Source of the DNA: a bacterium
GTDB taxonomy: Bacteria > JAJVIF01 > JAPKYR01
Assembly (NCBI GenBank): GCA_026394215.1
Contig: JAPKYR010000154.1
Span: forward strand, 1 to 48,614
Length of the DNA: 48,614 nt
Reading direction: 5' to 3'
Made by a program: the position numbers and the translations under genes
Notes under the pieces: model-generated
The model's database searches: none
Seen by the model: only the letters and a program-made list of their open reading frames with translations
Told to the model about the DNA's origin: nothing
In this document: positions 1 through 48,614 of the stretch, in pieces
Numbering within the stretch: the stretch's first letter is position 1
Layout: each line of letters begins with the position of its first letter

Positions 1-2266
1 TCCCTTTACGGGTTCTACGTTCGACGAATTCGCCGTCGCAGCCTTCGCGTATACATTTGACGCCGACAGTGTAAGCAAGGATACCGTCGCAATCGGGATA
101 CTTCTCGCATCCCCAGAACCGCCCGGATCTGCTTCGTCTCAGTACCATTTTTGAGCTGCATTTAGGGCATGGATTTTCGGAATAGACAACCTCGCGTTTG
201 GCGGTCCCTTCGCCAGGGGTTTCAGGTCCTGCAGGTCCGGAATTCTCAAGAGATTGTGTGTATCGGCAATCCGGGAATCCGGTGCAGGCGACAAATTTCC
301 CATATCGCCCGTATTTCATTACAAGTTCCTTGCCGCACTTGGGACATTTATCTTCCAGAGTTTCGGGAGCTTCTGTCTGCTGTTTCGGGGAGATTGATGC
401 TCTCCAGTCGCAGTCGGGATAACGCGTGCATGCGAAAAACGCGCCATATCGTCCATTCCTGATCGCGATCGGAGCCTGGCATTTCGGGCATTCCATGTCA
501 AGAGCGGTCCTGAGATCCTCCAGGAACGGGATATAGAATTCCCTTACGCTCTCGACCCAGCCTTTGTCCCCTGACTGAACCAGGTCGAGGTTATCCTCCA
601 TAGTGGCGGTGAATCCTTCATTGATAATGTCGGAGAATTTATCCAGAAGGAGTTTATTCACCTGTCTGCCGAGTGGTGTCGGTTTGAAACTTTGTCCTTC
701 GCGCGTAACATACTTACGGTCGATGATGGTCGAGATTGTCGGCGCGTAGGTGGACGGCCGTCCGATACCCTGTTCTTCGAGGGTTTTTACGAGGCTTGCG
801 GTCGTGAAGCGTGGTGGCGGTTTAGTGAAATGCTGCTCGGGAAGGAATTCCTCGGCGTTGAGCGATTCTCCTGCGGCCAGGGGCGGAAGAGGCTGCAGGT
901 CATTGCCGTTATTCTGGTTTCGGACGGGGAACACGACTCTGAAACCGTCGAACGCGATGGTTGTATGAGTGGATCGGAAGAGGTAGCGTCCACCCGCTAT
1001 TTCCGCGGTCAGTTGTTCATCCTGGCCGGGAGTCATCTGACTTGAGATAAAACGTGTCCAGATCAGGTTATAAAGCTTGTATTGCTCATCGTTCAGATAG
1101 CGTTTGACCTCTTCGGGAGCCCTTGACGGGACTGTCGGCCTGATAGCCTCATGAGCGTCCTGAGCGCGTTTTTTGGATTTATAAATATTCGGCGAATCGG
1201 GAAGATATTTCGGGCCGAATTTTTCCCTTATAAGTTCGCGGGTTAAATCCACTGCCTCTTCAGAAACTCGTACCGAGTCGGTTCTCATGTAGGTAATGAG
1301 GCCTTCCTCGCCGCCCTCTCCGACATCGATACCCTCGTAAAGCTGCTGGGCGATCGTCATGGTTTTTCTGGCGGTATAATTAAGGCGTTTTGAGGCTTCC
1401 TGCTGAAGAGTGGACGTAATAAACGGCGCGTATGGACGTTTGGTGATCGTTTTTGTGTTGACATTGTCGACCTTAAAAATCAGGCTAGCTAGTTCGCGGA
1501 CGATTTTTTCGGTGGTTTCGCCATTTTCTATCTTAATTGGCTCACCGTCGATTTTTACCAGGCTGGATTGAAAGGGCGCGAACTGTCCGTCGGTTTTTCT
1601 GAACATTGCGTCGATAGTCCAGTATTCCTCGGGCACGAATTTTTCGATTTCGTCTTCGCGGTCGCAAATCAGTTTTGCTGCTACCGACTGGACACGCCCG
1701 GCGCTAAGGCCGCTCGCGAGCTCGCGCCATAAGTACGGGGACAGGTTGTAACCGACAAGGCGGTCGAGAATACGTCGCGCCTGCTGCGCATCGACCTTGT
1801 TTTGATCGATCTCACGAGGTGAAGCCATCGCCGCTTTGACGGCCCTTCGAGTGACTTCGTTAAATTCAACGCGTTTGGTGATTTCGGGCCTTTTCAGGAT
1901 ATGGTCTAGATGCCACGCGATTGCTTCCCCTTCGCGGTCGGGGTCGGTTGCTATGTAAATCTGGGAAGCTTTCTTAGCGGCATCTTTTATATCCTGGACA
2001 ATGTCGCGGCGGTCGCGGTTAGTCACATAATTCGGCTTGAAATCATGTTCAAGGTCGATGCCGAGGGAGGTTTTCGGGAGGTCGCGAACATGGCCCAGGC
2101 AGGCTTTGACGTTATAGGAACGTCCGAGATACCTCGCGACGGTTTTTGCCTTTGCCTTGCTCTCGACAATTACAAGGGGTCGACCGGACTTCACGGATCG
2201 TTTTTTCCGGGTTTTAGAACCGGTAGTTTCCTGTTCCTCGTCGAAATCTTCAGGTTCTTCTGTCAT
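1..2266 (-). CDS. topA: DNA topoisomerase I, partial (C-terminus runs off left edge)
   Basis: Read by eye on the minus strand from ATG at 2266: MTEEPEDFDEEQ...RPLVIVESKAKAKTVARYLG...IYIATDPDREGEAIAWHL...LITYMRTDSVRVSEEA...; C-terminal four-Cys zinc fingers (CPKCQAPIAIRNGRYGAFFACTRYPDC). No stop in the window, so absent from the ORF track. Confidence 0.96.
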   Translation of the reverse strand, partial: MTEEPEDFDEEQETTGSKTRKKRSVKSGRPLVIVESKAKAKTVARYLGRSYNVKACLGHVRDLPKTSLGIDLEHDFKPNYVTNRDRRDIVQDIKDAAKKASQIYIATDPDREGEAIAWHLDHILKRPEITKRVEFNEVTRRAVKAAMASPREIDQNKVDAQQARRILDRLVGYNLSPYLWRELASGLSAGRVQSVAAKLICDREDEIEKFVPEEYWTIDAMFRKTDGQFAPFQSSLVKIDGEPIKIENGETTEKIVRELASLIFKVDNVNTKTITKRPYAPFITSTLQQEASKRLNYTARKTMTIAQQLYEGIDVGEGGEEGLITYMRTDSVRVSEEAVDLTRELIREKFGPKYLPDSPNIYKSKKRAQDAHEAIRPTVPSRAPEEVKRYLNDEQYKLYNLIWTRFISSQMTPGQDEQLTAEIAGGRYLFRSTHTTIAFDGFRVVFPVRNQNNGNDLQPLPPLAAGESLNAEEFLPEQHFTKPPPRFTTASLVKTLEEQGIGRPSTYAPTISTIIDRKYVTREGQSFKPTPLGRQVNKLLLDKFSDIINEGFTATMEDNLDLVQSGDKGWVESVREFYIPFLEDLRTALDMECPKCQAPIAIRNGRYGAFFACTRYPDCDWRASISPKQQTEAPETLEDKCPKCGKELVMKYGRYGKFVACTGFPDCRYTQSLENSGPAGPETPGEGTAKREVVYSENPCPKCSSKMVLRRSRSGRFWGCEKYPDCDGILAYTVGVKCIREGCDGEFVERRTRKG

Positions 2267-2571
2267 GTAGCACCTTATACCAGTATTTAGTAATTTCCTG
2301 GGAGCCTATCTAATTAGTATCGGAAATTCTAAGGCTGCCAATAGCTCGACATATCCTAACCAATAATTCAAGCCTGTCAACTACCTTGGTGTAAATAGAC
2401 CCCGAAATCAACAGATTTAGGGTTATTCAGGCAGGATTTGTCCAGATATTGCACGTATAATAGATTTTTTGGAATTTTTCAATGAACATTATACTTATAG
2501 AATCATACAGTGTAATTATCACCCGAAAAGGCCGGAATGATTCCGGATATTGCCCGGTTTTTCACAATTGA

Positions 2572-3774
2572 CTATTCGGCGTCCGGTTGGATTTCGGGTG
2601 TCGAATGGTTCCTGGAGGGCTTGACGGGACGGACAAACCTGCTTCCGGGCAGTTCCTTTATCAGCCCTCTGGTTTGAAGGATAAGAAGAGTTGAAAGGAC
2701 TCTGCGAGCAGGAAGGCCGACGGTTCTGACGATATCGTCGGTATCGCGCGCATCGAGTCCGACCACATCGAACACAATTTTCTCGTCGCCTGCGAGAGTC
2801 GGAATTATCTGTTCGTGGCCGGAATTATCGCCCTCGACCACAGTCAGGCCGAATCGGATCGGGATGTCGAATGGGTCGAGAACCAGATGCGCTCCGTCCT
2901 GAATCAGCTTGTTGCATCCATCGGACCTTTTGTCCGTCAGGCGTCCCGGCACCGCGAATACCTCTTTCCCGTTCTGAAGCGCGAGGTCGGATGTGATAAG
3001 AGCGCCGGATTTTTCGGGGGCTTCGACGACCAGTGTGCCGCGTGCGAGTGCGGCGATTATCCTGTTTCGGGCCGGGAAGTTGTATTTTTCGGGGATGGTT
3101 CCGATTGGAAATTCCGAGATCAATGCGCCAAAACCGGGGATTTTTCCAAACAGTGTGTTATTTTCAGCCGGGAAAACCACATCGATTCCGCATCCGAGAA
3201 CGGCGAAGGTTTTTCCATCCGCCTGGATCGCGGCATGATGGGCGATCGAGTCGATACCTCTCGCGCCGCCGGAAATTATCGTGAATCCCATACTTGAAAG
3301 CTGCCAGGAGAATTGTTCGGTAATCATCCTGCCATAATCGGAATAAACCCGTGTGCCGACAATGGCGATTGAGGTTTTATAATCGTATGTGATATCGCCT
3401 TTGACATAGAGCACCGGAGGGGGGTCGTAAATTTCCCTTAGTTCCATGGGGTAGCGTTTATCGAAAAAAGTGATTATTTTTACGTCGCTGGGGATTTTCG
3501 CTTTTTCCGTGCCGGGTTTCAGCTCCTCGACTTTTTCAAGATATTTCAGGCGGATGGATTCGGCCCAGTCGGTGAAATTTTCGAGGTCGGACGCTTTCGC
3601 GTTATAGATGCTCCGGAAATTCGGGAAGATGGTTTTCAGACGCCGGAACTGCAGGCGGAATGAGTTCAATGTGTTCAATTCGAGGGCAAGGGAAATTTCC
3701 TCATCTGTGGATTCCCAGACAATGTCGGGTTTTTCGGATTCGAACAGGGACTGCTGGTTCATTAGTGTCTGCAT
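2572..3774 (-). CDS. dprA: DNA-processing protein DprA/Smf
   Basis: IAIVGTRVYSDYGRMITEQFSWQLSSMGFTIISGGARGIDSIAHHAA...ALITSDLALQNGKEVFAVPG; next to topA. Confidence 0.95.
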   Translation of the reverse strand: MQTLMNQQSLFESEKPDIVWESTDEEISLALELNTLNSFRLQFRRLKTIFPNFRSIYNAKASDLENFTDWAESIRLKYLEKVEELKPGTEKAKIPSDVKIITFFDKRYPMELREIYDPPPVLYVKGDITYDYKTSIAIVGTRVYSDYGRMITEQFSWQLSSMGFTIISGGARGIDSIAHHAAIQADGKTFAVLGCGIDVVFPAENNTLFGKIPGFGALISEFPIGTIPEKYNFPARNRIIAALARGTLVVEAPEKSGALITSDLALQNGKEVFAVPGRLTDKRSDGCNKLIQDGAHLVLDPFDIPIRFGLTVVEGDNSGHEQIIPTLAGDEKIVFDVVGLDARDTDDIVRTVGLPARRVLSTLLILQTRGLIKELPGSRFVRPVKPSRNHSTPEIQPDAE

Positions 3775-3886
3775 AGGTGACTCCCGTACCGAAATTTTGG
3801 GTCGGTATAAGTTAAACGGACGGGAAAGCGGAAAGCTGACATGATTTAGCCTTTTTTTATCGGGAAAATAGGATAGAATAAACCTG

Positions 3887-5011
3887 ATGCCTGACAGGAC
3901 GAAAAAGAAGCAACCGGGATTATCACTCTACGATCTCACGCCGACCGAGCTCGAGAGCTTTTTCCTGTCGATTGGCGAAAAGCCGTATCGCGCGCGACAG
4001 GTGCTTGACTTTCTGTACAGGCATCCGGTCGAACGTTTTGACGAGATGACCACACTGTCGAAAGAGTTAAGGGACAGGTTATCCGAAACAGTGAGGCTGG
4101 CGCCGATCACCCTTCGCGCGACGGTTGAATCGGAAGACGGGACGATCAAGCACGGCTACGAGGTTTCTGATCCAGCGAGGAATAAGATCTACCTCGAAAG
4201 TGTCTGGATGCCTGCCGACAATACGGATGTCGGCGATTCGGATTACGGGGGCGGGCAAGTCCAACCCGATCGCATAGCGCTATGTATTTCATCGCAGCTC
4301 GGATGCGCGGCGGGATGCACATTCTGCGCGACCGGGATGGCCGGGCTGAAAGGACAACTGACGACTGGGGAGATTATTTATCAAGTTGTGCATGCGCGGA
4401 AGCTCTACGGGAAACTTCCCGATTCGGTGCTTTTCATGGGGATGGGCGAGCCGATGCATAATTATGAGGCGGTCGTATCGGCAATTGAGATTCTGACGAG
4501 TGAGGCCGGGATGGCCTTGTCGCCAAGGCGGATAGTGGTATCGACTTGCGGCGAGATTGAAAAGCTACGGGAGTTTCGCGCAAAATTTCCAAAAGTAAGA
4601 ATTGCGATAAGCCTGAACGCCGCGTCGGACACGCTGCGGACGTCATAGATGCCGATTAATGCGACATACGATCTGAAATCGGTCCTGGAATTCATAAAGG
4701 ATCAGGACACAACGGGTCGGGAAAAATCGGGACGGGACAAGATCACGCTCGAGTATGTGGTTCTTGCGGGATTAAACGACACGCAGGATCAGATAAAAAG
4801 GTTGTCGGAATTGCTCCGTCCGTTCGCGAGGAATGTGAAGTTGAATCTGATACCGTACAACCGTGTGGAGGGGCTGGATTACAAGTCGCCGAAGATTCAG
4901 GGGGTATTTGAAATTCAGGAGTACCTTGTCGGCTGCGGTATAAGCACGTTTATACGTAAGAACCGCGGCCGTGAAGCATCGGCGGCATGCGGGCAATTAT
5001 CGGGGAGATAG
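3887..5011 (+). pseudogene. rlmN: 23S rRNA (adenine-2503-C2)-methyltransferase RlmN, interrupted by an in-frame TAG at 4646-4648
   Basis: Radical SAM CxxxCxxC (SSQLGCAAGCTFCATGMAG) and ISLNAASDTLRTS-stop-MPINATYDLKSV in the same frame, then C-terminal AACGQLSG. 3887..4648 and 4649..5011 share phase. Confidence 0.9.
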
Positions 5012-5050
5012 GGTGTGTAGCCATCAAATGAATTGCCTGGCCACTAAAAC

Positions 5051-5404
5051 TTAATCAGGCTTATCCAAATCGCTGATAATACTCCTCACACCTTTGACTA
5101 TTACCGGTAGTTCGTTTTTAACAATATCCCATATAATATTTATCGAAATCTCGAAATACTGGTGAGCAAGCCTGTCCCTGAGACCTTTCATCTCTTTCCA
5201 TGGGATCTGAGGATATTCTTTGCAAAATTCATCGGGAAGTTTTTTCGCGGCTTCACCCATGATTTCAAGGTTCCGGACCACAGCATCCTGCGTCCATTCG
5301 TCATTTTCAAGCTCACTAATATCCCGAACATTCCTTGTGTTTTCTAGGACTCTCTCCGCCCTCTCAAGAATATCAACGAGATAATCTCTAAAATCCCTCG
5401 ACAT
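5051..5404 (-). CDS. HepT-like (DUF86) protein, probable toxin of a MntA/HepT pair
   Basis: Rx4H-type motif (GLRDRLAHQYFEI), size and adjacency to a minimal nucleotidyltransferase; the genes overlap slightly. Confidence 0.85.
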   Translation of the reverse strand: MSRDFRDYLVDILERAERVLENTRNVRDISELENDEWTQDAVVRNLEIMGEAAKKLPDEFCKEYPQIPWKEMKGLRDRLAHQYFEISINIIWDIVKNELPVIVKGVRSIISDLDKPD

Positions 5405-5681
5405 AGCGCACCTCGCTGAAAATCCTCTCGCGCGACCTCTCCCTGACCGTCCCGATCAGCACAAGGTCCACATTCCGATTGAAAATTTCCTCAAGAAGGA
5501 AACACAATCCCATGTACACCCTGAAAGTCTCATTTTCGAGTTGGACAAGAAAATCGATGTCGCTTTCATCGGTGGCTTCACCGCGAACAACAGAGCCGAA
5601 AACACCGAGTTTTTTAACTCCGAAAGCCTTTATTGCTTCCCTGTTCCGCTCGATTTTTTTTATTACTTCTTCCAGGGTCAT
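5388..5681 (-). CDS. MntA-like minimal nucleotidyltransferase, probable antitoxin
   Basis: GSVVRGEATDESDIDFLV (GSx10DxD). Start taken at internal Met MTLEEVIKK (5681); the ORF track extends to 5780. Confidence 0.85.
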   Translation of the reverse strand: MTLEEVIKKIERNREAIKAFGVKKLGVFGSVVRGEATDESDIDFLVQLENETFRVYMGLCFLLEEIFNRNVDLVLIGTVRERSRERIFSEVRYVEGF

Positions 5682-5870
5682 TTTATTTTCCTCATGTCCG
5701 ATACAATGATAGCATGTCGGGGGGGAAGTCGGAAGATAAAGATGGAGATGGGTGCGGTTGAAGTAGGGGAATGGTTTCAACCAAGAGTTATTGTCGAACC
5801 CATGATATTTGAAAAATTCTCTTGCGGTCCGGGAAATAAGGGTTTATTATCTATTCAATAAGGAGGCTTT

Positions 5871-5978
5871 ATGAAACTCGGATATGGTGCAGCTTATGGT
5901 ATAGTACTTTGGATTGTTTTTTGGATCCTATGGGCTGCTATAGAACTAGGTAAGTTATCTTGCGCCGCAGGTTACTGA
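5871..5978 (+). CDS. 35-aa single-pass hydrophobic small protein (candidate)
   Basis: AATAAGGAGGCTTT-ATG; MKLGYGAAYGIVLWIVFWILWAAIELGKLSCAAGY*. Strong SD AGGAGG at 5861. Confidence 0.5.
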   Translation: MKLGYGAAYGIVLWIVFWILWAAIELGKLSCAAGY

Positions 5979-6085
5979 ATATTTGCGACAGAAGATCGGC
6001 GACAAGCACATGACGCGGGGGAGGGTATCTGAGATTCAGGCATTGATCAGGCGTCACTTAGCTTGTCACCGGCAACCGCTTCCAC

Positions 6086-6949
6086 TTAATTCACAATCTT
6101 AATCTCTTTTGGGGCATATTCCGGCAGATATGCTTGAATTGGTGGCTGTTGCCCTGTCAGCAATGTATATGCCTTCGCATTAAGGTATTTCTCAAGCTGA
6201 TTGCGTATTATTGCCAGAGCACTGCCATCGACCTTGAATGTCAATTTAGACATAGTGTTTTTTACACAGTTTATAGGGAGCATCTTCATTTTTTGTCGAT
6301 ATTTTATGCTCAGCTTTAAATTATAATTTCCTTCTTCAATTTGGACCTTATCCATTAGGCTATCAACTGCTCTTTTAATGACGGGTTTCACTTCCAAGTC
6401 GACATTACGGACAGTTTCTTCTGACCAGGGTGTTGGAGCTCCGACATACTGTCGAGTAACTTCAGATAATTTCTCATTGATATCAGCAAATAATCTTTCA
6501 GTTTGCATGTCATATGACTGATACGTACATAAGTATACCACTCTCTCCATATTATTTTCGGGGACAAAATAGGTAGGACTTGACGAGTAAAAATAATATT
6601 CATGCCCATCACCCACAATCCTCTGTTTCTCTCCTATTTGTCGGATGCGAAGCTGCAAGCTTTTTCGCGACGCCCCATCACTTTTTTCTAACTCTATACT
6701 AACATCCTGAACAAGTGCTCCGGAATCATTGGCGATTAGTATTGCATTTACATAAAGTGATTCACCGTTTTCAAGTAATCTGAAAAATAATTCATCGGTC
6801 AGCACTAATTTAAGATAAGGCGAACGCCATAAACGAATTAACACGTCAACAATTAATGCAATTGTGGCCCCGAGTCCTAAATACACAGACAACATTACTA
6901 GCCAGTAGGGAATTAATTGCTGAGAAGTCTGATCAAGCTGGTCCATCAT
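6086..6949 (-). CDS. hypothetical protein with N-terminal TM segment
   Basis: 287-aa ORF; TM near N-terminus (LIPYWLVMLSVYLGLGATIALIVDVLI); overlaps the upstream ORF at 6946-6949. Confidence 0.75.
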   Translation of the reverse strand: MMDQLDQTSQQLIPYWLVMLSVYLGLGATIALIVDVLIRLWRSPYLKLVLTDELFFRLLENGESLYVNAILIANDSGALVQDVSIELEKSDGASRKSLQLRIRQIGEKQRIVGDGHEYYFYSSSPTYFVPENNMERVVYLCTYQSYDMQTERLFADINEKLSEVTRQYVGAPTPWSEETVRNVDLEVKPVIKRAVDSLMDKVQIEEGNYNLKLSIKYRQKMKMLPINCVKNTMSKLTFKVDGSALAIIRNQLEKYLNAKAYTLLTGQQPPIQAYLPEYAPKEIKIVN

Positions 6950-7374
6950 ATCCTCCCAATTGGATCGCCCTCTTGTACTAGCATCTCAATGTTGATGCCA
7001 AGCAAATTATCTTGGTCAATTTCAGCGGACCATGGTCCTGGGATTTCCTGAACAACTTCCTTTGTTTCGCCCGCGATTTGTGCTGCAAAGCCAAGCAGGG
7101 CATGCTGATAGCGACTTGGAACTGTTACTCTGGTGACCTCTCTCTTAATTTCTCGAAAGCGTTCGACAAGGTAAACTTGGAGTTCCTGAGGGCATACGAC
7201 GCGAAGCTCACCTTTGGGGATTACAATATTCTGTATACCTGCTTTTTCCAATAGTCTAGGATCAGTTACCTGCGAGAATACTGTTACCAATTCACCTTTG
7301 TTAAGAGGCTGTTCTGAAGAAATGAGAAGGTACTTGTCATCAAGAATCGCTTGGACTTTTCCAAATGTAACCAT
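6946..7374 (-). CDS. hypothetical protein
   Basis: 142-aa ORF overlapping the next gene by 4 nt; MVTFGKVQAILDDKYLLISSEQPLNKGELVTVFSQV. Confidence 0.75.
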   Translation of the reverse strand: MVTFGKVQAILDDKYLLISSEQPLNKGELVTVFSQVTDPRLLEKAGIQNIVIPKGELRVVCPQELQVYLVERFREIKREVTRVTVPSRYQHALLGFAAQIAGETKEVVQEIPGPWSAEIDQDNLLGINIEMLVQEGDPIGRI

Positions 7375-7612
7375 ACTTTCCTCCTTAACAACTTGATATA
7401 ATCAGCAAATAATTTCCACAATCTTTGTGAAGCGAGCGGTATGGAAGCCATTTTGTAAATTATAACTTATTCTCGGAAACAAATCCATTTATATCAACCC
7501 TGCCCTTTTAAACGCCTCACCACGCCATCTTACAAAATACTCATAAACAAACAACTAATCCAGCTGGTCCCCTGTATTTAAAAATATTATTACTTTCAAT
7601 TTTATCAGCAAC

Positions 7613-8539
7613 CTACAATCCCGTCAGCGACTTGAGTAGGAACCTGGTCTGTTCCGCGAAGACGCCCTTCAATATTAAATCCGCAATCACTAAGATCAGT
7701 CCGACGACAATCCCCGACAAAATCGATTTCGCATTTGCGGGGGCGCGGAAGCCTTTCAGTACCCACTGGAATAGCGAGGATGCGATGGTGATGAATCCCA
7801 TCACACGTAGCACCGACCAGAAATGCCACGCGATCGGAAGGACCAGGAGCGGATTGCCAGATAGCAACATACACTGCGCCACATAGTAATTCATATAATT
7901 CAACTGGAAAACCCCAAGCATGAGCGCCGGAAGTCCGAGCAGAATCGCGCCGACCGAGACCGCGAGAAGGTGCTGCACGTGGATCGGGATGTAGAGGATG
8001 GGGTTCCCCTCAGGGCCGGAGCCGGTCGCGATCCAGGTTCGCATCGTGTCCCAGTAAAGCGAAGCGTGCCAGATTAATTTTTCGGATTCCCTTGGATATA
8101 GATAGCACATCGAGATCATTATTATGCTTTCCCAGATCGCCCAGAGGAACATGTCGAGGATGCCGTCCGCAAGACGTCCGCGCTTGAGATGCATCATCAA
8201 CACTATCCACGGCGGGAGGGAAATTATCAGCGCCACGATAATATGTACTTTATTCAGTCCACGGATTATCGGGGTTGAATCGACCCAGACCGACCACGGC
8301 AGAAGAAACGCGGCCATGATCGGAAGCCAGACGAGAAAGACGACGCCCGCCATGTCGGCGAACACCATTTTCATCGGAGGCGGCAGCGGTGCAACAAGGG
8401 ATTCGCCAAGGCCTCCGTAGCCGCCCCCTGGATCATAAACTGTCTGACCCTCCGTGACTGGCTCGGTATGGTCATCGAGTTTCGGAATCCACGGCGGCGT
8501 CGGTTTGAATTCGGCGTTGTTGTTATTGTCTTGTTCCAT
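7613..8539 (-). CDS. polytopic membrane protein, unknown function
   Basis: 308-aa ORF with several hydrophobic segments and a Pro-rich N-terminus. Confidence 0.75.
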   Translation of the reverse strand: MEQDNNNNAEFKPTPPWIPKLDDHTEPVTEGQTVYDPGGGYGGLGESLVAPLPPPMKMVFADMAGVVFLVWLPIMAAFLLPWSVWVDSTPIIRGLNKVHIIVALIISLPPWIVLMMHLKRGRLADGILDMFLWAIWESIIMISMCYLYPRESEKLIWHASLYWDTMRTWIATGSGPEGNPILYIPIHVQHLLAVSVGAILLGLPALMLGVFQLNYMNYYVAQCMLLSGNPLLVLPIAWHFWSVLRVMGFITIASSLFQWVLKGFRAPANAKSILSGIVVGLILVIADLILKGVFAEQTRFLLKSLTGL

Positions 8540-8589
8540 GCGATTGTCCCCCGGCTGTTTATGTCTGATTTAATATCCTTAAATCCGGT

Positions 8590-9333
8590 TCAGAATAGAA
8601 TAGCATAAACTCCTATCGCGACACCCGCTCCGATTACCGTATTGATAAAATTCGTGACCTCGTTGTTGATGAACGACAACTGCTCGATCGTGCTCCCGAT
8701 AATGCTCTCAAGCGTGTTTCCGACAAAAGCCGCGATAACCACAGCGACAAGTCCCTGCCATCCGATTGTCACACCGGTGACCATCGCGACGGCTGCGAGG
8801 ATCAGGCTCGCGACAATCCCCGCAAAAGTCCCCTCAAGGCTTACAGCGCCTTCGGTTCCGGGGGGGACGCGCTTGAAACTTGTGAGGAGGATCGTCGTTT
8901 TTCCGTACGCCTGCACTATCTCACTCGACGCGGTATCGGACAGTGCGGTTGCAAATGCGCCCGCGACTCCGACCATGAAAAATTGAAGAAGTGTTTCATT
9001 CCCACCGAGTGAGCCAAGGAATCCGACCAGTCCCATCGCAAGCGCGGCGGAGCAGTTGGCGATCGCATGTTTCGCGCCGCGTTTTCCCTGATCTTCCTGC
9101 GCGATTCCTTTCGCAGCTTTTTCTTTGTATTTTACTTTTGTGACGAGTGTTCCAAGAATGAAGAATGTCACTAGGACTACATAGCCGTTCCAGCCGGTAA
9201 GGAAGAAAATCAGGGCACCGACGATGAATCCGCCTATCGCGCCGGATTTGGAAATTTGTTTCGCGAAGTATGTGGCGGCGGCGATAATCGCGTTGATAGC
9301 GACAGCCAGCAGCAATTGAGTGAGGAGGTTCAT
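8590..9333 (-). CDS. DUF92 / TIGR00297 family membrane protein
   Basis: SDTASSEIVQAYGKTTILLTSFKRVPPGTEGAVSLEGTFAG; start probably at MNLLTQLLLAVAINA rather than 9372. Confidence 0.85.
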   Translation of the reverse strand: MNLLTQLLLAVAINAIIAAATYFAKQISKSGAIGGFIVGALIFFLTGWNGYVVLVTFFILGTLVTKVKYKEKAAKGIAQEDQGKRGAKHAIANCSAALAMGLVGFLGSLGGNETLLQFFMVGVAGAFATALSDTASSEIVQAYGKTTILLTSFKRVPPGTEGAVSLEGTFAGIVASLILAAVAMVTGVTIGWQGLVAVVIAAFVGNTLESIIGSTIEQLSFINNEVTNFINTVIGAGVAIGVYAILF

Positions 9334-9452
9334 AGGGTAATAAGTATAGTCTGGAATTGGTCGATGGGGCAAATAAGTGTTACGTTAAAAAAATCACAGG
9401 GGATTAAATCCGATTAAACATAATTCTGTGCTATTCAAGGACACTAAATATA

Positions 9453-10583
9453 TTGAAGGCGCGTAAAAGGGGCTACGGAATGGGTTCCGGAAATCCGAAA
9501 TTCCTCATTATCGATTCAAACCAGGAAAGCGGCGGTAAGCTAAGCGGCATGCTTGACAGGCTCGGATTCGCGTCCGACAACGCGATCCGTATGTCCGACG
9601 CATCGAAACTGATGCAGAAAGGCGGCTACGACTGCATCCTTGTCGACAAATCAGCATCGGAAAAATGGAAGAAAAATCTATCTGAACTGGCCTCGCACTC
9701 ATCCGGCTCAATGGTTTTCCTCACTGGCGACGGCAAGGCTGATTTAGATTGCGGGTCGTATCTCGAAACCGCCGACGGGTACTTCCAGATAAATTCTGCT
9801 TCCGTAACAGAACTTGGCAACCATCTTCGAAAAGCAATTAAAAACAAACTAGCCCCGGGAATGGGCATTGCAAAAACCAAAACTCCGGTTTTCATGCCAC
9901 GTTCACTTGATAATGAGTTACTGAATGACACTCAGGGCATCATCCGTACGAGGAGAATCGTCCGGGATTCCTCACCCGAGGATATGACTGTTGTCGCCCA
10001 ACGCGACGATGGGTCGTATGGGATCCTTTTCGGAGATTTTACCGGCGCGGAACAAATGCGAAATCTTCAGATATCCCACCTGAAACCCAGAATTCATCGT
10101 AGCCTTCTTGAAAGCCACAGTCCCGGACAGGTCCTGCGATCGCTGAATCAGGACCTTCTTCGCTCCAACGGCGCTGTTGATTTTATGACTGCTGTAGCGG
10201 CTTTAGTAAACCTCAAAAAAAATCGCCTTGTTTATTCGATCGCCGGACATATGCCGATCCTTCACAGGAGATGGGGCAGCCGGCAATGGAAGTGCCTTAC
10301 GGGCAAGGGTATCCCGCTTGGGATAAGGGAGAATTTGTCATGCACAAGTGAAATTCTCCATACAAAACCCGGCGACCGGGTGCTGCTGTTATCCGATGGG
10401 ATTTTGAAACCGCACGCGATCGCAAGGAAATGGCTCGATATCGATAATATGCTGGAAGATCTGGATATGCTTCCTATCGATTCAGCACCCCATGAAATTC
10501 TGGAACGTCTGGGCGAGATGGCTAATCCGGAAAAGGGTGCGGGGCTATCGGATGAATTCACAGCGATGTTGATACAGTATTAG
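9453..10583 (+). CDS. SpoIIE/PP2C-type protein phosphatase with N-terminal receiver-like domain
   Basis: N-term FLIIDSNQESGGKLSGML...YDCILVDKS; C-term GILFGDFTG, RLVYSIAGHMPILH, KPGDRVLLLSDGI, LSDEFTAMLIQY. Confidence 0.82.
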   Translation: MKARKRGYGMGSGNPKFLIIDSNQESGGKLSGMLDRLGFASDNAIRMSDASKLMQKGGYDCILVDKSASEKWKKNLSELASHSSGSMVFLTGDGKADLDCGSYLETADGYFQINSASVTELGNHLRKAIKNKLAPGMGIAKTKTPVFMPRSLDNELLNDTQGIIRTRRIVRDSSPEDMTVVAQRDDGSYGILFGDFTGAEQMRNLQISHLKPRIHRSLLESHSPGQVLRSLNQDLLRSNGAVDFMTAVAALVNLKKNRLVYSIAGHMPILHRRWGSRQWKCLTGKGIPLGIRENLSCTSEILHTKPGDRVLLLSDGILKPHAIARKWLDIDNMLEDLDMLPIDSAPHEILERLGEMANPEKGAGLSDEFTAMLIQY

Positions 10584-10898
10584 GTTTTGCCTCCAAATTT
10601 TATATGCCCAATTCGGTAATTTATTGCCTGCATATACCTGCTAGACATGCATTATATTTGTATTATTTACAATATTTCTCTTGTAATCGATAATAGTGCA
10701 TGATATTTTGCCAAAATATGTCAATAACATCCTTTACCTATAATATTTTATGTAATTATAAATGTCTATAAGATGAACTATTATTGGAATTGGTTTTAAA
10801 TGTACAATATTAATACCACTATATTAGTTTAGCAAATAATTAACGGGGTTTTTCCCTGATAATTCAGTAATTCAGGGAATTCAGGGACTAATTCATTA

Positions 10899-10983
10899 AT
10901 TCAGGGATAGCTACCTTATTACTGATTTTCATATACGACCATCTTATTTACAGTGGTCGAGAAAAAAGGTAGCTGTCCTGAAT
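10899..10983. repeat. structured AT-rich intergenic inverted repeat
   Basis: ATTCAGGGATAGCTACC ... GGTAGCTGTCCTGAAT, with inner dyad CGACCA/TGGTCG; preceded by TAATTCAGGGA-like direct repeats (10860-10910). Confidence 0.65.
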
Positions 10984-11071
10984 GGCCAACCGAATGGGCA
11001 GTAAATGGAAAATTCTTTATTAATCATCTCTTCCCATTTCTAGTTGATTCAGGCCCAAATAAGAAGGTTGC

Positions 11072-11119
11072 CACCAACATGCCGTAGTTCGACGTCAGTC
11101 GAACGAAGGCATGTTGGTG
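11072..11119. repeat. nested inverted repeat
   Basis: CACCAACATGCC-gta-GTTCGAC-gtca-GTCGAAC-gaa-GGCATGTTGGTG. Confidence 0.92.
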
Positions 11120-11176
11120 CCCTTTCATTCCTGAAAAATTGTAAGTGTATTACATAAATGCTATAATACGGCCATT

Positions 11177-12331
11177 ATGCAGGTAGATCAGGCCACACAG
11201 CCACTCTATGAATCTAGGAATATCCCTAAAACCAGGAATCTGATGCTTCTCATTATAATGGTATCCCTTGGAGCTTTGGAATTTTATATCTTTCAAGTTA
11301 CCGGTCTTCCCGATTGGACTAAGTGGGCAATCACGATTTTATTTGTAGCGATGATTATTTACATGATTCTTTTCTGGCCTCGTGTCTGGTTGTTAGTCTA
11401 TCCGGATCACGTACTTATAAAGTACGGATTATTATTCCTCCTCCGATTGAAATTAAACCGGCAGAATGTCCTGAGTATCGAAGACGCTTCATCCTGGTCA
11501 TATGTCGACAGAACGAAATGGGCGAAATTCAAATGGAGAGATCTTACAAACGGTCTTGGTTCTGATGCAGACGTGCTGGCGATTAAAACTACGAAATCCA
11601 CATATCTTTTCGAGTGCGTTAATCCCCAGGAAGCGTTACTCGCGATGGCAAAGGTTTTCGGTAGTGGGATAGTTAAAATTGAGCCATTGAGCGAGGCCGA
11701 CCAGGAGGTCACAAGTGAACGACCATGGAAACCTAAATCCGCGCAACCGTTTGATCCCTCATCCCCACTGGGAGAATGCCTTTATAAATTCACCAACACG
11801 AACAAGGTTATTCTGTATATCTTTTCAGCCTTTATATTGGCTTGCATCATAATACCAATGGTTAGAAATGAAATTGTATACCCTAATTTGCGGTTTAGCC
11901 TCTTACATATAATTCTAGGTATCATTTTACCGTGCGCATTAGGTATTTTCGTCTTCAGGGAATTTGTCCCAATTGTCAGAGGTTTCGTATATCCGGGTCG
12001 CATTATCCTTCTTTCTGGTCTTATATATCCAATAAAATATGTTCTACCAATTGAACAAATCAAGGCAGTAAAAATTACGATGTTCGATCCGGTCAAGGAT
12101 TTCAGTTCCCCTCTCGGTGTTGCTGTCGGTAAAAATAAATGGAAAGGATCGTATGGTTTTTTTGGAATTTTGAATAATAAGGGTATTTCCATCGAGGGGG
12201 ATGAAGGGAAAATAGTCATTGCATGTGAAAAACCGGAAGAATTATCGCTTCAATTGAAAACGGTCCTCAATGGTATCGAGATAGATTTAATCAACATTTC
12301 GCCCGAACAGCCCGATAGTCCAGTTAATTGA
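11177..12331 (+). CDS. membrane protein with two TM-plus-PH-like halves
   Basis: 384 aa; two TM clusters, each followed by a beta-rich segment (VWLLVYPDHVLIKYGLL... and FVYPGRIILLSGLIYPIKYVL...). Confidence 0.65.
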   Translation: MQVDQATQPLYESRNIPKTRNLMLLIIMVSLGALEFYIFQVTGLPDWTKWAITILFVAMIIYMILFWPRVWLLVYPDHVLIKYGLLFLLRLKLNRQNVLSIEDASSWSYVDRTKWAKFKWRDLTNGLGSDADVLAIKTTKSTYLFECVNPQEALLAMAKVFGSGIVKIEPLSEADQEVTSERPWKPKSAQPFDPSSPLGECLYKFTNTNKVILYIFSAFILACIIIPMVRNEIVYPNLRFSLLHIILGIILPCALGIFVFREFVPIVRGFVYPGRIILLSGLIYPIKYVLPIEQIKAVKITMFDPVKDFSSPLGVAVGKNKWKGSYGFFGILNNKGISIEGDEGKIVIACEKPEELSLQLKTVLNGIEIDLINISPEQPDSPVN

Positions 12332-12387
12332 ATTAAAATCCCGGAAAATGAATTTCCAGGCTACGTACAACGTACTTTTTTCTTGTT

Positions 12388-15300
12388 CTAAATAATCACC
12401 AGCAAAAATCCTTCCAGCGCGACATTGTCGTACCCCACGGCGTAAATAAGCGTCCCGTCGGTGGCAAGATGCGCGATACCGAGTTTCTGAACTCCGCCGA
12501 CATATTGGATATTCGATGGATCGCTGATATCAAAAGTCACTAAACCCCAGTCGGGTTCGGTTACATACGCGTAGTCGCCGATTAACACAATCCCCTGCGC
12601 CCCGGTTCCAGGCCCATCGGTTGAGCTATCCAGCAACGTGGGCGTCTGGGGAGTTGAAGAAGCATCCCATGACGTCAGCGCACCCTCGTAAGCTTTCACG
12701 AACAGATTTGTCCCGTCGGCGATGATCGCATGAGTGTGCCCGGTCGCGAAATGCCCAAGCTCGACCGGAGCCGCGGGATTCGCAAGGCCGAGGACCTCGA
12801 TGCCCTCGTTATACCGGGTTAGATAGAGGTAGTTGTTGATAAACGCCATGTGATAAGCATTGCCGAGAAAATCGAGCGATACCTCCGCGCCGGCAGTAAT
12901 GTTGTACGGGTCGGTGACATTTATCGGCACCAGCGCGTTCGAGAATGAGCCGGCAAGGTACACCCAGTTATTTTTCTTCGCGATCGCGCGGCCATCATCG
13001 AAATTAACAAAATCCGCTGTCGATGGAGAGGCCGGATTGCTGAGGTTGACAACGGAAAATTTGTCGTATCCTCCGCAGTAGGCATAGTTCCCCTCGCAGA
13101 TAAGGGAGTATACGTAAGGCATCGATCCCCCGTAGTTCCATGTGCCGACCTGGGGCGGATCGACCGGATTGGTTCGGTCATAAACCTTCAATCCGCCGAA
13201 ATCTGCGACCACAAGTAGGGTATCGGTAATCGCAACAGCCTGCGGATCGAGCGCGGAATACTCATTTATAATTACCGGGGCCGCCGGATCGCCGTGGCTT
13301 GTCGGTGTTGCGCTCACAACAATGATGTTTGTATCCTCATTACCCGTCTGGTCTTCAGCACGAACAGCTAAATAATACGGCTGATCGTTCAGGAGATTAG
13401 GAACCGTGTAGCGATAATCGGCCGCCGAACCCGTTTGAGGAGTCACATTCGCTAATTTAGTGGCGGTACCGAAATCGAACGGCAGCGTTTGGGTGTAATA
13501 GACGTTATATTTCACAGGCGGCGTGAATACATCGATTGCTTTATTCCATTCTATTTTTACCGATTTGTAGTACGATGTCGCAGTCTGGGCTCCAACGGTG
13601 GATTCCCACACAGGCGCTTCGTCATCGATTCCGACATACAGGCTATCCGAGGAAATCGGGAATTGATCGTATGGAGCCGCTATTTTCTGTACGGTAGCAA
13701 TATCCTTGTAAGTCTGAAGCGAGAATGTCACGTTCGTGTCTTCCGGAGCACCGGAAATATCGGCGGCGAAAAATAGCACAAGAGGATTATGATAATTCCA
13801 TGCTATCCCGAGATCGCTCAACCGGACGCGATTCAGCCCCATTGGATTTTTCTGAATCAGGAGAGTGTCGCCGCCATCCAACTCGCCATTTCCGTTGGCG
13901 TCCCGATAAAGCCTCGCGAGTGTCCACGAGTCGTTCGGCATGGTCCCGCTCTTGTTAATTATTACCTCATCCAGCGTCGCTGCCGAGGTAATGCTCAGAA
14001 TCAATTTCAACACGGGGACATTAACGCTCTCCACATTAGTAAATGAGGGCGCGAGACTTTCACCCGTCACCGATAAATCATTCACTATTTTATGGATATT
14101 GATCCCGTATGTACTCGAATTCCCGACAGCGGGAGAGTACACCTTTATGTAATACGTCAGGCCTGAATATGCTGCTAGAATAACCTCTTCAAAACTAGTC
14201 CCGGCATGATTTACTACTATCCCCTGCCCTACAAGATTAGTCATAGCCAGGTCCGAATAAACCGCGATATCGAGATTTTCTCCATAGGTGAAAATGTCCA
14301 GATTAAACTGCCATGTCCCCGTACTCGGGGCGGTGAACCGATACAAATCCGTCGTATCCAAATATGGATTACCCGGAACATCGTGAATCGAGTCATAGAT
14401 CGGAGTATCGGGAGCGCTTACAGGCACAAAACCATTGCCATCCTCCAGACTCTCATACCTGTCCGACCCATAGACGGCTCTCAGAGCATTCACGCGGCCA
14501 TTGCCTGTCTGGTCATCAAACCCGGGCGCGCCGATATCGTCCGCAGTCTGGACAAGCCTGTCCCAGCACCACTGGCCGTTTTTATCGGGATTGAAGCTTT
14601 TAATCAGAGCCATTACGCCGGCAGTGACGGGACATGCGCAAGATGTCCCGGCGAAAAAGCCGTTGCTCCCTCCGTCCCAGTAAGTGTTATCGCCCTCGCC
14701 ATGCGTTGTCAGATACAATTCCCCAAATCCCATCACATCCAGTGAAGGGCCATAGCAGGAACCCCAGTACCAGCCGGAATACCATGAAATTCTGGCTTCG
14801 TCTATCGGGTTATGTGATTCATCGAACGGGATGGTCGCGCCGATTGTCATGACCGATTGATATAGACTCGGATACCGGATGGTCGTGCTATCCTCATTTC
14901 CTGCCGATGCCATAAGAATCACGCCATCGCCGTCATTCCAGCAGGAATTGCACTGGTTTTCCATAATTGTCGAATAGTCCCATGTGCCAAATGACATGCT
15001 GCAAATATCTGCTTCGTTGACCCTCGCGTACTCGAGCGCTCCGACTACGCTGGATTCATAGATCGGCCCTCCACCTGACAAATCCACCTTCAGTGCCATT
15101 ATTTTCACACCGGGCGCGATTCCCGAAACACCCTTGAAATTGTCCTGAACCGCCGCGACAATTCCCGCGCACGCGCTTCCATGATAACTCGCGTAATAAC
15201 CATCATCATTTGGGTCATTATCATTACTAACGAAGTCCCATCCCCAGGTGTCGTCGATTTTTCCATTACCGTCATCATCTATGCCATTGCCGGGAATTTC

Positions 15301-16047
15301 GTCCGCGTTATTCCATAGCGCGCCGGCGAGATCCACATGGGTTTTACGCACGCCGGTGTCGATGATAGCCACAACTACATCGCTTGAGCCTTTCGATTCG
15401 TTCCATACAAGAGATGCGCCAAGCATCGCCGGTCCCCACTGCTCATAGACACTGTCTCTGGGATCGTCGCCCTCATCCGGTCCTTCCCATAACGGATCGT
15501 TCGGAAAATAAAACGCTTCGTCGAATGTATAAATCAGGTTGGGTTCAGCTATTTGAACCGAGGGATCCGATTGAAGGATTTTGACCATGTCCGGGACGGG
15601 AGTCCCGTCTGTAATCCGAAGTTCAAAAACGGTACCCCATCGGCATGCGATAGTCTGCAAATTATTGAGTTTATTTTTGCTGAATATTTCGGTTGCCTGG
15701 GATGGGGTAATATCATCGTTCAGAACGACCAGCACCTCATCTTCAGCCCATCTGTCAGCCTGTGTTGAAATGGGTACCTGTGAAGACCCTGATAGATTAT
15801 CGGACGACGAAAGTGTAGCCGAATTAGAGCCTGCACCATTGATTATTGGATCGGCGCTTCGGGAATCCGGGATCGCGGGATTATTTTTTCCGGAGCAACC
15901 CGAAATTATTAAAAATATCAAAGCGATTACGAATGCTTTCCATTGCATGTTTGATACCATTTTAAAGCGAAAAGCCATATGGAAAATCACTTCCTTGTAA
16001 GAATACAATTCGTTACAAAATGCAACATAAGGTGAAGAAATTCTCAA
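12388..16047 (-). CDS. secreted subtilisin-like (S8) serine protease lipoprotein with fervidolysin-like propeptide and C-terminal LVIVD-type repeats
   Basis: Lipobox LIISGCSG; propeptide DEVLVVLNDDITPSQA; triad VVAIIDTGVRKTHVDLAG / YHGSACAGIVAA / FFAGTSCACPVTAG; repeats LVVADFGGLKVYDRTNPVDPPQVG. True start probably 15978 or 15957. Confidence 0.9.
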   Translation of the reverse strand: MRISSPYVAFCNELYSYKEVIFHMAFRFKMVSNMQWKAFVIALIFLIISGCSGKNNPAIPDSRSADPIINGAGSNSATLSSSDNLSGSSQVPISTQADRWAEDEVLVVLNDDITPSQATEIFSKNKLNNLQTIACRWGTVFELRITDGTPVPDMVKILQSDPSVQIAEPNLIYTFDEAFYFPNDPLWEGPDEGDDPRDSVYEQWGPAMLGASLVWNESKGSSDVVVAIIDTGVRKTHVDLAGALWNNADEIPGNGIDDDGNGKIDDTWGWDFVSNDNDPNDDGYYASYHGSACAGIVAAVQDNFKGVSGIAPGVKIMALKVDLSGGGPIYESSVVGALEYARVNEADICSMSFGTWDYSTIMENQCNSCWNDGDGVILMASAGNEDSTTIRYPSLYQSVMTIGATIPFDESHNPIDEARISWYSGWYWGSCYGPSLDVMGFGELYLTTHGEGDNTYWDGGSNGFFAGTSCACPVTAGVMALIKSFNPDKNGQWCWDRLVQTADDIGAPGFDDQTGNGRVNALRAVYGSDRYESLEDGNGFVPVSAPDTPIYDSIHDVPGNPYLDTTDLYRFTAPSTGTWQFNLDIFTYGENLDIAVYSDLAMTNLVGQGIVVNHAGTSFEEVILAAYSGLTYYIKVYSPAVGNSSTYGINIHKIVNDLSVTGESLAPSFTNVESVNVPVLKLILSITSAATLDEVIINKSGTMPNDSWTLARLYRDANGNGELDGGDTLLIQKNPMGLNRVRLSDLGIAWNYHNPLVLFFAADISGAPEDTNVTFSLQTYKDIATVQKIAAPYDQFPISSDSLYVGIDDEAPVWESTVGAQTATSYYKSVKIEWNKAIDVFTPPVKYNVYYTQTLPFDFGTATKLANVTPQTGSAADYRYTVPNLLNDQPYYLAVRAEDQTGNEDTNIIVVSATPTSHGDPAAPVIINEYSALDPQAVAITDTLLVVADFGGLKVYDRTNPVDPPQVGTWNYGGSMPYVYSLICEGNYAYCGGYDKFSVVNLSNPASPSTADFVNFDDGRAIAKKNNWVYLAGSFSNALVPINVTDPYNITAGAEVSLDFLGNAYHMAFINNYLYLTRYNEGIEVLGLANPAAPVELGHFATGHTHAIIADGTNLFVKAYEGALTSWDASSTPQTPTLLDSSTDGPGTGAQGIVLIGDYAYVTEPDWGLVTFDISDPSNIQYVGGVQKLGIAHLATDGTLIYAVGYDNVALEGFLLVII

Positions 16048-16151
16048 TCATTAAAATGAGGATCGAGACCGTAATGAATAGTACCACTTGTTTTCCGAAT
16101 TTCAAAATCGCCGATTAAATAAAAGGAGGGCATTGTGGTTAGGGTACGCCT

Positions 16152-16175
16152 TGCACTCCTTGACAGTCGTGCCTC
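16152..16175 (-). repeat. dispersed repeat, copy 1
   Basis: Reverse complement GAGGCACGACTGTCAAGGAGTGCA, identical over 24 bp to 41924-41947. Confidence 0.9.
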
Positions 16176-16286
16176 CGATATGTTTATCCGATATGTTTTA
16201 CCGATATTTCTGGAAAATTGCGGCCTGTTTACATTATATAATATCTGATATAATTCATTTAAAATCTATTTTATGGAGAACATTTA

Positions 16287-19200
16287 ATGTACAGATACTT
16301 TTTTGTTGCCATCACTGCGATATTTATCGCGTTCATTCTATTCGGTTGCTCAGGTAATCCCGCACAGCCTGTCATTCCCGAGGTTCAACAAGTTGATTCT
16401 TCCCCAACTCAGCAGAATCATCAATGCGCCGGGCTATACGACATTACAATTAACAGGGAGACAGGTGAAATCGTCGTTACACCTGAACGAACCGCTTTAT
16501 TGCACCTGAATCTCACCGCGGTGTACAACAAAACGTTCGGAATTTCGGTTGCATTCTACCCGGCGTTGTCCGATCTGGCGAACGGGCTGATCGTGTTCGA
16601 CATGTCGATCACACACCCGTTCCCCGCCAATCCGGAATTTTCAGGATTCGACCTGAAAGGAATAATGATGTCGCCGGGTACTGTAAACATCGGATCACTC
16701 ATTTTCGCCGACCTTGACGAGTCCAGGCTTGAGAACGCCGACGGATATACGCGATGGTGGAATCCCTCCGAGTTCACACAGTCCGGCGTGCTGGGATATA
16801 CCAGCGGAGTGTTAACCGGAACCCCGGCATCCACCCTGACAGCGACAGTAAATCCATACAAGCTTTTCGCGGATGCCCTTGGCGCGGACGATTCAATCGA
16901 TCTCGTAACCAACGCGCCTCTGACAAGCAGCAACGGAAGGGCAGTATTTAAAAATGAGAGTACGGATACAAGACGGTTCTATCTCAGATTCGCGATGACA
17001 CCCACGATCCAGGTTGTTTATGGTTATGCGATCGATGTCGCGTGGTGGGAGCCGGTTCCGAATCCGCCCGATAATATACCCGCGGATTTTCCCATGATAG
17101 CGAATCAGCCCGAGGCCTACAGAATCGACCTTACTGTGCAGAAAAATACCCTGTATTATGAAACTGAAGGCGGTTTCGGCGGCGGGGAACTTGTCATGAA
17201 GGCGAATGTCTATGACTGGCAGGGACAGGCTCTCGCCGACACCGCCAGCCAGGTGACATCGGTCATGTTCTACGCTCCGGAAATTATGCCCACAGGGATC
17301 GATGCGCCTTTTCAGGTCGATACCGGCGATCACGCGGAATACGAAGCTGACCTTACCGGAATCGCGACACCAACACATACCGGAGAAACGATGATCATCT
17401 GCCGTGTAGAATCATCGGACGGATCGACATACAAGCAGACTGGAGCTCCGGCGCCGGACGTACCGATCTCGGCTTTCCAGGTTATGACCATCGATGTCCC
17501 TGAACTCACCTGTGCGGGAGACGCGAATAACGATTTCACCGAAGCTTTCCCAATTACTTTCGGTACCCCGGTCGATGGTTTTGTGTGCCTTCCAAACGAC
17601 TACAAGGATTTTTACCATTTCACGATACCGTCCGGAAGTTATATAACTGGAAATCTGGAATTGGACGCCAATGCCGATCAAGTGCTTCTAGGTATTTATG
17701 ACAACGCGCAGACTCTTATCACCGAGGAGCCGGTTGTTTCAGGGCAGGCAACGATCGATCTTTTCAGTCTCGGCCTGACACCCGGAAAATATTATGTTCG
17801 TGTGTATACCTCCAATGCGAGCCAGATTGTACCTTACATACTCAGCGGTGATGAAGCAATCGTTCCGATTACAGCCCCGACCGTAACAGAGGTTACTCCA
17901 GATGATATGTTTATGGATGCAAGAGTTGTGCTCGCGCATGATAATTACATTTATTGCATCGGTGATCGCGGCATATGGATTTACGATATTTCAACTCCCA
18001 AAACACCCGATCTGGTATCTTATACCTTGCAGGATAGTTTAAATTCCAATGAAGCGGTACTTTATTACCCTTACCTTTACTACTACTACAGTTCACCTTC
18101 AGGAGCTGCTTCTAACACGGTCAATATGCTCGACGTTTCAGATCCCTCAAATCCCGTGTTAACGATCGATGTAGTGCCCCTTGGCGGGCCATCGGATACG
18201 GTATGTCTTGCCATTAACTCGACAAACCTGTATGTCACAGTAAATGACGTATACGATAATGTTACATCAAGCATTTACGATTACACCTCTGATCCCGATA
18301 GCCCGGCATTCCTGGCCAGCTTCGCGGGACCTGCTTACCCTTACGATATGATCCTTACTGACCCTGAAGGACCGGATACGCACCTTGTCCATTCATGCGC
18401 ATTCGGTGTCCAGTCGTATTCAGTGGAAGACCCATTAGCTGTGGTCCAGACCGGAAACTACACGTTTTTAACTAACGCCGGTCGGGAGCTGGCAGCATAT
18501 GGGAATATCGTCTATGTAACGCACGATTCCGGCAATATGATCGTACTGGAACAAACACCCGGCACTCTCGATTACAAAACAACGCTAGCCCTTCCTGTTG
18601 GTACTAATTCGATAGACATCAACTTCCCCGACATGTATATTGGAAGCGAAACTGCAGGATTTATCAATTGCGATATAACCACTCCGGCAACCCCAGTCTT
18701 AAATGCCTTCTATCCGACTATTTCATATGGCGGAGACGTTGCAGTTGCTGGGGACTACATTTACATCATCCCCTATCAGGCCGGACTCGAGATTTTTGAT
18801 AATTCAGGACCGGGGCTGCCTTTAGACGCAGGACATCTCCCGGTTGTGAATATGCCATTAACGGGGCAATTGAATGGTGATTACTTGTATATTCCAGTTG
18901 ACGAAGGATCATATACAGCGTTAAAAACCATTAATATCGCTGACCCATCCAACGCGCATGTCGTTTATGACCTTAAAACACTTGATCCATTGAGCCTCCT
19001 TGCCCTCGACGGAAATCTTCTCGCCGGACTTGGGGGAAGCTCGATGTATGTTTTCGATGTAACCGATCCATCAACCCCAAGTCTTTTAAATACCCAGCCT
19101 ACAACATGGGCTGGAAGAGGACTTGCGATTAAGGATAATATCGTCTACGCGGCTATGTTCGATGGGACCGATACGTTGATCGATGCATATGAAGTTGACC

Positions 19201-19706
19201 CCTGCTGCTCGTATTATGGTTCAACTTCAATTTCCGGCGAAGTTTGGGACCTGACAATTTCAGGCGATACGCTGTACGTCCAGAAAATAAACAGCATTGA
19301 GATTTACAGCCTCGCCGACCCGTACAATCCGTCATATGTTGGAACTTATGCTCTGGCGAACGATAGCCGCGAATCGGAAGCGGTCGGAAACTTGCTATAT
19401 TCAGTTGATTACGACGGGCTTGAGATTGCGGACATCACCGACTCGGAAGCGCCGGTTTTCTTAAACTCGATTGAAATCATAACTCCCGATGGCTTTGACC
19501 AGGTAGCAATAGATGGAATGTACGCGTTCATCGCTGGATTTTATCAGGCGCCAAACACAGTAAGTATTTTCTACCCATCCGAACTGATTGACCTGGGGCC
19601 GATTTACACTCACCCGGAATACCAAGCAGTGGACCTTCAGGTCTCAGACGGGTATCTGTACGAAATCACCCCTTATTATGGAGTCCACATTCACAGTATT
19701 AACTAA
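16287..19706 (+). CDS. large lipoprotein with LVIVD-type beta-propeller-like repeats
   Basis: Lipobox FILFGCSG; repeats IYCIGDRGIWIYDISTPKTPDLVS, LYSVDYDGLEIADITDSEAPVFLNS. Confidence 0.85.
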   Translation: MYRYFFVAITAIFIAFILFGCSGNPAQPVIPEVQQVDSSPTQQNHQCAGLYDITINRETGEIVVTPERTALLHLNLTAVYNKTFGISVAFYPALSDLANGLIVFDMSITHPFPANPEFSGFDLKGIMMSPGTVNIGSLIFADLDESRLENADGYTRWWNPSEFTQSGVLGYTSGVLTGTPASTLTATVNPYKLFADALGADDSIDLVTNAPLTSSNGRAVFKNESTDTRRFYLRFAMTPTIQVVYGYAIDVAWWEPVPNPPDNIPADFPMIANQPEAYRIDLTVQKNTLYYETEGGFGGGELVMKANVYDWQGQALADTASQVTSVMFYAPEIMPTGIDAPFQVDTGDHAEYEADLTGIATPTHTGETMIICRVESSDGSTYKQTGAPAPDVPISAFQVMTIDVPELTCAGDANNDFTEAFPITFGTPVDGFVCLPNDYKDFYHFTIPSGSYITGNLELDANADQVLLGIYDNAQTLITEEPVVSGQATIDLFSLGLTPGKYYVRVYTSNASQIVPYILSGDEAIVPITAPTVTEVTPDDMFMDARVVLAHDNYIYCIGDRGIWIYDISTPKTPDLVSYTLQDSLNSNEAVLYYPYLYYYYSSPSGAASNTVNMLDVSDPSNPVLTIDVVPLGGPSDTVCLAINSTNLYVTVNDVYDNVTSSIYDYTSDPDSPAFLASFAGPAYPYDMILTDPEGPDTHLVHSCAFGVQSYSVEDPLAVVQTGNYTFLTNAGRELAAYGNIVYVTHDSGNMIVLEQTPGTLDYKTTLALPVGTNSIDINFPDMYIGSETAGFINCDITTPATPVLNAFYPTISYGGDVAVAGDYIYIIPYQAGLEIFDNSGPGLPLDAGHLPVVNMPLTGQLNGDYLYIPVDEGSYTALKTINIADPSNAHVVYDLKTLDPLSLLALDGNLLAGLGGSSMYVFDVTDPSTPSLLNTQPTTWAGRGLAIKDNIVYAAMFDGTDTLIDAYEVDPCCSYYGSTSISGEVWDLTISGDTLYVQKINSIEIYSLADPYNPSYVGTYALANDSRESEAVGNLLYSVDYDGLEIADITDSEAPVFLNSIEIITPDGFDQVAIDGMYAFIAGFYQAPNTVSIFYPSELIDLGPIYTHPEYQAVDLQVSDGYLYEITPYYGVHIHSIN

Positions 19707-19728
19707 ATGTCAGCAGTCCGGAATTATC

Positions 19729-20127
19729 TCACGCTGATTCTTTGACATTCCGGATAACAATCCTCAGCTTCTCCCTGATTTCTTCACCGATGGGTTGAAG
19801 GAGCGCGTTCTGAACAGCCTGCATCGACGCAAGCGGATCGATCGCGGCGACCTCCACCTTCCCGTCCGGCTTCTCCTGGACAATGACATTGCATGGAAGC
19901 ATCGTGCCGATCTTATCCTCGGCCAGCAATGCTTTATACGCAAACGGCGGGTTACAGGCTCCAAGGATCGCATATTTCCGGAAATCGACATCGAGCTTCT
20001 TTTTCAGCGTGGCTTTGACATCGATTTCGGTAAGGATTCCGAATCCCTCCTCCGCAAGCGCTTTTTTAACAAGAGCGATTGCATCGTCGAAGGATTTATT
20101 AATTTCGCAGTTGATGTAGTAGGTCAT
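19729..20127 (-). CDS. DUF302 family protein
   Basis: SFDDAIALVKKALAEEGFGILTEIDVKATLKKKLDVDFRKYAILGACNPPFAYKAL...MLPCNVIVQE. Confidence 0.9.
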   Translation of the reverse strand: MTYYINCEINKSFDDAIALVKKALAEEGFGILTEIDVKATLKKKLDVDFRKYAILGACNPPFAYKALLAEDKIGTMLPCNVIVQEKPDGKVEVAAIDPLASMQAVQNALLQPIGEEIREKLRIVIRNVKESA

Positions 20128-20157
20128 GGGAATTTACCTGTGCCTGTCCTTTAAAAT

Positions 20158-20601
20158 TCATCCCTGCTGCAGTTGCGAAGTGCAATTCGGACAACGGGTC
20201 GCCTTGATGGCGATCTCGCTATAGCAGAACGGGCATGCCTTTGTAGTCGGTGCTGCCTGCGGGGCTTCCTCAGCCTTCTTAAACTTGTTTACAGCACGAA
20301 TGATGAAGAAAATCACAAGCGCGACAATAATAAAATCCAGGATGTTATTGATAAACATGCCGTAATTGATTGTCGGCGCACCAGCAGCTTGCGCATCCGC
20401 AAGGGACGCGAATGTCTGGCCGGAAAGATTGATGTAGAGATTCGTGAAATCGATCCCGCCGATTAGTTTACCGATCGGGGGCATGACGATATCGGCAACC
20501 AGCGATGAGATTATTTTCCCAAAAGCGCCGCCAATAATGATGCCGATGGCCATGTCGAGAAGGTTCCCGCGCATGGTGAATTCCTTGAATTCCTTAATCA
20601 T
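20158..20601 (-). CDS. mscL: large-conductance mechanosensitive channel MscL with C-terminal zinc ribbon
   Basis: [45 protein letters not shown]-term [18 protein letters not shown]. Confidence 0.95.
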
Positions 20602-20710
20602 TTTGTTCTCCTTTGATGCGGATTGATAATGGACTGTTGATGGGGATTAATATACCGGATAAAGGCACATAGGTCAATTATCTGATTAATGTGAGTCGGA
20701 AACCAAATGG

Positions 20711-20748
20711 CAAAAAAAAAAGACCGCTTTATGCGATCGTTTTTTTTA
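20711..20748 (-). terminator. rho-independent-like terminator after the tRNA fragment
   Basis: AAAAAAAAAAGACCGCTTTATGCGATCGTTTTTTTT: short stem with one mismatch flanked by A and T runs. Confidence 0.6.
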
Positions 20749-20757
20749 ATCAGGTGG

Positions 20758-20815
20758 TCGGGCAGCCGGGATTTGAACCCGGGACCCCTAGCCCCCCATG
20801 CTAGTGCGCTACCGG
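20758..20815 (-). pseudogene. truncated tRNA-Pro fragment (D-loop to 3' end)
   Basis: 58 nt identical to 21248..21305 of the intact tRNA-Pro, then abrupt divergence; no 5' half. Confidence 0.9.
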
Positions 20816-20879
20816 TTCCGAGAAATAACACCTGTGGAAATACAAGCATTAATCATGGTATGGATTGGGGCTGATTTGT

Positions 20880-21182
20880 TTATACGGGGAAACCGAGTTT
20901 CTTCAAATTTTCGAAAAAATCCTTAATGTGAGTAACTAACCTTTCATCGTAAAAATCTGATCGAGAATCGCTCCAATTAGGCATACATATAATCATATCT
21001 AAATCATATGTAAACTCGCCAAGAATATCCTCCATGGCTTCTGGAATCGGTTTACCGTTCCATGTCAACTCGCCGCGCCAATCGGCGGAAATAAACGGTA
21101 AGAGTATATCGTTCTCGTCATTCCCATCTTTCATTACTTTTTTCAGGGATTCTATAAATTGAATCAAATCAAGGTTGGACAT
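20880..21182 (-). CDS. hypothetical acidic protein lying between the two tRNA-Pro copies
   Basis: MSNLDLIQFIESLKKVMKDGNDENDILLPFISADWRGELTWNG...; SD-like GGGGGAT upstream of ATG 21182 (ORF track starts at 21203). Confidence 0.65.
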   Translation of the reverse strand: MSNLDLIQFIESLKKVMKDGNDENDILLPFISADWRGELTWNGKPIPEAMEDILGEFTYDLDMIICMPNWSDSRSDFYDERLVTHIKDFFENLKKLGFPV

Positions 21183-21247
21183 AAAAAGGATCCCCCGCTC
21201 CATGGATCTACTCTGTACGCCAAATCCGTATCCGCAAAAAGAACATA

Positions 21248-21321
21248 TCGGGCAGCCGGGATTTGAACCCGGGACCCCTAGCCCCCCATGCTAGTGCGCT
21301 ACCGGGCTGCGCTACTGCCCG
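21248..21321 (-). tRNA. tRNA-Pro(GGG)
   Basis: CGGGCAG...CTAGC-ATGGGGG-GCTAG...GGTTCAAATCC...CTGCCCG-A; anticodon GGG. Confidence 0.95.
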
Positions 21322-21420
21322 ACATCTTCAATGTTTGCAGAAACTCCAACTCATCCATTATAGCAAAATAATCCGAATATGTTCCGGATTATCAGCCAAA
21401 AGAGGATTATTTTCATTTGG

Positions 21421-21493
<73 letters not shown>

Positions 21494-21586
21494 CTGCTTT
21501 TTCCTTATCCCACTCCTGAATAACTTCTCATGGGCTCGCAATTTTCCGGCTTTGCGATCTTCTTGTTTATCATTTTCGGCTTTCTG

Positions 21587-21664
21587 GCGGGATGGACGGG
21601 ACTCGAACCCGCGACCTCTAGATTGACAGTCTAGTATTCTAACCAAGCTGAACTACCACCCCGC
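21587..21664 (-). tRNA. tRNA-Asp(GTC)
   Basis: GCGGGGTGGTAGTTCAG...CTAGACTGTCAATCTAG...GGTTCGAGTCC...ATCCCGC. Confidence 0.93.
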
Positions 21665-21781
21665 GCTTAAAGCCAGAAAATGAAGACATTGAAGTATACT
21701 CTAGAAATATTTGATACCGCAAGACCGCAAATCACAAATAACATCCAAATTCTATCTAAATAAGTAATTTTGTTCGGAATG

Positions 21782-21858
21782 GTACCCCCAACGGGATTCG
21801 AACCCGTGTTGCCACCTTGAAAGGGTGATGTCCTGGGCCGGCTAGACGATGAGGGCAC
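21782..21858 (-). tRNA. tRNA-Glu(TTC)
   Basis: GTGCCCTCATCGTCTAG...TCACCCTTTCAAGGTGG...GGTTCGAATCCC...GGGGTAC. Confidence 0.93.
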
Positions 21859-21906
21859 GCTTTCAAAAACACCCAGTTTATTTGTCAATGTCCAAGTAAA
21901 TCTTGG

Positions 21907-21980
21907 TAGGCCGTGTGGGAATCGAACCCACTACACCCGGATTAAAAGTCCGGTGCTCTATCCATCTGAGCTAACGGCCC
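21907..21980 (-). tRNA. tRNA-Lys(TTT)
   Basis: GGGCCGTTAGCTCAG...CCGGACTTTTAATCCGG...GGTTCGATTCC...ACGGCCTA. Confidence 0.95.
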
Positions 21981-22137
21981 ATGAGTAAAAAGCCTAATAG
22001 CACACGAACTTTTCAGCATACCTTGAAAAGCTATTACTGTCAATTGCTGTCATTAACTTTCATACAAATAATCCGATTCAAAATGCAGCCCACACTTAAT
22101 TTCCTTTAATTCCATCAAATTGTGTCTGAAAATTAAC

Positions 22138-22190
22138 CCTCACCCCCTGGCCCCCTCTCCAAATTTTGGAGAGGGGTTAAGGGGGTGAGG
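22138..22190. repeat. intergenic inverted repeat
   Basis: CCTCACCCCCT-ggc-CCCCTCTCCAAA / TTTGGAGAGGGG-tta-AGGGGGTGAGG. Confidence 0.9.
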
Positions 22191-22209
22191 AGCTTCAAGT
22201 CGGATTTTT

Positions 22210-24783
22210 TTATAAGGATTCTTTATGGGATTTTCCCATGCAGAACTGGTTCGGGGATAAAAGCGCGAGAATAAGAGCGATTAAAACAAGGCTGATTGCA
22301 GAAATAATTACGCCGCTTCTGAAATGTGTCGGCGTATATTTGAATACGACCTCGCTTCGACCCGCCGGGATTTTCACCGCTTTGAAAACCATATCCGCTT
22401 TGAGTAAATCGGCTTCCTTCCCGTCCACATACACCTTCCAGCCCGGATACCACTGATCCCGGAACATAAAGACGGCATCCTCGCTGACCTGCGCAATCGC
22501 CGAGTATTCATAAGGCGATACCCATCCGGCATTCACCACAGTCGACTGCCGACTCCGGCTCCAGAAGGTACCCTCATCAATTTCAGGATTCTCGTCAAGC
22601 CCCTCGACAAAAACCTGCGACCCGATATTGGCGCCACCCAGATAATCGTAGAAAGAATCCGGAATCCGGTCGGAATCAGCGACTGAGACTGGCGACGTCC
22701 AGTCCCAGAAAATCGCGTACGGCCGGACCGCAGAATCGCGCTTGTAGATAAAATATGGAATTCCGCGATTGACCCAGTCGCTCTGATCAAGCCGCGTGAA
22801 TCCGGCGATTTCAAGGTCCGGATTTTCTGTGACGATCCAGTTTATTCCAAGCGCCCACAGAAGGTTCGCCCACTTATCGCCCAGCCGCCCGTCGGTGAAA
22901 TCGACCTCCAGCCACAGATGCTGGTGCACAAGCTCCTCCCATCGCGCGAGTTCGAGCGGGAGATCGGCGTTGCAGATCGTCAGCCCTTCCATCAGACCGG
23001 CATTCGCGCTCCCGAGATGGTCGATATGGTCGTGCGCGCCGGGGATGAACGCGGCAAACCCGTCGCGCATGATTCGTCCGTGGATGCGCACGCTAGCCTG
23101 TGTGCGTATCGCGAGTATGGAAGCCTCCTCCGGATTATCCGAATTATCACGAATGTAGAGAAGGTCAGCCCTGTCCGTGTTCCAATTCTCGCGATTCAGA
23201 AGAGTTTCGGATGATGTCGAGTAGAATCCGAAAATCTGCGCTATAAGGATAATCCCGACTGCGATCGCGACCGGGATTCTTGTCCGAACAACATTTCCGA
23301 CGAAATAGGCAAGTATAAGAATTAATATTTGCCCGACAAAAATCGCGAGGGAGATTTTTGTCAATATATAATCTTCCCGCTGAATAATGAATGGAATTGC
23401 CAGTAATCCCATGCCGATCAGTTCATATGTAAACAGCGGGACAAATTTTCTCATTCCGGTCGTACCGCTTGCATGGACTAAAGGACGTTTTAACATTGCG
23501 TCCAGACCCATCCCCATTAGGGCAAGGACAGCCATCGCGAAATATCCGCCGAGCCGTCCATGTCCGCGGAATTGTCCAAGAAGTCCCTGCGATGTAAACC
23601 ACCCGGCGAAAGGCACGTTCGCTCCCATCGCAAGGTACAGGAAAATCAGGCCGGTAATAATCAGGGGAAATAAAATCCGCCGCGACTTATCGGGAAGGTT
23701 GATTCGATTCCTGATCGCGTAACCCGCGAGCATGATCGCGACCGGCCCGACAAAAATAGTCGTCGAAAGATACGGCAGAAAATGGTCGAGCGAGTAATGG
23801 TACGCGGGGAAGATAAATGTCGCGAAAAGCCGAGATGGATTCAGCCAGAGCCCGTGCGTGTAAAATTCGCTGTTGATAACGTCTGTACTTCTCTCGCTCA
23901 AACCGATCAATTCCATTATCGGGAGAAGCTGAATCGCCGTTAGTGCGACGGCCAGGGTTCCCCCTGTTACATACGGAACTCCCATTTCAACGAGAGTTTT
24001 TTTCCAGCCGGATTTTCCGGAAAAAACCACCCTCGTGATTAGATAGACGAGTGTGAAAAGTACGGCGTAGACAACATACTGTGCCTGTCCCGCGAACAAA
24101 AGGGATGCAAATACAAGCGCGATACATGCGGATCGGACAATCGGGGTTTTCCTGAATGAATCCGACCAGGCTTCGGGCTCGATTACAATCATCAGCAACG
24201 GAGTAAGAATGTACCCCTCAAGAATATTCATGTTTGCCTTGTTGAAATTGACGGTCGATCCCCACTGATGCGCGACTCCGGCGAGAAATGCGGCCAGCGG
24301 CCCGACTCCGAGACGCCGCATCCACCAGTAAAAAAATATTCCGCCAAGCACAAGACAAAAAAGCAATATGAAATTGTAGACAGTTAAAAAATCAATCGGC
24401 AGCCAAAAAAATACATTGAGCGGGTAGAAAATTCCAGCTTCCCCCTCCGCAAGAAGCGGAAGCCCGCGATCCAGGCGCGGCTCCCACAGCGGGAAATGCC
24501 CCGAACGGAGCGATTCGAACGCCGCCTGTTTCAACGGCTGGTTGATGCCGGTATGATCGAATCCCGCGAATGTCGCCTGCCCGGTCGAGATTGGGTAATA
24601 GACAAGGATCGGCAGAAAAAATAGAATGATAATGGCGAGCCGGTCGGCGTGAATAAGGCCGGATTTGGCGGGGGAAATTGGAAGGGGGCTTCCGTCAGTG
24701 TTTTGCGATTCGATATTATTTACCACGTTGGCGTGATTATATCCCAGTAACGATGAAATTAAAAAGGCACATTGGCGATACAT
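22210..24783 (-). CDS. YfhO-like polytopic membrane protein
   Basis: Many TMs; RLDRGLPLLAEGEAGIFYPLNVFFW near N-term; C-term YEYSAIAQVSEDAVFMFRDQWYPGWKVYVDGKEADLLKADMVFKAVKIPAGRSEVVFKYTP. Confidence 0.88.
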   Translation of the reverse strand: MYRQCAFLISSLLGYNHANVVNNIESQNTDGSPLPISPAKSGLIHADRLAIIILFFLPILVYYPISTGQATFAGFDHTGINQPLKQAAFESLRSGHFPLWEPRLDRGLPLLAEGEAGIFYPLNVFFWLPIDFLTVYNFILLFCLVLGGIFFYWWMRRLGVGPLAAFLAGVAHQWGSTVNFNKANMNILEGYILTPLLMIVIEPEAWSDSFRKTPIVRSACIALVFASLLFAGQAQYVVYAVLFTLVYLITRVVFSGKSGWKKTLVEMGVPYVTGGTLAVALTAIQLLPIMELIGLSERSTDVINSEFYTHGLWLNPSRLFATFIFPAYHYSLDHFLPYLSTTIFVGPVAIMLAGYAIRNRINLPDKSRRILFPLIITGLIFLYLAMGANVPFAGWFTSQGLLGQFRGHGRLGGYFAMAVLALMGMGLDAMLKRPLVHASGTTGMRKFVPLFTYELIGMGLLAIPFIIQREDYILTKISLAIFVGQILILILAYFVGNVVRTRIPVAIAVGIILIAQIFGFYSTSSETLLNRENWNTDRADLLYIRDNSDNPEEASILAIRTQASVRIHGRIMRDGFAAFIPGAHDHIDHLGSANAGLMEGLTICNADLPLELARWEELVHQHLWLEVDFTDGRLGDKWANLLWALGINWIVTENPDLEIAGFTRLDQSDWVNRGIPYFIYKRDSAVRPYAIFWDWTSPVSVADSDRIPDSFYDYLGGANIGSQVFVEGLDENPEIDEGTFWSRSRQSTVVNAGWVSPYEYSAIAQVSEDAVFMFRDQWYPGWKVYVDGKEADLLKADMVFKAVKIPAGRSEVVFKYTPTHFRSGVIISAISLVLIALILALLSPNQFCMGKSHKESL

Positions 24784-25078
24784 CGTAATAAAAGTAAAAA
24801 CCGGCTGGACTTCAGTCAGCTCAGGTTACACTGTAAATTTTGGCGCCTCAGGATTTACAGTGGGTTGGTAAACAAGAGAAAAGATCGCGCGGGTTGAGGC
24901 ACCGCGAGCCATATGCCACAGTTCACATAGCCATTTTCATGACTCTACCCACACTAAACCCTTAAGAGTCATAAAAATTATTCCGGACAAGAGTGAACAA
25001 TAATAAAAATGAAATAAATGCAAGCGCCGCCCGGCATCGGTAAGTTAATACGCATATAAAATATCGGGTCTATCTGTC

Positions 25079-25109
25079 TTGACACAGTCAGCACAATTGT
25101 GCTTATATT
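25079..25109 (+). promoter_or_regulatory. sigma-70-type promoter with palindromic operator in the spacer
   Basis: TTGACA (25079) - 18 nt - TTATAT (25103); spacer contains perfect palindrome AGCACAATTGTGCT (25090-25103). Confidence 0.6.
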
Positions 25110-25257
25110 CCAATCCGTACGGGGGAAAATATATTAATTAACAGTTCGCGCCTTTAAGTTTGCGAACCTTTTTATTGTTTCAGGTGTCATTAGTCCGTTA
25201 GGGGCGTTCGTTTGTAAAATAATCGGAAAATTTCGGTAAGGGAGAAACATCCCATCC

Positions 25258-26208
25258 ATGATTGAAGTAAAAAATCTGCTGAAGACGTACGGGAGCACAA
25301 GGGCTGTAGACGATATATCCTTCACAATAAACAAAGGTGAAGTAGTCGGTCTGCTGGGTCCCAATTGTGCCGGAAAAACGACCACCATGCGCATCCTGAC
25401 CTGCTATATCTCCCCCGATTCCGGGATGGCGTCGGTGGGCGGTTACAGCGTTATCGACCAATCGCTCGATGTGCGGAGAATTCTCGGGTACCTTCCCGAA
25501 GCGGCGCCTTTGTACCAGGAAATGAATGTCATCGACTACCTCGGGTTTATCTCCGACATTCATGGGCTTGGCGCTGCAAAGAAGGGTCGAATCGAGGCGA
25601 TGGTTGAGACCACCGGCCTCTCCGGGGTTGTCCACAAGGACATCAATGAGCTAAGTAAAGGCTATCGCCAAAGGGTTGGCCTTGCGACTGCGATGATTCA
25701 CGATCCTGAATACCTGATTCTCGACGAGCCTACGACCGGGCTGGATCCCAACCAGATCGTGGAAATCCGCAACCTGATCAGAAAAATCGGACATGATCGT
25801 AACAGGTGCGTAATCCTGTCGACCCACATCCTGCCGGAGGTCGAGGCAACCTGCGACAGAGCTATCATTATTAATGATGGAAAAATTATCGCCGAAGGCA
25901 CTCCGACTGAGCTTTCCGGATTCGCCCACGGTTCCGACGTTTACCATGTCGATGCCATCGGAAACTCGAATATTATCGAAGCGGCATTCAAGTCGAATTC
26001 AAAAATCTCCAGCTTTACATTGAAATCCGACAGCGGTAATAATCACCTTGTTTACGATATTACGTCAGCCAGTAACCAGGACATCTCCGAGGAAATCTTC
26101 GACCTGGCTGTTTCCAAAGGATTTAAATTAACCAGGCTTCACCGCGAAGTCGCCAGCCTTGAAGATATCTTCCGGACTCTTACTATCGGGGAGGCGGGTG
26201 TAAAATGA
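25258..26208 (+). CDS. ABC transporter ATP-binding protein (GldA-like)
   Basis: Walker A GPNCAGKTT, signature LSKGYRQRVGLA, Walker B YLILDEPTTGLD; followed by permease and GldG-like genes. Confidence 0.92.
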   Translation: MIEVKNLLKTYGSTRAVDDISFTINKGEVVGLLGPNCAGKTTTMRILTCYISPDSGMASVGGYSVIDQSLDVRRILGYLPEAAPLYQEMNVIDYLGFISDIHGLGAAKKGRIEAMVETTGLSGVVHKDINELSKGYRQRVGLATAMIHDPEYLILDEPTTGLDPNQIVEIRNLIRKIGHDRNRCVILSTHILPEVEATCDRAIIINDGKIIAEGTPTELSGFAHGSDVYHVDAIGNSNIIEAAFKSNSKISSFTLKSDSGNNHLVYDITSASNQDISEEIFDLAVSKGFKLTRLHREVASLEDIFRTLTIGEAGVK

Positions 26209-26942
26209 AAAGAGTAGTACCAGTATTTAATAGGGAACTCGCGCAGTATTTCAATACTCCGCTTGGGTTCATTTATATCGATGTTTTCCTCCTCCTGACC
26301 GGATTCTTCTTCTTCGAACTATTCAAGTACTTTATTTCCGAGCAAGCCAGCATGAGGAACCTGTTTCAACTTTTGCCGTGGGTCTACCTGTTCTTCGTCC
26401 CCGCAATCTCGATGAGGCTTCTGGCGGAAGACAAAAAAATCGGCACTGTCGAAGTGCTGATGACCCTCCCGTTGAGAGACTGGGAAGTTGTGCTCGCGAA
26501 ATTCCTCGCGGCTTTTATATTCCTGGCTGTCGCGCTTCTCTTAACCCTTCCCCTCGTCGTGATCGTCGCACAGTCCGCGGCTACCGGCGTCAAACTTGAC
26601 TACGGCCCGATCGTCGGCGGATACCTGTCGGCAGTCCTTATGGGCGGAGCATTCTTAGCTATCGGGATTTTCTTCTCGAGCATGACCGACAACCAGATTG
26701 TCGCTTTTATATTGTCAGTTGTGACTATGGCGGTTTTCCTTCTGATCGGATTGCCCGATATCGCGAAATTCTTCCCGCATGCGATACAGAGATTTATTCT
26801 GAACATCAGTCTCGTCAGCCATTTCTATTCAGTCGAACGCGGGGTTATCGACACCCGCGATATGCTTTATTATGCGTCGGTTATGTTCATTTTCCTCTTC
26901 GCCACTATTCGTTCGGTGGAGAGCAGAAAGTGGAAGGCGTGA
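26205..26942 (+). CDS. ABC-2 type permease (GldF-like)
   Basis: NRELAQYFNTPLGFIYIDVFLLLTGFFFF...PAISMRLLAEDKKIGTVEVLMTLPLRDWEVVLAKF; overlaps the ATPase stop. Confidence 0.9.
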   Translation: MKRVVPVFNRELAQYFNTPLGFIYIDVFLLLTGFFFFELFKYFISEQASMRNLFQLLPWVYLFFVPAISMRLLAEDKKIGTVEVLMTLPLRDWEVVLAKFLAAFIFLAVALLLTLPLVVIVAQSAATGVKLDYGPIVGGYLSAVLMGGAFLAIGIFFSSMTDNQIVAFILSVVTMAVFLLIGLPDIAKFFPHAIQRFILNISLVSHFYSVERGVIDTRDMLYYASVMFIFLFATIRSVESRKWKA

Positions 26943-26957
26943 TGGAGGCTTAAAAAA

Positions 26958-28637
26958 ATGCGTAAAGCTGCACAGATATCACAGAATACGATCGAGATAA
27001 TAATCATCATCGGAATTGTTATTGTCCTCAATATCCTCGGGCAGTACTTCTATTCGCGCCTGGACCTTACCGAAGATCATATATATACCCTTGCAAGTTC
27101 TTCGAAGGAAGTCGTTTCAAGCCTTCCCGATCTCGTACATATTAAAGTTTATGTCTCGGAAGAGCTTCCGCCGGTTCTTCAGAATGAGGATCAGAAACTC
27201 AGGGACCTTCTTGAGGAGTACCGCGCATCGGCATCGTCGAAGCTTGATATCCTGTTCCTGGATCCCGCTGGCCTGAGCGAAGCCGAGACGGGCGCGCTCA
27301 ATCAGAAAGGCATCCAATCTACCCAGGTCCAGATTACGAATCGCGATGAATTAAGTGTCCAGGATGTCTGGATGGGAATGGAAATCTCGTATCTCGATAA
27401 ATACGAAGTTATTCCGTTCGTCCCGAGCTCCCAAAACCTGGAATATGACATCACCTCGGCGATTCTGAAGCTTACAAGCGATGAAACACCGACAATCGGT
27501 TTCCTGACCGGCCACGGAGAAATGAATACCGAATCAAGCCAGTACCAGCAAGCTCCATTGTCGAAGCTTACCGAGCAGTTGAAGGAATTATACGTTATTC
27601 AGGATGTTGACCTCGGTAATGGCACTCCTGTCCCGGATAATATCAGTACACTGGTTATTGCCGCTCCCTCACAGCCATTTACCGACAGGCATCGCTATGT
27701 GATCGACCAGTTTCTGATGCGCGGCGGTAAGCTGGTTGTTATGGGCACAGGTTTCGAGATGGACCAGATGAGTCAGGACCAGGCGATCTTTAAAGCCTTC
27801 CCTCTCGATGGTCTTCTGTCCGAATATGGCGTAAAAATTAACAACGACATGCTCGTTGATCTTCAATTTAACCATAAAATCCCTATGAGCATGGGACAAC
27901 TGCAAGTTTATGGAGATTACCCCCTGATTCCGATCATATCTCCTCCGGACGGTTTCCCGTCCGACAGCCCGGTCACTCGCGGCCTTGAACAGCTTTTTAT
28001 TCCGTACGGAAGCTCAATTACGCTTCTGTATGACAAAATCCCCCCCCCTGAAGAAATGACCATATACGAGCTTTGTAAAACCAGCACCGGATCTTACGCG
28101 AAAACGCTTCCAACGTCTATTGATCCAAACCAGGATTTCATGCCCCCTGGCGGACAGGCGGATTTGCAGAAGCAGCTTGTAGCGGTCCAGCTCAGCGGGA
28201 TTTTCAATTCTGCCTTCACAGGTCAGCCTGTCCCGGTATTCGATCCCGATCCAAACGCAGCAGAGGGCGCAATTCCCCAGATGGACGATAAGGAAATGGT
28301 CGCCGTCAGTGTCCCGACTTCCCTGACTGTTATCGGTTGCTCAACATTAGTCGATGATAACACCATCGTGGCTCCGGGTAACGCGGTTTTCTTCCAGAAC
28401 CTGATGGAGTCGTTAAATATTGGAGACAAACTGATAGACATCAGAACCAGGACGGTAAAAAGCCGGCCGCTCAATCCGGATCTGACGCCTAACGAGAAAA
28501 ACGGGTTCAAGTTCTGGGGATATTTCTTCGTTCCGATACTCATTACAATCCTTGGAACCGGCAGGTTTTATCTCAAATCCCAGCGGAAACGATTCATGGC
28601 TACTATCCATGCCGCTGAAAAGGAAGCTGATAAATAG
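26958..28637 (+). CDS. GldG-like ABC-associated protein
   Basis: YFYSRLDLTEDHIYTLASSSKEVVSSLPDLVHIKVYVSEELPP...IGFLTGHGEMN; C-terminal TM. Confidence 0.9.
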   Translation: MRKAAQISQNTIEIIIIIGIVIVLNILGQYFYSRLDLTEDHIYTLASSSKEVVSSLPDLVHIKVYVSEELPPVLQNEDQKLRDLLEEYRASASSKLDILFLDPAGLSEAETGALNQKGIQSTQVQITNRDELSVQDVWMGMEISYLDKYEVIPFVPSSQNLEYDITSAILKLTSDETPTIGFLTGHGEMNTESSQYQQAPLSKLTEQLKELYVIQDVDLGNGTPVPDNISTLVIAAPSQPFTDRHRYVIDQFLMRGGKLVVMGTGFEMDQMSQDQAIFKAFPLDGLLSEYGVKINNDMLVDLQFNHKIPMSMGQLQVYGDYPLIPIISPPDGFPSDSPVTRGLEQLFIPYGSSITLLYDKIPPPEEMTIYELCKTSTGSYAKTLPTSIDPNQDFMPPGGQADLQKQLVAVQLSGIFNSAFTGQPVPVFDPDPNAAEGAIPQMDDKEMVAVSVPTSLTVIGCSTLVDDNTIVAPGNAVFFQNLMESLNIGDKLIDIRTRTVKSRPLNPDLTPNEKNGFKFWGYFFVPILITILGTGRFYLKSQRKRFMATIHAAEKEADK

Positions 28638-28676
28638 GAGCATTCCGGTATATTTCGATGCAGGATGTGAATTACT

Positions 28677-30269
28677 ATGAAACCAGTAAAACTATTGCTA
28701 CTTCTTGTCATCCTTGCGATTGGGGTACTTGCTGTCTGGAAACTCCAGTCTTCAAAAACTGAAGTGAACAGGAATATCAGATCGCAGGAAATTGCGCTGA
28801 TGTTCCCCGACTTGAAGGTCGACGATGTTTTCCGTATCGAAATAAGCAGCCTTCAGAATGACAGCCTGCTATTCAGGAAAGAAGCCGGGGTCTGGGAAAT
28901 TTCGAAGGGCAAGGATGTTTTTTCGCAGATGATGGCGAATAGCCAGAATCAGACCAGCGGAAGCCAGCCTGAAATTCAAAACAGACAGGAGAATCCTGCA
29001 AACGACACCAGTCCGGAAGGCGACATGTGGAGGACCTTCTACCGTGCCGATCCTGAGAAGGTGCAGGCTATCCTCGACGCCTTCGTGCAGATGCAGCATG
29101 GCACATTAAAAACCGATGATCCTGAAAAACAGGCCACGATGAAAGTCCAGAACAGTTATACCGGCACTGAAGTTATTTTTTACGACGCCCAGATGAATCC
29201 GCTCGCGCATCTTTTTATCGGCGACATTGGCTCCTCTTACCAGACAACAATTGTCAGGCAGGATGGATCGAATGAGATTTATGAAGTCCCCGTCGGGCTA
29301 TCATTAACACTCAATAATCCGGTATTCAGTCTGCGCGACAGGAATATCTACCGGATACCCGCCGACACAGTTACAACTGTTTCCGTCAACGATATAGAGG
29401 GGGCAGGCGCAAAAACTTTGAATTTATCGCGTGTCGACGGAGTATGGACCGGCACCGATATGTCGGGGACACCGCTTGTAATCGACCCTGCCAAGGTGAC
29501 TGCGATTCTCGACGCACTCGGCAACCTCAGCGCGAATTCGTTCGTCGACATGGATACTCCTCCCGTACCCGCTGGAACGGAAAATAACGATCCCTACGGT
29601 TTAGTTAACCCGACAGGAATTATCCAGTTCACAACCGCGGACGCAAAATCCTACACGCTTACCCTTGGTAAGAAGGACGGGTCCACATACTACGCATCGG
29701 TAAATGAATATCCAAATGATGTATTCAGAGTTTCCGATACGGTGATTAACACGATCGCCCTTGCACCTGCCAATCTTGCTCCGGGCGCCGAATCCACCAA
29801 TGGAAGCGCAGTCTCCGGCGAGCAGAATCTCTCTACCAGCGAAGGGGAACAGATCCCGCAGGAGATACATGAACCTATGTATAATTTTGAAGAACTATCC
29901 CAATATGGTCAAAATACATCAGAATATGCCTTAGTACAATATATGATAGCATGGCGCGATCAAAACTGGAATCAAATGTCGCAATATGTCGAACTCACCT
30001 GGAAGGATTCGGAAAATGATCCTGTCGGCATGCTAGAGGCTTGGCATGATTTTAAAATTTTGAAAGGTTTTCAGATAGAATCTGTAACTCGCACATCAAG
30101 CGTTGCAAATGATATCACGTACATAATAGAGTATGAATTTGGAACAAATAACGTGGTAAAAAAAAGAGTAACAGCAAGGGTAATTCGAGAATCTGCTCCT
30201 TATACTACTAATGAAAATGGAAGATGGGGAGTAAACCCTACATCAACTCTTGCTGAGGAAGATATGTGA
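28677..30269 (+). CDS. DUF4340-like protein with C-terminal extension
   Basis: N-terminal TM; repeated IEISSLQNDSLLFRKEAGVWEIS / LNLSRVDGVWTGTDMSG patterns; final gene of the gld-type operon. Confidence 0.8.
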   Translation: MKPVKLLLLLVILAIGVLAVWKLQSSKTEVNRNIRSQEIALMFPDLKVDDVFRIEISSLQNDSLLFRKEAGVWEISKGKDVFSQMMANSQNQTSGSQPEIQNRQENPANDTSPEGDMWRTFYRADPEKVQAILDAFVQMQHGTLKTDDPEKQATMKVQNSYTGTEVIFYDAQMNPLAHLFIGDIGSSYQTTIVRQDGSNEIYEVPVGLSLTLNNPVFSLRDRNIYRIPADTVTTVSVNDIEGAGAKTLNLSRVDGVWTGTDMSGTPLVIDPAKVTAILDALGNLSANSFVDMDTPPVPAGTENNDPYGLVNPTGIIQFTTADAKSYTLTLGKKDGSTYYASVNEYPNDVFRVSDTVINTIALAPANLAPGAESTNGSAVSGEQNLSTSEGEQIPQEIHEPMYNFEELSQYGQNTSEYALVQYMIAWRDQNWNQMSQYVELTWKDSENDPVGMLEAWHDFKILKGFQIESVTRTSSVANDITYIIEYEFGTNNVVKKRVTARVIRESAPYTTNENGRWGVNPTSTLAEEDM

Positions 30270-30291
30270 AAAATGTTACCCTTCAGCCGGG

Positions 30292-30339
30292 TGTCGCCAC
30301 ACCTACAGACTCGTCCTCAAGTCTGTAGGTGTGGCGACA
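30292..30339. repeat. perfect 20-bp inverted repeat, 8-nt loop
   Basis: TGTCGCCACACCTACAGACT-cgtcctca-AGTCTGTAGGTGTGGCGACA between convergent genes. Confidence 0.95.
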
Positions 30340-30473
30340 ACAAGCTGGAATTTGCACAAAATGCTTTGATAGTGCGCGGTTCAGTAAGTAAATAAACATT
30401 GCAAACCACTCGCTGACGCGCGTGGTTCTGATACATTTCATACATCCCCTATCTGGTACGTTATTGGGATTCC

Positions 30474-31778
30474 TTACTCATACCCCGCTATCTCTCCCGC
30501 TGTAATCCGTCCGATGCGGTTCATCCTGTCTTCCAGAAGCTCATGCGTTAATTTGGCGCCTTTCTCGCTAAGCTGGATGATAGATTTCTGCGCGATCGAT
30601 TTCACCGGATCGGTATTTCCGCTTCCCCTCGCTCTGTTTTTCGTTGTCGAGCTGAATGTTTCGGGACCCAGTTTGTCCATTAAAACAGATATCGGTATTC
30701 CTTCCCCGACAGCCCCGCTGATAAAAGCTGCGTTCTCCAGCCTTAGTCCGTGCGGATACCGGTCGAGATACGTATCCATGCCGCGTTGCTCATCCGTGGC
30801 ATCATCGATCAAATCGCGATACTTAACCGCCTTCGCACAACCTGCAACATGCGATTCATTGTCCCCTCCGGGTTCTCTTGAAAGCAGCACGAAGAAAATA
30901 TCGTCTCCGGTCCTTACGCCGGTCGGACGTTTTCCGGACGGGAATCTGATCACCTTGTATGCATCCCGCTTTGAAGCCCAAATATGTACCGGCAGAAACG
31001 GATTGATTCGATCGTCCGCAGTCCCGTGAAACGACCACCACGATGCATGTTCACGCCTTGGTTTTCGTTTTTTCGATCCTCTTCGCTTATCGAACAATGA
31101 CAATGTCGATAAGTCGATTTCGTACGGCTCATTCTCACCGGTTTCACCGGTCGCGATTCCCGGCACGATATCCTCAAGCCATCTCCTCGTAGTGCGAAGT
31201 TTTCTCGAACTCAGCCACGATCCGGCTCTCCGCCAGATTTTGTCTGCGAGCGCGAATAATCCCGCCGCGCTGTCGCCTTCAATAATAACAGGGCACTGCC
31301 ACCGCGCTTTTCCCCAGCCCCAGTCGGAAGGAAGAATCACTGCCGCCGTCGGCGGTGAACTTAGAAGCGATGGCAGTTCACCACGGTCGGCGATGCGGAT
31401 TTTAGCGCCGATTTTTATCAGGTGGATAAGGCTTTCCACCTGCCTCAATGTCGAATGCGGTCCGGAGCGATAGAGGGAAGTAATAATCCTGAATTCCCTC
31501 GAGCGCTGTCCGGCTGTTATCGCTATCTGGTTAAGGACGGGGATATCGGGAAGGTTTGTGATAATAAGCGTTACCGGATCGGAACTTGTGCTCAGTACCC
31601 GCGAAATAAGCTCCCCAGTTGTACCCTCATGCAATTCAACCATAAGAGGGAAAACCATCCGGCTTGGAAGTAAACTTAAATAAGGTATTTCTGAAAGAAT
31701 ACTAACACATGGAAATTCGAAACGAAAGGCCATATGCTGGAAGCATATGACACGTCTGAACATGCGCAGGATGCGCAT
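30474..31778 (-). CDS. hypothetical protein; N-terminal PLD-like and C-terminal EVE/PUA-like regions suspected
   Basis: RVLSTSSDPVTLIITNLPD...REFRIITSLYRSG...LIHLIKIGAKIRIADRGE; C-term WWSFHGTADDRINPFLPVHIWASKRDAYKVIRFPSGKRPTGVRTGDDIFFVLLSR...HVAGCAKAV. Start uncertain (31778, 31733 or 31658). Confidence 0.6.
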   Translation of the reverse strand: MRILRMFRRVICFQHMAFRFEFPCVSILSEIPYLSLLPSRMVFPLMVELHEGTTGELISRVLSTSSDPVTLIITNLPDIPVLNQIAITAGQRSREFRIITSLYRSGPHSTLRQVESLIHLIKIGAKIRIADRGELPSLLSSPPTAAVILPSDWGWGKARWQCPVIIEGDSAAGLFALADKIWRRAGSWLSSRKLRTTRRWLEDIVPGIATGETGENEPYEIDLSTLSLFDKRRGSKKRKPRREHASWWSFHGTADDRINPFLPVHIWASKRDAYKVIRFPSGKRPTGVRTGDDIFFVLLSREPGGDNESHVAGCAKAVKYRDLIDDATDEQRGMDTYLDRYPHGLRLENAAFISGAVGEGIPISVLMDKLGPETFSSTTKNRARGSGNTDPVKSIAQKSIIQLSEKGAKLTHELLEDRMNRIGRITAGEIAGYE

Positions 31779-31779
31779 G
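31731..31779. repeat. two adjacent 8-bp hairpins with identical GGA loops
   Basis: CATATGCT-GGA-AGCATATG ACACGTCTGAA CATGCGCA-GGA-TGCGCATG. Confidence 0.9.
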
Positions 31780-31815
31780 ATACAAAATTTAATAAAAATA
31801 AGGGCTAAAATTTAA

Positions 31816-31842
31816 AGTCCCCCTTTTCCTCAAAGGGGGACT
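31816..31842. repeat. 11-bp perfect inverted repeat
   Basis: AGTCCCCCTTT-tcctc-AAAGGGGGACT. Confidence 0.85.
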
Positions 31843-31882
31843 GTTGTGTGAGATTGTTTGGTGCTCACTCCCAACGATGACA

Positions 31883-32131
31883 TCAGTTGGGGGGTGGGAG
31901 GATGTGTTGTCTTCCGCAGTCAGAACATACTTGTATCTTCTGGCCCGCAAAATCAAGCATTTTGACATTGAACGACTGACAGTATGGACAGCCGACCAGT
32001 GTCATCATGTCCTCGAGGTAGTCAAGGAGATCTTCCATGCGTTCCCCGTTGGACATGTCCACCTTTCCATCCCTGACAACGTCGCCATCGGGTGAGAGCA
32101 AGCTTTGGTAGAACCTTAAATCATTAAGCAT
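31883..32131 (-). CDS. small zinc-ribbon protein
   Basis: CPYCQSFNVKMLDFAGQKIQVCSDCGR (CxxC-x17-CxxC). Confidence 0.65.
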   Translation of the reverse strand: MLNDLRFYQSLLSPDGDVVRDGKVDMSNGERMEDLLDYLEDMMTLVGCPYCQSFNVKMLDFAGQKIQVCSDCGRQHILPPPN

Positions 32132-32358
32132 GGCTCACCCTATGTCTCGTTTGAGATGGGGTACTTGTGTGGAATACTTTATGTTAATTTTTAATGTGCA
32201 GTTTCGTGCCCAGACCGATTGGGCTCCAATATGAGTATAAAGGCTGAATCCTTCATTAGCAATAGATTTTTACGGTTAAAATTACGGAAATCCGGGATTC
32301 TCTGTAGTGTTTTACAAAATCCTGCTTCACTCTATATAGAGATATAATGCCTACCATG

Positions 32359-33462
32359 TTAATTGACCGGACTCGACCCATTCATCGTTTCCAGTATCCG
32401 GCGCTCGATTATCGGCAGGACCTCCGGTCTGTAAGTTCTGCACATGGCTACAACGGTGCCCGCAGAATTTATAACCACAATAAATGGGTACCCGGAAATG
32501 TTCATCGACGCGTGAATCATGCTTCCTTCATCGAGTAAAAGCGCGAAATCGTTGTACCCGGATTGTCCCATCCATTCCACTTTGTCTATCGGAGAATCTG
32601 TAACACCGAATATATAAAGGTCCTGATAGCCGAATGTGCTGTATAATCCCGAAAGGTAGTTCATTTCCGCTTCAAAACCCTCATCAGTCTCGGTCATGTA
32701 GTCTGCAACCGAGAAAAAATATAAGACGGTCGGTTTCCCTTCAGCAACAGCATCCGTGAGCTTCCAAATCGAACCACTGGGTGTTTTGCCCTGAATCGGC
32801 TGCGTTGTATTTTCGTCCGTAAAATTACTCCCTATCAGAAGGGGCCATCCATTAATGCCTTCCAGCGCCGTATTCGATCCGCGATTCATCGGTATAAAGT
32901 CCCTGAATTGCTCAGGAACACCCTCATCGGTCGCGAGAAGGCTCTGGTAATCCAGCGGAAGCCCTATATCGGACGGGATATACTCCCACTGCATAAGCGC
33001 CCAGCCATCGGGTCTCATTTTAAATACAAGCTGATGGTGCATCTTGTACCAGTTCTCACTTCCACTTTCGTTCATTTTCAACTCGAGCCAGCAGTCAGCC
33101 ATAAAAGTATCCGCACCAGTATAAAGCCCATAATTAAAGTAAAAATCCATGCTGATCAGATTATTGCTGCCCTGGCCTGCGAATAGGTTTCCGAACTGCT
33201 GCTGAGCTTCCTCTTTTGTGAGAAGTATCCCATTGGTCACCAGACCATATCCCGGGTCAATCCATGAAAAAAACCGGTTAAGATCGCGCGATGAGAAATC
33301 ACCATTGAAAATCTCGAAGTTTTCCGGGGGAGTAGTCGCCCTCAGTAATTGATCCTCTTCCGTATCCACGGGCGGACCATACATCCCCCCCTGCATCAGA
33401 ATAAATCCAAGTGCATAGCAGATCAGTCGATTGATGTAAAAAAGAACACTTCCGGTAAACAC
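32359..33462 (-). CDS. hypothetical exported protein with thioredoxin/TlpA-like C-terminal fold lacking CxxC
   Basis: GKPTVLYFFSVADYMTETDEGFEAEMNYLSGLY...LDEGSMIHASMNISGYPFIVVINSAGTVVAM. Confidence 0.65.
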   Translation of the reverse strand: MFTGSVLFYINRLICYALGFILMQGGMYGPPVDTEEDQLLRATTPPENFEIFNGDFSSRDLNRFFSWIDPGYGLVTNGILLTKEEAQQQFGNLFAGQGSNNLISMDFYFNYGLYTGADTFMADCWLELKMNESGSENWYKMHHQLVFKMRPDGWALMQWEYIPSDIGLPLDYQSLLATDEGVPEQFRDFIPMNRGSNTALEGINGWPLLIGSNFTDENTTQPIQGKTPSGSIWKLTDAVAEGKPTVLYFFSVADYMTETDEGFEAEMNYLSGLYSTFGYQDLYIFGVTDSPIDKVEWMGQSGYNDFALLLDEGSMIHASMNISGYPFIVVINSAGTVVAMCRTYRPEVLPIIERRILETMNGSSPVN

Positions 33463-33555
33463 TTAAATATCACCTCGAAGGCAACGCGTTTAAATATTGA
33501 AGCGTAAAGCTTTGCTTATAGAAAATCCATCCCACTCCCACTATTAATCACGGTT

Positions 33556-34200
33556 TTAGAATACGAAACTTCCGCCTATATGCAGATTACCGTCGATGAA
33601 TCCGGCCTGTCCGGTGAACCTTGGACCGAAATAGTACCTCAGCCCGTACGTAAGTCCCTGGAAAACTTCGCGGTTGCTTGAATTATATTCTGCGATTGCG
33701 ATCATATTCTCCGCGAATTCAAAATCAAACCCGCCGAAATATTCAAAATCCTCATCAGTATCGCCGGAAACATAGCTGAGCCCGCCATGGATGCTCGCGT
33801 TCTGACCCGAATGTTCCCCAAGCTCGAAAAATTTACTCGCGACTAAATACCACATGGCGGAATTTTCATTCGATACATCGGTAACCGTCACCCCGCCGGC
33901 TGCGCCAGGGAAACTTTCCGTTTCAGGAGAAAACAGCCATTTGACAAAGAAGCTGAACCCGTCATCGCCATTTTGCGGATGAATCGCGCCGACTCCAATC
34001 TCGAATTCTTCGGAGATCGCGGTCGCAAGGTTCGCGTTCCAGATTGAATTATCCCCGTTGTCAAGGAAATTAAGCGCGATCCATGCATGCTCCAGAGGTG
34101 TGATATCGGCGGTCGGGTTAACGATCAACCCGGTTGGTCCGAAAATTGTGGGTTCGGCCATTACGGGTAATAAATTGATAAAGAAAAATGCTGCGAACAC
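33556..34200 (-). CDS. hypothetical outer-membrane beta-barrel-like protein
   Basis: Signal-like N-term then alternating amphipathic strands (GPTGLIVNPTADITPLEHAWIALNF...GLTYGLRYYFGPRFTGQAGFIDGNLHIGGSFVF). Confidence 0.6.
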   Translation of the reverse strand: MFAAFFFINLLPVMAEPTIFGPTGLIVNPTADITPLEHAWIALNFLDNGDNSIWNANLATAISEEFEIGVGAIHPQNGDDGFSFFVKWLFSPETESFPGAAGGVTVTDVSNENSAMWYLVASKFFELGEHSGQNASIHGGLSYVSGDTDEDFEYFGGFDFEFAENMIAIAEYNSSNREVFQGLTYGLRYYFGPRFTGQAGFIDGNLHIGGSFVF

Positions 34201-34301
34201 AAAGCCTGCAAATAAGGGTATGTACTAAATGGTTCAAGTGAAGTTTACAGGAAAAAATTTATGCTGTCAAACAATTCTCCCCCGCATGATGGAGTAACAG
34301 C

Positions 34302-34724
34302 TCATAATAAAACATTAACCGTAACAGTAGCGGAAGCCTGATTATCATCGGTATCAGTCACGAGTACCGAAAGCGTAACTTCCCCGTTCTGATTCGGAGT
34401 CTTCCAGATTGTTACCTTGCTATGCGGATCGACAATCTCGCCTCCGGTAACAGACCACAGATATTCCAGCTCACTTGAGGAGTCCTGTTGATCTTCGGCA
34501 TCACATGTGAGAAGGACCTGCTGGTTGATATGGACCTCCTCGCGATCAATCGTAATCTTGTTGACAAACGGCTCCTCACGGTTCGGATCGCTCCCGGAAC
34601 CGAATTCATCTTCCATCCACTGGTAAATCAGGTAAGATGCAATAGCGGTGCATCCCGAAAACGACGGGACAGCGATTATCAGCGTGAGAACTATTACTGT
34701 TAAAGAAAGCAGCCTCTTCGGCAT
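34302..34724 (-). CDS. lipoprotein with PKD/Ig-like domain
   Basis: Lipobox SFSGCTAI; LEYLWSVTGGEIVDPHSKVTIWKTPNQNGEVTLSVLVTDTDDNQASATVTVNV. Confidence 0.75.
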   Translation of the reverse strand: MPKRLLSLTVIVLTLIIAVPSFSGCTAIASYLIYQWMEDEFGSGSDPNREEPFVNKITIDREEVHINQQVLLTCDAEDQQDSSSELEYLWSVTGGEIVDPHSKVTIWKTPNQNGEVTLSVLVTDTDDNQASATVTVNVLL

Positions 34725-34873
34725 ATGACAAACCCTCCGACTAAGAGTTTACATAGTATAACAGGAAGATACGGACATGTCATCCCCGGTTCATAAAGAT
34801 AAGGGACTTTGTAAACATTAAACTTAAAAAAAATGATCGGCTATTATGGTTTCCCAGCCACACCCCACCGATA

Positions 34874-34902
34874 TTGACTTACGCATTCGATTGTGTTAAT
34901 AT
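34874..34902 (+). promoter_or_regulatory. sigma-70-type promoter upstream of riboswitch
   Basis: TTGACT (34874-34879) - 17 nt - TAATAT (34897-34902). Confidence 0.6.
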
Positions 34903-34911
34903 TTCAATCAG

Positions 34912-35055
34912 CACAGCCGAATTCCGGAGGCTGAATTCCGAAATTCAACCGATGGAAGCGGGGGACCCATTTTACGGGGCGAATCGTCGCTTTGACGTAG
35001 GATACCCTTTTCGGTCCGAGCCCGTCAGCTAACCTCGCAGGCTTCAAAAGGGAGC
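34912..35055 (+). ncRNA. c-di-AMP (ydaO/yuaA) riboswitch aptamer
   Basis: GCGGGGGACCCATTTTACGGGGCGAATC...GTAGGATACCCTTTTCGGTCCGAGCCCGTCAGCTAACCTCGCAGGC matches the conserved ydaO core; precedes a K+ transporter gene. Ends approximate. Confidence 0.92.
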
Positions 35056-35264
35056 TCCTCCAGACTTTACTCTGGTGTCTCCTCAGAGTTTATATCCGGA
35101 GGCGGCTTATATGCCATCAAGAATACTGCTCGTAAATAAAGTTCTTCTGCAGAAGAAATCCCACACAACCTGATTCCTTTCCACAATATCTCAAACCAAC
35201 CCGGTTTCCGCTTAAAGGATATTGAGTTTGCCTTTTCCTATTTGAGAAAAGAAGGTTGAGTTAT

Positions 35265-37265
35265 ATGACTTCAAAAATACGCAGGATAATTCTCGGGTCG
35301 CCGTACGACGTTAATAATCCCGGAATATACCACCGGATAACCCTTATCGCCATACTGGCATGGGTCGGGCTTGGCGCAGACGGACTGTCATCTTCATCTT
35401 ATGGACCTGAAGAAGCATTCAAAGTATTGGGCGATCACCGCTATCTCGCCGTAATGTTAGCGATCGGCACTACTTTCACAGTTTTTATCATCTCGACTGT
35501 ATATCGGGGAATAATAAACCATTTTCCGTTCGGAGGAGGGGGCTACATAGTCGCCGGTAAACTCCTCGGACCACGTTTTGGGGTGGTATCGGGCTCGGCT
35601 TTGCTGATTGACTATGTCCTGACTGTCGCTGTTTCGATCGCCTGTTGCGCGGACCAATTTTTCAGCTTTCTACCCCTCGGCTGGCATATTTTTAAACTCC
35701 CGGTAGAAGCTCTGCTGATCCTTCTTTTGATATTGCTAAACCTCCGCGGCACGAAGGAATCGATTCTTGTCCTGGCACCAATATTTTTTCTTTTCCTGAT
35801 TACGCACGCTATCCTGATTTTCGGCGGGATAGGCTCGCACGTTCAGGATCTTCCGGCAGTTACGAATGAAGTGAAAGTCGGTTTCCAGAATGGATTTGCG
35901 ACACTCGGGTTCATGGGCATCGCAGCCCTGTTCTTCCGCTCGTTTTCCATGGGAGCCGGAACTTACACCGGACTCGAAGCCGTCAGTAACGGGCTTCAGA
36001 TCATGCGCGAGCCTAAAGTGGAAACAGGCAAGCGCACGATGCTGTATATGGCTATCTCGCTCTCTGTTACAGCATCCGGCATTCTCCTCTGCTACCTTTT
36101 ATTTAATGTGGCTCCGGTAGTGGGAAAAACCATGAATGCCGTGCTGCTTGAGCGATTCGCGGGAAACTGGCAGCCCAATGGAGTCAATTTGGGCCATGGA
36201 TATGTCATCTTAGCTCTTATTTCCGAAGCCGCCCTGCTGGTTGTCGGGGCCCAGGCCGGTTTTATAGATGGTCCTCGCGTAATGTCCAACATGGCTATGG
36301 ATGGATGGCTGCCGCGACGTTTGTCCCAGCTCTCCGACAGATTGACGATGCAATTCGGCATCCTTCTGATTGGGGTCTCATCTCTTGTGGTCCTTTTCTA
36401 CACCAGGGGCAATATCACTACCCTGGTCACAATGTACTCGATAAACGTGTTCCTGACCTTCACTCTCTCAATGACAGGCATGTGCCGCTTCTGGCTTAAT
36501 GAACGCCGCAAAAATGTCCCGTGGATATGGCCTTTCACGATTAATGCAGTCGGTCTTGTTACATGTCTTTCCATTCTCATCATTGTTATCATTGAAAAAT
36601 TCGAACGCGGGGCATGGATCACGCTTGTCGTCACATCTACGCTAATCGGCCTCTGCTTTATCATTCACGGGCATTATCAATTTGTGCGCGAAAACGTAAC
36701 CAGGCTTAATAAAATTCTCGAGAACCTCCCAGCATACGTAATCAAGGTCGAGGCTCCGCTTGATCCCAGCCTGCATACCGCTGTAATGCTCGTCAGCGGA
36801 TTCAGCATCCTGGGCGTACACCAGTTCCTGCAGGTCCACAAGATATTCCCCGGGCAGTATAAAAATTTCCTGTTCGTATCGGTTGGCGTGATCGATTCCG
36901 CCTCAATGAAAGGGATTGAAGAAGTGGATCGCATTAAGAAACAGACTGAGGATTCGCTGCAGAAATATGTGTCGCTCGCCCAGAAACTGGGTTACTCAGC
37001 CGGCTTCCGAATGGGAATAGGAACAGAGGCACTCGAAGAAGCCGCCAGACTCTGCCTTGAAATCCACAAGGAGTTCCCCCTGGCCCTGTTCATCATGGGA
37101 AAACTGGTCTTCGACAACGAAGGCTGGTACCACCGCATCCTTCACAACGAAACTGCCTATCAGCTTCTTCGTAAGTTAAACCTTGAAGGATTGAATGCTA
37201 TGGTACTGTCCGTACGTCTGGACGAAGCGGAAGATGTACTTAGAAATGAGTTGCCATCGTTCTGA
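35265..37265 (+). CDS. KimA-like APC-superfamily potassium transporter
   Basis: LAWVGLGADGLSSSSYGPEEAFKVLGDHRYLA...FGGGGYIVAGKLLG; riboswitch-linked. Start MTSKIRR after SD-like AAGGTTGAG. Confidence 0.88.
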   Translation: MTSKIRRIILGSPYDVNNPGIYHRITLIAILAWVGLGADGLSSSSYGPEEAFKVLGDHRYLAVMLAIGTTFTVFIISTVYRGIINHFPFGGGGYIVAGKLLGPRFGVVSGSALLIDYVLTVAVSIACCADQFFSFLPLGWHIFKLPVEALLILLLILLNLRGTKESILVLAPIFFLFLITHAILIFGGIGSHVQDLPAVTNEVKVGFQNGFATLGFMGIAALFFRSFSMGAGTYTGLEAVSNGLQIMREPKVETGKRTMLYMAISLSVTASGILLCYLLFNVAPVVGKTMNAVLLERFAGNWQPNGVNLGHGYVILALISEAALLVVGAQAGFIDGPRVMSNMAMDGWLPRRLSQLSDRLTMQFGILLIGVSSLVVLFYTRGNITTLVTMYSINVFLTFTLSMTGMCRFWLNERRKNVPWIWPFTINAVGLVTCLSILIIVIIEKFERGAWITLVVTSTLIGLCFIIHGHYQFVRENVTRLNKILENLPAYVIKVEAPLDPSLHTAVMLVSGFSILGVHQFLQVHKIFPGQYKNFLFVSVGVIDSASMKGIEEVDRIKKQTEDSLQKYVSLAQKLGYSAGFRMGIGTEALEEAARLCLEIHKEFPLALFIMGKLVFDNEGWYHRILHNETAYQLLRKLNLEGLNAMVLSVRLDEAEDVLRNELPSF

Positions 37266-37378
37266 AGTCGAGAAATGACACCTATTTCAGTGCCTGTTTA
37301 TTTCAAACCTTGCAAAATTCTCCTAATCCTTGTATCCTGCTGACGGTCGTTACTAAGTTAGAGGCGAGGGTGAGCATT

Positions 37379-38116
37379 ATGTCCGAATCAAATGGAACCC
37401 GCCCGATCAAGGGTGAGCTTCTGCATGAGGGAAAGGCGAAACGGGTCTTCAAAACCGACCATTCGGACCGCTATATCCAGGAATTCAAAAACGATGCGAC
37501 CGCGTTCGATGGCACCAAGAAAGGTACTATCGAGGGAAAAGGTTCGGTAAACTGCCAGGTCTCTACCCGCATGTTCAGGCTCCTTGAAAGCAAGGGAGTT
37601 AAAACCCATTTTGTGGATATTCTTTCCGACAATGAAATGTCGATCCTTCCGGTTAAAATAATCAAGGTCGAGGTTGTCGTGCGGAATATCGCCGCGGGAT
37701 CGCTGGTCAAAGTGCGCGGATTCAAGGAAGGCACTAAGCTCGACCCGACAATTGTCGAATGGTATCTCAAGGACGATTCCCTTCACGACCCTTTATTAAA
37801 CGACGATCACATTCACGCGCTTGGACTCGCGAATTCCCACGAGCTCGCTAATCTAAAAAAAGATGCATTGAAAATCAATGGCATCCTGAGCGAGTTTTTC
37901 GCAAGCATCGGAATCAACCTTGTCGATTTCAAACTGGAATTCGGAAGGCGTCCCGATGGCAAAATCATTCTGGCCGATGAAATCTCCCCCGACACATGCC
38001 GTCTTTGGGACAGAGAAACCGGTAATAAGCTCGATAAGGACCGGTTCAGATTCGACCTTGGAAACGTCGAGGACGCGTACCAGGAAATCCTTAAGCGAAC
38101 TTCTGCAATCAGATAA
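37379..38116 (+). CDS. purC: phosphoribosylaminoimidazole-succinocarboxamide synthase
   Basis: LHEGKAKRVFKTD...DATAFDGTKKGTIEGKGSVN...LADEISPDTCRLWD. Confidence 0.97.
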   Translation: MSESNGTRPIKGELLHEGKAKRVFKTDHSDRYIQEFKNDATAFDGTKKGTIEGKGSVNCQVSTRMFRLLESKGVKTHFVDILSDNEMSILPVKIIKVEVVVRNIAAGSLVKVRGFKEGTKLDPTIVEWYLKDDSLHDPLLNDDHIHALGLANSHELANLKKDALKINGILSEFFASIGINLVDFKLEFGRRPDGKIILADEISPDTCRLWDRETGNKLDKDRFRFDLGNVEDAYQEILKRTSAIR

Positions 38117-38144
38117 AAATGTATTCCGATTTAGAAAACCAATA

Positions 38145-39653
38145 ATGTTCAGTTTCCCCGGCAATAACAATCAAAGCGATAAACAGGAAGAATCCTGCGG
38201 GATATTCGGGATATATGCCCCCCAGTCGGATACCGCACGGCTGACATATTTCGGCCTTTTCGCCCTCCAGCATCGCGGACAGGAATCCGCCGGGATTTGC
38301 GTTTCAAACGGCGGGCATATGTCATGCTATGCTCGCATGGGGCTTGTCAACCAGGTTTTCAACGAGCAGATACTCGGCATCCTTCGCGGCCATATCGCTT
38401 CGGGGCATGTCAGGTATTCTACAACCGGCTCATCTGTGATCGCCAACGCCCAGCCTTTTCTTATTGAGGATAAGCAGGAAACCCGCTTCAACGGGAAACT
38501 TCGCCGAAAATATGTCGGGTTAGCCCTTTCGCATAACGGTAACTTAGTAAATACACGCGAGTTAAAATCAAAATGCGACGACTTGGGCCTTCCATTGAAT
38601 TCCACATCGGATTCCGAAATGATGGCGCGGCTTATTCATTATGAATACGCCAGAACATGCAATATAGAGTCCGCTCTTCTCACATGGCTTCCTCAATTCA
38701 AAGGCGCATTCGCGATGGTGTTACAGACCCCGGATAAATTGATTGCCATCCGCGACGATATCGGCATCAGACCGTTGGTCTGCGGCTACCTTGGAGATAA
38801 AGACGATCCCGACGGCTGGGTATTGGCAAGCGAAACCTGCGCATTGGACATCATCGGCGCCCACTTTGCCTTCGCGATATCTCCCGGAACCGCAGTTCTG
38901 ATAGATGAGAGTGGCCCACGGACTTTGCGGTGGAAACCTAATCATAAAGATGAAAAACTCTGCGCGTTCGAATACATATACTTCGCTCGACCCGACAGTC
39001 TTTTTCGCGGTAAATGCCTGCACCTGATTCGACAGCGTATGGGCGAGCTCATGGCTATAGAAAATCCTGTAGACGCTGATATCGTGGTTCCCGTCCCGGA
39101 CTCGGGAACTCCGCACGCAATCGGCTTCGCGAGACAAAGCGGAATCCCCTACACCGAAGGCCTGATTAAAAACCGATATGTCGGACGCACATTTATCAGC
39201 CCGCAGTCGCGTCTTCGCGCGCTCGGGGTCAGGATGAAACTGAACCCGCTGGAAAGTGTCCTGCGCGGTAAGAGAGTGGTTCTTGTCGACGATTCCATCG
39301 TCCGCGGCACCACGTCGAAAAAAATCATCCAGTTGCTTCGCGACGCGGGCGCGAAAGAAGTCCATTTCCGCGTCGCAAGTCCGCCGGTTCTGAATCCCTG
39401 TTATTACGGTATTGATACAGCCGTCCAGGAAGATCTGATCGCGAGTCACTACAGAAATACAAAGAACGATTATTCGGAACTGGCAAAACAACTTGGCGCG
39501 GACAGCCTCGCATACCTGAGTATCGAAGGGATGCTCGAAGCTTTCGGACACACGACCGACGAGCTTTGCCTTGCATGTCTTAACGGAAAATACCCGATCC
39601 CCATATCCGAACAGACCCGACTGAATCTGGGCAAATTTATTCTGGAAAAATAA
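38145..39653 (+). CDS. purF: amidophosphoribosyltransferase
   Basis: EESCGIFGIYAPQ...LQHRGQESAGICV...RGKRVVLVDDSIVRGTTSKKIIQLLRDAGAKEVH; start MFSFPGNNN (ORF track 37920 overlaps purC). Confidence 0.97.
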   Translation: MFSFPGNNNQSDKQEESCGIFGIYAPQSDTARLTYFGLFALQHRGQESAGICVSNGGHMSCYARMGLVNQVFNEQILGILRGHIASGHVRYSTTGSSVIANAQPFLIEDKQETRFNGKLRRKYVGLALSHNGNLVNTRELKSKCDDLGLPLNSTSDSEMMARLIHYEYARTCNIESALLTWLPQFKGAFAMVLQTPDKLIAIRDDIGIRPLVCGYLGDKDDPDGWVLASETCALDIIGAHFAFAISPGTAVLIDESGPRTLRWKPNHKDEKLCAFEYIYFARPDSLFRGKCLHLIRQRMGELMAIENPVDADIVVPVPDSGTPHAIGFARQSGIPYTEGLIKNRYVGRTFISPQSRLRALGVRMKLNPLESVLRGKRVVLVDDSIVRGTTSKKIIQLLRDAGAKEVHFRVASPPVLNPCYYGIDTAVQEDLIASHYRNTKNDYSELAKQLGADSLAYLSIEGMLEAFGHTTDELCLACLNGKYPIPISEQTRLNLGKFILEK

Positions 39654-39820
39654 ATCCCGGACCCTCAAGGATGACATCCCCGACAGCCTGTCGTAATCTG
39701 TGATTCCGATTTAAATTTGTCGATCATGTCCCGGGATTATTGAAAAATTCGACCCTGGCTGTTATTATTCAATTTTACCCATCACCATCTTTAACATTGT
39801 TTTCGTACAATGAATATTTT

Positions 39821-39888
39821 GTAGAACAGCACAGCAGTGCGTCATACAGCCAGCAAAACCAGTAAAACGCACTGCCGTGCTGTTCTAC
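39821..39888. repeat. 22-bp inverted repeat (21/22)
   Basis: GTAGAACAGCACAGCAGTGCGT ... ACGCACTGCCGTGCTGTTCTAC. Confidence 0.95.
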
Positions 39889-39934
39889 GAGTAATGTTCT
39901 CTTTAATAGATAAATAACTAATATTCCGTATATA

Positions 39935-40030
39935 TGTAGGACAGGCTTTCCAGCCTGTCGCTTTCCAGCCTGTCATTGAATACCAGTAATTATCACGGTT
40001 GCAGTAACAGGCTGGAAAGCCTGTCCTACA
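39935..40030. repeat. 24-bp perfect inverted repeat with internal 15-bp tandem duplication
   Basis: TGTAGGACAGGCTTTCCAGCCTGT ... ACAGGCTGGAAAGCCTGTCCTACA; GCTTTCCAGCCTGTC twice at 39945-39974. Confidence 0.95.
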
Positions 40031-40121
40031 TAAATATGGTAAGCAGTAATTTTTCAACAGCCCCAAACGGTCCGACTACCTCCCGTATCCGTTCCATGCG
40101 GAGAGCGCGCCCCGCGCCCAT

Positions 40122-41063
40122 TCACAACAACCCCATCACAGCTAATGCATTCCTTCTCAACTTCTCACGACCCACCCTCCGAATCGGCGTTCCCGCCGTC
40201 AATCTGTCGAATTCATCCTCCGTGAGCTTGCTCAATTCCCTTAAATCCGGCACCACAAGCCCTTCCCTCGGGTGAAAATCATGATGGCGTGTCGGGCGCG
40301 CGAAATTATTCCACGGGCATACATCCTGGCACATATCGCATCCGTAAACCCATCCGTTAAGTGAATCTTTATGGTGTTTCGGAAAATCCCCGTCATGCTC
40401 CATCGTCAGATAACTGATGCACGACCTCGCATCTATATGCCGGCCCTGCATAATCGCCGATGTCGGGCACCGGTCGATACATAACCTGCATTTCCCGCAA
40501 TGATCCGGATGCTGCATGTCGTATTCGCCCTCGATTTTATACGTAGTCAGGAGCGACCCGATGAATATCCATGAACCGAACTTTCGCGTGATCAGGATTG
40601 AATTTTTCCCGATCCAGCCAAGCCCCGCGCGCATCGCCCAGATTTTATCCCTGAACGGCGCGGAATCGACCGCAATTTTAAAGAGCGGTTTCTCCCCGCC
40701 TGAATTTTCGACGCTTTCAACAATGGATTTCTGGAGCCTTCCAAGAATCTCGCCCAAAACCTTGTGATAATCGCGCCCCCACGCGTAGCGCGATATTTTC
40801 GGGAAATTCGGGAAGTTGAAATGAAGCTGTGGGACATAATAGTTTACAGCTATAACAATTATCGACTTGCATCCGGGCAGTAATTTTTCCGGATCGTGGC
40901 GAATATCGATATTATTCTGCATCCACGCCATATCGCCGCAGTAGTTCAGACTCAGCCACCTTCTGAATTTCTCCTCTTCTCCGGTTAATTTCGCAGGGGA
41001 AGTCACGCCGACAAGGTCGGCGCCGGAATCAAGAGCGCAAAATTTTAATTGTTCTACATTCAG
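40122..41063 (-). CDS. queG: epoxyqueuosine reductase QueG (probable CTG start)
   Basis: Two ferredoxin-type clusters CGKCRLCIDRCPTSAI and CDMCQDVCPWN. In-frame upstream extension LNVEQLKFCALDSGADLVGVTSP after GAGGAG; ORF track starts at 41006 inside the conserved GVTSP. Confidence 0.92.
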   Translation of the reverse strand: MNVEQLKFCALDSGADLVGVTSPAKLTGEEEKFRRWLSLNYCGDMAWMQNNIDIRHDPEKLLPGCKSIIVIAVNYYVPQLHFNFPNFPKISRYAWGRDYHKVLGEILGRLQKSIVESVENSGGEKPLFKIAVDSAPFRDKIWAMRAGLGWIGKNSILITRKFGSWIFIGSLLTTYKIEGEYDMQHPDHCGKCRLCIDRCPTSAIMQGRHIDARSCISYLTMEHDGDFPKHHKDSLNGWVYGCDMCQDVCPWNNFARPTRHHDFHPREGLVVPDLRELSKLTEDEFDRLTAGTPIRRVGREKLRRNALAVMGLL

Positions 41064-41173
41064 AACGACGTCTCCTCATCCAAATCCCACAATTTTTCTC
41101 AGGACACAAAGGATAGACGCTGATTGCCAGATTTAAGTTCTATAAAATTATCCGAAAAATGATAAAGATAAAC

Positions 41174-41836
41174 CTATGCCATATCATAAACCGCTTTCAC
41201 TGCCGCATCTATCCCCACCTGAATATCCTTGATCCCCGGACCAAGCATGTACGCCGGGGTCGTGACAATTTTATGTTTTTCATCGACCACGCATTTATCC
41301 ACAGTGCAATCGACATGCACCTGCCCAAGTTCATTAATCAACGCAGCAGTCCCAGGGTCATTGCCAATCGTCATTTTCACACCCGAAACATTGATTTCGT
41401 TAAGCGCGGCGGCGAGCGATCCCGGCGCTATACATATGGCGGCAATCGGCTTTCCTTCCTCATACAAGCCGCCAATCAATCTCTGAACCGAGGGATCGAC
41501 GGTGCATGATGCACCCTTCGACGCGAAATCGGACAAATGCAGCGCGGCACCGTATCCACCAGGAATCACAAGCCCGTCCATATCGTCTGCGGTTACGGCC
41601 GCGATATCGGTTATGTCGCCTCGTGAAATTCTCGCCGCCTCGACCATCGTATTTCGATGGTCACCGCCTGGTTCATCTGTAGTGTGATCGACAGCATCAA
41701 AATCCTTATTTACCGCAATGAAAAAAATATCTGCTCCAAGTTTGTTTAACACTAGAAGCGCGAGCGTAGCCTCATGAATCTCCGACCCGTCTCTGACCCC
41801 GCAGCCTGTCAGAAGTAATCCGATACGTTTCGCCAT
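41174..41836 (-). CDS. elbB: ElbB-like DJ-1/PfpI family protein (isoprenoid biosynthesis glyoxalase)
   Basis: IGLLLTGCGVRDGSEIHEATLALL...DGLVIPGGYGAALHLSDFA...PIAAICIAPGSLAAAL. Confidence 0.92.
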   Translation of the reverse strand: MAKRIGLLLTGCGVRDGSEIHEATLALLVLNKLGADIFFIAVNKDFDAVDHTTDEPGGDHRNTMVEAARISRGDITDIAAVTADDMDGLVIPGGYGAALHLSDFASKGASCTVDPSVQRLIGGLYEEGKPIAAICIAPGSLAAALNEINVSGVKMTIGNDPGTAALINELGQVHVDCTVDKCVVDEKHKIVTTPAYMLGPGIKDIQVGIDAAVKAVYDMA

Positions 41837-41889
41837 GTCCTTCTCCTTGTCGCTCCTGATAAATAGAGAATATCACATTTTGCAATCGT

Positions 41890-41951
41890 AGGCACGACTG
41901 TTAAGGAGTACACGACAATTAAAGAGGCACGACTGTCAAGGAGTGCATGAC
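41890..41951 (+). repeat. dispersed repeat, two direct copies (41890-41916, 41925-41951)
   Basis: AGGCACGACTGTTAAGGAGTACACGAC and AGGCACGACTGTCAAGGAGTGCATGAC. Confidence 0.9.
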
Positions 41952-42004
41952 TTTTAAAATTTTTAAAAATCCAGCGGAATTGTCTGTGATAATCCAAAAA
42001 AAAC

Positions 42005-42040
42005 TTGACATTTTGAATAAATCTGGTATAAGAGTACCAG
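42005..42040 (+). promoter_or_regulatory. promoter with dyad operator overlapping -10 of the Rrf2 gene
   Basis: TTGACA (42005) - 16 nt - TATAAG (42027); dyad CTGGTA-taagag-TACCAG (42023-42040). Confidence 0.6.
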
Positions 42041-42075
42041 AATACTGTTAACACGAAAAATAAAGGAATACGGTT

Positions 42076-42480
42076 ATGGCTACCATTTTGAAAATTTCGG
42101 ACGCGGCAAGCCTCGCATCGCACATGATGGTAATCATCGCATCGGCGAATGGGCGTCTTGTCACCGCTAAAGAAGGCGCGAACCAGCTTATTGTCTCGGA
42201 AGCTCATATGAGCAAGGTCATGCAACGGCTCGCGAAACATGGGCTTGTTAAATCCGTACGCGGTCCCGGCGGAGGTTTCCAGCTTATAGATGCTCCGGAA
42301 AAAATCACGCTTCTACAGATCTATGAGGCGATAGACGGTCCTCTCACCGAGGATATGTGTCTTCTGAACAACAAGGCCTGCATACGTATGAACTGCATTA
42401 TGGGTACCATGATCGATTCCATTAATAAACAGGTCAGGGATTATTTCACCACCACAAACCTGGCTATGTTGATCGAATAA
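42076..42480 (+). CDS. Rrf2 family transcriptional regulator
   Basis: ISDAASLASHMMVIIASANGRLVTAKEGANQLIVSEAHMSKVMQRLAKHGLVKSVRGPGGGFQL; Cys cluster CLLNNKACIRMNC. Confidence 0.92.
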   Translation: MATILKISDAASLASHMMVIIASANGRLVTAKEGANQLIVSEAHMSKVMQRLAKHGLVKSVRGPGGGFQLIDAPEKITLLQIYEAIDGPLTEDMCLLNNKACIRMNCIMGTMIDSINKQVRDYFTTTNLAMLIE

Positions 42481-42491
42481 GGATGTGAATG

Positions 42492-43250
42492 ATGCTCGCA
42501 GTACGAAAAATAGTACAAATCGACGAAGAGAAATGCGACGGTTGCGGAGTTTGTGTGCCGTCATGCGCGGAGGGAGCGATTCAAATTATCGACGGAAAGG
42601 CGAAAGTTGTCGATCTGTCATTCTGCGACGGGCTGGGCGCGTGCCTTGGCGAATGTCCGCAGGGCGCGATCACGATTATCGAAAGTGCAGCCCCTGCATT
42701 TGACGAGGAAAAAGTGAAGCATCACTTTGCATCTCAGAAAAAGGACCGCGAAATCCCGGCTCCCGCTCCGGCACCGGAACCGTTGGCATGCGGATGTCCC
42801 GGGTCGGCGATGAGGACAATCGCGCGTGGAACGCCTGCTGTAAAACCCGTGCCATCAGCGACAATGGAATCCGCGCTGACATCATGGCCGGTACAATTGA
42901 TGCTCGTTCCGCCGATCGCGCCGTTCCTTAAAAATGCCGATCTTTTAATCTCGGCAGATTGCGTACCGTTCGCGTTTCCCGATTTCCATAAGCGATTTCT
43001 GGACGGGCGCGTCGTACTTGTGGGATGTCCGAAGCTCGATGACATCCAGCATTACAGAAAGAAGCTGGAAGATATTTTCAAAACCGCGCAGCCAAAGAGT
43101 GTGATTGTCCTCAGAATGGAAGTACCATGCTGCACAGCGATAGCAATGGCGGCTCATGAGGCACTGATAGCATCGGGGCTGGACATCCCGTTCGAATCGA
43201 AGATCATCACAATTCAGGGCAATGTGAGAGAGGATCGGTATTTCGCGTAG
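42492..43250 (+). CDS. 4Fe-4S ferredoxin-type protein
   Basis: CDGCGVCVPSCAEGAIQI and CDGLGACLGECPQGAI; next to the Rrf2 gene. Confidence 0.88.
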   Translation: MLAVRKIVQIDEEKCDGCGVCVPSCAEGAIQIIDGKAKVVDLSFCDGLGACLGECPQGAITIIESAAPAFDEEKVKHHFASQKKDREIPAPAPAPEPLACGCPGSAMRTIARGTPAVKPVPSATMESALTSWPVQLMLVPPIAPFLKNADLLISADCVPFAFPDFHKRFLDGRVVLVGCPKLDDIQHYRKKLEDIFKTAQPKSVIVLRMEVPCCTAIAMAAHEALIASGLDIPFESKIITIQGNVREDRYFA

Positions 43251-43273
43251 GGATTACTCATCAAAATCGCGTA

Positions 43274-43334
43274 TCGTGGCATGCGACTCCGGCGCATGAA
43301 ACCAAAATCCATGCGCCGGAGTCGCATGCCACGA
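43274..43334. repeat. 25-bp perfect inverted repeat, 11-nt loop
   Basis: TCGTGGCATGCGACTCCGGCGCATG-aaaccaaaatc-CATGCGCCGGAGTCGCATGCCACGA. Confidence 0.96.
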
Positions 43335-43350
43335 ACTGAAGAATCATAAC

Positions 43351-43384
43351 AAAAAAGGCTGCCGATTTCTCGGCAGCCTTTACT
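43351..43384 (-). terminator. rho-independent terminator for acs
   Basis: AAGGCTGCCGA-TTTC-TCGGCAGCCTT followed on the minus strand by a T run. Confidence 0.85.
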
Positions 43385-43436
43385 TATAATAGAACAGACT
43401 TGTATTGGTTGCTGTTTCAGATGGTCATTACGACCG

Positions 43437-45401
43437 TCAAGTAGCATCATCTTCTGTCGACGCCAGATCCGAAAGGTTCTTCAATACGCCGTGATCCTCA
43501 AGCGTGCTCGTATCGCCGCTGGTAACCTCGCCATTGGCAATCGACTTGAGAAGCCGTCGCATGATCTTTCCCGAACGGGTCTTTGGAAGTGCATCGGTGA
43601 AGATGAGCTTCTTCGGTCGGGCAAGAGCGCCGATTTCCTTATCGACGTGAGCTTTAAGCTCCTTGATAATCGCATCGCTCGGTTCAATTCCCCTCTTGAG
43701 GGTGACGAACGCGCAGACCGCCTCGCCTGTCAGGTCGTCTTTCATGCCGACAACCGCGGCCTCGGCAACTTTCTCATGTGAGACGATAACGCTCTCGATT
43801 TCCATCGTTCCAAGGCGGTGACCCGAAACATTCAGGACATCGTCGAGGCGTCCCATGATCCAGAAGTAGCCAAGCTCATCGGTTCGGGCGGAGTCGCCGG
43901 CATAATACTTATGAGGTACCTGCGACCAGTAAGCATCCCTGTAGCGCTGATCGTCTTTATAAAGAGTCTGGAGCATCGCGGGCCATGGCTTAGTGATTAC
44001 AAGCCGTCCGCCGCTTCCTAACGGGACAGGTTCTCCGGCCTCGTTGACAATTTCCGCAGCCACTCCTGGTACCGGACGCGTACATGAACCGGGTTTGGTT
44101 GGGGTCGCGCCGGGCATCGGGCTGATCATGATCATTCCAGTCTCAGTCTGCCACCATGTATCAACGATCGGGCATCTTTCATGGCCGATGAAAGTATGGT
44201 ACCAGATCCAGGCTTCCGGATTGATCGGCTCACCGACCGATCCAAGGAGCCTGAGCGACGACAGATCGAATTTCTGAGGATGCTGCTCGCCCCATCGCAT
44301 GAATGCGCGGATAGCTGTCGGAGCTGTATAGAAAATATTGACTTTGTATTTCTCGATAATTTCCCAGAAACGGCCATCATGAGGCTGATTAGGCGCTCCT
44401 TCATACATAACTGATGTCGCGCCGTTGGCGAGAGGCCCGTAAACGATATACGAATGGCCTGTTACCCATCCGATATCGGCTGTGCACCAGTAAGTATCTT
44501 CTTCCTTGAGGTCGAACACGATTTTGTTCGTGTAGTATGTCCCGACCATATATCCGCCGGTCGAATGCTGGACGCCCTTGGGCTTTCCTGTCGAACCCGA
44601 GGTGTAGAGAATGAACAGCGGATGAGTGGAATCAACAGATGTCGCTTCGCAAACGGAACTCTGATCCTTCACCAGATCATGCCACCAGATATCCCTTTTA
44701 TCATTCCACGGCACTTTTCCCCCAGTTCTTTTGACTACGATATTTTTCTCGATCGTCGGGCAACCCTTGAGAGCTTCATCGGTGTTGGCCTTGAGCGGGA
44801 TTTGTTTACCGCGGCGCCAGCTCTCATCGGAGCAGACCACTATTTTCGCGCCGGCGTCATTGATCCTGTCCTTCAACGCTTCAGCGGAGAAACCGCCGAA
44901 TACGATTGAGTGGGGAGCGCCGATCCTTGCGCATCCGAGCATCGCGATTGCAAGCTCTGGGATCATCGGCATGTACAGACATACGCGGTCGCCCATCTTG
45001 ACCCCGAGGCTCTTGAGGCCGTTAGCGAATTTGCATACTTCCCTGTGAAGCTGCTGATAGGTGAATATCCTCTGATCTCCCGGTTCACCCTCCCAGATAA
45101 GGGCGGCCTTGTTCTTTCTCGCGGTTGTGAGATGTCTGTCAAGGCAGTTGTAGGTTATGTTGGTTTTACCGCCAACAAACCATTGAGCGAATGGCTCGTC
45201 CCAGACAAGAACCTTTTTAGGCTGTTCAAACCAATGGAGTTCGCTCGCAATCTCGCCCCAGAACTCCTCGGGATTCTCAACGCTTCTTTTCCAAATTGCC
45301 TCATACTCTGCCATACTTTTAATATGAGCTTTCTTTGAGAATTCCGGCGAAGGTTCGAATACCCGCGTTTCCTTTAGTTTTGATTCGATGTCGATTGTCA
45401 T
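43437..45401 (-). CDS. acs: acetyl-CoA synthetase
   Basis: [30 protein letters not shown]...[15 protein letters not shown]...[21 protein letters not shown]...[12 protein letters not shown]. Confidence 0.97.
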
Positions 45402-45742
45402 ATTGCCACCTTAATTCCTTTGTTTGTATTCTATAATTAAAGTATTATTTCTGAAAAATTCCATAGTGCGCTCGTTTACTCAAAGCAGCGCCTGTGCATT
45501 CTTTACACAGGCTTACGTCAATCATTACCGTTATTGGTGCGAATTTTCAAGTATTTCAGGGCAATTTGCGCGATTTTTCATAATTTTTTTTGCCATTTTC
45601 ACCATTTTCATGTGAAAAATGGCGCAAATAAACAACAATGCGCGTTCAGCGCATCATTCAACTCTTATGAGACCGATCTCAGACTCCGATTTCTGTCAAA
45701 CATTCTCCCTTAATACCATTTAAATTAACCCCCGACCAGATC

Positions 45743-46495
45743 TTATACAATTTCCTGCAGCAGGACGACTGATGTTATCTCCTCATTTTTATCAGTGATT
45801 ACTTTCGGTGTACACTGGATATGTACATGGTTTCCATTTTTCCCAATAAAAACAACATCGCACCTGAAATTATCATCCTGCAGCACCAGTGAAAAAATAT
45901 CCGCGAAATGCTGCTTCGACTCCTGATCCAGGAATTCATCAATCCTCTTCCCGGTCATCGAATCCTGACTGTAGCCAAGCGCGTCGCACATTGTATTGTT
46001 CGAAGAGAGTATATAACCTTTATCATCCAGGACCATTATTGGTTTTTGAGACGCGCTGAAAATTATTTCCAGACGTTTTTCAAGTTCTGTCACCAGCACA
46101 TTTAACCTTGATATCTCGGCGATATCCCGCTCAAATGCGATAAGGTATTCCTGTCCGTCCAGTTTGTATCGCTTTGTCCTCATTTGTACCGGATATGTCG
46201 AACCATCCTTTCTCCTGTGTCGGGTCTCGAAAATATCCGGTGCCGTACTGCTTACCTCTTTCCAATGGTGCGGCCACTCGTTGTTGTCGTACCACGGATC
46301 GATATTCATTACAGAGAGCTCCAGAAGTTCCTCTCTGGTGTACCCGAGCGCTTCGCAGCTTTTCTCATTGACGTAAATAAAATCCCCGGTTACATCAACA
46401 ATGTAAACCCCGTCCGGACAATCGTCCGCAAGATGCTTGAGAAGCGCCAGTTGGTCTTTTGACTTGAATTCAGACATAAACTTCTTTGACTCCAT
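45743..46495 (-). CDS. PAS-domain protein (two PAS, no output domain)
   Basis: DGVYIVDVTGDFIYVNEKSCEALGYTREELLEL and KPIMVLDDKGYILSSNNTMCDALGYSQDSMTGK. Confidence 0.85.
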   Translation of the reverse strand: MESKKFMSEFKSKDQLALLKHLADDCPDGVYIVDVTGDFIYVNEKSCEALGYTREELLELSVMNIDPWYDNNEWPHHWKEVSSTAPDIFETRHRRKDGSTYPVQMRTKRYKLDGQEYLIAFERDIAEISRLNVLVTELEKRLEIIFSASQKPIMVLDDKGYILSSNNTMCDALGYSQDSMTGKRIDEFLDQESKQHFADIFSLVLQDDNFRCDVVFIGKNGNHVHIQCTPKVITDKNEEITSVVLLQEIV

Positions 46496-46627
46496 ATATT
46501 GCCTCCTAATATATTGAAGTCGCTAGAACCAAAACCTCTTATCCTGTCCTCATTATACAACAACAATCATGGAAAATAAATATCACCAGACAAATTATTT
46601 ATTCATAATTTGTATTTGAGTACTTAC

Positions 46628-48076
46628 TTACCATTCGCGGCGGATCGTATACGAAAGAACCGTCTCGCCATCAGCCTCGACCGGCACCACAAATTCAACC
46701 GTGCTCGCGTCTTTCTGACTGTATTCATGCGAACTTTGCCTGACTTCCCAGTCGCCATAGACATGATCCCAATAAACAATCTCGACATCCTCCGCCTTGT
46801 GATTCCGGATCGTGACCTCGACATCGTACTCCCATGTGTTGTAATTAATCTCCCTCCTGTCTTTTACTACCCGCTCCCCGACTATATCGAACGCGTTGCC
46901 CATCAATATCTCGATTTCTTCATCCTTCGGCGTATGATCGATACTGTCCTCACCGATAAATTGAAGCGAGCCTGATGAATCTTCCTTGTATACTCGTATC
47001 GTCCCGGCAGGGATCGGAATACCAAGCCCGTTAGCCTCGGAATTCATAAATTTCAGCCTGACCTGAATATCACCCTGCGCAGTATCTCCAGCGGAGTAAT
47101 AGTCATATCCGGGATCGAAGATGAACACTTTTTCCACTCCAATTCCCGCGCCTTCAAGGAGGTTAAGCTGTTTCTGCTGGTTATTCAAAACTGTCGCGGG
47201 TTGCTGAAGTGTATATAAATGATATTCGAAAAATGATTCTTCCTGAAAACCATATCCCCCCGCCCCCCCCAAAGCCCTGTCGTACATGACTTCTCCACCC
47301 GAATATGGCTCATTTTTCGGCACGCGATGCACTTCTCCGGCGACAAGTTTCAGTTCCGCGTTGTTGTACGCTGTCCCGGACGTATTATTGATCGTGACCC
47401 ATCCCGATAAATCCAGCGTATCGTCATTCTCCCCGACAACCGCGACATAGTTCGCACTCCAGCCTAAGCCCGTTGTCAGGTAGCTCATCTCGCATTCTGA
47501 ATCGAGTTCCCGATCTGAAATCAGCGACCATCGAAGAGTCGGGCGAGTAATCAGCCCTTGCGGAAGATCATCGAATGTGACTCCCACAGCATTGGTGATG
47601 ATATTTACTCCGGTATCTGTCTGGATAACCAGACTTCCGTCATACGCAAGTAACGTTCCGTCGATTGTCCTGCCATCGTCGGTCTGGACCAAAATATGGC
47701 TGTCGATATGCGCCTGATATAACGCCGCTGTCGAAACCAGGTCGTATTCGTAATTCTGTTCGAGAATCGCGAGCGAATCGGGATTTGTATTATTTACGAA
47801 ATGGACGCTGGTGGGATCGATCAATGACGCGACGTCCATGAAAATTAGATCGAACTCCGCCCGTGGCAACGCAATCTGCCGCGTGTCTTTTATCAGGCCC
47901 GTCCCATCGTTATAGACCGTAATCGCGATCGATGTCTGATCGTCTGCGGTGGTTGTCACCTGAGGTCCAGCGACAATATCTCCGGGGATGATCAGGAAGA
48001 TCGCAATCACCACGAGAAGCACCGGAAGAAAAATCAATCCGGCAGGTTTTATGTATTTCGCGATTTTTTCCTTCAT
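46628..48076 (-). CDS. DUF4139 domain-containing protein
   Basis: Signal/TM at N-term; LGIPIPAGTIRVYKEDSSGSLQFIGEDSIDHTPKDEEIEILMGNAFDIVGERVVKDRR. Confidence 0.85.
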   Translation of the reverse strand: MKEKIAKYIKPAGLIFLPVLLVVIAIFLIIPGDIVAGPQVTTTADDQTSIAITVYNDGTGLIKDTRQIALPRAEFDLIFMDVASLIDPTSVHFVNNTNPDSLAILEQNYEYDLVSTAALYQAHIDSHILVQTDDGRTIDGTLLAYDGSLVIQTDTGVNIITNAVGVTFDDLPQGLITRPTLRWSLISDRELDSECEMSYLTTGLGWSANYVAVVGENDDTLDLSGWVTINNTSGTAYNNAELKLVAGEVHRVPKNEPYSGGEVMYDRALGGAGGYGFQEESFFEYHLYTLQQPATVLNNQQKQLNLLEGAGIGVEKVFIFDPGYDYYSAGDTAQGDIQVRLKFMNSEANGLGIPIPAGTIRVYKEDSSGSLQFIGEDSIDHTPKDEEIEILMGNAFDIVGERVVKDRREINYNTWEYDVEVTIRNHKAEDVEIVYWDHVYGDWEVRQSSHEYSQKDASTVEFVVPVEADGETVLSYTIRREW

Positions 48077-48079
48077 GAT

Positions 48080-48614
48080 TTACCACTCCCGCCTGATTGT
48101 ATAGGTCAGAACCGTTTCGCCATTCGACGCAACCGGAATTTTAAACTCGACCGTGCTCGCGTCTTTCTGCGTATAGTCAAGCGAGCTGTTCCGAACCTCC
48201 CAGTCGCCCCAGACATGGTCCCAGTAAACGATTTCGACGCGCTCATCCTTATGATTTCGGATAGTTACCTCGACATCGTACTCCCATAAATCGCTACGGA
48301 TTTCCCGCCTGTCTTTCACAACGCGTTCGCCGACAATATCGAACGCATTCCCCATCAGAATATCAATTTCCTCGTCTTTCGGGGTGTGATCGATCGAGTC
48401 CTCGCCGATAAACTGCAGCGACCCGGATGAATCCTCTTTATAGACTCGCATCGTGCCCTGCGGAAGCGGAATCCCAAGCCCGTTATTTTCGGAGTTCATA
48501 AACTGGAGGCGAACCTGGATATCCCCCTGTGCAGTATCGCCCGCGTAATAATAATCGTATCCTGGATCGAAGACGAAAATCTTCGTGACGTCGACTCCCT
48601 GCGCCTCAAGAAGG
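48080..48614 (-). CDS. DUF4139 domain-containing protein, paralog of the adjacent gene, partial (runs off right edge)
   Basis: Open frame past the internal Met at 48499: LLEAQGVDVTKIFVFDPGYDYYYAGDTAQGDIQVRLQFMNSENNGLGIPLPQGTMRVYKED. Confidence 0.85.
   Translation of the reverse strand, partial: LLEAQGVDVTKIFVFDPGYDYYYAGDTAQGDIQVRLQFMNSENNGLGIPLPQGTMRVYKEDSSGSLQFIGEDSIDHTPKDEEIDILMGNAFDIVGERVVKDRREIRSDLWEYDVEVTIRNHKDERVEIVYWDHVWGDWEVRNSSLDYTQKDASTVEFKIPVASNGETVLTYTIRREW

Follow-up and report, generated by a model that had tools for sequence, protein, structure and literature searches.

A 490-bp unit with one small gene at a bacterial tRNA-Pro gene, probably an integrase-less remnant of site-specific integration

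The window analyzed here is a whole contig of 48.6 kb, to which all positions refer, from a draft bacterial genome of 321 contigs (G000). The comparison set consisted of four genomes of the phylum, G000 included, among which G001 is the sole congener and G003 belongs to the same class. The window contains an array of five tRNA genes in the order Lys-Glu-Asp-Phe-Pro, and a partial copy of the last gene is located downstream of the intact one, separated from it by a short insert with a single open reading frame (ORF). The features of the locus are as follows.

20711-20748 (hairpin from about 20713), minus strand: terminator-like hairpin followed by a T-run, presumed to be the original terminator of the tRNA operon (consensus scan)
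20755-20757, minus strand: encoded CCA adjoining the displaced fragment on its 3' side (read from the sequence)
20758-20815, minus strand: 58-nt core, the displaced tRNA-Pro 3' fragment (exact repeat; partial tRNA match of 23.3 bits, under the family cut-off)
20816-21247, no strand assigned: insert between the cores, 432 bp, 39.1% GC versus 48.3% for the window
20880-21182, minus strand: ORF of 100 amino acids, or 107 amino acids from an upstream ATG at 21203, the only ORF of the insert
21247-21322, minus strand: intact tRNA-Pro(GGG), the last gene of the array (ARAGORN, Rfam)
21248-21305, minus strand: 58-nt core inside the intact tRNA-Pro (exact repeat)

A repeat search of the window identified the two cores as an exact direct repeat of 58 nt in the same orientation, with a spacing of 490 bp, which covers the tRNA from the D-loop to the discriminator base. 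Outside of these 58 nt, the 5' part of the tRNA was matched at only 3 of 17 positions (counted by eye), which is the level expected by chance, and the claim of an earlier note on this DNA that a 58-nt duplication of the tRNA-Pro 3' end is followed by a loss of identity was thereby borne out. The window contained two occurrences of a 35-nt core of the repeat, whereas 100 shuffled sequences contained none, even when 3 mismatches were allowed. A covariance search of the whole G000 genome recovered 39 complete tRNAs and a single clear partial match, which was the fragment at 20758-20815; 2 additional matches with E-values above 2 were treated as noise. The fragment thus lies downstream of an intact tRNA gene in the same orientation and ends at the tRNA 3' end, which is the arrangement left by integration into the 3' end of a tRNA gene.

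The two copies differ in what follows them. An encoded CCA and the terminator-like hairpin come after the displaced fragment, whereas the intact tRNA-Pro has no encoded CCA and continues with the letters TATGTTC. The earlier note had correctly placed a terminator beside the displaced fragment, where the hairpin was indeed seen, but had overlooked the difference in the CCA. The hairpin was recognized by consensus only, and such sites were no more numerous in the region than in shuffled sequences. The CCA is encoded by all 4 other tRNAs of the array and by the tRNA-Pro genes of both G001 and G003, as well as by 25 of the 32 inspected tRNAs in G000, the other 7 being without it, so that its absence from the tRNA-Pro gene is not unique. 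Since the CCA and the terminator follow the displaced copy, and since the CCA is encoded in the rest of the array and in the relatives, the original 3' end of the tRNA-Pro gene is most simply the displaced one, in which case the 3' part of the present intact gene came with the insert. The expected arrangement of the empty site is the 5' half of tRNA-Pro, the core and CCACCTGATTAAAAAAAACGATCGC. A simple tandem duplication is disfavored because it would have left identical sequences after the two copies. By GC content, the insert ranked in the bottom 4% of equal-length windows.

The ORF fills most of the insert and is co-directed with the tRNA array, with the displaced terminator located after it. 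It is preceded by a G-rich stretch resembling a ribosome-binding site, GGGGGATCC, at positions 21188-21196, and it is longer than expected by chance (P = 0.02 for 100 codons or more). No terminator was found between the tRNA-Pro gene and the ORF in the consensus scan, and the ORF would therefore form the final gene of the tRNA operon, with transcription stopping at the displaced terminator. No relatives were identified in Pfam, PHROGs, IMG/VR, phage and plasmid records or the 3 other genomes of the phylum. A comparison with the PDB gave one match below 0.001 (8e1e, named SG122_C3, E = 0.0005), which spanned some 30 residues and in which no single stretch passed alone, and a fold predicted from the single sequence with modest confidence (mean pLDDT 70) had no significant structural match. 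The 490-bp unit contained no recombinase, its one ORF having no recombinase match, and the lone ORF and missing integrase that had been claimed for the locus were both confirmed.

The unit was present as a single copy in G000. A genome-wide search for more tRNA-flanked copies, as suggested in the earlier note, returned none beyond this one, and neither the unit nor the ORF was found at further tRNA sites in G000, in the 3 other genomes of the phylum or in the phage, plasmid and viral-contig collections. The exact pattern of the tRNA-Pro core was not found in IMG/VR, and the searches recovered no larger parent element containing the ORF.

The five-tRNA array is conserved in G001, where it is located on contig C238 with the tRNA-Pro gene at its end. 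Another contig of this genome, C53, contained a 65-nt tRNA-Pro 3' fragment with CCA, which had one mismatch to the tRNA of the same genome. On one side, the fragment is flanked by a gene for a subtilase-like lipoprotein that is collinear with positions 14383-15669 of the window, and on the other side by a 396-amino-acid ORF, a 188-amino-acid ORF and a tyrosine integrase gene (PF00589, E = 5e-23). In G000, but not in G001, a segment of 4.7 kb with genes for a second lipoprotein, a DUF302 protein and MscL separates the subtilase gene from the fragment. The subtilase-like gene has paralogues in G000, which lowers the certainty of the assignment, but the copy in the window was the best match, and the locus on C53 is therefore probably orthologous to that in the window. 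One base pair in the T-stem is G-C in both copies in G000 and A-T in both copies in G001 and in G003. Because the 2 copies within each genome match each other, the insertions in G000 and G001 are probably separate, lineage-specific events, unless the copies were homogenized by gene conversion. Under either history, the tRNA-Pro gene is a recurrent, reused integration site in the genus.

Close relatives had been proposed as a place to look for an empty site, but none was found in the congener: G001, the only one examined, has the site occupied by a different insert. The tRNA-Pro gene of G003 has no displaced fragment but is situated at another locus. None of the genomes examined contained 2 tRNA-Pro(GGG) genes.

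No tyrosine integrase gene was identified on the contig of the window. A relative of the integrase near the fragment in G001, with 73% DNA identity, was found on contig C137 of G000 and was considered as a helper. It was rejected since the contig contained no tRNA-Pro core, only chance matches of 12 to 13 nt, and no link is claimed between this integrase and the 490-bp unit. On C137 (loci L061 and L059), the integrase is of the mobile type and is encoded beside a DnaN-like gene and a run of large genes that by eye resemble those for a DNA methyltransferase, a restriction enzyme and a helicase, similar to a defense island.

We also noted that a large serine recombinase gene, represented by its 3' part, adjoins the intact tRNA-Pro gene on contig C238 of G001 (4998-5630 of locus L021, minus strand), with a reading frame that runs through the tRNA. 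By itself, this tail matched no recombinase in Pfam or the PDB and no phage or plasmid record; it was identified through a full-length homolog in G003 with 29% identity and the domains PF00239, PF07508 and PF13408. The gene for this homolog (430-2145 of locus L064) ends over the 3' end of a tRNA-Asn gene. One study describes integration by serine recombinases at tRNA genes as rare (PMC3218068), and another stated that it was not known (PMC4383910). In G003, a search of 60 kb on the side of the recombinase gave no displaced tRNA-Asn fragment that exceeded the length of chance matches. We rejected a serine recombinase as the agent, both for this reason and because of the length of the cores. Serine integrases usually leave short cores, and a tyrosine integrase therefore fits better with the cores of 58 to 65 nt observed here.

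Other repeats and a riboswitch were observed elsewhere in the window. A 53-bp palindrome with 26-nt arms (CCTCACCCCCTGGCCCC...) at positions 22138-22190 has dozens of copies with 79% to 98% identity across the G000 genome and resembles a REP family. An inverted repeat at positions 39821-39888 (GTAGAACAGCAC...GTGCTGTTCTAC) has an arm sequence in common with a larger inverted repeat at positions 50-268 of locus L021 on contig C238 of G001, and the two possibly belong to a shared MITE-like or REP-like family. A c-di-AMP (ydaO/yuaA) riboswitch aptamer was identified at positions 34919-35059 on the plus strand, with a score of 89.4 bits.

The earlier note had read the locus as the attL/attR geometry of a minimal element targeted to a tRNA gene. 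The geometry is supported by the displacement of the CCA and the terminator, by the foreign composition of the insert and by the congener's own displaced fragment, and neither of the observations named as counterevidence, a degraded second full-length tRNA-Pro gene or conservation of the insert as intergenic DNA, was made. The part of the claim that concerns integration is thus well supported. The reading as a minimal element is less secure, since there is no sign of movement of the 490-bp unit and a remnant of internal deletion needs fewer assumptions. We consider it probable that site-specific integration at the tRNA-Pro gene was followed by deletion, leaving a remnant without an integrase. 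A mobile element would have integrated into the 3' half of the tRNA-Pro(GGG) gene by an attachment site containing a copy of the final 58 nt of the tRNA. Element DNA, which lacked a CCA, would thereby have made the gene complete again, and the host's own 3' end would have been displaced downstream together with its CCA and the operon terminator. Internal deletion of this larger element, putatively of the tyrosine-integrase type, would then have produced the present unit, which consists of a 58-nt core and 432 bp with one small gene. Although an element integrated at a tRNA gene is expected to contain an integrase, none was present, whereas attL and attR were kept and the genes for recombination and transfer were gone. 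Two identical copies of 58 nt located 490 bp apart could be deleted by recombination, and their perfect identity therefore suggests either that the insertion was recent or that there has been selection on the ORF.

Among the alternatives, the foremost is that the unit is a non-autonomous cassette with one gene, which as a 490-bp circle would integrate and excise at tRNA-Pro by means of a recombinase provided in trans and be expressed from the tRNA operon. The compactness of the unit, with one intact ORF co-directed with the tRNA array and placed before a terminator, is consistent with such a cassette, as are the perfect identity of the cores and the presence of recombinases in the genus, one of which is located near the tRNA-Pro fragment in G001. 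We nevertheless regard it as unlikely, given the single copy in G000, the absence of the unit from the other genomes of the phylum and from the phage, plasmid and viral-contig collections, and the lack of a tRNA-Pro core near the related integrase on C137. Slightly less probable is the specific version in which the tRNA 3' end is the sole recombination site of a mobile cassette that uses the recombinases of larger elements and places its ORF as the last cistron before the terminator. If true, single genes could spread unnoticed through tRNA operons. The insert contains no recombinase, and 58 nt could suffice for rare homologous recombination, so that homologous or illegitimate recombination within the repeat may have joined DNA bearing the ORF and the 3' end of a tRNA-Pro gene to the array without any site specificity. 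However, the discriminator base is precisely where the core stops, and G001 shows the geometry of tRNA targeting a second time, there with recombinase genes nearby, which makes this explanation improbable.

We considered it very unlikely that unrelated sequences were joined via the short repeat during assembly, even though the genome is a draft and 58 nt is close to the k-mer sizes of assemblers. The repeat and the insert are located well inside the contig, and the same geometry was found in G001, where one contig has a k141 name, indicating a k-mer longer than the 65-nt repeat of that genome. We give the least credence of all to the decay in place of a second tRNA-Pro gene. The fragment does retain a CCA and a terminator, as a genuine tRNA gene would, but its 58 nt are perfectly kept while similarity upstream drops abruptly to the chance level, and no relative has two such genes. 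The integrated and subsequently deleted element thus remains our preferred reading, and the locus documents that, in a bacterial phylum with little sampling, integration has made repeated use of a tRNA gene.

Integron cassettes consist of one gene and one recombination site, borrow an integrase and depend on an outside promoter. The 490-bp unit likewise combines one gene with one recombination site and would be expressed from an outside promoter, but its site is a tRNA 3' end rather than attC, and no integron integrase or array was identified. The integrative element pSAM2 of Streptomyces also targets the 3' end of tRNA-Pro and has a core of similar length; unlike the unit, it is large, autonomous and conjugative, and it encodes both an integrase and an excisionase. 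Tycheposons, described with reference to work in Prochlorococcus, are elements of 4 to 200 kb that are bordered by tRNAs, have their own recombinase and are tied to tyrosine recombinases (PMC10872708); the unit shares the tRNA border with these but is small and without a recombinase.

CIMEs and microCIMEs are cis-mobilizable elements, derived from ICEs or IMEs by decay with attL and attR retained, and surveys of streptococci have described CIMEs of 1.2 to 13 kb with cargo and gene-free microCIMEs of 130 to 220 bp (PMC5704250, PMC7563491). CIMEs were judged to be very prevalent (PMC7563491, PMC5704250), and small att-flanked leftovers without an integrase were described as common (PMC7563491). 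The unit is similar in its tiny size, its att repeats at the 3' end of a gene and the loss of all recombination genes, but with 490 bp and one gene it falls between the two classes, and it stands alone rather than in tandem with an ICE or IME. With an origin from an ICE or IME being only conjectural, we say that it resembles a CIME and do not call it one. As in the islands of the Islander catalogue of genomic islands in tRNA genes, the tRNA is restored at one end and a displaced 3' fragment in the same orientation is found at the other. That catalogue requires candidates to have an integrase and at least 2 kb (PMC4383910), neither of which the unit has. Units of this kind are therefore missing from the catalogue, and the one described here is an example of an att-flanked element below its filters for size and integrase.
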